A stretch of 64,000 nt of DNA. Origin: Apostichopus japonicus. Its lineage: Eukaryota > Echinodermata > Holothuroidea > Aspidochirotida > Stichopodidae. Below the pieces are notes generated by a model. The model did no database searches. It was not told where the DNA came from and worked only from the letters and a program-made list of their open reading frames with translations. Positions 1 through 64,000 of the stretch are shown in pieces (positions within the stretch are counted from its first letter, which is position 1; the number at the start of each line of letters is the position of its first letter). The stretch is from contig NC_092576.1 of NCBI RefSeq assembly GCF_037975245.1, forward strand, positions 6,368,001-6,432,000. The letters are read 5' to 3'. A program made the translations under genes and the position numbers.

Positions 1-1476
1 CATGCATTGGAAGATTTGGGTTGGGTGACGAGCGGATGGCGAAAGAAGTTGAAAGGCAAGGCAGATGACATGGATAGAAAGGCCGAAGAATTTCTAAGGA
101 ATGCGGAACGAGCAAGAAAGATTTCCAAGAACATACAGGACACAGCCGTTTCATTACTTCAAGAGATTCGCGAAAATGCCACTAGGGAAGACCTCTTTCA
201 TACAGAGAGGTCATTGGATTATGAATTTATTAATATTATGGCCAGAGAGCACAACCTCGAAGCTCAGAAAGGTTCCATAATTGCCTATCTTCAAGGCTTG
301 GACAAATCCCAGTCGAAACGATTAACCCAGCTACATGAACATTACACACACTGGAAACAACGCTATACCGAGTTGAAGTTAGCAACGGATTACTTAATTT
401 CGACGAGTAATGAGAGTGCTTTTCCAAAGGCAATCAAAGCTATGTGTGACATCATTGATTACGTCATTCAACAAGGTTCCAATTATTTTGAAGATATTTC
501 GCATGCAACAAACGCGCGCTTGGTTTTCTCACCATCGAAGAGTATGGACTGTTTCGGTGTAGTTCACGTCAAGGCATCCTTAGAATCGCGCGTCAAGTTA
601 AAATTGGTGAACAAGGGTGAAGGTTACGTTTGCAGTATTACGTCATCGACAAATGGCCGTCTATTTGTAAGCGTTTACACTGACCAAAAATCATCAGAAA
701 TTGTAGAAACTGCTATAAATGGCACCGTCACTCAACGCCAGGAATTTCTCGGTACTTCTAAAAGACCAAGAAGAGTTGTGACGTCATTGGTGGGGTCAAA
801 GGTCGTGACCGCATGTTATCGAGCAGAAGTCGGGATATACGATACTGCAGATAGAAGTTATATCAAGGTCAATCTCGACGACCTTAATAAAGGTTGGTCT
901 CCAGAGAATTGGGTCACGTGTTTAGCTGTCGATCATGCGCGTGAGCAGATTCTAGTCGGGAGTGTTCTGCAAAACAAAGAAAATAGAGTACAAGGAATTC
1001 CGACCTTGGAAGTGTTAACCTTTGACCTAGAATACAGTCATGCTTTGGTACTTCCCTGTCCAACAAAAGGGCCGACTGACATATGTGTGGTTGGAGATAG
1101 AATCGTGATATGTGACCTCTGGGGAAAAAGCGTTTATGCCATTGACATGCACGGTAGGCTACAGTATAGGTTTCTTTGTCCAAGAGTCAATAACCACACG
1201 TGTGCACCTCGGAATGTATGTACTGACTTAAAGGGGTATGTCTATATTCTTTGGGAATGTAATGTCTTCGATAAAATGCATAAACTGATTATGCAGTCAA
1301 CAATCGAAGGGCGCCCTCTAACGCTTCGCCAAGTTGACAGCGACGCTAAGAGTGCAACTGTTGCGAGAAATAGTAACGGGGAGATGAAGTTAGTAGTAGC
1401 CACGTACACAAGCAAGCAACTGCATGTTTATAATCTAATGGACTTTGATACCTCGCCAGACGGTGAAACCATCTAA
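1..1476 (+). CDS. TRIM-like protein, 3' part (coiled coil plus NHL-like beta-propeller)
   Basis: The reading frame is open from the first base of the window to a TAA at 1474-1476, so the start lies upstream; about 490 residues are visible. Residues ~10-175 are charged and helical, as in the long coiled coil of TRIM proteins. Residues ~195-480 contain repeated beta-strand blocks such as DRIVICDLWGKSVYAID and PRNVCTDLKGYVYILW, which look like NHL blades of a beta-propeller. RING and B-box zinc fingers are not visible and would be expected in the missing 5' part. TRIM-NHL proteins are usually E3 ubiquitin ligases and/or RNA-binding regulators, and invertebrate deuterostomes have many lineage-specific copies. 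The uninterrupted 1.5-kb frame suggests a single large 3' exon or an intronless gene. Family assignment is fairly sure; the exact orthologue is not assigned. Confidence 0.75.
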   Translation, partial: HALEDLGWVTSGWRKKLKGKADDMDRKAEEFLRNAERARKISKNIQDTAVSLLQEIRENATREDLFHTERSLDYEFINIMAREHNLEAQKGSIIAYLQGLDKSQSKRLTQLHEHYTHWKQRYTELKLATDYLISTSNESAFPKAIKAMCDIIDYVIQQGSNYFEDISHATNARLVFSPSKSMDCFGVVHVKASLESRVKLKLVNKGEGYVCSITSSTNGRLFVSVYTDQKSSEIVETAINGTVTQRQEFLGTSKRPRRVVTSLVGSKVVTACYRAEVGIYDTADRSYIKVNLDDLNKGWSPENWVTCLAVDHAREQILVGSVLQNKENRVQGIPTLEVLTFDLEYSHALVLPCPTKGPTDICVVGDRIVICDLWGKSVYAIDMHGRLQYRFLCPRVNNHTCAPRNVCTDLKGYVYILWECNVFDKMHKLIMQSTIEGRPLTLRQVDSDAKSATVARNSNGEMKLVVATYTSKQLHVYNLMDFDTSPDGETI

Positions 1477-1526
1477 AATATATTCATTTCAAGGGCGCCC
1501 TCTATTATTTGTTGTTATCAAACCTC
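1477..1526 (+). other. Start of 3' UTR / downstream DNA of the TRIM-like gene
   Basis: Short non-coding stretch after the stop codon. It contains GCGCCCTCTA, also present inside the ORF near 1311, and leads directly into the 183-bp tandem repeat. Confidence 0.4.
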
Positions 1527-2086
1527 CATAGATGGGATGTTGCAAGAGATAAGGCATTTCGTACTGAATTATGTTCACCCACTATGTAGCTGACTAAGAT
1601 CATGCGATCGTGTGTGATCATTAGATAGCTCAACAACCTAGAATCTGATCATGTGTAGTAGCCTATCTATTACCCTATCGTATAGATTTTTGATACTCAC
1701 TTGAAGTAACATCGTCATAGATCGGATGTTGCAAGAGATATTCGTACTGAATTATGTTTACCCACTATGTAGCTGACTAAGATCATGCGATCGTGTGTGA
1801 TCATTAGATAGCTCAACAACCTAGAATCTGATCATGTGTAGTAGCCTATCTATTACCCTATCGTATAGATTTTTGATACTCACTTGAAGTAACATCGTCA
1901 TAGATCGGATGTTGCAAGAGATATTCGTACTGAATTATGTTTACCCACTATGTAGCTGACTAAGATCATGCGATCGTGTGTGATCATTAGATAGCTCAAC
2001 AACCTAGAATCTGATCATGTGTAGTAGCCTATCTATTCCACTATCGTATAGATTTGTGATACTCACTTGAAGTAACATCGTCATAA
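1527..2086. repeat. 183-189 bp tandem repeat, 3 copies
   Basis: Copies begin at about 1527, 1716 and 1899, each at CATAGAT(G/C)GGATGTTGC; a stub of a fourth ends near 2086. Copies two and three are almost identical and copy one has a 6-bp insertion. Each unit contains nested short palindromes around GATCATGCGATCGTGTGTGA. The array lies in the 3' UTR or just downstream of the TRIM-like gene. Confidence 0.9.
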
Positions 2087-3385
2087 TCACACGGTTACAA
2101 TCTCGATATAAGGGTAGTGGGGTTGGGAGTGAATCAAGTCATTTGGGGTTGTTTTTTCTTGGTTCCTTGGCTTTATCAAGGGTGAGTTTGCTCAAAAAAG
2201 GACATACTGTGTAAGTGGCTTTGACCAAATTGGCAAAATGAGCTTCTGTCGATTCTTCTTCACTTTTGGGAGGTGAAATATAGCCATATAAATTCCATTT
2301 ATTATAGAAACTTATTTTCCTATCATATCTTTAATAACCTAAAATATTTATTATCATACTTCTTACATTCTCTTGTGGTATTCTGTGCATAATTATCAGT
2401 ATTTTATCAATAAAATTATTTATATTCAATGTGTTTGGCTGTGGTGAACCCTTGTGATGTTATTTCTATTTTTTTGTAAAATCTTGTTGGGTCTATGAAA
2501 CATTTTAATTACCATAATTTTACAACGATCAGTATAGAAATATTATCAAAAGTTAATATTAACATCCGGTGACATTTCGTCAGTATAAAGTAGTCAGGTT
2601 GATTCTTGAGATCTCAACTTACAAACTATATCTTTAGAGACTTGAAATACGTAGTATTTTGGAATTATGTTTGTGCCACTCTATTTATTACGTATGTTTA
2701 TACTTACAAGTATATTCTCAATGTTTTTGGTTGACTCCATAATCTTTATTTATGTCTTGGTAAGATATGCAATAACTTAAACATAAAAGTTGGACATTTT
2801 TATTATAATCGTCCCACCAATATTTTACAGAAGAAATTCCAAACATCCACAATGCTCCCCTGGACATTTTTCCCTCTGACTATTTTCTTTATTTTATTAA
2901 ATAGAATATTTTCCCTCCGACTATTTTTTTTTATTTAATAGAAAATATTTATCTGTCAAAGCATTTACGATACATAACAATTAAAAGAAATGTCTGTTAA
3001 CACAAAAGAACAGTTCTCTTTCCCCTTTTATTTCTTGTATTTCATTCATCCATGTTGTGAAGCAATTACATTTCCTGGTATTCCTACCCCTTTTAAACTA
3101 GGCAAGTTCTCATTTAAAGATGTGATATTTGGTGAGGATAGAATAGTCTACAAAAATTCAGTTCCTTTGCTGTATTTTCCACCACACTCAGGTGTGGAGA
3201 GGAGGGTCACTGTGTGGAGTACAGGAGGAGGAAACGGATACTTGCAGCTTCCCATGAATGGATCCCGGGGTGTATATAACCCCCCCCACGCCGGGCCCCT
3301 CATTTTCAACCCTACCCAAAAGTAGTTATTAGCACAACCTTAATTATAAACCTAATTAAAAGCCTCAGAATGCACCACCATTTCA
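2087..3385. other. AT-rich intergenic DNA between convergent genes
   Basis: No exon is recognised. There is a duplicated TTTTCCCTC(T/C)GACTATTTT motif near 2868 and 2910, and a short C-rich run near 3280. TTTATT at 3027-3032 is AATAAA on the minus strand and could serve as a distal polyadenylation signal for IGHMBP2. Confidence 0.4.
2409..2414 (+). terminator. Candidate polyadenylation signal AATAAA for the TRIM-like gene
   Basis: A canonical AATAAA on the plus strand followed by T-rich and GT-rich sequence (TGTGTTTGGCTGTGG near 2430-2447). If used, the 3' UTR would be ~930 nt and contain the 183-bp array. The region is AT-rich, so chance occurrence is possible. Confidence 0.3.
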
Positions 3386-3865
3386 CATGTAATATTGAAA
3401 TAGTTTCTGGGTAGGATGGCCTCACTGGGCAAACAACATCCTGGATCCTCCCCTCGTTTAGGAGGGTGCTCAATGGGTGCCGGCATGGGTAATGGTGGGT
3501 CGGCATGGGTAAGGGAGGGTGCTCATGGGTAATGGAGGGTGCTCATGGGTGTCAGCATGGGTAATGGTGGGTCAGCGTGGGTAAGGGAGGGTGCCCTCAG
3601 GTGTCGGCATGGATAATGGAGGGTACTCATGGGTAATGGAGGGTGCTCATGGGTGTCAGCATGGGTAATGGTCATGTTTCAGACAGTCATGACCTCAAAG
3701 GGCAAATGCCATCCTGCATCCTCCCCTCACTTAGAAGGGTGCTCTCAGGTGTCGGCATGGGTAATGGAGGGTGCTCATGGGTAATGGAGGGTGCTCATGG
3801 GTAATGGAGGGTGCTCATGGGTGTCAGCATGGGGTAATGGTCATGTCTGAATGTCACAGACGGTC
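3386..3865. repeat. ~20-bp minisatellite in a ~300-bp higher-order duplication
   Basis: The unit GGGTAATGGAGGGTGCTCAT and variants recur from ~3440 to 3835. They sit inside two larger similar blocks, each starting with a CATCCT(G)GATCCTCCCCTC-type segment near 3438 and 3711 and ending in GTCATGACC-type sequence. The array stops only ~10 bp from the IGHMBP2 stop codon, so on the minus strand it probably forms the start of the IGHMBP2 3' UTR. Confidence 0.85.
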
Positions 3866-3876
3866 ATGACCACAGC

Positions 3877-4746
3877 TCACTTCTTTTTACTTTTACGCTG
3901 TCTACTCTTCTCCATATCCGATAGTTTTGTGTTGAGTTTCCGTTGAAGGTTGCCCCTGCGGGCCTCGTCGCTTCTTTTCACATTTTGACGACTGGCTGGA
4001 TCATTTTTCTTGGCTTTGATTGCACTCGCCTTGGCCAACTCTCCGCAACCGTGGACTTCGGGGATGTGATGGGACAGACAGTACCTCTTATTGCAGAATG
4101 GGCAAAGCTGTCCGAGCAAAGACACTTTCTCCTTACACTTTGTAAAGTTGCAGAGTCCATCCTGTCTCTTGGCAAGTCTTATGAGTTTATCTGGATCCGT
4201 CTCATCCGTCCGTTCCAGAGGGTTCTTCTGTTTGGACTTGTCCATTTTTCCCCTCAGCTGGGCCCGGACCCTGGCCGCGTTTTTGTCTTCCTGGATTTTT
4301 TCGCATTGAATTTCGTGAAGGATCAAGTTACCAGGTGGCACCGGTTTATTACAGAAACTGCATTTTCTCTGGTCACTTTTGACCTTTGGTTTCCTGTTTG
4401 TTACAGAAGCATCGACAATTTTCTGCTTGTCTGATTCCTGAGTCTTTGGAGCGACATCATCGGACCTTTCTTCCCTACAGACATTATTTTCAGCATTGTG
4501 CATGTCTGCATTGAGTTCTCCGTTACTAAAGCCTGCAACGTCGAATGAATTGTGTGTGACGACTTCCTCAGGCTTATCGTTGCTAACTGTTACCTCACCT
4601 TCTATTCCTGATTCCACAATGAGACCACGAATGCTGGTTTCTGATTGGTCGATGCTAAGCTCGGTGATTGGCTGCTTACTCACTATTATGAATCGCTCGG
4701 AGCCTTCTCCTCGACTTTCATGGTACAGTTTCATTTCAGTGCAGAG
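3877..4746 (-). CDS. IGHMBP2: IGHMBP2 exon 15, R3H end, CCHC finger and AN1 finger, residues 753-1041
   Basis: The acceptor is CCTTGAAG. It begins [15 protein letters not shown], finishing the R3H domain, then RFIIVSK as in human. An acidic low-complexity linker follows to ~870. A CCHC finger has C881, C884, H896 and C900. The AN1 finger has ligands C951, C956, C967, C970, C975, H978, H984 and C986. A basic tail ends RQRKSKKK before TGA at 3879-3877. Confidence 0.94.
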   Translation of the reverse strand, partial: LCTEMKLYHESRGEGSERFIIVSKQPITELSIDQSETSIRGLIVESGIEGEVTVSNDKPEEVVTHNSFDVAGFSNGELNADMHNAENNVCREERSDDVAPKTQESDKQKIVDASVTNRKPKVKSDQRKCSFCNKPVPPGNLILHEIQCEKIQEDKNAARVRAQLRGKMDKSKQKNPLERTDETDPDKLIRLAKRQDGLCNFTKCKEKVSLLGQLCPFCNKRYCLSHHIPEVHGCGELAKASAIKAKKNDPASRQNVKRSDEARRGNLQRKLNTKLSDMEKSRQRKSKKK

Positions 4747-7700
4747 CTTCAAGGAGAGGGTAAAAAATGTTGAAAGATTATTATGCCGATTAAAATTACT
4801 TTGGTGGATGAGACAAGGAAACCAACTCTACGAACAGAACTACGAGTGATTTGAGTCTAATAATCGATTAAGAAATATAAAACTGTCCCATGCTGCCATA
4901 TTTAGAGGCTTCAAACAGTGTATTCTCTAAGCAGGAGAAAATAACAGGTAGAGTTCGAGTGTTTGATACATGACAGAGTATTCACTATATGATACTGCGA
5001 GGGGAGGGGTCTGTGCCCTAGACCCCCCAAATATATGTTTGTACCTCCCAAGAGAGTTGTCTGGGAAATGTTTTATCTCTTCTTGTTTTCTAAATAGGTT
5101 CAAGCAGTGCCCTGTCTGCCACCCCCCCCCTACAAAGGCATGATTCCCCAACACCCCAAAAAAAAGGGTAAAAAAGAAGTCCAGCTACACCCCTGGTGTC
5201 TTGGGATGAGTCGGGCAAGGGCATCTGTGCAGGATGAAGTCCTTTTTGGAAAAGTTATATACTCACTCCCCATCTTCTCTTTCTCAATCTGTGATTGTCA
5301 GTGGCATGTCAAGACTATTCTTAAACTGACCCTCAAGTCCCAATCCCTCCTCCCCCTCTCCCTTAGACCATCAATCATCTGATGCTTCTGACAGACTGCC
5401 AACTTGGGTAGGGCAAGTGTAACTAGGAGTCGCAAAGGCCAGCAAAGGACACCATAATTGGTCTGATTTTATCTTGAATACTTTGTTGTATACTTTTGTG
5501 AATAAACAAAATAACCCAAACTGTATACAGACAAGGTACCTAAATGTCAACACAAAAGGACTTTTTAACCCTTCCCCGCCACTTATGCCCTGCTCTCACA
5601 ACCATAGATACACCCTTGGTTCAACTCACGTCATGAATCACATAACGATCCTTTGAACTCAGGCTGGATGGAAACCTCCATGTTTTCCGTCCTGGATCTC
5701 CAACGAAATCTTTCAGATCCTGCTGGAACTGGCCGTGAATAATCTCGGTCTCCTTTGTCCTGTCTTCTGGTGGAAGTCTTGATTTATTCTGAGGCAGACC
5801 TGTCTGATGAGGCTTAGAAGCTAGCTTCTTAACCTTCACCTTTGACCCTGACCCTTTGACCCCTCCTTCCCCTTTGCTCTTTCTCTGAGCGGCTACATTT
5901 TGATTTGTGACCAGATGATCTGGGAGAGGATGGCTGGCAGAGATATCATCCACTTCTGTTTGGATAAAGTGTAAACAATTAGGTCAAGAAAACAAAATTA
6001 CTAAGAGGTAAGTAACAGACTGAGGAACAAAATCACACTATTTGAACAAAAAATTGTCAAGATATAATTTAATTCTTGGTGTTTCTTTTCCAAAAAAATA
6101 AAGTATAGTCAATTTTATGATATATATTTATTCTTTTTTTTTATTGGGGGGGGGGGAGGGGTAGAGGCGGTGTTTAATCTACTCATACATATCCTATTGC
6201 CATCCTTGCTGGGAAAATAGGTTAGCAATACATTCCTTGAATTTGAAAAAGCATATATGCATATAGGCACTAGCATTAGACAACACTAGTTCAAACTGTG
6301 GTAGGTCAAAAGTGAGGCAAATGCTTATCTAAGGTCAACAATTCATAATTTTAATATCTCAAGTTGTCTTTCAAATATTATAAATCAAATTCAAATGAAG
6401 TTACAACTTCAAAGCCATTCGGTCATTCCAAAATGCATATGCGGCTGCCTTGTGTCATAAAATTTCTGTTGCCTTGGTTATTAATGAGATGCAGTTTAAT
6501 AATATATTCTACCCCTCTCACCACATCTCTCATTGGTCCACAATTGTACTTGTATGTTAGCATAGTTGCCTGTACTTCTACTCACATGCTTAGAGTTGAA
6601 CATGTACTCATGTCATTTTCAAAACTAGATAGACATTAGTCCAAACTAGAGTACCTGCAATCACGCTTAGAGCCTTGTACTGGTAATAGTACTCATAATA
6701 ATGTGAAGCTATTTGTACTAATACTCATGGGGTTGCATTCATACTCATGAGTTGCACTCATACTGATGTGTTGCATTCATACTTGTGCAGTTGTACTCAT
6801 ACTAATGCTGATGCATTCATACTTGTGGGATTGTATTTATACTTGTGGGGTTGCATTCATACTAATGCAGTTGCGTTCATGCTCACAGGGTTGAAATCAT
6901 ACTCGTGGGGTCGTACTCGCACAACGATTCTGCGTCTTACCTTGTGTGTATTGAAACCCACTGTGGACTTCGCCGTGGTTATTCATATAAGTAACTAGGT
7001 CCTTTAAGAAAGGATGGTGGCTCACTGTCTGGGAATCACATACCAAACAGAGATGACGTCGGGCTCTTGTAACGGCTACATTCATCCTACGATCCTCCGC
7101 TAGGAATCCAACCTCTCCTAAAAAGAAGAACAAAAAGACCACCAGTTAAAGAGGATTTTGAAAACAATCACTGGCAAGAAAATCAATGTGCTGGTTAGCT
7201 CTCAGCATATAAATCCTCACCAACTGTTACAAATATCATCTTCAACTTTTACTTGTTCATAAAAAGTGGACTTACAATATTACATAACGCTATTTTTTAA
7301 ACCAACTCAACACCTCCCACCTCCCCTCCCCACAACCCCACTCCCTTTTTCTGTCTTTCTTCCTCTTTGTCACACTTGTAATTAAAATCTTTTCCTTGGA
7401 ATTAAATCCAATCTGTGATATTAGTTTTTTTAACAATGCACCCAAATGCCGACGTGACATCTGCAAGATATTTTGAGCAAGTCTACGGAGTAGGAATAGG
7501 AATCACACGTGAAGAACTTCTAGTGCACTTAAAATGACCGATGGAAAATAATGCTTGTTAATAGCTGAGGTAAGAAACGTGAGAATAGTAAAGTGCCCCT
7601 CCCGACCCCTTGCCCCACCCCCACACCATAATTCAAAATGTAGGATTATAAAGTGTTATGAAAAGTGAGTCACTTTTTCCTTGTGACAGACTTGTGATGT

Positions 7701-10700
7701 GTTTTTGTTTCAATCACTGACAAACTTCCATCCATACAACTGGATTGTTGACAGAGTAACCATGGCAACAAGGGCAACATTACCTCGACTGTTAGAACGG
7801 ACCAATGACATAACGACCGCCTCTTTCTCTCGTCCTTGGAATCCATCCACAGATTTTATCTCCACGCCTGGGTAAGTACCTGACACACGCTGCCTGAGAA
7901 GTTGCACCTGGATTGGGGATAATAATACAAAAAGGTTGGTTGTGACTTTAAAGCTAAATCATTAAACCTAACTCTTTAAACCTAAATCTTTAACTCTTAC
8001 CAATCATTGATAACAAGGTAAAATTTGACAGCAACTGCCGGGCCACTATGGTCAAGTTATTGTAGGTGTCCTAGTGACCACCATTAAACTTGTGTTCATT
8101 GATCGGACTTCTCATATTACGCTAAATGCCAAGCGTAGGAGAGAAACAAATTTATCTATAACTAACATTCTGTACATATGTTTCTCACATTGGAAAGAAA
8201 AAATTGCCTTGGTGTCTCTTCAAATTCCATTTTTGGTGTCAGGTACCTTAGCTATGAATTTGAACAGTAAACTTAATAGTGAATTTGTTATGGTTATTGT
8301 TGTTATTGTTATTTCTGATTTGCGAATATTTTGGTTCTCATTTTCTAATGGTTTCAAAACGGTTTCATTCACTAGGGTTGCATTGCAGCAATGAATGGGA
8401 TGTAGGGGGGTGGGGGGGGGGGGGGGGGTAATCTCCCGACGTATATGAAAAGTGGCCAGTCATTGAGGTACACTCTCGTCTGTCAGGTGGGGACACAGAT
8501 TGGTGGTCTCCAGAGTTGCAATCGATGGGACAATAAAACCTTTGTGATATCTCCCATCAAGTGGAATATGATTTGACTTCGCTGCTTAGGTCATGCCATT
8601 TACACCTATCCCATAGACCAATAATAATGGTTAGGTTTGTGTCTCCTTTAAGTTTTCTAGTATCATGACCGCAGATTTACCTGTAGGTTATAAGGTGTGA
8701 TGACAGCTATGTCTTCAGGCCTCACTCCTGACTCAATTAACCTCTCAATGTGTAACACCACCAAGTTTGCCTCACCTAAATAAATCAAACAGAGGGGTTA
8801 GGAAAACTTCCTTAAACTCAAAGCAACAAAGCTGTGTTTCCCTATTAAAGTCATTCAGTTACAAAGTTACAGTATCTTCCTTATGATACCTCAACAACAC
8901 CCCTCTCAACACCAATTCCACCCCTCTCTGCCCTTCCCACGATTTTTATTTTGGAGGGCTGAAAATTGGAGTAATTCTCGGTAGGTTTGGTAAAATTGCC
9001 GAAAACACACAAAAACAGCAGCTATAATGACAATAGTAACATCATCACAAATTTTACGAGTCATATTAGACTTGAACTATCTACTACTAATGAGAGAGGG
9101 CAACTTAAAGATATTTTTGACAGAAACAATATGGCATTTGTTATTTGTTTTAATATGCAATAGAATATCAGCATGGTAACGAGAAGCTGTTGAAATACAC
9201 ACGTTACTTATTAAAATCCATTTTGCTGTGAATCCTATTGTGGTGATTCCTATGTATTTGTGGTGATTCCTATGTATTTGTGGTGATTCCTATGTATATG
9301 TAGTGAATCATATGTATTTGTGGTGAATACTATGTATTTGTGGTAAAGTGTTTGTATTTAAGGTGAAACCCATGTCTTTGTGGTGAATCCTATATATTTG
9401 TGTTACATATGTTTGTACACTATAACTATATAATAAAGAGCCAATTCCCTACTTTCAGTCCATTACAATGTGCCTACAACATCTGTTACATGTATCTAAT
9501 TATATCAAGAATATATAAATATATACTAAAAACACAAAACTAGATTAAACTTCCTTTTAGGTCCTTAACCTACAATATCATATATTTTATATTTTGTTCT
9601 CTTTTTTGGCAGAATATTTTTCTATTTTTCAGACTTTGGTGTCCTACCTTCATTTCCTTTTGAAGCCTCCTCTTCCAGTTCCAATTCCGAGTAGCCACAC
9701 CCAACCGTATCAATTAAAAGCAAGGGTAACGAAGTTATGTCATTTTCTTCCACTCCTTTCAGATCACTGCGGAGAAAAAAAAAACATTATCAAAGTCCCA
9801 TAAGATTTACCTCCAAATTCAAATGTTATTTCATGATTATTTTCAAGGATTTGCTTCAACGAAAGATGCACCCTCGTGCAACTATTTATTATCACCTAAA
9901 ATGAACCCTGAGAGTGAATTCTCTCAACTAAATGCTTCAACTAAATTGTCTGGATATCCCTGGAAATGAGTGTCGAGGTGGATATCACCGGACATGTCCT
10001 CTATTTGCTATCTTACATGAGTAACAAGGTGGATTTGCAAAGAGATAAGATTTTAGGTATTAAAATACTGACTGAAATATGAAATAAGATACAGTGGAGA
10101 ATCGTTCTCAGTGGTGATTTAGCCATTTCAATTGGAATTATTGTTTTGACAGTATATGTAACATTGAGCTTTTAAATTCAAATCTTTATCATTTTCAAGT
10201 AGGAACCCCTTAAATTAATATTCCCCACAAGTGGGAAGGGGAATGTTCAACTTAGATTCCTTTCCCAGGCATCAACAAATTGCCCTCCTTTCATCAGCTA
10301 TAACATTGTAAACCTGTGGTTTCAATGCCCAGTATGTTCAAATGTAATATGTGTGTTGCGCGTGTATCCCGTAAACCTAGCCAGAACTAAGCCAGTATGT
10401 TCAAATGTGATATGTGTGTTGCGCGTGTATCCCGTAAACCTAGCCAGAACTAAGCCAGTATGTTCAAATGTGATATGTGTGTTGTGTGTGTATCATGTAA
10501 ACCAAAACAGAACTAAGCCAGTATGTTGGAATGTGATATGTGCTTGTGTGTGTACCACGTAAACATAGCCAGAACTAAGCCAGTATGTTCAAATGTGATA
10601 TGTGATTGTGTGTGCATCATGTAAACCTAGCCAGAACTAAGCCAGTATGTTCAAATGTGATATGTATGTTGTGTGTGTATCACGTAAACCTAGCCAGAAC

Positions 10701-13700
10701 TAAGCCAGTATGTTCAAATGTGATATTTGTGCTTGTGTGTGTATCACATAAACCAAGCCAGAACTATTAAAGCAAGTATATTCAAATGTGATATGTGTGT
10801 TGTGTGTGTATCACGTCAACTGACCTAGAACTATTTAAAGCCAGTATGTTCTACTGTGATATGAGTGTTGTATGTATATCACGTAATCCAACCCAGAACT
10901 AAGATAATTACACACTCAAATGCCATTGTAACCATGAAGCGGCTTATAACCAAGAACGGCCAAACTAACCTCAGTAGATGACTGGCGACGGATGAGTGCG
11001 CCCTCAACTTATCATCATACATCGCAGACGATGACCAGGACATGATGTCGCTGTGCATACGGTACTGAGTGGTCAACATTCTGACTACTTTATCGCCATG
11101 GAGATTTATGATTCTTTCCATCAAAGATATCGATAATCCATCTTTAGAAGCTCTAGAAATTTAAGAACACAAAGCTTGAATCAATATCACTATATATAAA
11201 AGTTTCTGTCTTGAAAGTGAAAACAAAATAAAATAAAACTTTTAGCAAACTGCTTATCCACTAGAGAGCCTTTATGTAAAAGAATGTGTAAAAATAAGTT
11301 GGCCTGACATTTCAATCCTAGCAGGATCTTTTTCAAAGACTAAATGACAAGTGTCTTGAAAGTGAGCGGGGAAGGGTGGAAGCGGGGGAGGGGTTGGTTG
11401 ATGGGACCTTGCTAAGATTTTCTCCCTCTTTCAACAATCATATCATGTGGTGTAATCTAATGCTGCAGAAGACTTCATAAAAAAACTTTGTTTTGTTTTA
11501 ACATGTCCCGAACGTGACAATTTAAAGATGGTTCTTACTTATCTGAAATAATTGTTGGAGGTAGCTGTTTGTGATCTCCTGCTAAGACACATTTCCTGGC
11601 CAGTCTTAAAGGGATCCAACATCCTGCTTCAACAGCCTGTAAATGTGAAATATAAAAATAAGACAAGCAATCATGTAACGTTTCCCCGTTGAGATACATA
11701 ATTACCCATCTCAGCACTTTCAAGGGATCTATTTCAGAATTGAACACGACACTCCGTCATAGAAAGTAATCTCTCATGAAATATATCTCAAAAAAAAAAA
11801 AGAACAGTGATCATGATGTCAGCAAACTTGAAGTCTGTCGCCTTCCAGAAATACTTCTACTTCCAAATCGACATTAGCTTTCTGCTTGTTGAAGGTAAGC
11901 CAAATGTTATAGGTTGATTATACGTTGATTATAGGTTGATCAACGTTCCCCTCAAGGGCTCCAAGCTTGTTTGACCCCTGTATGATCGTGTCAGAGGTAT
12001 TAACAGGGTCTGTACTCTAACCCTATGGTGCGCCTATTACAACCACTCATACACATTTCCAGTGAAGACAAGTCCATATCTTCCATTGGAGAGAAATGCT
12101 GTGAACACAGAGATGGGCTATCTTCAGACCATTCACAAACTTCAGTCCCTCCATGTAACTTATTATTCTTGGAACTAAAGCTTTCACAGGGAAAAACTTT
12201 ATATCCGGTATCGCATTGCGATATGTCTTGCGACAGCAGTCAAAGTACTATACAAGTTAAAAGATGTGCAGCAGTTATTTTGTAAAAAGGAAATATGGTC
12301 TTGTATGAGAAAAACTTTAGATCCTTCAACACAGCTACAAAAAATTGGACACAAAATAATTCCCTGTATTTTCCATTCTTGTACTATTACAAAAAGATTC
12401 GCTGCAAGTACTTTAGTTTCCATGGTAATGCAAAGGTTCAATTATTATGCCACAAATAAGTAGTTTCATCTTCTGCCACAATCATTATTCCCAAGTTCCA
12501 ATTTCAGTCTTGCATAAGCTGATATTTTTTTAACCAGACATTTCCTTAAAATGCTGTTAAACTGTAATTATTATGCAATACCTCATAATAGAAATGTCAA
12601 CAAACCTGTGCACATTCATCTACCACAGATAGATGAAAATGATCCCCGGGTAATAAGTGGACTGGTCCATCCCCTGATATACTCGTGTTGGTTGCCAAGA
12701 CAACATCGGCCTCTGATAGTATCATCCTGAGGGCCAGTTGTTCCCTTTCTCGCAACTCCTTCCTCAGATGTTTGATTTCATTCCAAGTACTTTTCCTGTC
12801 CTCACGTTGCTTAGACTTAGAAGCTTTCCCCTTCAAGAATAAATAATCAATATATTAACAGTGAGATCGTCCCTTTGAAAATATGTCCTTTGAACATTTT
12901 TGGTCAGAATGAGGCAATATAGATTGAAAATTTTCACTGCAATGCCAGCAGCTGAAAAAAATGTAAATTTTTGTTGTCAGAAAACAGTTTCTTCTAATGT
13001 TGAGCTACTATTTTGAGCTAATTTGAGCTTCTCTGAAAATTCAATGTGGTAAAAATGAATCACTTCATGTGAAGGTCAAATTCGGTGGCTATCAACAAAC
13101 TTTCCTGACGTGAGTCAAGTCTGATAATCAAGTCAATGTTATATCACTATGATGAAGAACACCACAAATCTATTAGTCTTTCCAATTTGGTGGACGAGTG
13201 ACTGCATAAAGGCTCATAAAACACTGCTGAGTAGGTCTACCATACTATAGTTGCTATGGGGATTTTCAAGACCATTGTTGCTATGTACTGACTGAGTGTA
13301 TGTATCTGCAGAGGGTAGTAGACTTGAAACTTGTTACAGCATATATATAGCTAATATGTGGTAGGCTACAAAGCCTTAGTTTTTAACTCTCTTTTTCTAA
13401 TATGCAGGTCCTTGTAGTTTTTTTTTCTTGTGTTCTTTTTCTGAAGCACAATGCTATGAAGCATTTATCCTCATTCTAATAGTCCTTTGCCTCGTCCTAA
13501 TGTAGCAAAGAAAGTGCCTGACTGTGCTGGAAGTCTTAGCATGCTAACTGAAGAAGTTTTTTGACTCATGAGTGGCTGAATATTTTGTAAAAGTTGGTAA
13601 TATTTAAAGAATGCATCTGGCAACAAAAGAGTTAGTGATATCTTCAGAGCACCTGAGCTGAGATTCTTACTTGTCTTTTCGTTTTTAAAGTGTAAAAAAT

Positions 13701-16700
13701 CATTTATTCCTTCAGGAATATAACATTAATTTAATATATTATAAATATATTATATGAGGAATATAATACTCTTACAAAAAAGAAGTTGTATATTGACGTA
13801 ATCTTAACACAGGCTAGTTGCTAGACTCAAGGACAAATGAACAAACAAATTGTTAGAGGTAAATTAAGCCTTTAGAAGAACACCTGCCATAATATTATCA
13901 CAGAGTACCTGAACTATGACCCATTTCCTAGAGTAAAAAACTTTTGTGTATGATAGAAATAGTTTACAATCAAACAAATATATCTAGAGAGAGGAACAAG
14001 ATATTGGAATGGGGTTTTCATCGAACAGTGTGAAATATCTTTCTCATTCTTACAAGTGTCACATATTATGCCACTTGAATATCTTGTTACCTAAACATGA
14101 CATCTCTTGGATTGGTTTGTAATGACATGCAAAGTTTACGACTAATCAAAAGAACTAACCAATGTCTTGTCGATATCCTTTCTGATATCTATAAGCAACT
14201 TCCCGGCATCACTGGCAGCCAGTCTTGCATCTAGCGAGAAGCGCTGGATTTCTGGCAGCAGGCGAGCTGGATGTCCGATACGGACCACGTTTATATCCTT
14301 ACTCCTACCCAGCCTTTCAATGAGATTGTCAACGGCAACATTAGACGGTGCGCAAGCTACGACCTGTAGAACGAAGGAACGAACAGACGATTGTTGAATT
14401 CCTTGTGTTTCTTCTTTCAAGTAGGACGGTGTTTCATTTAAGAAAGAATTTAGAGACAAACCGAAGCGTCAAACTATTAATACAAAGTAAGGCTTTAACA
14501 CTTGAATAGACGAGATTCAAAAATGAATCCGCTTGAATGTTTAAGTAATTTAATTGAAACCTTTCTTGATTGAAGTGGACTTAAAACTTATGTAGAATAT
14601 AAAGCATGTCAAGAAACATGAGCATTGTAGCAGGGGACCATCCCCTCCTCCCCACCCCCTGCCCCCATGGACCTTCCCCTAACCAATTAAAATACATTGT
14701 CAATAACTAAACCTGAAACTCACTACAATAAACTGTATAGTCATGCACTATATAAATTGCAATACAATACTGTAAGTTCACTGAACTTAATTAAAGGATA
14801 CTACATAAAATAAGACCACCCTGTACTATACTACACTGCAAAACACACTGTGATAATCTTTACTGTCCAACATTGTTCTGCATTATACTACACTGCACAG
14901 CACAGCACTACTTGCTACACTAAAATACCCTGCATTTAAATCTATGGGCGCATTACTGCAATGTTCTACACTAAACTACACTACACTACACAGCACTACA
15001 GTGTAGTACACTCAACTATGCTGCACTAACCTACACTGCACATCACTACAATGCTCTCAACTATGCTGCACTAACCTACACTGCACATCACTGCAATGCT
15101 CTCAACTATGCTGCACTAACCTACACTGCACATCACTGCAATGCTCTCAATTATGCTGCACTAACCTGCACTGCACAACACTGCAAGGTACTACACTTAA
15201 CTACCCTGCACTAACTTGCACTACATTAACCATACCAAACTGCACAACACTGCACTCATCTACACTGCACTACACTATACAGCACTGAAATACACAACAC
15301 TGTACTACACTACCCTACACAGCACCATACTACACAACACTGTCTTGCACTGTACTACACTACCCTACACTACATTTCACTACCCTACACTGAACTACAC
15401 AAGTAACACTGTACTCAACTACACTACCCTACAGTACATTTCACTACCCTACACTGAACTACACAAGTAACACTGTACTCAACTACACTACCCTACACTC
15501 CACTACAATGCACTGCATCTCCTATAACACATCCCTTTATTTCACATTACCTTTAAGCCTTGATGAACAGCTTGACGTATTACTTCTACAACCGTGGTTG
15601 TCTTACCGGTTCCTGGAGGACCATGAATGATCGCAATCTCTCGTTGTTGGAGAGCAAAGACCACAGCCTCTTGCTGAGATGCATCCAAGTCTGAATTGAA
15701 AAACTTTAAATCTGAAAACAATCAACAGAAACACAAAATTCATATATCCGACTCTTTCATAACCCTTTATTTTAACAAACGACCTCTGGAACAAACTTCC
15801 ATTCTCTACCAACCAGCTGAGCAGTTACGATATTAATTTTGGAAGATAACTTAACCACGTATCAGATTTTCTTGACCAACTGAAAAGTTGCTGCATTGCA
15901 GCACTGTTAAGCAGAGTCTCTTTGTCTGGATTTAGTATTTCTAGTTTGCAAGATTTTGGAATTTGGGGCTTTGTCCCTTTCTTTCAATTGTTTATACCAT
16001 GGATAAACTGCTGCAGTAACAATGAATGATTGGGAGGGGAGGAGGGGGTTGGAAGGGTCCTCCCTCAGTATTTAAGAAAGTGATGATGCTCGGGTACATT
16101 CTCAGTTGGATGGAGCTGTTTAGTCACAGTCCTGGGAGCAGGAATGGGTGTGACAATAACAGCCTTGTTATCCTTTGAACACTCAACGTAGAGAGTGAAG
16201 GTTAAGGGTATTAGCTGGTGTCCATTAACAATCATCACATGGATAGGGCTTCAAATTAGATTCTGTAGGCTTCATTCTCATAGCATTTTGTACCACAAAG
16301 ATAAACAACCCTTTTCAAATGTTGTGATATTCTATAAAGTCTGCACCTGGCAACAGCAGAATGAATGATGTCACCAGGACACTTTTCCAGCTGAATATGT
16401 CTTTTGTTTTTTGTTTTTCTTTGTAATCAATCATTTTATCCACAGAGGAAAAGAATATTTCTACAAAAAAAAAAAAGCTTTTGAATGGAAACAGTGACAG
16501 CTATAGGGGAACATTCCAAATGTATCAAGTCTCAAGGAAAAATCTACAAATAGATTATAATAATAGTCTATTAAGAAAATGCTTTTGTGAAGCATTTACC
16601 CAGATGATGACATAGACCCCCTGCTGTGATCCAACTGTCTGGAGTCATTGTAGGTTTAGCCAAAGTAAGATACATTCAATCAACCATATCTTGAGTTAGG

Positions 16701-19700
16701 AACAAGTTATTGAGACTGGGTAGGTTTTTTTTTTTTTTTTTTTTGGGGTAGTGTGGAATATATTTCTCTCTGAACAATGTATTGTTGTTTGCCACCAGAG
16801 GCCACCAGAGTATTCCTGTAAACATATTACTGATCTCAAAAAGGAACTTTGCAATTATTTGAAACATTTCTGCAATATTTACTGAAATGAAGTCTTTTTT
16901 CTTCCGTTTCTCCTCGATTTTTTCAATGATTTCCAATATTTTGATAAATAATTCTGACCTGATATGTCAAAGTTCAAAGGTGAACCCAAAGAGGCCTCTC
17001 CAAAGAGGACTTCCTGCAGGTGTGAACTGTGACTGTTGGTAGACTTGACCAAGTCATTTAATGCCCTGTTAAGGGAACAAAACATAAAAGTTGTGTTAAC
17101 CATGAAAAGTCTTTCAGTTCTGCCCTGCAAAACCAGAATTCAACATTTGTACAAAATAATGAAGTTAAAAGTACAAAAAATAGAAACTATTGGATTCATA
17201 GTTGGTTTTGAAGATTTGTCATGGACCATATCACAGACCACCTACCGTGTTCCAATTGCAGGGTGATAAAGGATTTACCTGGTAAACAAATTTACATTCA
17301 AACAACAACAATGACAGTCAGACAAAAAAGATAATGGGTTGGAGTCTTCAACTATTGTGTAAAATTTCCTCTCTAACACATATCTTTCACTTTGTCTATA
17401 TATATATATATATATATCCCTTAAAGTATTTTTTTTTAACTTTGTGTGGTAGTCTGAAAGTGTTCATCTGGTCAAGAAAAGTTTCACCTTCAAACAACCA
17501 TGTCTAACAGTTACAGGTAGGAACCAGATATATTAACAGCAGGCCTCAGAATTCAGGATATTTAATAGCTAAATTATGCCAGTGTATTTTTAAGTTGGCC
17601 AGTAGCAAAGAAAGTCACAAGATTTTTTTTGTTTGGGGGTGGCAGTAGACACTAAGAATATAAATATGATTTCAGTGGTTGTTACTATCAGCAAATACTA
17701 CTGACTGCTCCCATAATTGCCTGTGCAGCAGTGGCGTCACCAGACTTTTCAGTCTGGGGGGGCACAGGGGGAGCACCAGCATTTGATGGGGGGCACTTAG
17801 GTGGATACGGATTGCCGTCCTGGGGGGGTCTAAGGGGAGGGGGTGCCCCCCCTCCCCTTTAGAAAATTTTCGCATACGGAGGATGGGCTAGATGCAAAAT
17901 GGTGCCACATTTGATGCTAAATTCGATCTGAAGATATCTCCAGAAATTGCTATTTTTGAGGTAATGATTTTAACAACGCGCAGAATTTTGCAGAGGATAT
18001 GAACCACATGCTATCGATATTATGCCTAACCCTATCAATAGAACCTACATTTGTTGAATTAATTAACTCCTTTCTTGTCCTTCTCGTTTTCTCCCATCAT
18101 CTATTAAGATGTAACAGGTTCCAGCATCGTTATTGGCTCCTATCAGGGATCTCACCATGCAATCGAAAGTTTGATCACACATCGAGTATGGCTCACCTGT
18201 TGTGATGGCGCGGGTTACGACTTCGATACCCGACGGTCAAGGATAAACTTTTTCATTTTTTCGCAGCTCATTTGAAGAAAATACGAATTACTGTGCTTCT
18301 TTGTCCTTATGAAAAACCAACTCAGATGATGGGAGTTGAATATAACAAAATATATATATATTTTTTTTACCAACCCAAATCTCAAATGGGGGGGGGCACT
18401 CGGGGGGCACTAGGTTTTCCAGGGGGGCACATGCCCCCCTGGCCCCCCCTTGGCGACGCCACTGCTGTGCAGTAACTGATCAATGCTAGTTGCAGTTCAG
18501 GAAAATGCCAATGGGACATTGATTTTTTAGCCAGTAGCAGTTTTAAGCACCAGTTTGCTTTCTTTTTGAGAAAGAATTGGATTAAACCGTGAAATACTAG
18601 ACCTGTAAAGAGCATAAATTTCCGGAATATTCAGGTTTAACATGCATGCATGAATACACAAATATACATGAATATACATGAATATCCCTTTAAGAGATAA
18701 TCTTAAAGTCTGTCATCACTTATCATACAGATTTACAATCAATCAAGTTTTACAACCAACATGATATGAGTCACGATTCATCACCCAAATATCACCAAAG
18801 CTGGAATTATCCTTCAAAACACAAAACTAAGAGTGATATCAGAATCAATCAATGATAATAGCTAAATAATATCTTCACACATAAAGATTTCATCACGGTA
18901 GTAAAAATGGAAGGAGAACAGAAAAAGAATTTGGGGGGGCCAGAGTACGGCGTTGTGATTTCCACTATTTTAATGAGTTTTGAGTTATATGCTTAATGAC
19001 TGTAACAATCAAGTGTCTCATTTGAAAAATCAGTTTCTGAGTGAGTCATGCAACATTTCACTTAAATATCAGTTTTAATAAGTAGCAACCTTCAAATATC
19101 ACATTAAAAGGTACAGAGTACTTATTGAAACAGGTTGTTGTGTCTGGAATAAATTTACTGTGTGTGGAATTTTCAACACTTTTCACTTCAATAAGTCCGT
19201 TTACATTGTACAGTACTGTAATTCTACTAAAATTATCACAGCACGGTGATTTGATCTATCAGAAAAGCAAGCAGCAATGTGCACTTATGTACCTGAGCAT
19301 AAAGAAAAATGACAAGTGAAGGAGAAGGAGGAAAGGGAGGGGGAGGGAGAGGGTCAGGGAGAGGTTCAGGGAGAGGGTGAGTGGAGGGGAGGGGAGGGGA
19401 GGGGAGAGGGAAATGGTCAGTAGGTCAATAAATATCAGGCATGCTTTGGGGATGGTCAGGGTGCATCATTTAAATGTATCTAACATACTAAGTGAAGGCA
19501 GAGGGGAGGTGAAGTAGAAGGGTTTGGGAATGGGGGAATGGATGAAGGAATGACTGGCATACTGTACATGTATAAAGTTGCAGAGGATGTTCCATAGACC
19601 TTCTCCCTGCTAATACCCATCAGAGATCTTTAATTCTCACTTTACTGGCTGGTGACAGGGATCAGAGAAGGGATAGAAATCGGAGAAAGAGATGGTGGGG

Positions 19701-22700
19701 TGGGTTGAGGGGTTGGGTGGAGGGGAGGGTGGGTGTATGGAGGGTTTGGAAGCTTTGGGGGGAAGGTACAGGGTACCTGAAAACATTGTATTTCACAAAC
19801 TTGTCTCTGTGAATGTTCATCTTACTAGTTACCAAATTATCTTTCAATATTGCAAGCGTAGAACAAAGATACTTTCGGCAGGGGTGGAAGAGAGAGGTAC
19901 AGTATAGGGGAATGGAAATGGGTGGTGGGAGGGGGGTGGGCTGGGTACTAAAACTACAACATTGCTGACGGTGCTTGGCAAAAATTACCTCTGGCGATGC
20001 GCAACACACTACCAAATTATCAAATCACAAGCTCAAATCTAACAAAGATATAGATACTATTATGAGGGGGAGGGGGAGGGGGTTGAGGATGAGGGGATGG
20101 GTAAAATACCAGGAAAACCAGGAGTACCAGAGATTTCAGAAGTCCTTTTTTTTTTGTCTTAAAAATGTTCTCTGTGCCAATTTGTACCATGCTAAGTACC
20201 CAAACTACCGTATCTTGCACTGTAACAAAGAAAGCTACTAAACAATCACATACTCAGAGTGCCATTGTATTAAACTGTCAAGTGGATTTAACCAAGCCAG
20301 CAAACAGCTTGCAAATAGAACTGGCAGTAGATTATTCACAGGGTCTCCAGTGGTTACTTGTCTGAACCAATCAAAATCATTCATGACGTTTAAAGTCAGG
20401 GAAGATAAAAAATAGGAAAATTTGTAGTTATTTTTGTATCATATTTGAATGACATCTTGGTGGGAGGTTTTCAAGGAGATTCATTCATCAATTTATAAAG
20501 ATTAAGCAGGCACATGACTGATATGAACTAAATGATCATGTTACTTGTGACTTATGTGGCGAGGAACTGCATTGTGGGTACAACATTAAAGTGGAACATG
20601 GTGTAATCATTTCCATCATTTTTCATTTCCATACTGTTACAATATTTAAAAGACACACGATTACATCATTCTGTTTAAAAGCGAACATAGAAGTAAAAAA
20701 ACAATAAATAAACAAATTTCAAACGAAAAAAATACCATAATATAGAAACATTCTATCAAAATATTCCTTAATGCATATTTATGGTAATGTTTGGAGGGAA
20801 GGGGGAAGGGGGGTTGAACATCATAATTTACAAAGCTGACCAGCCTAATTGCTGGGAATATTATGTCAGAGTCAAATGTTAACTAATTAGTTTAGTGATA
20901 TCTACAGTACAACGTTTGTTTTGTGCAACAAAAAAAGAGGGTTACATTCATTATATGTGTAAGGTGTGAGCAAGATTTGGCTGGTTTAACAAAAGGCTGC
21001 CTAAACCTCTTGGAATTATAGTGACCTTTGTGAACGTAGGACACATCCCAGGCACACACCCAACAACTTTATGAGTTAATCTGCCTTGTAAATAGGGAGA
21101 TGTTTGCGAAACACTTTTTCGCATAAATTTGTCTATGTTTGGTCTGTGACAGTCTTTGATCACTTGACCTTTGGTGCTTTTCATAAATTAATGCACAATA
21201 GACATGTAGATTCTGATATCTTAATTTTGCAGGTTTTTGACCAATTTGGTCAGTTTGGTATATATATACAAGTAATGGCAAAAAATGCAGGACTTTTCAG
21301 GGATGGGGAGTGAGAGGGGTAATTTGAATTTTGACCTCTGACTTTTGAATGTTTGACATCTTAAGCCACAAAGGCACTACGTCCCATGCCCATACACACC
21401 ACACCCACCAAGTTTTGAAAGTTTGAAAGAAAATGAAGATTATAATAGCTCATCCACAGTACATTAATACATGTATCTGAGGTGAAAGAATTGAAATATA
21501 TTTACCTAGTTTATCTAGTTGACCAAATAAATGCATATAGCTCTGAGACTTATTCCCCTCCCCTCCCCCCCCCCTCCCCCCCCTCCCCCTCAATAAAGAA
21601 CCCTTAAATATGGAAAACTAGACTATGGTTGGTAGGATCACTAGAATGCTTTAATGGTGCGATCAGGTTGGTTTTGAGAAAGCTGATATCATGTTGGAAT
21701 GTTTATTGGCAGTTCACATTTGATGACATCCAATGTTGAACAATGTAATTGAGGGTTATTTATGCTAATGAAACCGAACCAGACCAGCACCGGTCTCGAT
21801 ATAATACCGCAGTTAGTAAGACGAGGTCAGTATTAAAGAAGAAATAATCATATTTATTGTTTGCTAATACTGGATTGGACACCATTGAAAAAACTTTAAA
21901 AAAAGAGGCAGATTGAATCATCTTTAATATTGGATCAATTGTTGCACCAACTTGACATACATGGGCAGTATCAGTATGGTTTGATAGTGCTCAATAATTT
22001 ATTATTCCGTAGTTCAGAACAAACAGATTATATTTATAGAGAACAGGGATACTTTTAGATATGTACTTTAGTTGAATTGACTTCAGAAATTGATATCATA
22101 TCGGAATGTCTATTGGTTACAGATTTAGAAACGTCAATGTTAAAAATGTAGTTTGGTGGTTAGAAATGATGAACTGCAACGAGACCAAACAATGGATAAA
22201 ATGTCACGGTTAGTAAGATGAGGCGAGTGTGAGAAGATATAATGCATATTCATTGCTTGTTATTGGAAACCAAGAAATGATGTATATTCATTGTTTGTTA
22301 TTGAAACCAAATTTCCTATGCCAATAACTCTCTAAACTGTACACCAATATCATGCTCTCAACACACTGGTATTGCCAGTACAAACAGTTCCTAACCTTGA
22401 TCTGATAGAAACATGATATTCATACTGCTTGTACTGACAATACGAGTGCTCTGAAGCGGGACATGACACTACAGTATAGAAAAAATTGTCCCAACTGGGT
22501 GCGGAAACCAACAAGAGGGTTTTTCTTGATAGAGAATTAGAGATAGCACCGTGACTGGAGTAAAGGATTCGACTCCCAAGTCAGGTTAGTCAGTGGCAAT
22601 GACCTCACTTGACTTCCGCTATGCAAGAACCCGACCAAACCACATTTCGCAAAATTTTGAAACCAGGACTAGCAAGTTTCACAGAGGGCTCCACTGCAAA

Positions 22701-25700
22701 GCAGCAATCTGGAGTTAGTCAAGAGAGTCTGGCCAGGATTCAAAGCAAGAACGTAACGATTGATGGATGGACAGGCTCCAACTGTTACATGACACCTTCA
22801 CTTACATTACGATCTATTCACAAGGAGATTCCACTCAGAAATCGATGCCAGGACAAAATTTGTCTTCCACAAAGTTTACATCGTTCACCCAGACAAGAAT
22901 TTCCTTAAACACAGCCTATGTGAGACTATACTCTACCTACCCTGTCAGCAGAATTAAGATTATGTACCATTTGGTTACACTATCTGAAATTGGCAGTTAG
23001 ATAAAACCCTTTACATGTATTTACTTTGAGAAGCAATCCTTTCAAGAACTGCCAATACATTTATGGCAGAAACAGAGATAATGTTATCTGCCACATTTTG
23101 CCAGGGGCTTAGGTCTTTTTATCAAACTTAACGACTAAGACCATTTTTGACAAAATTTATTACTGATGTCAAATGAAAAGTGTTTTGTGTGAGAGGTTGC
23201 TTATCAATCCATGAAAGTCACAAAAAAATGGGGGCAAAAAAGGTGAAATGATAACCGTGATAGAAACTGAAAGAATAGGTGATAAAAAGGCACATGATTT
23301 GGGGGGAGGTGAAAAGCAGCTAAAATTTGTCAAGTATTTATATTCAAAATGGCATCTGACAGTCTAATTAAATCTAAGTCTTCCGTAAAATATCCTGTAT
23401 ACCCATTTTCGTTTTAAAGTGACACACTTGGAAAAAATCTTTTTCAATGCAGAAATCAAAATTCTGTAAAACTGGAGTTTCTGAAAACTCTGAAACTGAA
23501 TGTATGTCACGTCTTTTGTTTAAGTTGTGTATCGGTAAAATCGTTTGACATTGCGTGACAGCATGTGACAGATACTTACCCCTTCACGGTCATTACTTGA
23601 TAACATCATTTGACAATTTTAGCAGCATGTCACACCTTTCTCTTAACGTGTTTATGGGCAACAACGTTTGACATTTGTGACAGCATGTGACACCTACCAC
23701 TTCAAATTCATTTTTAGGTAACATCATTTGACAATCTTAGCACCATGTCATACCTTTGTCTGAAGTTGTCTAGATGGGCAACATCATTTGACATTTGTGA
23801 CAGCAGTTCTAGGTAACATCATTTGGCAACTTCGTCATCACCTTTTTCTTTAATTGTTCTTAACTAACACCATTGTTTATCAGTAATGCCATTCGAGATT
23901 TGTGACAGGAAGATTATTTGACAGCTTTGAATATGCTAAACCAGGTAACAGCATTTGACGTTCATGATATCATGGGCCAACTATCTCCTAAGCCATATCT
24001 AGGTAACATTTGATATTTCGTGACATCTTTGTGGCACCAACCTCTTAAGTCATTTCTAAGTAACATTTGACATTCATGACACCTACCTCTTATCTCATTT
24101 CTAGGTAACATTTGACATTCCTGACAGCATGTGACACCTACCTCTTAAGTCTTTTATAGGAAACATTTGACCTTCGTGACATATACCTCTCATCTCATTT
24201 CTAGGTAACATTTGACCTTCGTGACACCTACAGTACCTCTTATCTCATTTTTAGGTAACAATTGACATTCGTGGCAGCACAGGACACCTACTGTAACTTA
24301 GAAGTCATTTCTAGGTAACATTTGACATTCATGACATCTACCTCTTATCTCATTTCTAGGTAACATTTGACATTCGTGACAGCATGTGACACCTACCTCT
24401 TAAGTCTTTTATAGGTAACATTTGACCTTTGTGACACCTACATCTCATCTCATTTCTAGGTATCATTTGACCTTCGTGACACCTACCTCTCATCTCATTT
24501 TTAGGTAACATTTGACATTCGTGACAGCATGTGACACCTACCTCTTAAGTCTTTTCTAGGTAACATTTGACCTTTGTGACACCTACATCTCATCTCATTT
24601 ATAGGTATCATTTGACCTTCGTGACACCTACCTCTCACCTCATTTTTAGGTAACATAGCATGTGACACCTACCTCTTAAGTCTTTTCTAGGTAACATTTT
24701 ACCTTTGTGACACCTACCTCTCATCTCATTTTTAGGTAACATTTGACATTCGTGACATCTTTGTGGCACCAACCTCTTAAGTCATTTCTAAGTAACATTT
24801 GACCTTTGTGACACCTACCTCTCACCTCATTTCTGGGTAACATTTGATAATTCGTGACAGCATGTGACACCTACCTCTTAAGTCTTTTGTAGGTAACATC
24901 GTTGGACAGCTTTACAAGCATGAAGACTTTGCCATCTTGTAGCTGTTCCTCCTGATGCTCCACAGCTATTATCACTTTGGTTGACCTGAGCTGCCACACC
25001 AGACCAGTGAGGAGTTGAGAGGCGGCCGACGGTGAGCCCACCGATGGATAAACACCAACGACATCTCCTGTAAAAGACATCAGAAAAACATCTTATAAAT
25101 TACGTATGATATTAAAAAATATTTTATATTCTGTCATCGTCAAAAATCAGGTCAAGTCATGAGAAAAATTATGCCATTATATCCAGCTGTTTGCAATCTT
25201 TATTCTTTCCATGAGAGTACTCCCTTTTTTATACCAAACTTGCCTGGACCACCTCAGTATTTTCCTGGGCCCCCTAATGACCCAAGGTACGAGGCTGTTG
25301 ACCCCTGAAACCCTTTTCCCCAGACTTGTCACTGAGTCGAAGGTGTATTTAAATATGCAACATATGTTAATTTAGAAACTATGTTAACATCCCTTAATCG
25401 TTTCCTTCCTTAATGCACAAAGCTCAAAGCACTGAAAATATGTTGACAATTCATTCTTTTAAAACAAAAGTAATATGTGCAGATACATCAGGTTAGTGTC
25501 TCGTACAGTGTCAACAGCATCGTTAGAGTCTGATCAGTTAGGTGTCTCGTACAATGTCAACAGTAACATTAGAGTCTGATCAGGTTAGTGTCTCCTACAA
25601 TGTCAACAATATCATTAGAGACTGATCAGTTGGAGCCATGTTGTTGAATCTTGTTCCAATATTAATACCTTCCTAGCAAATGTTACATACTGCAATTTGT

Positions 25701-27062
25701 AAAATTGTTTGCATGTATAAAGCTAGTACTGTAGTGTTACCATCCTCAAATGTATAATGCTACCAGCCAACATTGTCATATTCAGAAGAGGAGACTTCTA
25801 GTTACTAGCGATTAATAAAAGTCAAAGCTGACCCACAAGGTTGGATAACTGAAATTATTTATGACAGGAATAATTTTCCGAGGATGAAATCCCCAGAACT
25901 CACTGATTTAGGTTTCGTTTATGAGCAAAGTTTCAGTTTAAATCTTTTATCTTATCCAACACTCATGACTTTGAACATAAGACTGATCTAAACTTGAGAT
26001 AAGAATGAACGAGGCATTAGATCATTTGTCTTACCAGGTCTGACCTGATTGGCTGGTAAAGATGCCATCCCATGATGCTTTGCAGGTTCAAATGTTATCA
26101 GAGTTCTCCCGTAGAGGCCAGTGGATTGGTTGGATACGACCAGCTTTGGGAAGCAAACTCCCTTCAGCGAGAGAAGTTTGGAGGACGTGCATTCCAATAC
26201 AGATCTGAAAAAATTATGATCAAATAACTTCAAACTTATTTAGAAATACTTGCCCGTCTGATTTTGGTGTCCTTGTTACATCAGAAATAACTGCTGGGTA
26301 ACAATATTACTGTACTTTTTTCTTTATAAATCATTTTAATCACCATGATGATGATGACGACGATGATAATGACAACAATGATGATGAGGATGATGATCAT
26401 ATTAATAATGATGATGATAATCATAAGAATCATGAATAGTAATAAGTAGTGGCAGTGGCAGAAACAGTAGTAGTAATAATAATAACAAAAAATATAAGAA
26501 TAATAATACCAACAATCATTATAATAATACAAAGAAGAATAATAATAATCAAACTAGTCACTTATATAGACTGCATTGAAGATACCCAAATGCTTAAGAT
26601 GAACTACACCAAATAAAAACACTGTCCTGTGGCATTGAAATTGGAAATAAAACAAGATTAGACAGTGTTTCATCTGATATGCTCACAACCACAAAATAGA
26701 CTAAAAATGTTACAACTCAGATTAAAGAGAAAATATGTATAACATGACAGTCTTGACATGAAGAAGTTTTGATCCATATTTGGTTTTGATTGAACATCTC
26801 CAACATTTGGTTTTGATAGTCATAACGGTCTTCGATTTGAAATGTGAATCATGAATCTGACAATATCATATATGGCATCGTTTGTGAATGACATTTCAAT
26901 TAACTGTTAATTAACTGTAGTGATGTGAAGGATAACTTCAAATTTCTACAACGATTCACTTAATTAATTCATCAATCAATTAATTTACCTGGCCTCCTCC
27001 ACCTCTGCCTCTCGTTCCAACTCAAGGAGGAGCTGATGCTTTTGGATGAATTCAAATGCCAT
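3877..27062 (-). CDS. IGHMBP2: IGHMBP2 / SMUBP-2 superfamily-1 helicase, complete 15-exon coding region
   Basis: Joined minus-strand exons: 27062-26989, 26204-26035, 25067-24875, 17065-16959, 15711-15551, 14363-14160, 12830-12606, 11636-11539, 11152-10970, 9766-9648, 8775-8681, 7907-7784, 7117-6941, 5955-5630, 4746-3877. The sum is 3126 nt, 1041 residues plus stop, with every junction GT-AG and in phase. Motifs: Walker [10 protein letters not shown] at 212-220, DECAQ 374-378, GDHKQLPP 398-405, QYRMH 440-444, [11 protein letters not shown] 562-572, [10 protein letters not shown] 597-606, R3H ~715-776, AN1 zinc finger 951-986. The human protein is 993 residues with the same order. The family is a 5'-3' RNA/DNA helicase linked to ribosomes and tRNA; human loss causes SMARD1 motor neuron disease. 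Catalytic residues are intact. An extra CCHC finger lies at 881-900. Identity is very secure; the exact ATG is slightly less so. Confidence 0.96.
4747..5629 (-). other. IGHMBP2: IGHMBP2 intron 14
   Basis: Contains C-rich runs (5122-5131) and A-rich runs near 5157-5175. CCAGCTACACCCCTGG at 5181-5196 resembles a hAT-type terminus, but no partner end or target duplication was found. Confidence 0.6.
5630..5955 (-). CDS. IGHMBP2: IGHMBP2 exon 14, linker and first half of R3H, residues 644-752
   Basis: The acceptor is TATCCAAACAG and the donor CATGAC|GTGAGT. The first ~70 residues are a basic, low-conservation linker rich in K, G and S. The end ([15 protein letters not shown]) is the start of the R3H single-stranded nucleic acid binding domain, which continues in exon 15. 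Confidence 0.92.
5956..6940 (-). other. IGHMBP2: IGHMBP2 intron 13
   Basis: Mostly AT-rich single-copy-looking DNA with a T run then G run at 6134-6165, and a degenerate minisatellite next to the exon 13 donor (listed separately). Confidence 0.6.
6700..6915. repeat. Degenerate ~18-20 bp minisatellite GTTGCATTCATACT(C/T)(A/G)TG
   Basis: About ten imperfect copies of a GTTGCATTCATACTCATG-like unit. The array ends ~25 bp from the exon 13 donor. Confidence 0.8.
6941..7117 (-). CDS. IGHMBP2: IGHMBP2 exon 13 with motif VI, residues 585-644
   Basis: The acceptor is TTCTTTTTAG and the donor ACACAAG|GTAAGAC. It encodes [20 protein letters not shown] plus RH (motif VI with the arginine finger) and ends the helicase core. 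Confidence 0.95.
7118..7783 (-). other. IGHMBP2: IGHMBP2 intron 12
   Basis: No exon or clear repeat; a C-rich stretch lies at 7313-7345 and another at 7595-7625. Confidence 0.6.
7784..7907 (-). CDS. IGHMBP2: IGHMBP2 exon 12 with motif V, residues 544-585
   Basis: The acceptor is CCCAATCCAG and the donor AGTCGAG|GTAATG. It encodes VQLLRQRV and the near-invariant [16 protein letters not shown] (motif V). Confidence 0.95.
7908..8680 (-). other. IGHMBP2: IGHMBP2 intron 11
   Basis: Contains a long G run at ~8405-8428 on the plus strand, which is C-rich in the transcript. Otherwise nothing recognised. Confidence 0.6.
8681..8775 (-). CDS. IGHMBP2: IGHMBP2 exon 11, residues 512-543
   Basis: The acceptor is GATTTATTTAG and the donor CCTACAG|GTAAAT. 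It encodes [18 protein letters not shown] and the motif IV region [10 protein letters not shown]. Confidence 0.92.
8776..9647 (-). other. IGHMBP2: IGHMBP2 intron 10
   Basis: AT-rich, with the 20-bp tandem array at 9224-9400; otherwise nothing recognised. Confidence 0.6.
9224..9400. repeat. 20-bp minisatellite TGGTGATTCCTATGTATTTG, ~9 copies
   Basis: The unit TGGTGATTCCTATGTATTTG is exact in the first copies after 9241 and decays on both sides. Confidence 0.92.
9648..9766 (-). CDS. IGHMBP2: IGHMBP2 exon 10, residues 472-512
   Basis: The acceptor is TTTTCTCCGCAG and the donor AATGAAG|GTAGGAC. It encodes [20 protein letters not shown] and an acidic run ELELEEE, matching the human LLLVDTAGCG plus acidic stretch. 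It is short and without a usable internal Met, so it was found by homology and phase. Confidence 0.9.
9767..10969 (-). other. IGHMBP2: IGHMBP2 intron 9
   Basis: Half of this intron is the 63-bp tandem array. The rest (9767-10330) is AT-rich without recognisable features. Confidence 0.6.
10331..10903. repeat. 63-bp tandem repeat, ~9 copies
   Basis: Units begin AGTATGTTCAAATGTGATAT, pass through a TG-rich middle and end in AGCCAGAACTAAGCC. Copies start at 10331, 10394 and so on; the first two are nearly identical and later ones diverge. Confidence 0.95.
10970..11152 (-). CDS. IGHMBP2: IGHMBP2 exon 9 with QYRMH, residues 411-472
   Basis: The acceptor is AATTTCTAG and the donor CTACTGAG|GTTAGT. 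It encodes LSISLMERI, the QYRMH motif (440-444) typical of Upf1-like helicases, and [10 protein letters not shown]. Confidence 0.94.
11153..11538 (-). other. IGHMBP2: IGHMBP2 intron 8
   Basis: A 386-bp intron; G-rich plus strand at 11369-11395, nothing else seen. Confidence 0.6.
11539..11636 (-). CDS. IGHMBP2: IGHMBP2 exon 8 with motif III, residues 379-411
   Basis: The acceptor is ATTTACAG and the donor AGATAA|GTAAGAA. It encodes [24 protein letters not shown] (residues 383-406), conserved almost residue for residue with human. Confidence 0.95.
11637..12605 (-). other. IGHMBP2: IGHMBP2 intron 7
   Basis: No exon. Around 12199-12225 it carries TATCCGGTATCGCATTGCGA, which recurs in inverse orientation near 51412-51432 and so marks a dispersed repeat. 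Confidence 0.55.
12606..12830 (-). CDS. IGHMBP2: IGHMBP2 exon 7 with motif II, residues 304-378
   Basis: The acceptor is ATTCTTGAAG and the donor GCACAG|GTTTG. It encodes the basic stalk ([13 protein letters not shown]), the DVVLATNTS segment and motif II DECAQ at 374-378, the Walker B equivalent. The acceptor lacks a long pyrimidine tract, so its exact base is the least certain of the gene, but it fits the phase. Confidence 0.88.
12831..14159 (-). other. IGHMBP2: IGHMBP2 intron 6
   Basis: A 1.3-kb AT-rich intron in which I see no exon, element end or tandem array. Confidence 0.6.
14160..14363 (-). CDS. IGHMBP2: IGHMBP2 exon 6 with motif Ia, residues 236-303
   Basis: The acceptor is TTCTACAG and the donor ACATTG|GTTAGTT. 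It encodes [16 protein letters not shown] (motif Ia) and GHPARLL, followed by the IRKDID stalk segment. It is in phase 0 at both ends. Confidence 0.95.
14364..15550 (-). other. IGHMBP2: IGHMBP2 intron 5
   Basis: Dominated by a CTACA-type simple satellite (14820-15515) that runs almost to the exon 5 donor. Confidence 0.65.
14820..15515. repeat. CTACA/CTGCA-type satellite with a 45-bp higher-order unit
   Basis: Endless variants of CTACACTACACTGCACTACA. Between 15051 and ~15190 a 45-bp higher-order unit starting ATGCTCTCAACTATGCTGCA repeats three times. A second local duplication (CTACACAAGTAACACTGTAC) occurs at ~15394 and ~15456. Confidence 0.9.
15551..15711 (-). CDS. IGHMBP2: IGHMBP2 exon 5 with Walker A, residues 182-235
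   Basis: The acceptor is TGTTTTCAG and the donor TTAAAG|GTAATG. It encodes the Q-motif region ([13 protein letters not shown]) and the P-loop [10 protein letters not shown] at 212-221, which binds ATP. The lysine and threonines are intact. Confidence 0.95.
15712..16958 (-). other. IGHMBP2: IGHMBP2 intron 4
   Basis: AT-rich; T run at 16722-16744 and A run at 16464-16475. No other structure recognised. Confidence 0.6.
16959..17065 (-). CDS. IGHMBP2: IGHMBP2 exon 4, residues 146-182
   Basis: The acceptor is TTCCCTTAACAG and the donor ATATCAG|GTCAGAA. It encodes ALNDLVKS and [12 protein letters not shown], matching the segment before the helicase core (EVLFG in human). Confidence 0.9.
17397..17418. 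repeat. (TA)n microsatellite
   Basis: Ten or more TA repeats in intron 3. Confidence 0.9.
17729..18464. mobile_element. Non-autonomous hAT-type element (MITE), 736 bp
   Basis: The element begins CAGTGGCGTCACC and ends GGCGACGCCACTG, the inverted complement CAGTGGCGTCGCC. It is flanked on both sides by the identical 8-bp direct repeat CTGTGCAG (17721-17728 and 18465-18472). CAGTGGCG termini with an 8-bp target-site duplication are typical of the hAT superfamily. Subterminal G-rich and C-rich tracts are present and no transposase frame exists. Confidence 0.85.
19320..19405 (+). repeat. Purine-rich tract with a perfect G-quadruplex motif
   Basis: GGGAGGGGGAGGGAGAGGG-like sequence leading to four GGGG runs separated by single A at ~19386-19404. 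It is on the non-transcribed-RNA side (plus strand) of IGHMBP2 intron 3. Confidence 0.7.
21555..21590. repeat. C-rich block (minus-strand G-quadruplex potential)
   Basis: Runs of C separated by single T, so the nascent IGHMBP2 transcript would be G-rich here. Confidence 0.65.
21660..22290. repeat. Degenerate ~410-bp duplication
   Basis: Two diverged copies. Both contain TGATATCAT(G/A)T(T/C)GGAATGT(T/C)TATTGG (near 21684 and 22091) and GGTTAGTAAGATGAGG or AGTTAGTAAGACGAGG (near 21811 and 22208), followed by TATTCATTGCTTGTTA or TATTTATTGTTTGCTA. Confidence 0.6.
23540..24870 (-). repeat. Tandem array derived from the IGHMBP2 exon 3 / intron 3 junction
   Basis: Plus-strand units read GGTAACATTTGACATTCGTG, then ACAGCATGTGACACCTACCT, then CTTAAGTCTTTTATA. 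The true junction at 24860-24922 reads GCATGTGACACCTACCTCTT, AAGTCTTTTGTAGGTAACAT, CGTTGGACAGCTTTACAAGC, ATG. About 18 copies of the junction core occur, at least ten with an intact minus-strand GAG|GTAGGTGTC donor. Copies far from the exon (23560-23860) are more degenerate but retain exon-internal similarity, for example AACATCATTTGACAATTTTA followed by GCAGCATG. Confidence 0.9.
24875..25067 (-). CDS. IGHMBP2: IGHMBP2 exon 3, residues 82-146
   Basis: The acceptor is TCTTTTACAG. It encodes GDVVGVYPS through [12 protein letters not shown], conserved with human (ANDVTYRRLKK). The donor is AAGAG|GTAGGTGTC. The last ~44 nt of this exon and the donor are the evident source of the tandem array that fills the adjacent end of intron 3. 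Confidence 0.93.
25068..26034 (-). other. IGHMBP2: IGHMBP2 intron 2
   Basis: Contains the 46-bp tandem repeat at 25488-25633; otherwise AT-rich with nothing recognised. Confidence 0.6.
25488..25633. repeat. 46-bp tandem repeat, 3 copies
   Basis: Units beginning TCAG(G/T)TTAG(T)GTCTC start at 25488, 25534 and 25580, with the stub of a fourth at 25626. Each includes TACAATGTCAACAGTA-type sequence. Confidence 0.9.
26035..26204 (-). CDS. IGHMBP2: IGHMBP2 exon 2, residues 25-82
   Basis: The acceptor is TTTTTTCAG and the donor CCTG|GTAAGAC. It encodes the beta-barrel (1B) segment with [14 protein letters not shown], a close match to the family. Confidence 0.93.
26205..26988 (-). other. IGHMBP2: IGHMBP2 intron 1
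   Basis: Contains a trinucleotide microsatellite region at 26343-26545; the rest is AT-rich. Confidence 0.6.
26343..26545. repeat. Compound GAT/AAT trinucleotide microsatellite
   Basis: Interrupted runs of GATGATGAT and AATAATAAT over ~200 bp. Confidence 0.9.
26989..27062 (-). CDS. IGHMBP2: IGHMBP2 exon 1 (coding part), residues 1-25
   Basis: Starts with ATG at 27062-27060 and encodes the helical N-terminus ending [12 protein letters not shown], which matches the family's conserved LLELER-AEVEE start of domain 1B. The donor is GCCAG|GTAAATT. This ATG gives an N-terminus only a few residues shorter than human. Confidence 0.88.
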
Positions 27063-27119
27063 CCTTCAACGAAATAATTTACTTTATTATCAACTTGAGT
27101 TTAGATCATCAGCTCAAGT
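27063..27119 (-). other. IGHMBP2: Probable IGHMBP2 5' UTR part with upstream splice acceptor
   Basis: On the minus strand TTCTTTCCCCCAAACAG ends at 27120, a good pyrimidine tract plus CAG 57 nt before the ATG. This suggests a non-coding first exon further upstream, in which case the 32-bp array at 27211-27812 lies in a 5' UTR intron. It is not provable from sequence alone. Confidence 0.4.
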
Positions 27120-27210
27120 CTGTTTGGGGGAAAGAAAGAACGCAAAATGTTAATTGCTATGACAACATCTATAGTTAGACTTTTAGTCACTACGTTTAAG
27201 GAAATATTGC

Positions 27211-27812
27211 GATACATGGATAGGCTGTCTTATGGGCTCTCAGATACATGGATAGGCTGTCTTATGGGCTCTCAGATACATGGATAGGCTGTCTTATGGG
27301 CTCTCAGATACATGGATAGGCTGTCTTATGGGTTCTCAGATACATGGATAGGCTGTCTTATGGGCTCTCAGATACATGGATACGCTGTCTTATGGGCTCT
27401 CAGATACATGGATAGGCTGTATTATGGGCTCTCAGATACATGGATAGGCTGTATTATGGGCTCTCATATACATGGATAGGCTGTCTTATGGGCTCTCAGA
27501 TACATGGATAGGCTGTCTTATGGGCTCTCAGATACATGGATAGGCTGTCTTATGGGCTCTCAGATACATGGATAGGCTGTCTTATGGGCTCTCAGATACA
27601 TGGATAGGCTGTCTTATGGGCCCTCAGATACATGGATAGGCTGTCTTATGGGCCCTCAGATACATGGATAGGCTGTCTTATGGGCTCTCAGATACATGGA
27701 TAGGCTGTCTTATGGGCTCTCAGATACATGGATAGGCTGTCTTATGGGCTCTCAGATACATGGATAGGCTGTCTTATGGGCTCTCAGATACATGGATAGG
27801 CTGTCTTATGGG
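27211..27812. repeat. 32-bp tandem repeat, ~19 copies
   Basis: The unit GATACATGGATAGGCTGTCT followed by TATGGGCTCTCA repeats at a strict 32-bp period with only scattered single-base variants (for example GTATTATGGG, GGCCCTCA). This homogeneity suggests recent expansion. Confidence 0.97.
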
Positions 27813-28079
27813 CACTCTGAGAGCAAGCAACTTAAAAAGAACGCCCTGCCATATCGGTCCCATCTAGTTCCGGGAAAAATCGACAAGCTGTAATGTAATA
27901 ATAGTACCAGAATCATCAGTGTTGCATGGTGTACCAAGTGCTGATCAAGAGAAGTATCAGTTCTTTCCTGGTAATTGAAGAAGAGATCTTTCGTGTACCT
28001 CTGAAGTTTCAAGACAGACTACAAGTTCTATGCACCTTAACTTGCGTTTTCTAACACATGGTTTTCATTAGGCGAAACT

Positions 28080-28260
28080 GCACGAGTGGTACCTTGGACT
28101 AGCCAATCACCCGGCGTGTCTGTATCCAATGGCATGCTTGTGAGCGCTTTCATGCGATCTTGTTACCCTGATTCGGAGATCTGTAAATACCGGAGAGCGC
28201 CCTCGGTCGAAGCGCTGGAGAGCCCCCAGTAGCCTTGGTACATGAACTACACATAGCACA
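28080..28260 (-). promoter_or_regulatory. Candidate IGHMBP2 promoter / first-exon region
   Basis: A patch richer in G+C and CpG than its surroundings (GCGCCCTCGGTCGAAGCGCT near 28197). It carries two CCAAT-type sequences on the plus strand (AGCCAATCA near 28101 and TCCAATGG near 28126), ~1 kb upstream of the ATG. No transcription start can be fixed. Confidence 0.3.
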
Positions 28261-28299
28261 GTATTATATGCTAGTGAGTTTACAAAAATAACAATCAAA

Positions 28300-31200
28300 C
28301 GGTCACAACCAAATTAATTTATAGCACACAACTACTTTTCTTCAAATGATTATCGGTCTCATATGCCACCTAAAGCCAACACTGATGATTTCATGTGCCA
28401 TTAAATGCTTTTAAGACTTGTCAAGTTATTGGTGACCACACTGAAAATTAACCACAAGCAAAGGACAAATTTCAACTAAATTATTGTTAACTTGTGAGGG
28501 TAGGGATAAATTGTGGCATTGGTGATATACTGTGGCACAGGGGAGTGGGGCATTTGGGGGGCATGTGGGGCATCTAAATAATACATCAGTTCAAGAAACA
28601 ATTTTAAATTTGCATATTCACCCTCCTTAGTTACATGTTTTATTTACATTTGGCAGCCTTTAGACAAATGCCACAGTTGACACTATATGATTGGGACCAG
28701 AGCTCAAAAGAATGTGGTTTTTTGAGTTACCATGGAAACAAACAGCCCTCATTAAAAGTTTCTGGTGTCTGCTGGTTGTGCCAACAAGACCACAATCCAG
28801 TGCAATATAACAAAGATTCAGGTGATTTGTTTACTTCAATGTAAACTGACTACCCTCAGTAAAAAGTTCTTCTTCCCAGGGGTCATTGCCAGACTAATAA
28901 ATTTTCTAAAAAGTAAACAGAACATGTTTGAAATTTTTCCTTAATCTGGCTTAAATGATGTAACAAATGATGTATTATCTTTTGTCTTAATCTATGCATA
29001 AGACTGATTTATGTTTCTGATGGGTCACACAACTCACTTTTCTTATATGGAAGGGTCATAGGTCAATCCCAAATCACTTGCAAGTAATTCTCTTCTTTTT
29101 TCTTGGTTTTTCTATTTTTCTTCTCTTTTTTTTCCCCTCCAGTGTAACTCTGATGTCAGTCCAAACAATTTGTGATAAGTGAGAGTAAGAGAAATTGTTG
29201 TGCATACTAAAGTAAGGAAGCTTATACACACCTTTACTCTACATGTAGAGTACAACAGCAAGCTACCCACATGTGTACAGCAGTGGTATACATGTGCAAA
29301 GGGTGAGGGGGCTGGGGAAGCCATGGCCCCACCACCTTCGATTAACAGTCGGGAGGTTTCTGCAGCGATGCAAATCAGGGGAGGGAGGAGGAAGGGGCAG
29401 TATATACTATAATGTACTTCTATCTAGTCAACTGATAGTTAACAAGGTTATCAATATTTATGACATGTATTAATTCCATGAATATGCATACCATCCTTCA
29501 GAGTTTTAATAATCCTACAGGATTAAGCTATACAGATGTGACCATATGGAAGTCTATAAAATCAGTTTCTAATGGTTCCTTCCATGCTATACTCTATCCC
29601 ACTTCCAGCCCACTCCCACGCACATCCCTACATCCATCCCACACTCAACCGTTCAAAGGTAGCACCACTTTTTGTAATTCAAGTCCACATATTAGGTACA
29701 AGTTAAAGTTAAAATTCTACCACATTCTCATTTTGCGACAAGATTACACTGTACAACCGAGCATGTTATAGCTTCTCCTCGGCATAGATCACGGTCTCAA
29801 GTCAACACTCACACGTGCAGCGAGTAAATCGACTGCTCGTGCCAGCGGCAAAAATCTAATCCTTAATTACATTTGCCATGATAAAGACTGAGTTTTGAAC
29901 AGAGCTCATCCCAAAGAGCTGGCAGACATACTGCCAGTCATTGTCAACATACGTATAGTAATGAGCAGCATACAGTACTACAGTACACCAAAGAAACAAA
30001 CCGAGTTTTCCCTTCATCCTAAAATTATCTCTTCCCAAGGTTAGGTGCCTCAACAAAAAAGCTGGTAAAACATACTGCCTAACTTGATTTCAGTTTATTA
30101 CACATACTTTTAGGCATCTGAAGGCCAGACGCCTCCACCCGACAGGCTAGTGGCAAAAGGTGTAAATTCATTTCCTTATTACACACATGTCGGAGAAATG
30201 ATTAGCCGTTTTTTACCAACAGCACGACACATGGTTAATTTTCAAACCGACTATACCGCAGGTTTAGATGCCTGCAAGCTCTCACCTGCAATGAACTGGT
30301 TTCAAGTATGATCATACCATCTTATGAATAATTCATGAGCATCTTGTGTCTACAATAAGTGAGGTGCAATTTGCTTAATTGCATTAGCCCCCTAAACCAT
30401 TTTATCTTGCTGAGGTTCCTAGATTTCCAAGGAAATTTCCCCTCCAGGTTCTCTTCCCAAGTTCTTTCCAAAAGTTTGACAAGACATTTGTGGGGGAGGG
30501 GGGGGGGGGTGGGGGGAGGGATTGAATTTCGAAGGTGAACAGGAGGAGGAAGGTACATATGACCGCATAGCTACCAGCTGTGTGTAGAGACTCACACAGT
30601 ACACTGAAATATAACACATCCCTGTAGTGCAACATTATCACAATAGTCTTAAATCGTGAGAGTGAAAAAGGTGATAATGTTGCATGCATATCTTAATTAT
30701 GACATTAATGTTTAAAGATGTGTGTCATGATGTACCTAGATACATCTATTAAGTTCATTATAATCTTGACAACTGTTCATGTTTGAATTCACAATTATCA
30801 AGAAATTTGGGTTGGAAATCATCAATCAATGTCATTTATATTACATTAGTATTATATTAAAAAAATCATTCATGCACACAAAGATGTTTCATTGATGAGG
30901 GAGTTCATAAAATTGAAGGTTACAGCCGAAATTTGAGGCCGAGTTTTGCCTGTCTGTTATTGTCAGCATATATATTATTGTAGGTTAGAAACTAAACTCA
31001 TGATAATGTAGCTACTGTCGTTGCCTTCGGCATATGATTCAGAAGTTGCTAACCAAGCATAATGCATAAATAGTGGCTCCCCGAGGTCGACTTAGTTTAT
31101 TATCTCTGTAGAGTGTAGACACATTGAAGTCATCAAACAGACAGACTATTAGTACACATTACCATAGAAAACATATACAGACATAGATTAAATTGTTATA

Positions 31201-31468
31201 TTTGATTGCATTTGTTCAGCAAGAAACCCAACTTGCACATAGCAAAATGAGTTAAAATGTAATCAAAGGATTAAGTACAATGGTTCTTTAGGGCTACCAT
31301 ACTTTCTCCCCCCCCCCTTTTTTTTGTTCATTTCTCTTTCAATTACAGAAAAAAAGCAAAAGTAAAGCAATGGCTACAGGTATTATTACGTTGGAAAACT
31401 TTGTTCAGACACGAACCCAATCTACTGTAAGATCTGCATCCAAATTTGTACATGGAATAACTGAGATC
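28300..31468. other. Intergenic DNA, no gene recognised
   Basis: AT-rich, with G-rich runs at 28536-28572 and 30492-30520 (plus strand). Open frames here are short, lack family resemblance and overlap on both strands. Confidence 0.45.
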
Positions 31469-31845
31469 ATACAACACCTAATTATATTCCGGCCATTTGA
31501 TTGGTCAATTGCTCGTCGATTGCATGCATAATCCGCTCTACTGCACTCTATGAAATAGAACCATGGGTTATACTTTTTTGATAGCACTTTTTTTCAATGG
31601 TAAGAGAGCAGAGAAACCTGTCTCTTCAAAACAATCTGTTGCATTTTACATCCAATAATATCCAAATTTGAAGGTGTTGTATAAAACAAATAATGAATGG
31701 TTTCCATTCGTGCAATAGTGCAAATATTTCATTCGTTGAAAGATGTAATTTGTTCCATTCAACTCGACCACGCCTCGTTGAATGGAACATTCCATCTTTC
31801 AACTCATGAAATATTTGCACTATTGCACTCATAACCATTCATTAT
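31469..31845 (-). mobile_element. Foldback element, copy 1
   Basis: An internal imperfect palindrome spans 31692-31843. One arm reads AATGAATGGTTTCCATTCGT then GCAATAGTGCAAATATTTCA, and the other arm is its near complement around a short CTCGACCACGCCTCG centre. A ~220-bp flank (31469-31690) is shared with copy 2 at 41980-42360 in opposite orientation, showing that this is an interspersed repeat. No coding capacity. Confidence 0.8.
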
Positions 31846-31879
31846 CTGTATACTAATACACTACAGTATGTAGTACTAT

Positions 31880-32240
31880 GGTTGCATAAGGCTACCATAC
31901 TTTCTTTCTCTGTTTTGACTGCCTCAATAAATTACACATACTGTACAGTATACCACAACTTTGTCATCTGGAGCCAGAGGTTACTCTTCAGTATACATGG
32001 TTATTGTTACTTCCATGACAGCTTTTTCTACATAACCCAACTTACTGTACTCATGGTGTTTTTTTCTCCATTGCCAACACATATATGGGTGAATTATGAC
32101 TATATTACATCAGTGGTCCCATAAGGCTCCCATACTTTCTTTTACTTTCTCTCGTTACTAATAAATTACACATACTGCGTGTGTACTAACTGTATATTAC
32201 TAATAAATTACACATACTGTGTGTATGTACTAACTGTATA
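31880..32240. repeat. Local duplications with AATAAATTACACATACTG
   Basis: AATAAATTACACATACTG occurs at ~31926, ~32160 and ~32203, and a preceding GGCT(A/C)CCATACTTTCT occurs at ~31291, ~31889 and ~32125. The last two AATAAATTACAC copies form a ~44-bp tandem pair. Confidence 0.75.
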
Positions 32241-33929
32241 TAAATTGTCAGTCATGAGCCAATGGTTACATCATTACATACATGTATGGCTAATGTTACT
32301 TTGACAAGCTCTGTTCATGGTTGGCTTTATTAAGGTACCTCCAATGGCCCTGAACCTTAACATCACATCTGTCTTGGGAATTAATAACCACTTTAACTAG
32401 CTCCAGCTCTCTGCTGGAGAGCAGATCAAACAAGCTGTAAAAACCTCAAGTTCTGTCAAAAATACCAAATCACACCAAGCAGGAATAAAGTTAGAAAAGA
32501 GAAAAACTGTCATTTTAAACAGTTTATTTAAAAAATAACATTTGGGATATAATCATTTTCTGGGAAAAGAGTAATTGTCCTGTAAACTTTGACAGCAAAG
32601 TAAAACACTCATGTACTGGTATTTAATTGTGTTGCGGTAACACTGTGACAAACCTACACATCAGGTATTGACACAGAGCTAATAATATGGTAGGACTGTG
32701 TCTATGGATAACCAGAGGTTTACATCATGTGACTGTGAGACTGAACCAAGTTCTTTAATAGACCCTGGCTGAGAATGGAGGAGTCGCAAGCCAACCTGAG
32801 ACTTAATCTGCACATGTTAATAGACAATTTCTTTGCATCACCCATTGCAGACGGTAGCTATGGGTGTGATTATTGGCTGGGGTTGGAGGAGGGAGACCAA
32901 CAATCCCCAAACCGTACTGAGTTTTACTAAAAGTAAGACTTTCATTGATCCAATCTACGGCAATCATCTCTCATAGCTTTCACCGAGAGATGTTTAACGA
33001 GGGATTACTCATGGATATGAATCGATTCTCAACATCTCAACATTCCTTTTGGCAATATTTCCTTCTACTGAGAGAGCTACTGTAAGCCTTAACTAAACAG
33101 AAATACAAAAGAAATAGAAATATAGTAAAATATATATGTATGCAAAAATGGTAGCTCATTTTAGGGTTTTGGACTCCAACTCCACTGCCAATCAACATCT
33201 TGTGAAATTTACTACTTCGGTTCTTTCTCAATTTTTCACATAAAAACTTGTTCTTTTTACTAAAATTTTGTAAATTTTAATGCAGCAGGCAAAAGCCTGC
33301 AGAACTGGTTAAAATATAGGCACCCCAACACAGGTTTGAGATTGAAGAAAGAGATGTTCAGTCCCCACGTGAACATCATTGCCAACCCACTCAACCCCAT
33401 CCCCTGGGGAATCCCCTCCCCTTCCAAAGTCCACTGAAGGCTTTCTGCTCTTTAACAGTTTTAGTTATCCATGAAATATAGCAATATAAACACCTATAGA
33501 TATTGTAATCCTCTTCTTTTTCTTTGTTTTTGCCATATTTATGAATTTATAGTATATAATCTCAAAATTAATTGCAGTGGAAAGTGTAAACCACATCACA
33601 GCAGTATTTATGTCAACCAATCATGTCAAGTCACGTCTTAGGGATAGGGTTACAATATATGCCAGAATTAATCAGGATTGTCAGATTGTTGCAATAAAAA
33701 CATTTATCGTCCTTCTGGGCAAATCAATTTGTCCCCATTTGTTTTAGGTCTGTGTGATGTTCAAAAAAATTTCAATTCTGTTTTTACGATACACGAACTA
33801 AACAGAATACATGTAGAGTACTGGTATCAATACATAACCTGTTTGGAAGCATTGTGTAATTCCTCATGCACAAACATGTATGTTACATTACATATAAATT
33901 TGTGCAGCAGTTTGATCCACTTCCTAGGG
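32241..33929. other. Intergenic DNA, no gene recognised
   Basis: Nothing supported beyond AT-rich sequence. Confidence 0.4.
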
Positions 33930-34060
33930 GAGTGGGCTCAGGTGTGGGGGTTTCCCCCACTTCCCCCCTCCCCCTTTTGGAAAATTTTTGCAAATGAAGT
34001 ATGCTTAGATGGCAAATGGTGCTATCTTTTTTATGGTGCTAACTGATGTGGGAAGTATTC
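33930..34060. mobile_element. Fragment related to the intron-3 hAT-type element
   Basis: A G-rich/C-rich stem is followed by CCCTTTTGGAAAATTTTTGC and AGATGGCAAATGGTGCTA. These parallel the CCCTTTAGAAAATTTTCGCA and AGATGCAAAATGGTGCCA in the element at 17729-18464. No ends or target duplication were defined. Confidence 0.45.
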
Positions 34061-34438
34061 ACCTATATTTTGGTAACTTGGTAAACTGTGTTAAATATAT
34101 CATCAAAAAAGTGTCGAGTGAAAATGTTGAAAATAGTGTTTGTGCTGAGCTGCATTCAGAACTGCCTTGCGCCCAGCTATCCGCTGCCACCCAGCGTGAG
34201 CACACCCCTGATAATATTATTAGCAATCACACAATATTGGCAGAAAGACCTGTGTAATGTGAGCTCTTGTACATGTATACCTGTAACACTAACGTTAATG
34301 TAGAGTTATTTTGCGATATAACTACCTTTCTCAACAGGTATCTGTTGTTTAGACAAAACGGCTAAACTTAGTTAGTAATGACACAGTGTTTGGCTTATCA
34401 GTAAAGAAATATGGTAACCATACAAGCGCTGTACATAC

Positions 34439-36047
34439 TAAGGGTGTGACCTAACAGATATTTCGCTCACCATATAACCGGATCGCCGCCGGTCCGGTTA
34501 AACGGTTAAACACCGTTTTCCGATCGCAGCTTTTTCGACGCACCGTCACTCGACTTTTAATGAAAATACTTGGGACATTATGAGTACAATAATTAAGGAT
34601 TTTTTCCAACAGGTAGCAATTCAGGCAACAAGACGATCAATGTATGTTAATTACTAACTTGGCCCAATAATATTGCGAACATTTCGTGTAATAATTGCTG
34701 AAAAGAATAACACACATGATCAGTATTCGTGGTCTTCAGAAGTTCAGATCACTGAATTTATATAACTCGGCCTTCGGCAACATCATAACTTTTGAAAAAA
34801 ACAACAATATATTTGTCTATCTAGCACAAGATTTTAAGCAAAAACTCACCTAACTTAGCAAACTTACCCACCTTTCCTGCTTACTCATTAAAAACCATGT
34901 TTAGAAACAAATTACGCACGCACGTGTTGTGCGATGGGTTGTAAAAATCAAGTTGAAACTGGTTTGAGCAGTCTCCGGTTTCAGCAACGTTATGTGCCAT
35001 ACAGTACTTTACATTTGATACAAAGTTACTTCAACAACAGCTTCCCAAAATTTGTGTCGCAATAGGTTAAGTTTTAACCGCGCAGCATGTACAGTACCAT
35101 TCATAATTTGCATATTACACCAAAATTTACACTCGGCGTCCAGATAAAATGTAACATCATGTTCAATGTGTTGTGTCGTTCCCATGGTGCGATAAACTTG
35201 GGCAAGTTCGAATGACCTACTTATGTTCTGTGACCAATGTCAGTGGGAATTATGTGTGTAAAACCTCGGGTTTTTCCACGTGTTACAGAAGTTTTACGTA
35301 AGCAGAGCGAATTTTTGGGCGGCTTGTTGATTGTGAGGAAGCACTTATCTAAGCATCAATATTTGTGAAAAATATTGTAAGGTTTTTCAGATATTTTCTT
35401 TGAATGTCCCCTCCATATATATCTCTCTTTCTCCGTCCACTCAAAGCTCGACATTTCCGCTAATTCTGTTAAGGGAAATTTATAGTAATTATCAAAATAT
35501 CACGATAATTTTGAACTATTTATCGTGACGGTAAAAAGCTAATATCGCCCGCAATGCATGCACAGTGTAATACCATGTGTGAAAAAAATGGCTGTTCACG
35601 TGCGGACCTGAGAGAGCAAACTGGCCTTGTGTTGTTAATGTTATTACGGTACTTTCTAGAACGACCATTTACGTCTTTTGGGGTCAACACACTTTCACAC
35701 GGGATTTCACCATGCCACTGATCGATGTACATGTACGGGTTATATATGTCGCAAATATAAACTGAGAAAACAAATTGACGACACTATCATGAGTTCATGA
35801 CTATTGGCCTGCTACTATAATTATGTTGAACACATTATTCATGCTTAAAACATCGTTTTTCTGCTTTTTGTTGATAGTTTGCAGTACATTACTCAGTACT
35901 TTACATATTTTTAAATAATTTTCATGTTTAAAATGTATTTGAATTTTTTATTTTTTTTATTTTCCGTTTTACGGTTTGTGATTTTCTAAACGGATAGTGC
36001 ATTTGCGGCCAGTTAAACGGTTAACCGTTTAAACGGTCACACCCTTA
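34439..36047. mobile_element. Non-autonomous hAT-type element, 1.6 kb
   Basis: It begins TAAGGGTGTGACC and ends GGTCACACCCTTA, a perfect 13-bp inverted repeat. It is flanked by the identical 8-bp direct repeat GTACATAC (34431-34438 and 36048-36055). Both ends carry subterminal AAACGGTTAA motifs, a probable transposase-binding cluster: GGTTAAACGGTTAAACACCG near 34495 and CAGTTAAACGGTTAACCG near 36010. The 8-bp duplication and the termini fit the hAT superfamily. No transposase-like frame is present. Confidence 0.88.
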
Positions 36048-36055
36048 GTACATAC

Positions 36056-36963
36056 CATGTGAGTTACTGAACTGAAAACCAACCACACCTTTACTATATC
36101 TGCAATATGCTAATGTATCCATGGAATCAGTAATTAGAAGATAATTTCATCGCTGGTTTTATCCAAGCTTTGAATCTTTCAATCCTCTGTTATAATCGCA
36201 AGACTCATTTTCTGTTCCCGATTGATCATGGTGATGTATTCATGACATAATAAATGACAATCACCCCAAAGTTTTCAAACATCTTGTGAAACGCTACTAA
36301 ATCAGAAAATTTCCATATTGACCTATTTGCCTGGGTTACAAGCAATCTGCCTTTCACTATGTCGTATAGTAATTGACAGTGTCTTCACAATGACATTTAT
36401 AACAATACCTTACTTCTTCTCCACAGAGCAGTTTTTTTAACATTTTGTGACATTCTCAACCCTAACCCCCTTACCCCCACTCCTTCTTACTCTACCCTTT
36501 CCAACATTATTAAGGTATATGGGCTTTTGATGTCTCAGTATTATGGATTTGCATTGTGAACCAAGGAGGATATTGCACTAAAGCAAATTTAGAAGATTTA
36601 AGCAGGGCGCTATCAATATACAACTCATGCAATGTTTCTTTTGATAGACGGAAGCATTAGGAAATGCTGTTGGAACTGGACTTTCCTATTCTCTTCCTCT
36701 CTCTTTCTCTCACTCTCTCTGATGTAACCTTTCTTTTTTATGTTGGTCAGCTTTACCAACCTGCTGGCTGCTGTCTCCAAAACTCATGCTAGCCTATTAA
36801 TAATTGTCCTTCTTGAGTCAAGCCGATTTTTAATTCAGGGTGGGGATGCAAACTTCATTTTTAACACTGGCCCAGGTGTAGGTCCTACTGTGATTGAAGC
36901 TGCCATTTCATGGCAAGTTGTTGTCGCTTTCTCTCACCTTTTTGGCTTCTACCAGTAGCATGG
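36056..36963. other. Intergenic DNA, no gene recognised
   Basis: Contains a CT-rich stretch (36690-36725); nothing else supported. Confidence 0.4.
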
Positions 36964-37168
36964 ACACTGCGAAGTTCGGACACCTAAGCGTTAATCACCG
37001 CAAAACTATAACTTCCTTTTATTGACAAATATGTAAGCACTTGCTTGCACACGGGTCATTTTGGAGAGAAAATAACTGTAGCTTCGTATTTTTTGGTGAA
37101 ATGGGCGCTTCCTGTAGGTTGTCATGAGGAAATTGTGTGTTTCTTAGGGTGTCCGAACTTCGCAGTGT
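36964..37168. mobile_element. Short MITE with ~24-bp terminal inverted repeats
   Basis: The left end ACACTGCGAAGTTCGGACAC (then CTAAG) is matched at the right end by its inverted complement (CTTAGGGTGTCCGAACTTCG then CAGTGT). The right end is followed by a second partial copy of the tip, TCCGAACTTCGCA (37169-37181). No coding capacity. Superfamily and target duplication are unresolved. Confidence 0.75.
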
Positions 37169-37181
37169 TCCGAACTTCGCA

Positions 37182-38460
37182 ATACTGACTATAGTACAAG
37201 TAGTTTTTTGCAAAACCCACACAGGTTCTACTACTGTTCTGTAACTTAAGTTTCGATTAGGGCTTACTACTACTAGCCTACCTTAGTGTTTACCTACTGT
37301 AACAACTAACATAAGGCTACCCTAGGTCTAACTTAAAGTTAAAATAAGGCTAAAATTGGCCATATCATACTTATAAGTCATAGCCTAGTCATACTTCATA
37401 GCTTGTCCTAGGGCCTAGCTTTAGAGTAACACTAGGACTAGAGTTAGACCTAGACCAGTAGCATTACTGGCACTTTTGTGGCAGTAGGCTATCCTAGCCT
37501 AGCTTTAGCAGTGCATTTTACCAAGCACTCAGTTGACGTTACCCCTATACGGGGTGCACGGGATAAGCCGTATGGCTATGTGAGAACTAGTAGTCTTGGC
37601 CTAGGCTAAGTACAGTAGGTTAACATAAGGACAACACTGCAGTGTACATTTGGCCTAGGTTATGTCACAAGGCTTTAGGATAGCTCACAGTCACACTTAG
37701 AAATAACGACTGCCCTGGAAGATACTCACATGTTTTAGAAAGTCTGTACACTGCCTAACAAATCATTACTCGGGGAGGATCTTGCCATTTTTAATTGACA
37801 TGACCTGCTGTATCGTTACTCGTTAGCGTAACCTACTTGGTAAATAGCATGATGTACTACTACTAGTGTGTTGACAATGCATGACACAATACCAACAGCG
37901 GTGGATCAGTCTGTTATTACTACTATGCAATGTGGTCTACCCACCTGATCTTATGACGTCAAAATAGACAATCATGTATATTGCAATCTCCGCCCATCAA
38001 GTTTGGTAACTCATACAAGAATGGTCGATGAATTTTTATCGCAGGCCTAGAAGATTTTGTCAATAGTTTAACATTCTTTCATTTTTAGCATTATTGAAAT
38101 GATATTTAGTGAAAGTGGACATATTATGGACATTTTTGAAACTGAATGTGAGGTATCTCGGGGCATTTTGGGGGGTCATTTCATGTGTGAGACGGAGGAC
38201 CTCCCGCAATTCTCAAAACGTTTCTTCCTATTTCTGCAACTGAAATAAGTATACATAATATAGAAAATGTTGTGAAACTGGCGCGTTAGAGACAAACTTG
38301 TTTTGGAAATAGTATTTTTACGTCATGTTTAATTAATCCATCTGATCCAGCCTCACACATTCTTCCATTGCTTCGCACGTCTTAAAAGAGATAAAGAAAT
38401 AGTTCGTAACGTAGACACCTAATAATCGCTCTTTCGCATGTTTGTAGTTGATGTATATAT
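37182..38460. other. Intergenic DNA rich in CCTAG/CTAGG
   Basis: Between 37260 and 37680 the motifs GCCTAG, CTAGGC and CTAGG recur many times without forming a regular array. No exon recognised. Confidence 0.4.
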
Positions 38461-38876
38461 TCAGGGGGGTAGGATCGAGCCGGGAGGTACTGGGGGAACG
38501 TGCCCCCCCCCCACATTCTTCCAAAATAGCAAATGTGCCCTACTGGCAAATAAAATGTGCCCCTTTAATGAAGAACTGTCTTTTGTATATCTTAAGCCTT
38601 TGTTAAATTTAATATTTTATTTTAATTATTTATTTTTAGTCTGTACATGCTATTTTTAAAATGGCATCCCATATCTTTTTGTAGCACGGTTAACAATAAA
38701 CAATCTCAATAAATAGTATTGATAGCATACTAACACATTATATTTAATTGATATGGCCGGTGTGTATCAGTTTATAGCATAACGAGTGGTGGTTGTGGAA
38801 TGAGAAAGTGTCCCTCTGATGCTGTGCCCCCACCCCCCCACTTTTTGGAAGCTTCCTACCACCCCCACCCCCCCCC
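38461..38876. mobile_element. Possible MITE with GTATATAT direct repeats
   Basis: A G-rich left end (TCAGGGGGGTAGGA) and a C-rich right end (TCCTACCACCCCCACCCCCC) are roughly inverted. Identical GTATATAT 8-mers flank them (38453-38460 and 38877-38884). The duplicates are low complexity, so support is modest. Confidence 0.4.
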
Positions 38877-38884
38877 GTATATAT

Positions 38885-40940
38885 TGCTGTATATTGTAAA
38901 ACAACAGAACCAAGGATGATGTTCGACGAAGTTAGGATATGCGGGTACTTTGTGGGTTCCATATTTTAAACTCGGGGTTAGAACCCTTGGTTCTTTATAT
39001 GAAGCATTGTCTTACACACTTTACAGAGAATCGAAAGACAAATAATAATTCAGTCAGGTATATCTAATAACGGTTAGCAACGTTCACTTCACAAAGAATT
39101 CTCAGTTCCGCAGAACCTAACATATTACGTTAAACTATTACGTAATGTTTAATACCAGTTAATCACCATTCAATAGCAGCTTGCATGATTCGGGATTTTG
39201 CTTTCAGGCAGTTAAGTTTAAGCTAAAAGATTGAGCACATAATTATAAGGGGATCGGTTTCCTTCAATCTTGCATCTGTACACAATAACCCCCATCTCTG
39301 CCTACCACTCCCATTGAGACGTCCCCAACTTTACCCCTTTCCAGCTTGCACTATACTCTCTCCTGAACCATAAACCTCCCTTCTCGATACAGGTATACTT
39401 CATGTGAACAATGCATGTCGCTCGCATCTGTTCTACGTGGCTTTTTTCTTACATAGCGCCCTCTTTTTACAAAACTTTTCGTTCTTGTTGAAGATTTTGT
39501 TTTCGGCTGTTTATTCAAGTGTCCTTCCGCCGTTAAGTTTTTTTTTCAACGTTTTGTTATAAAAGGTACCATGAGTGGAGTGTCCACATGCATCCCGACG
39601 CCTCATTTAGATTGGAAGACATAGGTCACTGGTTCGATGACCCTGGTCCATATTAATAAAACAGAAAACTTAAACTTAGTATAGCGTTATGTACGTCATA
39701 CACGGCTTGTTTTTTATTATTGACAGTAAACGGCTTGCAGCAATGACATAGTGCTGTCATGATATGAAGACTTTATCTATAACTTACCCATCCCCCGCCG
39801 CTACCAACACCCCCCCACCCCACCCCCCTTTCAACAAGTAAAACATGACTTACGCCCTAACGTTAATTGTGTAGGACTAATCCAGATTTAACTCCAACAA
39901 ACTTAAAATTGCGGCGAATATTGAAGAAGCCTTTGGCACAGTTTGATCAACAGTCTTTTGACTAAATCTTCCATAAAAATAATGCTTAATTAAAGTAAAA
40001 AGATGATTGATTTAAACAAAGACAACCCTCTTTTTGCATCAGTCAGGTTTTCTTTTACCAGGTCAAAGGTTAATTTGCGAGTATTCAACATAAAAAATAG
40101 CCTGTTTTATAAATAATTACAATTAATGATGTTCTCATAAATTTGTCAAAAACAAATGATGTTGAAGTTCCACCTTAAATGCATGGTTGGTTAGTAAAGC
40201 CCAAATGAATATTCATCGACAGAGGAATTATAATTTGTACGAGATAACATTTGCAATTTTGTCACTGTGGGATTAATGCGAATTATTTAGAGTAGACTTA
40301 TGTCTAAAGTCATCTTTAACACAGAAACGACATTTGATAATTATAAAAGCAGCAGTATTTTAGAAATGTGGATGGGCAGGGGCTTGTGGAGGTGTGGGTG
40401 GCTTTGGTAGTAAAGCAGGTCTATGCAATGCCCTGATTCGAAGTAATACTTTGTCTTCGAATTGGACGGAATAGTAAAATATTGACTGAATGACTTATTA
40501 CTCAACGAGATTATATAATAAATAATAAAGTTGCCGACAAAAGTTGATCCATAATACGATATAATATTTATGATTTGTAATTTTTCACTTGATATTGATC
40601 TGCAGAAAAACATTATCCGTATATAAAACTTGAAATTACCTTTTAACGTTAACCTTTAATTCAGAGAAATATATATATAAAAGAGAGATGTGGAATCTTA
40701 GAAAAAAGAAGGGGCTGATATAGTTGTCATAAACAGAAATCATTGTCTTTAATTTTAATAAATGGGATTGAGAGCAAACGGTAAATTCCTCCATAATACT
40801 AATATGTTGTATTGTAGGCTAACCTTATTAATAATTATTGCGAAACGTCTAGCCCGGAATTACTCACTATTTCCCGCCGAAGTTTACTAATAGCGGTTGT
40901 TTGGGATACGTACGTAGTCGGTGTCATTTTAAGTTATATT
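38885..40940. other. Intergenic DNA, no gene recognised
   Basis: AT-rich, with a C-rich run at 39790-39830. Nothing else supported. Confidence 0.4.
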
Positions 40941-41285
40941 GTACAGAAGCTCTAAGAAGCCATATAGTTTATATAGGGGGCATGTGCAAATATTCAATTT
41001 CCTTTCGAGTGTCATATATAAACATGATCTTTCGAAACAGTTTGAAGAGGTACAAGGTATGTTTGGAATGTGAACTTTTTGGTTGAAGTTGAGGTGGAGG
41101 AGGGGAGGGGTCTATTTAGCTCTATGACGCTCTAACAAGCCATAGTTTGCAAATATTCAATTTCCTTTCGATTTGTCATGTAAATATATAATCGTTCGTA
41201 AACAGTATTAAGAGGTACAAAGTATGTTTAGAATGTGAACTTTTGGTTGAAATTGAGGTGGGGGTCGGGGAGGGCAAGTGGGGCG
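40940..41285. repeat. ~170-bp tandem duplication, 2 copies
   Basis: Both copies contain GCAAATATTCAATTTCCTTTCG (split here as GCAAATATTCAATTTC, near 40985 and 41148), then AGAGGTACAA(G/A)GTATGTTT and GAATGTGAACTTTT(T)GGTTGA, ending in a G-rich stretch. They are ~85% alike by eye. Confidence 0.85.
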
Positions 41286-41902
41286 TTGTGCAATTTTGCA
41301 AAGGAATACTGGGCAAGTGAACATTTCTAAGGCTTCAGCTGGACAAATATCCACCTCACCCTCGAAGCTCGGCGTTACATATATTTTCATGTTCAAGCGG
41401 ACGACTTCAATTTGCTTTGGAGGGACCGGGAGGGTCTCCCATGCAGGGTGAATCTAGGGGGGGGGGTCGACTTTGAAATCAGTTATAGAAGGTTTCACTT
41501 AGGTTGATTTGTTTACTTTCAGGGTTTGTTTGCAAACAAGTATACTTTAATCTGAAACAAACAATGATCATGATTATGAGATTATGGCCATTTATTACCA
41601 AAAATATCTAGGCTTGTGTTTCTGATTTTCGTGTTCCTTATATCGAAACTGAGCTGTCAAGTAAATAAAAAAGAAGAAGAATATTGAAATTATGACGTCA
41701 CTTTGTATGTTACAGTGTAACGTTTCAAGTAACTTATTATCGAAGTTGATTTGTATCATAATACGGACTTTGAACATTTGAGGACCAGCCCTAACTTAGC
41801 GTTACGTCAATACACGAAGTTCCTAATGTATATATATATGTAATCATGGCCAGTTATTAAAGGTTGTCGACATTGGACCCAAAGTTTATACCACGCGTAT
41901 AG

Positions 41903-41975
41903 TTGGTAGACGTTTATAGTTGGCCATGCGGGGTCATAACATCAAAACGAAACGAGCCATACAATCCCTTACGCG
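41903..41975 (+). repeat. Left arm of an inverted repeat pair
   Basis: GTAGACGTTTATAGTTGGCC, GGGTCATAAC and AAACGAAACG are matched in inverse orientation at 43112-43190. The ~1.3 kb in between contains foldback copy 2. Confidence 0.75.
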
Positions 41976-41979
41976 TTTG

Positions 41980-42360
41980 AGCAATATTATACAAATAATG
42001 AATGGTATGAGTGCAATAGTGCAAATATTTCATGAGTTGAAGATGGAATGTTCCATTCAACGAGGCGCAGCCGAGTTAAATGGAACAAATTACATCTTTC
42101 AAATATTTGCACTATTACACGAATGGAAACCATTCATTATTTGTTTTATACAACATATTACATTAAGATGGGTAAATGCATTCATGCAACAGATTGTTTT
42201 GAACAGACAGGTTTCTCTGCTCTCTTACCATTGCAAAAAGTGCTACCAAAAAAGTATAACCCATGGTTCTATTTCATAGAGTGGAATAGAGCGGATTTTG
42301 CATGCAATCAACGACCAATTGACCAATCAAATGACCAGAATACAATTAGGTGTTGTATAT
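41980..42360 (+). mobile_element. Foldback element, copy 2
   Basis: Same element as 31469-31845 but in opposite orientation. The palindrome lies at 41997-42138 and the shared flank 42139-42360 includes GTATAACCCATGGTTCTATT and CAATTAGGTGTTGTAT. Confidence 0.8.
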
Positions 42361-42737
42361 TTCCACATATTACGCACTGACATGACGAATAGGTCCTAAC
42401 GGTAGACATGACAACTATACAGTCGTCAGGCCCATATATCGTTACAGGACCTATTCCTAACGACTACGTTAGTCTATATTTCTCTATAAACACAAAACAA
42501 AACCTGGAAGCTATATCACAACTAGAACCGCTGATGTGCTTCCTTCAATTTAAACGTATTAATGACTTGTATGGAGGTTGAAACGCATCAATATATATGA
42601 CCAAATACACAGCAAGCGTGAAACTGGTCTAAAGTTAAACTTTGTATAGCTTATGACTAGGCTACGTGCTTTTCCAAAAAAAAGGCAGCCACTTGCATAA
42701 AGGCATCTGTGGAACTTTCATGGACCGATGTAAGCGG

Positions 42738-42792
42738 TGGGGGGGGGGGGAGGGGTTTCCAATATGTATGTATGTATGTATGTATGTATATG
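42738..42792. repeat. G run followed by (TATG)n microsatellite
   Basis: G run at 42738-42750, then about seven TATG repeats at 42764-42790. Confidence 0.9.
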
Positions 42793-43111
42793 TGATCTTC
42801 CCGCAAGCAGGAACTCGCGAAAGAAGCCATGGAGGCTTATAGACTCGCAAGCTGACCGAAGCCAATCTCTCGGCACACATATTCAAAACAGTGTGTGTTC
42901 TGAAATAATGTTTTTTAATTTTTAAAGGCAAAGATTCGTTTAATTTACTACGAACGACTAATAGACTAGGCTAACATTAGTAATACGTGTGAAACAAAAG
43001 CTTCGATTCTCGTAATGAAATATCAGTTGTTCACTTGTTAGAAAGAGATTGTTTTTGTTCTTTTTGCAGGTTTTGATTGGCTGTTATCGTTTCTTGTAAA
43101 AAGAGATTGCT

Positions 43112-43190
43112 AAAACGCGCAAAGGGATTTATTCACCCGTTTCGTTTCGACGTTATGACCCGCACGGCCAACCGTATAGACGTCTTCAAA
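43112..43190 (-). repeat. Right arm of the inverted repeat pair
   Basis: The complement reads AGACGTCTATACGGTTGGCC, GGGTCATAAC and GAAACGAAACG, about 80% like 41903-41975. Confidence 0.75.
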
Positions 43191-44464
43191 ATGATTTTTC
43201 CTAGACACATTGATCCTACATATTATACCCAGACTTGAGGAGAGTGCAGTTAGCGGACATTTTAATAACTCACGGTGTGGCCAAATGCTTTCGAGGGTGG
43301 CAATAAAATGTGTATTGAAATATGAGACTCGAGTGACCAATATTAGACTTTCTAGCATATGTGGGAGCAAACCCGGTGACTTCTAAAACCATAGGTAGAA
43401 TATGAAATCGTTCTCTCGTTCTTCTTTTGATATATATTCGCTTGATTTTAGACGATGGATATGGGTTATATAATGGTGCATGTCACGGTGGAAGACGGGA
43501 GTAAGGGTAGGTGGTTGAAGCTAGGGTAGGGGGACGGAACCGTTGTTGATAAATAGTTAAATGGGGCTATCCACAACCGGAATTCATGAGTAGGTTTCGC
43601 GAAGAGATTCAAATACACTCAAATGTATTGATCCCTCGATCATAATTTACACTCCCACTACTAGAGACGGGGGTACCAGTGTGTTCAATGCGGGAAGGGG
43701 GAGTGTGGGGGAAAGGGTAGCAAGGACGGAAGTGGCACATGTGAATTTGATTTGAAGTGAGCAAAAGACCCGCATGCGCATGATCGACGGAACTACTTCG
43801 AGTTGCTTTTGAAACCAGTGGAGAAGTCGGAAGGCGAGTGGAGGGAGGAATTTTGGGATAAGTGGTATAGGATAGTAAGTCAACCTTGCTAGGTTGAAGA
43901 AGAGAGAGAAATTAAGGTCAGTACAGGCTCCAGACGTGAATTGCTACTGAATATTACAGAATCATTTAGGGTTAATAACTACCGTACATATTGGTGAGTA
44001 TATCTTACATAAAGGCTACCATACAATATGATTATTCAGTAGGTAGGCGTGTCTACATGTTACCGAGCCGGAACGTTCAGTGTACGGATGTGTATGTGAT
44101 GGTTTTTGTATACAACGGACGTACGTCATTCGTGCCTACATACATTCACACAACATGTACTGTATGAGTAAAAATAAGTTGCAGACCGAACTCAAGTTGT
44201 GAGGTCATTAAAACCTACCTGGATTCTCGGGAAGTCAAAACTTTTTCGTGGTGACTCAACTGTTTTTATCGGATTGTGGTAAATGCTTCAACTTTGGATA
44301 GTTAGTCAACCGTTTCATTACCGTAAAGCAAATCTTATCAAAGAAACGTTTCGTGAAAAAGTTGTGGAGGTGTTACGTACTCCAATTTAAGTTCAGTATT
44401 TTTATAGCGTAGGCCATTGCTATAGAAATCGGCCTAGAAGGATGCATGTACTATCGGAGTTCTG
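43191..44464. promoter_or_regulatory. Upstream region of the ephrin-like gene
   Basis: No exon recognised. It is moderately CpG-containing, with TACGTCA (CRE-like) at ~44123-44129. An in-frame TAG at 44435-44437 closes the frame before the first ATG of the exon. No TATA box or transcription start can be fixed. Confidence 0.3.
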
Positions 44465-44673
44465 ATGGACGTCTTCAAAAAACCTTCATTAAAATTTTTC
44501 TCATTTCTTCATTTTTTGTGGACAATGTTACCAAAGAAAGGAACTTTTACGATGGATTGGTACTTGCCCTCGCCGAAATGGATGTTTGTAATAAACGCAT
44601 TATTACTTTTACTTCATGTGTCTGTTGCAAAAACTTTGGAACCAATCTTGTGGGATAAACATATTTTTCAGAG
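44465..44673 (+). CDS. First coding exon of a probable ephrin (partial gene)
   Basis: The frame opens after a TAG at 44435 and runs to CAGAG|GTAAGT, a near-consensus donor at 44674. ATGs at 44465, 44552 and 44582 are possible starts. The last gives a classic signal peptide, MFVINALLLLLHVSVA, with predicted cleavage before KTLEP. The mature start KTLEPILWDKHIFQR resembles the ephrin N-terminus (AKNLEP, then a conserved W followed by N/D). Ephrins are membrane-bound ligands of Eph receptor kinases, and their first exon typically encodes just the signal peptide and these few residues, followed by a long intron. The rest of the ectodomain was not found in the remaining 19 kb, so the gene would continue beyond the window. 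The secreted-protein first exon is fairly convincing; the ephrin assignment rests on ~15 residues. Confidence 0.55.
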
Positions 44674-47600
44674 GTAAGTTCGATGATGTCCTAACTCGTC
44701 GTACTGTCATAACAAAAGTGAAAAGGTGATGGTTCCGATTTTAACATTCCTTTAAGTAAATAACACATTTTTTTGTTACATTCCAGCAGCCATTTACCAT
44801 CTTCTTTACCTTCTTCTCCACCAACGGTGTTACCTTTTTAAGTGAATTTCTTTATGCATTTGTAGGTCAGAAAGAGATAACCATCGTCGAGTTTTCGTCC
44901 TAATTTCTCGTTTGCACATGGATGTTTTAGGGCCTCTTTTGATTTAGCAATCTGTCCTACCGAGTTTCCTAGTTATGGTAGGCCTGTGTTTTAAGTGGAG
45001 CAAAATTAAATTAAGCGAGCGTCTAATAGTAATACTGTGCTATATTATCATTGAGTGCCTCAATCATATTTTAGACCACTTCCCTAGCTTAGTCAGTTAT
45101 TGCCCTAGGCCTGCATATCTAATTATGTAAAATTTCTTGGTATAACCAGCTTATGCTTTAGGGCATTTTTTATTGTCTTGACTTCACTTTTCCGTCCTTC
45201 TTTCTCTTCTGCTTTGTATTCTTATATTTTTAGGATACAGTCCTTCAAGAAGTTACATTTGCTAATGACCCCTGTTATAATGGCAATTGCTAGCCATACT
45301 GTTTTTAGTATAACTGGTTTCAGTATTTTTCCTTTTATTCACCTGTAATTTTGTTACTATTGATAGGAATTTAATAATTACATTGTACAGCGATTTTCAT
45401 GTATTTATTTGTCAAAAAAGCAATTGAACTTCTGCAGTAAGGTTCTGTTTAATTTAATATATGGTGTACAGTAACTATAACACGTACAAAGGATATTTTT
45501 AGTTATGTTTGTACATATATCTATAATATGTTGCTTTATACTATACTAGGGCAAGTAAGTTCGGATAAAACTCTAAAGTGCAGAAATGTTTCTCTGAGAA
45601 GTAATTTTCACATGAGAGAGTGATTTGGGAAGGAAAGAAGATTTGGGACCAAGAAAAAATGAATCCAAATTGACAGTGGAATGTAATAAAGTGTTAGAAA
45701 AAAATATATTTCAGGTCAGATATTAAAGTTGGTCAACAGGTAACCATCTTGGTGTTCTAATTTTGTTTAGTTTTGAGGGCTCTAAACTTTGTCTAGCTGT
45801 GACATAAACTAGTATGTTTACTGTGTGGAAAACCTGCTACACATACTTGCACTTGTATAGCAGTTCGCCAGTTTGCTAGGCTGCATTTTGTGATTCGATA
45901 CAAATTCTAGGACAAATTATTCCCTGGTCAACACCGACCATTTACCAGAATGACTCAAATACATACTGTGCAGTAGAGGTACCTTCAATTGAGTATGTTC
46001 AATGTACATTAATTAGTACTGAATCTTTTCATGTTCCATGAGTGTGCCCTTTACCACTGGAATACATTGATGGTAGGATTTAAAACATTTCAAGTCATGT
46101 GTAAAATGACATGAGATTTTGTCTCTCAGGCCAGCTAGGCTACTGTGAAGCTTACTTTACTGTTCACACATTTATGTGCTGTGACTACCTGCACCATATG
46201 CAGTGCCAAACTGACTCAGGTGGAAAATCATCACATCTGTTTGACATGATGGTATTAATTTGGTTTGTGGCTTAGAAGTGTAAAGGTTTGGTTATTCTAG
46301 AAGACTAGTGGACAAACCACAAGCTTTAGCTTAATTATCCAACCTCAATTTATGAAAGAACCAGGGAGGAGAAAGTGTGATAAAATGAACATGTGTGATA
46401 TTTATACATGTACCTATAATACCCATGTGCATACAGTATGTACAACTGTAACCAAGGAACCCCAAAAAACAAAGAAACAAAATTGTTAAGAAACATAAAT
46501 ATAATATATACTGTAGGTATATATAGTCAATTTTATTATACATGTGTGAAACATATTTTAATTGAATAGCGATGTGTCTTGTTTTCCACAATTTCTTGTA
46601 ATCACTCAATCTTGTTCAGACAAGTATAAAACTGGTGTTATAAATTCTTGGACTTTCCTGGAGACAATATCTCTCAAGTTTATTTGTCATACATGAACTG
46701 TAAAAGCTAATAAATTAATTAACATTATAATACCTTACATTTGTGATTTGATCACTATAATTAACGGGAAGAGAGAAATGTTTGACATCATCTCATACAG
46801 TCAAAAGAAGATCAGTTAATGTCCAATTTTTTGTTTCCATATTTGGTCTATAAATCTATGAGGGTTGATCAAAGTCAACAAGATCCAAGAATTTTTACCA
46901 AATTTTTTCACCAAATAAGAAATGAAAACTTTGGAAAAAGAAATGTAAACTATTTTCATGTAGTATACTCATCATACCTGTACATTAACACAGATTGGGA
47001 GAGAGAAAAAGAGGAATAAGAATAAAATAATTCTATAACAGTACTACTTGCCCTCTTTGCGATGCAGCTTCTACCCACCCCTAAGCCTTAGAACCACCTT
47101 CCATCGCTTCCCTTAACTACCATGTATTAGTAGAAAAACAAAAATAAATAAAGGAATAAAAAAAGGGCAAAAGAAACTTTGGAACGCAATCGTATTGGTT
47201 GTGTGACTTGGACTAAAGCCCCTGGATTGCACAATACCTGGTAACAGTCTGATGTCATATTGGCACTGAACTATGTACACAAATTACACAATATTATAAC
47301 ACTTTCTAAACAATGAGTTCTTGTAACTCCACTAGGCCTACTATAAGGCTGGTGGTTCTGGGGGTTCTTTTCGTGGGAAAAGATTTGACTCAGTATGCAA
47401 ATGGTATAAAAAGTGTGTTATACATACAATCTGTGTGCTGATATAACAAGCAAAATAATTATGATTTTTATAATTATTTATAAACTTGAAATAATTTTGG
47501 GGAAAAGTTGATTATAAACTACTTTGAACACCTTCATTTATTCAAACACTTCTCCTCCACATACAAATGTTTACGTCTCTCAAAACCCTCCCCCTCTGAA

Positions 47601-50600
47601 AAAAAGCTCTTTTACCTCCCTCATAAACAGTTCCCCCTTCACTTAAGAAGTAAAAGACCATTCCAATCAATATTTCTTAAATAAATTACTCCCACCCCCC
47701 CCCCCCCCAACCCACCTTCAAAAGCATCCTACCTTAATAAGCCTTCTCATTTCCAAGTTCAGAAAAGATCCAAAAAGATGTAGACACACGTACGCAAACA
47801 GGCATTTTGGACAAATACACACTGTTAAGTGTTGGTTATTACAATTTTTGAAGCAGGAATTATTAGAGCTGTGTGTCATATTCATGAGTCACTGAAAATT
47901 AAATACCATTCAAGGAGTGAAATTTTTTAGTTATTTAAATTTATTTATTTGTATGAATTTTTTTAAATATTGTGTTCATTGTACCAGATTCGTAGGTAAT
48001 GAAAGAGGTGTACGTAAAAATCTGATCTACAGTAATACCTTTAAAAATGTAAAACCAGGTAATTGACGACGAGGCACTTTCCAGTTGAAGTAACTTTTTG
48101 GCCTAATTTATGCTAAAGCAAACAGGTTTGATTTACCCAGGACTCAGAGGGCTAACTAAATAATTATACAATGACCGAGTGGTCGAGTGGAATCCAGTTA
48201 CTTTCCTTTAACAAAGCCAGCTTTTTGGATCATTTCCTCAAACACACTCTTCAGATTCAACATGGCTCCAGGATTGTAACCATCTGACCTCCAACATCAA
48301 AAAACAGTTCCAATGTAAATATTGCTCTTCAAACCGTGCCTTTTATTCTCTCCCAGCAAACACATTTGGCATGAAACGAATCAAACGATTGGCTCATAGA
48401 CAAAGCCCTATCCTTTAAGAAGAGAATTTTGTCATATCAATACAGACAGAAAATCTGTGCAAAAAAAAAAGGAAGGGAAAAAAGAGTTTAGTTGACAAGA
48501 TCAAACAGCCTGTCCTTAGCCTTTAAGCAAACAATCAAGAATTTGAAAGCCCTTCATGTGTGTGTATATGTTAAGCAGTTTTTTTTAGATCATACATACA
48601 GTACGAAGTAGGCAGCTTGTGTTTTGGTGTGTATGTACAGCAGTTCTCAGTACTGTACAGAAACCATGGCTGCATATTATTGCATTCATTTGCCAAATAT
48701 AGGGTTGGTTGGTTGGTTCCGCATTCTTCCAAATCCGCCTTAAAACTTTAATACTCGAGATCTCTAAAAGAAATTGTCAAAACAGGAGGTCTGAAATTAG
48801 TTGACAGGTTTCAAGGATTTTAATCACTTCTTGTTAAGGTTCATAATATACGTATATACTAGAATTTTTTCTACAATGAACCCCCAATGTATTAAGCGCC
48901 GGTTCTTCGTCTCTAGGCAAGACCCGACTGTATTCTCGCTTGATTTGTGAAATTTCTTTTGCCAAGTCCGCATGGCGCATGCATCGATAATTTTTCTCCA
49001 GAGCAAGGCCAGGTAACCTAATTAGAATACAAGGAATTAGTTTTAAAACAGACTGCAGGAAATGTTCAAATGATGCAAACTTTTACTTTGTAGATTTCTA
49101 GAAAGAAGTAGGGTACATTTCGGGATTTTCTTGGCCTCGTTCCTAACTGACGGACATATTCAAGTTCTGGCTAAAATTAAGGAAGAGGAATAAGGTTAAG
49201 AATTCCTTCTTTTTTTTCCTGGTCGGTTTTACAAGTGTATGAGTCACTCATTTTGAGCTGAGTTAGACCTGCCTGCATAGTTAAAGAGACGGGTGAGTTC
49301 TGTTTCCGTGGTTACCGCCCAGTAGTGATTCTCTCTGTGTCTTTCATACATGTACGTTTGAAGCCCTGGATGATGGTTTGAGCATCATTTGTATAAAATT
49401 TGCATAATTAATCAGTGCTGCATCATCTATGTACGGCCTGATAGTCACTTCTCTACTATCTGTTGTTCGATTCAGCCATGTCAGAACAACATACAGTAAA
49501 TCAATAATATATAAATAAAGTGGGAGTTATATTTGCTCCAAAGAAATATTGTTTTTGTCGATCTGATTGTATACATGTACTCGTATTCATGTGTGTCTTA
49601 CTGTGGGTAGTGAAATAATACATGTGTAATGTAGACTTCGAACCAAGTAAATTTCCAACCAAGTTCCCCGCAACTTTTAGTCGGAAAATGATTTTTTTTT
49701 GTAACCCGTGTCCAGATTTTCTTCACAGCCCGATACGTTTCAGTCAGCGCAGAACGATTGATCTCAATGATGCAACCCACTCAGCTACGCACAACCTTAC
49801 CTTTTATCGTCCTAGTTTCTGTTGTTTGTCATTCAATATATTTATCGGTTTGAGACCTGCAAGGAGAATAAAGACGATATGCCTGCAAGTTTTCCTTTCC
49901 CCGGAGTTGCCGTTATGAACGTTTCAACGATCACGGTGCAAATTAAAGTACAGTAACCACGTTATCTTTCCCCTCGACGACCAAGGTGTCATCTTATTTG
50001 ATCAAATTTGAATTTCCCGAGACGAATATATACCTACGAATGTATCTTTGAGTCAGACGAATGGGAGGGTGGATGATAGGGGAACAGACTGTGTACGTGT
50101 AGAATACATGATATATGCTTAACTGTGACTCGTTCATTATTAGCACTTAGTTCCCTATGTATAGAACCATCATATTACTTGACCCCCAGGCCCCATAACA
50201 GTGTGGACTGGTTTCCCAACACTTTGCATAGGCTACAATGGATAGAGGAGAGAAAATCGAACTGGTGTGGCTAAAGGTTTGACCAACACAATGGCCCGAG
50301 GCATTTTGGCCTTTTCAGAATATATTGACCAGTGGCGAACTAATCCCACTCACAGGAGAGCTATTTAAGCGATGGGGGGAAAAGAAGAAACACTGTGAGG
50401 AAATGGCAGACAGTTGTATGGCTGCACGGGTGAACACAGTATGATGGAATTGGGGATAAGAAGGCAATAGAGCGTTAGTTCTTTTGTGGGACACAATGGG
50501 TGCGAAGCAAGGTGGTTAATTGAAGCCCTGTGGGGGGAAATCAGACGTAAAATAAAAAGGAACTTTCTTCTGACTGGAATCTGAGGACAACACCTCGGCG

Positions 50601-53340
50601 AAGGATCTCGACAACTGTGTACTCGCATTTGAACGTCAGAAGAAAAAATACCCCGGGCCTTAAAATAGCAGCCGGGGCGATTTGGGTTGTCCTTGTGCAA
50701 CGGCCCGTAAGGAGCCAAAGAAAAAAAAGAGGGAAGAAAATTGAAAATAGTAACGATACCAAAAACTAAGAAGAATAAAATGGTAAAGAAAGCAAGGAGC
50801 ACGAAAAGTTTAAGGTTAAATCTACAGTGCGTGGTACATTGAGCAGTGATGTACAGTAATGAAGGTTCACTTCACTAGGGCATTTTAAGGGTGAGCATTA
50901 CCATGATGTGTTTCTCACAAAAGGCTGACATTGACCGTACAGTAGTTTTCCGGTTTCATTGAGTGGGTTTTTTAAAAGGAATAGTGTTTCTGCTTGAAGC
51001 AAGTTGGGGTCCTGCCATTGGTGCAGAGGTCTTGAGGTGTCTGGCAATTCAGTAAACTCTATACATATGTTGTACACTCTGAAATTTTTCTCAAACATCC
51101 CAACAGGCATTATGATCATGGGTGGTTATTGTAAACGATACTTAAGATTAGTGTAGGTCAAAACTAATCAAACTGTGCTTTTCTCTGTTTTAAAATATAA
51201 AACAGATCTATATATTAGATCTATGTTTATACAAGTTTCAGGTTGTTTTCATGTAAAATTTACATGTGTCAAATTCAGTGTCCCTGTGCTTTGTTTTAGT
51301 TCTCGTATTAAAATAAATATATACTGAAAATGCTACATATATGTATGGTTGTGTGTGTTAATTGTACAAAATTTTTTGTAGCAATTTGCCCATTTTGCAT
51401 ATATAGAATTTTTGCGATGCGATACCGGATAAAATCATTGCCTTTCGATTATTTCATAACCTTGAAAAACCACAAAAAACTTTTAGACCTCAAATTTTGA
51501 TCGATGCCGTCGTGTCAAGATGTTATGTTTTTCTCGATCTGTTATTGTGTCTTTACGGATCGCAGATTAACATTACGTCGAGCTATCGACTACAATCTCG
51601 CCATCCGTCTAATTCTAAGGTTAAAATTAATCCTTATTTTGTGGATGGTATGAGTTCCCTCTGGTGGTGTCATTACCTGCTCAGCGGTGCATTCCCCAGA
51701 GCGACGGTTTCTACAAAGAATATCACACCGGCAGAAAATTACTCAGCTTGTATGGATCTTTATTTCTTACCCATAATGCATTTTCCAGATCTATACGCAA
51801 CTCCAGTCAAGTGTAGGCTATTCATTCATTTAACCTAGTCGTAACACTGTTCATATTAAACCTACGTACATTAAAAAACATGACACTTTTACAAGTCAAA
51901 AAAGTCGTCTCCATTTCATCGAGGTTGGAAAACTTTTTGCAAGATTCGTTTCTTATCTATCTATGTAAAACTGTGATGAAAACTGACGGACTTTCCCCTA
52001 TTTCATCGAGAAGATTGGATTTTTCGATTTATTCTTTAAAGGAATCAATAATTTATCAAGAAGTTTGAAATATTGATAGCCTGCACTTTTGGCAAGGTCA
52101 CTTTACAATCTTTCTTGACAGACTTTCAAATGTATGCATGCAATGTTCCGATTTACTCATATTATTTGGGTGATTACGTACCATTCCTATCGTGAAATTT
52201 TAAATTGTTTCACAAGGCCTCCAATTATAAACGATTTGAAAACTAACCCTGCCATGAATTGAAAAAAAGATCCCAAAAAAGAATAAACAAATAGTGATAA
52301 AAGTCTAGGTGTGACACAATCTCTTATTGTAAATGACCAAGCTTTTAATTTTATGTCTCTGGAGACCAAAAAAAGAAGAAAAAGGCCACTAATGTATCTA
52401 CAGTATCTTCCTCTCCAGTAAATGTTTCTCATATTACACGCAAATTATGTCCACGCAAACTGTGCGAGCTAGAATAATGTACGCTAATTGCCCTTGTATG
52501 TAATGGTGTGTAGCCAATATCAATCCTGGTGGATCGATAAAGTAAACGTCGTTTAAAGTGGTTATGAGTTTGATGATGCTAGGAAGGGCTGATAAGAAGA
52601 AGTAGGTGAAATTCAAATTTCTGATTTAGTTACATAGTAAATATGACTGACATTACAATTAATTCTGTCCGTTTCCTTCATTCAATGAGTACTGGCTTCA
52701 GTCAGTCAGTCGGTTGTATTTGTACGGCGCTACGATTGTAGCGTACAAAACTACACATGTTGTCTGTAGGCGTGTTAAATGAACATGTATACATTACAAT
52801 GCTAGACTGTGTCACATGAGGGAATATAGGCTGGCACTCTTTGGCAATTTGTAAAATAGTTGTAATGGGGGAAGGCATGGGGTGGGGGGGGGATGGGAAA
52901 TGGGAAGGATAAGGGTTTTAATAATCATTTCCATATTTGCTACCAGTTTCAGTTGCTATATTTTATAAATGCAGGGAATAATTTAAAAAGTTCAAAATTT
53001 CTGTAGCAGTTTTGAAGGCAGTTTAGACTTTCTATTATAAAAAAATGTAAAAAAAAAGCAATAAAACATATATAAAAAAAAAATAAAAAACCTATGGTTC
53101 CTTCATATTAAACCTATTAACGGTATGTCTTTGCACTTGACTTTGTACTTTTATAGCAATTTGCTAGGCAATACTCACTGTATCATTTTGCGATGACGAG
53201 ATACTGGATAAATTTATGATGCCCAGAAATGTCACAAAGGTTTATAAACTGTCATTTAGAATCGAATCTACGAAATCTAATATCAAGAGGCTCTGTAGTT
53301 CGCAGAAATTTGAAATTCAGAAAATGCTTTTGCTTTCAAA
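44674..53340 (+). other. Probable first intron of the ephrin-like gene, part 1
   Basis: No exon with family resemblance on either strand. It contains a C run (47695-47708) and a region of unusual TCGAT-rich composition with a moderate plus-strand frame (51497-51838, unknown, probably chance). Many short TAC(A)GTA-type palindromic words occur. Confidence 0.4.
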
Positions 53341-53343
53341 ATC

Positions 53344-53393
53344 AAACTTTACTACTTCACTCCTTGCTTACCTGTCTCCCCGCAACCGTAGCA
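53344..53393 (-). repeat. Dispersed short repeat, copy A
   Basis: Core TGCTTACCTGTCTCCCCGCA. The same core occurs at 54346-54394 and 58609-58658, all in the same orientation. Confidence 0.7.
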
Positions 53394-53544
53394 AACAAAA
53401 TACAGTGAAAATTAATTAATTTGAAAAGAAATTAGTCAGATCTCATCTTGTGCAGACATGAATAATCATTAGAACTTTACAGATCTATGTCAGATTCCAT
53501 CAGCAATAAGGTAATGTTGTAGTTCAAGCAATTTTTTGTAACTT

Positions 53545-53612
53545 CTGTGATACGGTGATACCGCGATATGGCAATACAGTGATACGGCGATACAGTGATA
53601 CGGTGATACGGA
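53545..53612. repeat. GATACGG/GATACCG minisatellite
   Basis: About seven copies of an 8-9 bp unit GTGATACGGC with variants such as GCGATATGGC. Confidence 0.85.
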
Positions 53613-54345
53613 TAAAAGTACAGTACATCCACCAAGATTTTGTAGCGTCTGATTCCCTGCTCCTGAAAATTATGATTCATGATCTGTAAGATTAATTTAG
53701 TTAATATCTCAGTGCCTATAGGTACTACCGAATTTGTAATTTGCAATTAATTGAGTCAAATTTTTTAAGCCCTAAAATTTTTAATTTGCATGTCGCAAAG
53801 TCGTCAGTCTTCAGTTCAATTCTCAACCATGTTTATAGGTGTCCTGAGGAGGGAAATAAAAGAAAAATTTGTGCACTTAATCAGAAAATTCTGCATATAT
53901 AGATCTCCAGTCTGCTGTTAATATATGCATAACATAATCTCGCAGGGGATGGGAATTCAAAGGATTAAAAATTCATTCCAGTTACCGCTAAATTAAATTT
54001 GTTTTCTGGTGAGTGAATGAATGAAATAATACTGTAGACAGTACAGTATACTACTGTATCAACTATCAAGTATAGTGCAACAACTTCATTTGACACTCAC
54101 AAGGTTGTATTTAATATCTGAACAGTCTGTGTGTCTGGATGGGCATTAAGAGCTATATAGTACATGTATAGCAAACTGAATGTAACATGGTGGTAGCTGG
54201 TTGGCTCAGTGTAAGAGTTATATGTCAGTCTTTGAATGTACTTACTACACAGGGAAATGATTTCTATCCGGTATATAGCATCTCAAGCTACTATGCAAAA
54301 TGGTCACATTTGCTATGTATGCAATCTCTGTAAAAGATGTATAGC

Positions 54346-54394
54346 AGTATTTACTTCGCTCCTCGCTTACCTGTCTCCCCACAACCTTAGCACT
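54346..54394 (-). repeat. Dispersed short repeat, copy B
   Basis: AGTATTTACTTCGCTCCTCG followed by CTTACCTGTCTCCCCACAAC. Copy C shares almost the whole 45 bp. Confidence 0.75.
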
Positions 54395-57300
54395 CTCGTT
54401 CTACCTTTCTACCACACATGTGGATACGCAGTAGAATTTTAAAGCTAGCTTGCATGTTAACGTGAGCCTACACAGTATTGGCACACTTAACCTTATTCTC
54501 TGCTACATGGTGCAATTATCGTAATAGAAACTGGAATGCTGCTGTCAACAAAGTTATTAAAGTTAATGTTCCGTAAAACGGTACATGTATGTAAATTAGC
54601 GTCAGACTTGATGGTACAGTCGATTTTGCAATGGAAAAAAAAAAGAAAAATATTACACAGTTGGTCTAATATTCTCCGTTATAAGGTCTTTGTTTCTTCA
54701 TATAAGTTACATCGTCTGACCTGTATTTACCCCTGAAATCTGCTATACATCTGTGGTGTCTGTGGTTGAGGGCAATGACTCTCCTCTGTCAAGTTATTAT
54801 CATACCTATCTAAAGGAGGGTTCTAATTAAATGTCTGAGAGAGAAGCAAATTTAATTATTTTTAATTAATTTTTAGGTGACAGTAAAATGTCTGAACATC
54901 GGTGACCATTAATTGACCTACAGTACTAGCAAATTTGGGAGAAATATCTGACAAAACTTCGAAAACACAACTTTTGCATAATCTGTGTCGTAATTATTGA
55001 CATCAAACTGTTTCGCTTACAAAGTTACTTCATTTGGTGGGGGAGGGGGGTGAGATAGAGGGCTGTGGTGGGGGAGGGAGTGGTGGGGACATATGGACAT
55101 CCTGTTATAAGTCAGGAGCCCTTTAGAGTGGTGCAATTTTTGTTATCTCTCCATGCACAGGCAGCTGAACTAACTTTGAACCTGAGTATATAAATACCAA
55201 CACATACAGGTCTGTGTAGCTTGCAAGTATTAAAGGGATTGTTTGTTTGTAAGATTTAAAGATGAACTTGTCAAATTTGTTTGATCCTCAGCACAGGTGG
55301 TTTTTGGCCAGAGATTGGTCAGGGAAGTAGTTGATTATTTAACCTGTGGACAATGGTGACACTTGGTATTTAATTGGCCCAAAAGGGGATCCCGATTATA
55401 AGCAAACATTTCAATCAAACAAGATCTTAAAATGACATCTCAAGTAAGTTAGCAAATCAGTTTTGCTGAGAGAGAGTAGAGAGAGGAGAAGTCAAGGCTA
55501 CTTAACTATCAAGTGACTTATGATATGAAAACAAGGGGGGGGGGGGAAGGCAAAATGGTATTAATACAGTAACTTATGTTTACAAAGAAATACTTTGGGA
55601 AACAATCGCTGTTTGTAATGGCCTTTCCTGTGGATTTTTGGTTGACGGCTCTGTAGGAGTACTGTGTTCAATCCATCATGGTTAGTTGGTCTTTGTGACA
55701 TTGTTAAAACTGATCACGTCCAAGTTTTGTTCCACAAAATAAGTAGGGACTCTTTGAGTGTCCAAATATGTAATGAAGAGAATAAGGGCCATTGCGACTT
55801 TTGAGTCATGAAATCCTTATGTGTAGCCAACCGACAAGGAAGTAACATTTTAAAAGTAAAGCGTTGAAATAACTCTGGATTGATGGAATGTGGAGTGAAA
55901 TTACCACTACATCGAAGTAAAGTAAGAACTGCTTGTCAGTCACTCATGATTCGTGAGACTTCGTCCAAATTTTGAGCCGTGGAATCTCGTTGACATTTTT
56001 GAGTAAACTTGTCCCCACCCTTGCTTTGTCATTGTCTTTTGATCTCTGTGTAAGTCTTTCTAGAGATCGTAGAGGGTTTTGTTAATTTGTTTGTGCAAAG
56101 GTCTCTTTTGTCTGGTTTACAGTGCCTGCCCACTCGCACGGTCTTCAGTCCTAATGTGTACACTTTGGATTTACTCTCTCCAACAGTACTTCGCTCACCC
56201 AAAACGGTACAGTGTTGTTTCTTGTATCGAGACTTTCGTTAAATCCCAGACGTGTCGCCCCCTCTTGGATACGGGATGTTTCAAAAGTTTTTGACTTGTG
56301 TGGTTAGAAGAAAATATAAGTGTCAATGTGACATAGGTGATCATTATCTACAGATTACACTCCTAATTTTTTTTTCCTCTCATTAAAAGACTCGAAGCAG
56401 GAACTTGATTGACAGCTTGTAGTGGTGTATGATAATTAGAAGTTGATTGAAATGGAGGAGGTTAAAGAGAGGAAGATTAAGGGAGTGTGGGTTTCTCAGT
56501 CTGACCAAAATGTGGTAGGGGTCCCTCACAATTAATGCAACCTCCCAGAGGTAAAGCTTGCAAGGGATGCTGGGATGGTATAATTAGAAAACTCAAAATC
56601 TCAGCTAGCTTAAAAGTTAAACCTATGCACAAAAACAGTTAAAGCTTGTAGTAAACAATTCCAAGAATTGTGTTGAAAGTCACAAAAATACTGTTTTGAA
56701 GTTTGAATGACATGTACAGTAGCTACGTAATTTGGTATTGGTATCTATGGGCCCTATATATTATGCTGCTTGCGTGGACATTGGATAGGGTCTGTGATTG
56801 AGTCTGGTGGGTACATCAGGGGTGCAGTGTTATATTGGAGTGGAAACGGGGAAAGTAAGTGCATATGAGTTCATATACTGCCTCTCCCCCCTCCCCCGTC
56901 CCCTTCCATTACCCATGTCACCAGCTCCCTTACCCATGTAACCATGGCATCAACCACTTACTGGTACAGGTACAGGTACAGGTAGTATACAGTACCCCTA
57001 CCTGAAAGTGTAACCACTTGAAGAGGCATTCATTTCTTAAGCAAGTTGTTCTTTCTACCCTAAAATATCGTATCTCCATTGCATTTCACTTCTAAACATA
57101 AACATGTACAATATATGTACCATATGGATAATTTTAGAGTTTTAAGCCGGCTGTCATACACGATGATCTCTTTAAGATTTCCCATATGTCGGCAGGTTAC
57201 AAGCAGACTGGTAATTATTTCATGAAGGTCTCTGCAGAATAGTGAAGCAAACTTTCTGAGGACATTTTAACCCCCCCCCATCCCCCCTCATGCATACCTC

Positions 57301-58608
57301 TGGTCGTTCTGTGCAGGGTTAACTTTAAGATCTAACTTGACTTCATTCCTCTATTACCCTTTACCTCCTTTACATACACTTCTTGACTCAGATAATTAAC
57401 TGCATATGTTTCCAGGAATTTTTGTTGTGATGGTTTTAATAGGCCTCTCGACCCCCCCCCCCCCCCGCCCTCTCTGTACATATTTCCTATTCAAATAAAC
57501 GATACTAACAGTTAACGCTTGCCAATATATCCCCGGTAAGCTGGCGTAATAAGTTACTGATTAGAGAGAAAGTGAGTAATTTACACACACGTAGAACTGG
57601 TTTTCAAATCTCAATTTCATAGCAATTTGTTAGGAGACTTTGAGGATCACTTTTCCTGCTAGTGAAATGTTAGACTCGGTGATGAGCGTTTATTGGCGAC
57701 CTCCGTCCCAGGAGAGTTGTCATAAATAGCCGCGTCGAGGTATCCGTTGCGAGGTCTTGACGTTTGGAGGAATGGTTGGACGTGTGGATGCCGTTGGAAA
57801 GAAAAAAAGAAGGAGAGTCCCTTAAAGTGGCCTTAGGACTACGTGAGTACAAGTTACGAAGAAAAACATCTCTATATGTCACTGAGCCTATGTAAAGAAG
57901 GAATCAGTTGGCTACATGTGCTTTGTAGGGTCTGGATAGAGTTAAATGGATGTACCTGTACCCACTCGGCGGCTTTTAATTTGCAAGAATATTTATTCCG
58001 CTGCCGAGTCGAGGGAATGGCTGCAGGCGGCAGATGGAACCTCGTGGGAAGCATGAACATGTCGTCGTTTATTGGTGTAATTTGGCGGATACGTCCGTCA
58101 CGAAGACTTAGAGATGACAGTCAACAGGACCGTACGCGCAAGCCGCTGCACGAACATAGCCTTGCAGTCCACACAGGCTTAGAATAAGTGTCGTAGGGTG
58201 CTACGTTGATGAGATGGCTTATACCCCAGTGGGTACCCAAATGCATGGAGGAATGGTACCGTTTATCCTTGGACAGGATCATTGTAACATGAATCTTACA
58301 AACTGTGTTAATTACTGAACTGTAATGTGATGCAATGAACATGCCTCCAAATATGATACACTCGGCAAAGAGCAAAAATATAACGGCTTCATTGTCAATA
58401 CTATTGCAGGTTTCTATCAGTATATTGCCAGTGTAAAGGACTGCTGGAGTCTCTGAGAGTAAAATTGATAATAAATAATAATTAACGATAATTAATTAAT
58501 GGTAATACGTAGCTCAGATACAGTTAAGAAAAAAGCATTAAATACAACCCAGGAAAGCAAAGCCCTTTGAGTGAATAAATAAATAAATAAATAATTAAAT
58601 ATGCACAT
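54395..58608 (+). other. Probable ephrin-like gene intron, part 2
   Basis: G-rich run at 55038-55090; C-rich runs at 57270-57288 and 57452-57470. A CpG-richer patch spans 57650-58180 (see findings). No exon recognised. Confidence 0.4.
58573..58597. repeat. (AAAT)n microsatellite
   Basis: Six AAAT repeats. Confidence 0.9.
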
Positions 58609-58658
58609 TTGTATTTACTGCGCTCCTCGCTTACCTGTCTCCCCACAACCTCAGCACC
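58609..58658 (-). repeat. Dispersed short repeat, copy C
   Basis: TGTATTTACTGCGCTCCTCG followed by CTTACCTGTCTCCCCACAAC, as in copy B. Confidence 0.75.
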
Positions 58659-60520
58659 TTGTTTATATACCGTGCCTACAATGAACCGGTAACATCTTAA
58701 ACCTCTGCGCCCTCTATGTCTGGACCTCTCCCTTCTCATTCTACCACCCAAAGTGCTCAGACGTTTGTTATGAGCTTGAATTTTCAAAGCAAAGCTAAAG
58801 CTTCGAGTGAATAAACAATTGATTTAATTTCTTACAGTACCACATGGTCGACCACATTTACGTCATTTCTCCCGAATTTTATGTAACTCCTGAGTTACAT
58901 ACCCAGGAAAGTAGCCTAAAGCGGCTCAGCGAAGTCAGCTGGAGTACATAATATAATCAATAAATTGCATGACTTGTTAAAGACTTTTACCTTGACACAA
59001 TTTTGAACGACCCAAGATATTCACAAATTTTTGTATTGTACTGACAGCAATTTTGCCTGCAATCACTTTTTCCTTCCTCCTCTGGGAATTCATAGATTCT
59101 TTTTTAACTTGCTTTTACTTGTGATTAAAGTTGATCTGACAAGATAATTAGACTATAATTGGATTAATAAGACCAGACAGCTTGTAAACTTCCCTCAAAC
59201 TTGGTTAGCCTGGTGACCTCTTAATCCTCTTCAACATGAGATAAACAAACAATTTACCATGTAAACATAATGAAAACAGACCCTTAATTCTTCTATACTT
59301 TCTGTACAGGTAGAGGTCTATGAGGTTTAGATCAGGACAACAAACAATTCACATCTTATCTGATTTTTGCCTGATTTTTGTCAGGATCTGTTTTGTGTAA
59401 ATAAACACTCTAAACTTTTCCCACAGTCTAGTTTTTTTCCTGTCTATCTTTTCTTTTCCACAACACAGTGCTATTAAACTCAGCAGCTAGCCAGCCATCC
59501 CTGCATTATTTCAAGTCTGCTTGGATCTACTACAAGGGGCAAATTTATTTACAAAACTCAAAATTCACTTTGCAAGAGAGAGGAAAAAAGTCCCATGTAC
59601 TGACAAAGAAAGAGAAAGAACAAAAATAAAAGGAAAAAAAAAATGAAAAAAAAAAAGGGAATTGATGACCTTTAAAACCCCAACCATACCAAGCATGGAT
59701 TTTAGAAAACCATTTGTCTCATTCCTGCTCTCTGCCTAACCCCAAAAAAAGAAGAAAAAAAATGAGTAGCCATCTGGATCCTGTCAAGATATGGAGTTAT
59801 GATATATGATATGGGCTTATTACAGCTCCATCAATGAAGACCCTAGCCTTCTAGCCTATCAATCATTTCATGCAGTGAATTACTATCTCTTTATAAATAC
59901 CTTAGGGTCTGGGCTCCCAGAGTAGAAGATAATGAAGAATATTAGACCTTTGACCTCTGAGCGCTTCTTACCAGCTTTCATTACAGTTGGAAATGTGCCT
60001 TCCAGTTGTTAAAACTTGCTTCAATTGTGCTAGAAAATTGGTTAAAATTTGTTGTACTTTTAGGAGGTTACGTGTGACCTTTCTGGGGTTTAAGTGCCGA
60101 ACTCTAGAGGTACAAACTGCTACAGTAATCATATGTATATCTTACATATAGGTTGGTGTATTATTAAGTCAGTGTTACATGCTCATTAGGGAATTGTAGT
60201 CTGTCTTCAATAATAATTTGCTCAATATGAAGTGACTTTGATCCCAAAAAGAAACATTTCTTTCCACCCCCACATATACGTACAAAGTTATGTGGTTGGT
60301 GAAATGAAGATGTTTGGTATGCAAAAGACATATGTACAAATATGTACAGTGTAATAGTTTAGTGTTGTACTGTATCAGATCTATCTGTAGGTAGAAAACA
60401 GGAATATATGCATCTAGATTAATATGCTCAGAACTGTATAAATATGATGATCATGTTAAGTCTTTCAGATATATTTGGAGAAAATATTTCAAAGTCAGGT
60501 TAGGTAAATTATAAAACTTT
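58659..60520 (+). other. Probable ephrin-like gene intron, part 3
   Basis: A-rich and GA-rich runs at 59610-59660; nothing else recognised. Confidence 0.4.
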
Positions 60521-60800
60521 TCAATAATTTAAAAAGGACAAATTGTTTCCCAATTAAAGCACTGGACTAGTAAGATTTCTGCCGTTCTTTTTCTGATGTT
60601 TGTCTTATTTTTTTGTTTATTTATTTTTATTTGTTTTCTGATACAGGATAATGTTCTGATCATGTTTAAATTGAATAAAACGTAAAAAAATTCATGTATT
60701 GCATCAATAATTAAAAAAGGACAAATTGTTTCCAAATTAAAGCACTGGACTAGTAAGATTTTTGCCATTCTTCTTCTGATAATGTTTGTATTATTTTTAT
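60521..60800. repeat. ~95-bp direct repeat at 183-bp spacing
   Basis: Copies start at 60521 and 60704. Both contain AAAGGACAAATTGTTTCC and TTAAAGCACTGGACTAGTAA, then a T-rich end. Confidence 0.92.
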
Positions 60801-61679
60801 TTTTTTTAATAAATGCTGGAATTCCTCAGATAATATATATACAGTAACTTTGGACACATTATGCTTGAACCCTCTTCAAGGGCCAGGAGTCTCGGATTAC
60901 CTCCATGTGTTATGTGATTTTGCTAATTGTATAATCTGTTGTGTGGAACACTTTTAAAGGAATAACAATACCCCCTGCTGGTTGCAGAAATTTATGTTAG
61001 GCAATTTTCGTCATCATATCGACACCTTTTTATCCAGAGACCAGTTCGACCATAAAAATTTATTGTTAAATTTTTTAACGACTTTAAATACCAAACAACC
61101 GTTTGTTAATAAATATAACCCAGAAGACCACCCGGGTAGAGAGAAAAAAAAAAAAAAAATACCGACTCGATTTGTGTACTTCAGCCATTCTTACAGATCA
61201 GTTTAGCCTTCCGTATTTGGCTATTAATACCCCCGCCTGTTTGCAAACAAAAGGGTTAACTCACAATAGCCCTGAGCCATCTTGACTCAACTGGAAGAGC
61301 CCAACAGATGCTGTACGGTTCGGTCAGGACATTGCTGGCATATTTGACCTATTGTTATGTTAATTATACAATCAATCACCAAGGAATGGCAAATGGTCAC
61401 CAATCTCACCCCTGTTAGCACAGAAAGGCTCCCGAAGCACAATGAGGCACTTACCTTGGCACAAGAGAAATGATATTGATTTGATCTCGTCTGAAAAAAG
61501 AGTAGAGCGGACGGAGTACATGATGAATTCAGACAAGTTATGTCATGAATGTTTAGCATGGGTCTTACTGTGAGTCTAAAGTTTGTAAAACCCAGGCCTA
61601 GAAGTTCACAAGTGTAGCAGCCACTTGGTGAGAAAACTGTTGTTGGAACTTTCCTGGCCTAGGAAAGAATTTTTCACCC

Positions 61680-62075
61680 ACTTTATACTCCTTCCTTATT
61701 TTCCCCCTCCATATCCCCTCTCAATTTGTCCTCACCCCTTCTTCCTCATCCCATCATCTTCACCCGTTCCACCTCTCACTTGTTGCCCCTTCTTTTCTCC
61801 CCTCTCTCTCTCCCCCACCCAACAAACTCTCTCCCACCCCAACAAAATTGTTACCTGCAGGATTTTTCATCAGAATGTTTGACCCACTGCACGACTTTCA
61901 CTCGCCTTCCCTCCTCACTATTTTCATCTCTCCCCTTGTTCTTCATCACTCCTCATCCTTTCCTCCTCACCCCTTCTACCCAGATCTCACTATCCCCTCA
62001 CCCCATCCACCTCTCAGGTACCCTCCCTTTCATCCCTCATCTCCCCTCCTTTACTCCCCCACCCCAACAAAACAG
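61680..62075. repeat. Pyrimidine-rich CCTC/CATC tract with two CACCCCAACAAAA copies
   Basis: Almost pure C/T over most of the region, with C(T)CCCACCCCAACAAAA near 61833 and 62058. This is low complexity; overlapping Pro/Ser-rich frames here are artefacts. Confidence 0.85.
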
Positions 62076-62439
62076 TTATGTACAACAAGCCTGGAACCTG
62101 AGACTGTTACATTACCAACAGGTTGAGACTTGCAATGTTTGTGTCTGTTTTGCTGTTGTTATTGTTTCCATTGTGAGGATGCCTTCTATATTCTAAGCTT
62201 CCGTAATCTCTCATTTATTGATCGGTACTTGCGTAATAATACAGGAACGTCACAGCTGAGCCCTCTGTACTTTGAAAATGACCCTTGACCTTGTTCTTTC
62301 CCTGAACAGAACAAAATCCAAGAGATGAAACTTTCAGCTTTTGAAATTGAATTTTGGAAGATTTACATGTATATAAACATTGAAGCCCACCCGCATGTGC
62401 TGGCAAAGTGGTCCCTCATTATATCATATCTCAGCTTTC

Positions 62440-62524
62440 TTTGTAAAGCGCCTTGAGCTGTGACTTTTGTCTACTGATTTGGCGCTATATATAAGTCTCA
62501 TTGAGAGATGATTATTATTACTAT
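62440..62524 (+). mobile_element. SINE/L2-type 3' tail
   Basis: TTGTAAAGCGCCTTGAGCTG, then TTTGGCGCTATATATAAG, ending in (ATT)n. This matches the widely shared AAAGCGC(T/C)TTGAG...GGCGCTATATAA 3' tail of V-SINE and L2-clade retroelements, with a microsatellite terminus. The 5' body is not recognised, as expected for truncated insertions. Confidence 0.6.
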
Positions 62525-64000
62525 TTAAAATAGATTGAATGTTTGCATAGTATATAGAATCTACTGTATGAACATAATCCAATGGCTTTACAATTATCTC
62601 TCACAAAGTTATGCATATCCTTTACCTTCAAAATATCATCCTTCCAATCATAATTTTGACACCAATTGGAAAGAAAAAAAGAACATATTTTTACCCTTTT
62701 TTTTTGTCCCTATAGCAATTTCTTAGAAACGTCATCCGCAGCGTATCTGCCAATAACCTTAATTTATTTTCTCAGTTAATTTATTCTGCATCATTATAAA
62801 TTGCGGAGACATGAGCTGTAAATCATCTCATTTGGAGCACACTGAGGGATGATCTAAGAGGATTCTAAGAGGTTATCCCCCGAAAAATAATTTGATTCCT
62901 CTCACGTAAATTAGATCTCAGAAAAGAAAACATATGTTAGGCTTTTTGATTTTGGGAGAATTTTTTTTAATGAATCTAAATCATATATAACAAATAGAAA
63001 AAGAATGAACACAAAATAAGATTATAGACTTAACATGTAAGAGACAGGAAGGAAAAATTTTTCTTTGCCCTGGGCTGATTTTATTAACGAGGATAGTGTG
63101 ATATTAATCCCCAGACTAGGCAGGATGACCCCCAGGGCTCAGAGGCTCCAGTTGGGGGAGGGTCGCTTGTGGCTGCGGCGGTTGTTGCCATGGGGAATGA
63201 AATAAAAGATTGAGTATTGCATTAATTTTTGACAAATAAACAATTGTGAATAGGCTTGGATGTTTTCCATTTTGCTGGAGTGCATCCGTGGTTAAACAAG
63301 GTCGTTTTTGCTATGAAGTGTAATGGTTGGATTTGAGCAGGAGGATATAAATAATACCAGTGGTTAGGAAAGATCGAAGTATAGGGCTTTGCTGATATTA
63401 TCAACATTTTGAGTTGGGTTTGATAACTATTTTGATTTTGGATTTTGGAGAAGTTTATTTGGTGCTGTGATTCCCATAACTCTTCAAATTTCTCTAATAA
63501 TGAAGTAAAAAATGACAGAAAAAATTCTCCAATTTGCTTTTCATATGTGATAATGTACTAATGAATGAAAAGTGCCTAAATTGGTGAAGAAATGTAATGA
63601 ATATGACCAAATTTATTCGTCATTCACTTGTTAAGGTAATTAAATTTTACTTTATGTAGCAATCTATGGAATTGCCTTTTAAACATCATAATCAACTTTG
63701 CTTTAGATTCTTAAATAGGGTCTTTAAAAACCTCTGGTAATTGATGCCACTGTAGCTTAAAACCTGCTTGTACATGTATACTACTTAAGTATCAAGTATT
63801 TCTCTTGTACACATTTCAAATGTTTATCAATACATATCACTTAAAGTGCATTAGACCAGCTATAGTGCAGTCTCTATATGTCCACACAGTTGCACCAACA
63901 GTCACGTAGTAAATTCTAAACAAGTAAACCTTGATGCTCCAACAGAAGAAGTGTTCCCTAAACAGTTTGATCATATCTTATCTCTTCTCCTCCTCATCAA
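62525..64000. other. Non-coding DNA to the window end
   Basis: AT-rich. A locally GC-richer patch with CCCCCAGGGCTCAGAGG at ~63128-63200 is the only contrast. No exon recognised. Confidence 0.4.

What the first reader, a model, noticed from the sequence alone, without database searches (positions are those of the whole stretch)
23540..24922. Tandem array made from an exon/intron junction: a field of copied splice donors beside IGHMBP2 exon 3
The last ~44 nt of exon 3 plus the first ~15 nt of intron 3, including the real 5' splice site GAG|GTAGGTGTC, is amplified about 18 times inside the same intron. At least ten copies keep the complete donor. The exon part encodes [10 protein letters not shown], conserved to human, so the exon is the source and not an exonised repeat. 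GCATG occurs on both sides of the junction (24860-24864 in the intron, 24918-24922 in the exon), 58 bp apart, which fits a first duplication by slippage or unequal exchange at microhomology. Copies farthest from the exon are most diverged yet still show exon-internal similarity. The nascent RNA would carry many authentic-looking U1 sites in tandem, which could act as decoys, allow alternative 3' ends of exon 3, or buffer donor mutations. I know of no named description of such a donor array.
Basis: partly seen in the sequence, partly recalled or inferred. Interest (0 to 1): 0.8.

Follow-up and report, generated by a model that had tools for sequence, protein, structure and literature searches.

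The report
Minisatellite copied from an exon–intron junction
The end of one exon, together with its splice signal, has been copied about two dozen times into the neighbouring intron; such "mirage" repeats were known from amphioxus, and here they turn up repeatedly in what is probably a sea cucumber genome, mostly as harmless by-products.

Summary
Exon 3 of an IGHMBP2/SMUBP2 gene (minus strand) ends at 24875. Its last ~47 nt plus ~11 nt of intron were tandemly duplicated and amplified inside intron 3. Of 22 aligned copied junctions, 19 keep GT and 9 keep GAG|GTAGGTGTC exactly. The exon is the source: its protein matches SMUBP-2, and 0 of 1000 shuffles reach the exon–array similarity. Genome searches found no related array elsewhere.

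The kind has a name already: "mirage" minisatellites of amphioxus (PMC3087553). Human ABCA7 (PMC5954066) and IFI6 have donor arrays too.

New here is recurrence in this genome (probably Apostichopus japonicus). Of 195 sampled exon 3' edges, 16 have a significant copy downstream, against 4 of 193 acceptor edges upstream (p = 0.0098). 11 of 195 include exon sequence; 4 of 195 head arrays with at least three donors as strong as the real one.

A function is not supported: donor columns are not significantly more conserved, and every tested exon extension meets an immediate stop. Best reading: a tolerated mutational by-product.

The parts
24875..25068 (-). Exon 3 of the IGHMBP2/SMUBP2 gene; its last ~47 nt are the exon part of the founder unit
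   Evidence: PDB 4b3g match E 5.9e-4; exon limits and frame into exon 4
24873..24874 (-). Authentic donor GT of intron 3 (AAGAG|GTAGGTGTC)
24860..24922 (-). Founder junction unit (58 bp) bounded by GCATG at 24860-24864 and 24918-24922
   Evidence: used as the query
23990..24859 (-). Proximal block: mostly 45- and 55-bp units; the 9 exact donor copies and 8 further GT-keeping copies lie here
24305..24757 (-). 145-bp higher-order repeat, 3.2 copies, 91% matches
23520..23989 (-). Distal, degenerate block with 57-60-bp units that keep deeper exon similarity (23579, 23639, 23697, 23757) and one copy at 23984
17066..24874 (-). Intron 3, 7809 nt; the array sits at its 5' end

Best explanation
It is a 'mirage' minisatellite: a tandem repeat founded on an exon–intron boundary. 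Shown: the unit is the end of exon 3 plus the start of intron 3; the copies lie downstream of the authentic donor in the same intron; they share changes that the exon lacks, as expected of one founder; growth included multi-unit steps (145-bp higher-order repeat) and a 10-bp length change between two GTCAC repeats. Inferred: one 58-bp tandem duplication at the GCATG microhomology began it. It was tolerated because the authentic donor is transcribed first and lies at the proper distance from the exon 3 acceptor, so the duplicate is spliced out as intron. Slippage or unequal exchange then amplified it. The array is most likely a near-neutral passenger; an occasional use of a copied donor would lengthen exon 3 and add an immediate stop, making a decay target.
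For: Junction similarity far above shuffles; 22 aligned junction copies; shared derived columns, 22 of 22 at -15 and 21 of 21 at -30; no related array elsewhere; donor columns not more conserved than others, entropy 0.49 against 0.54, p = 0.92; 19 of 19 tested extensions stop at once; the same kind of copy recurs at 11 of 195 sampled donors, and donor-side copies are about as frequent as in mid-intron (11 against 17 and 13 of 140) while acceptor-side copies are fewer (3 of 140); amphioxus mirages are reported not to disturb regular splicing (PMC3087553); in ABCA7 one-unit retention is about 2% and independent of array length (PMC5954066).
Against: No RNA data and no related species could be examined, so both use of the first donor and neutrality are inferred. 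In two other arrays donor columns have lower entropy than the rest, though not significantly (L032 0.05 against 0.30, p = 0.07; L091 0.17 against 0.36, p = 0.24). Three B-type copies are 35 of 36 identical to the exon core, which could also mean later gene conversion or a second seeding. Match of columns to the source is higher in donor columns (0.90 against 0.75), p = 0.54.
Confidence: 0.85

Rival explanations
1. The array is a selected regulator: tandem U1 sites act as decoys, or switch between full-length mRNA and a decay isoform, and so tune IGHMBP2 level.
For: 12 donor-grade sites in 1334 nt against 1 in 6400 nt of the rest of the intron, the exact copies as strong as the real donor. IFI6 uses two downstream repeat units as donors (a sentence in PMC4526556). 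Donor columns lean towards lower entropy in two other arrays (not significant).
Against: Donor columns of this array are no more conserved than others. Similar arrays sit in unrelated dynein and myosin genes, as expected of a mutational process.
Confidence: 0.07
2. The direction is reversed: an older intronic repeat overwrote the end of exon 3 by gene conversion.
For: Three copies are 35 of 36 identical to the exon core, so exchange between exon end and array is possible.
Against: The exon end encodes [10 protein letters not shown], matching KLANDVTYRR of SMUBP-2; array units read a stop or other codon in place of the Tyr codon (column -15 differs in 22 of 22 copies).
Confidence: 0.03
3. It is an early stage of intron or exon gain by tandem duplication: copied junctions are raw material for a new exon or a shifted boundary.
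For: Proposed for mirages (PMC3087553); tandem genomic duplication is an accepted route of intron gain (PMC3443670).
Against: Here an existing intron is lengthened; the copies lie in frames with immediate stops, and I did not search systematically for acceptors inside the units.
Confidence: 0.04
4. It is an ordinary satellite that by chance resembles the exon end.
For: This genome is rich in intronic minisatellites, and three other introns of this gene start with arrays close to the donor that show no junction similarity.
Against: 0 of 1000 shuffles and 0 of 1687 other 48-mers reach the score; no dispersed copies found.
Confidence: 0.01

Closest known systems
'Mirage' minisatellites of amphioxus: Adh3 (Canestro et al. 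2002, seen only as a citation), globins BflGb6 and BflGb9 (PMC3087553, passages read)
   [quoted passage not shown] both boundaries can be involved.
   Different: Described from cephalochordates; here a different phylum if the species inference holds. Unit 45-60 bp against 150-160 bp in the globins and 10-72 bp in Adh3. Splicing and polymorphism were tested there, not here.
ABCA7 intron 18 VNTR, human (PMC5954066, passages read)
   Same: A tandem repeat begins with the authentic donor, so each unit carries a donor; use of the next unit's donor gives a premature stop.
   Different: 25-bp unit that begins at GT, with no exon part according to the paper; highly length-variable and linked to disease.
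IFI6 (6-16, G1P3) minisatellite, human (Turri et al. 1995, seen only as a reference; one sentence in PMC4526556)
   Same: A minisatellite provides several donor sites at an exon end.
   Different: There, downstream units are used and give isoforms; here any tested use gives an immediate stop.
Internal tandem repeats at exon–intron boundaries of human duplicated genes (PMC2812944, abstract and passages); introns from tandem arrays (Zhuo 2007, seen only as a reference)
   Same: Tandem repeats at boundaries that can alter splicing.
   Different: Those form new introns out of exonic repeats; here an existing intron is lengthened.

Membership tests
Mirage minisatellite | Tandem repeats that span an exon–intron boundary | tested here: met
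   Unit = ~47 nt of exon 3 plus ~11 nt of intron 3; 22 aligned junction copies; 0 of 1000 shuffles
Mirage minisatellite | Copies lie beside the authentic boundary | tested here: met
   Array starts directly downstream of the exon 3 donor; no related array found elsewhere
Mirage minisatellite | Many, not all, copies keep splice signals | tested here: met
   19 of 22 keep GT, 9 of 22 exact
Mirage minisatellite | Short unit with concerted turnover | tested here: met
   45-60-bp units, 145-bp higher-order repeat, near-identical blocks at offsets 145, 255, 400 and 732
Mirage minisatellite | Regular splicing undisturbed | not testable with these tools
   No RNA data
Mirage minisatellite | Length or somatic instability | not testable with these tools
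   Only one assembly
IFI6-type donor array giving coding isoforms | Downstream donors give alternative coding products | tested here: not met
   19 of 19 tested extensions stop directly after KRLKR
ABCA7-type VNTR | Each unit carries a donor; use of the next one causes a premature stop | tested here: met
   actual use not testable. The unit differs by its exon part
Dispersed satellite | Related units elsewhere in the genome | tested here: not met
   9 of 9 and 7 of 7 DNA matches in the locus; 5 of 5 exact pattern matches in the locus, 5 of 12 matches elsewhere with 2 mismatches, at the level of the 6 control matches

The most novel reading that the evidence does not exclude
In this genome (probably a sea cucumber) 5' splice sites are recurrent founders of minisatellites: about 2% of sampled donors (4 of 195; 95% interval 0.6-5.2%) head arrays with three or more equally strong donor copies, while acceptors are largely spared. 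Splicing order (the first donor transcribed wins) makes the donor side a permissive nursery for tandem repeats. The genome would then hold very many natural donor-competition experiments and a steady source of intron lengthening, and mirages would be a general or convergent deuterostome feature, not a peculiarity of amphioxus.
Probability: 0.45. Interest if true: 0.6.

Novelty: new member of a known kind. Interest (0 to 1): 0.45.

Why it matters
A pre-mRNA with one real donor and about ten equally strong copies must still be spliced at the first. Such arrays test exon definition against 'first donor transcribed wins' without engineering. If mirages are common outside amphioxus, they are an overlooked route by which introns grow and cryptic donors arise. 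They predict an asymmetry (donor side tolerated, acceptor side purged) that annotation and RNA-seq can test directly. They also warn gene predictors, because the array reads as repeated exon ends with good donors.

Tried and rejected
Junction origin of the other donor-adjacent arrays of this gene was not supported: junction -20..+20 of introns 5, 9, 10 and 13 is reached by 727, 81, 668 and 322 of 1000 shuffles. Selection on donors: none significant. Rfam at gathering thresholds on 23400-25100: 0 matches. Unit tree: low resolution, short units; the exon groups with two distal copies at support 0.775.

Sorting by eye of the 11 donor-side hits: 8 include exon sequence (L053, L032, L091, L082, L127, L120, L054, L111), 3 do not (L121 and L076 intronic, L050 a CTCTCC repeat). 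L127's copy lost its donor; L054, L120 and L111 are diverged. Of the 5 dynein donor hits, I count C23, C14 and C10:6259092 as including exon sequence; C10:6256576 is intronic and C3 is a GACA-type repeat. C10:6259092 is diverged with its donor changed, and C14 shares only ~14 exon nt with gaps. Acceptor side with exon sequence: L080, L049, C3; L125 is weak. By eye 11 of 195 against 3 of 193 gives p = 0.053, weaker than the automatic comparison. Mid-intron controls had shorter targets (about 420 against 520 nt). Several tests were made without correction, and exons of one gene are not independent. One search had the minus-strand dynein loci wrongly reversed (5434 conflicts); found and redone; nothing is used.

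Full report
What is there. On the minus strand the window carries an IGHMBP2/SMUBP2 gene. Exon 3 (25068..24875, 194 nt) aligns end to end with SMUBP-2 of the PDB (4b3g, E 5.9e-4); that the chain is human is recalled. It ends ...[12 protein letters not shown] with the donor AAGAG|GTAGGTGTC, GT at 24874-24873. Exon 4 starts at 17065 and continues the frame as ...[14 protein letters not shown]...EVLFG. Intron 3 is 7809 nt and the array sits at its very start.

Anatomy. The 63-nt junction as a single query gives 26 hits including itself. 22 array junctions plus the source were aligned: 9 of 22 carry exactly GAG|GTAGGTGTC, 19 of 22 keep GT. Proximal units are mostly 45 or 55 bp; the 10-bp difference lies between two GTCAC repeats. 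Distal units are 57-60 bp and keep deeper exon similarity, one of them over 43 nt without a gap. A 145-bp higher-order repeat at 24305-24757 and near-identical blocks at offsets 145, 255, 400 and 732 show growth by several units at a time. GCATG at 24860-24864 and 24918-24922 bounds the 58-bp founder.

More than chance? Yes. The exon-only 48-mer scores 24 against the array; 1000 dinucleotide shuffles have mean 10.7 and maximum 17; 0 of 1687 other minus-strand 48-mers reach it. The innermost 23 exon bases alone are not significant (61 of 1000 shuffles distal, 448 of 1000 proximal), so the deep-exon claim rests on the longer alignments. The copies share changes against the exon (22 of 22 at column -15, 21 of 21 at -30), which fits one founder. 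Three copies are 35 of 36 identical to the exon core; gene conversion is possible.

Unique to the locus? 9 of 9 and 7 of 7 DNA matches lie in the array or its source. Of 12 pattern matches with up to 2 mismatches, 7 lie in the locus, among them all 5 exact ones; 5 others (C3, C11) have 2 mismatches, at the level of the 6 control matches. The tool warns that absence is not proof.

Donor strength and consequences. By a weight table recalled from memory, 12 sites in 1334 nt of array are at least as good as the real donor, against 1 in 6400 nt of the remaining intron; U1 duplex energies of the 9 exact copies equal the real one, -12.3. Reading past the real donor meets TAG at once: 19 of 19 tested extensions stop after KRLKR. 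Donor columns are not more conserved than other unit columns (entropy 0.49 against 0.54, p = 0.92; match to source 0.90 against 0.75, p = 0.54). In two other arrays donor columns are lower in entropy, not significantly (p = 0.07 and 0.24). So there is no clear sign of selection for donor use, and no RNA evidence either way.

How general? Exon edges were sampled without regard to repeats: dynein (PF08393, 56 of 85 matches), myosin (PF00063, 67 of 67) and kinesin (PF00225, 73 of 119). An 80-nt piece centred on the edge was compared with about 520 nt beyond it, with 200 shuffles each. Significant copies: donor side 11 of 140, acceptor side 3 of 140, mid-intron 17 and 13 of 140; dynein 5 of 55 and 1 of 53. 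Pooled, 16 of 195 against 4 of 193, Fisher p = 0.0098; for the 140 alone p = 0.051. By eye, 11 of 195 donor-side copies include exon sequence against 3 of 193 on the acceptor side, p = 0.053. Clear donor arrays: a dynein exon on C23 (66 bp x 14.9, exon end ...VGYPIKPDE followed by GTGAGA, 9 donors as strong as the real one in 1021 nt) and three exons of one myosin locus on C4 (L032 10, L091 5, L082 3 such donors). That is 4 of 195 (2.1%, interval 0.6-5.2%), but in only 2 of 62 exon clusters, so the events are not independent. L053, with a perfect 80 of 80 copy 220 bp downstream, looks like a newborn case. Edges come from profile matches, not from annotation.

Reading. Donor-side copies are about as frequent as mid-intron ones (p = 0.32 and 0.83) and acceptor-side ones fewer (3 against 13 of 140, p = 0.018). 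The simplest account is tolerance: a duplication across a donor leaves the authentic donor first in the transcript, so the copy is intron; a duplication across an acceptor puts a false acceptor first. This order argument is inference.

Known or new? [quoted passage not shown] It says that both boundaries can be involved, that results suggest no interference with regular splicing, and that length and somatic instability occur. PMC5954066 (passages) describes the ABCA7 VNTR that starts with the exon 18 donor; its two frameshift isoforms are given as 14 and 2%, the second by order being one-unit retention, not affected by VNTR size. IFI6 was seen as the title of Turri 1995 in reference lists and one sentence in PMC4526556. 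So the array is a new member of the mirage kind.

Species. G000 has 671,581,487 bases in 35 contigs, with C23 of 18,203,763 and C16 of 46,036,110. The Apostichopus japonicus assembly is 671.60 Mb with 34 scaffolds and 23 chromosomes of 18.21-46.02 Mb (PMC10344927, passages). The match is close but no name was given; this is inference.

Verdict. Observation and origin confirmed, function unsupported, kind already named. The recurrence and donor bias in this genome are the part worth following.

Noticed in passing
window 14951-15507, 10329-10903, 6721-6911 (introns 5, 9 and 13 of the same gene): Three more minisatellites start about 43, 66 and 29 nt downstream of donors at 15550, 10969 and 6940, without significant junction similarity.
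   Followed up: partly
window 23540-24875, + strand: On the strand opposite to the gene the array shows TAGGTAAC 14 times, a zero-length-exon-like motif; probably meaningless antisense.
   Followed up: no
window 27211-27817: Very uniform 32-bp x 19 array, 98% matches, presumably young.
   Followed up: no
L080 (C19:15108373-15109651): Acceptor-side counterpart: a stretch with acceptor and exon start is repeated upstream of a myosin exon, 78 points of 80; mirage at a 3' boundary or duplicated exon.
   Followed up: partly
C4:23.97-24.00 Mb (L032, L091, L082): One myosin locus carries three separate donor arrays, suggesting gene-level clustering.
   Followed up: partly
G000, myosin and kinesin exon matches: Short exon matches are reported in open frames of up to 1109 aa, perhaps stop-free tandem arrays that run from exons into introns.
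   Followed up: no
C11:19253030-19253515: Four matches to CTTAACAGGGAGGTGTCAC, three of them spaced 76 bp: an unrelated array seen only through the pattern search.
   Followed up: no
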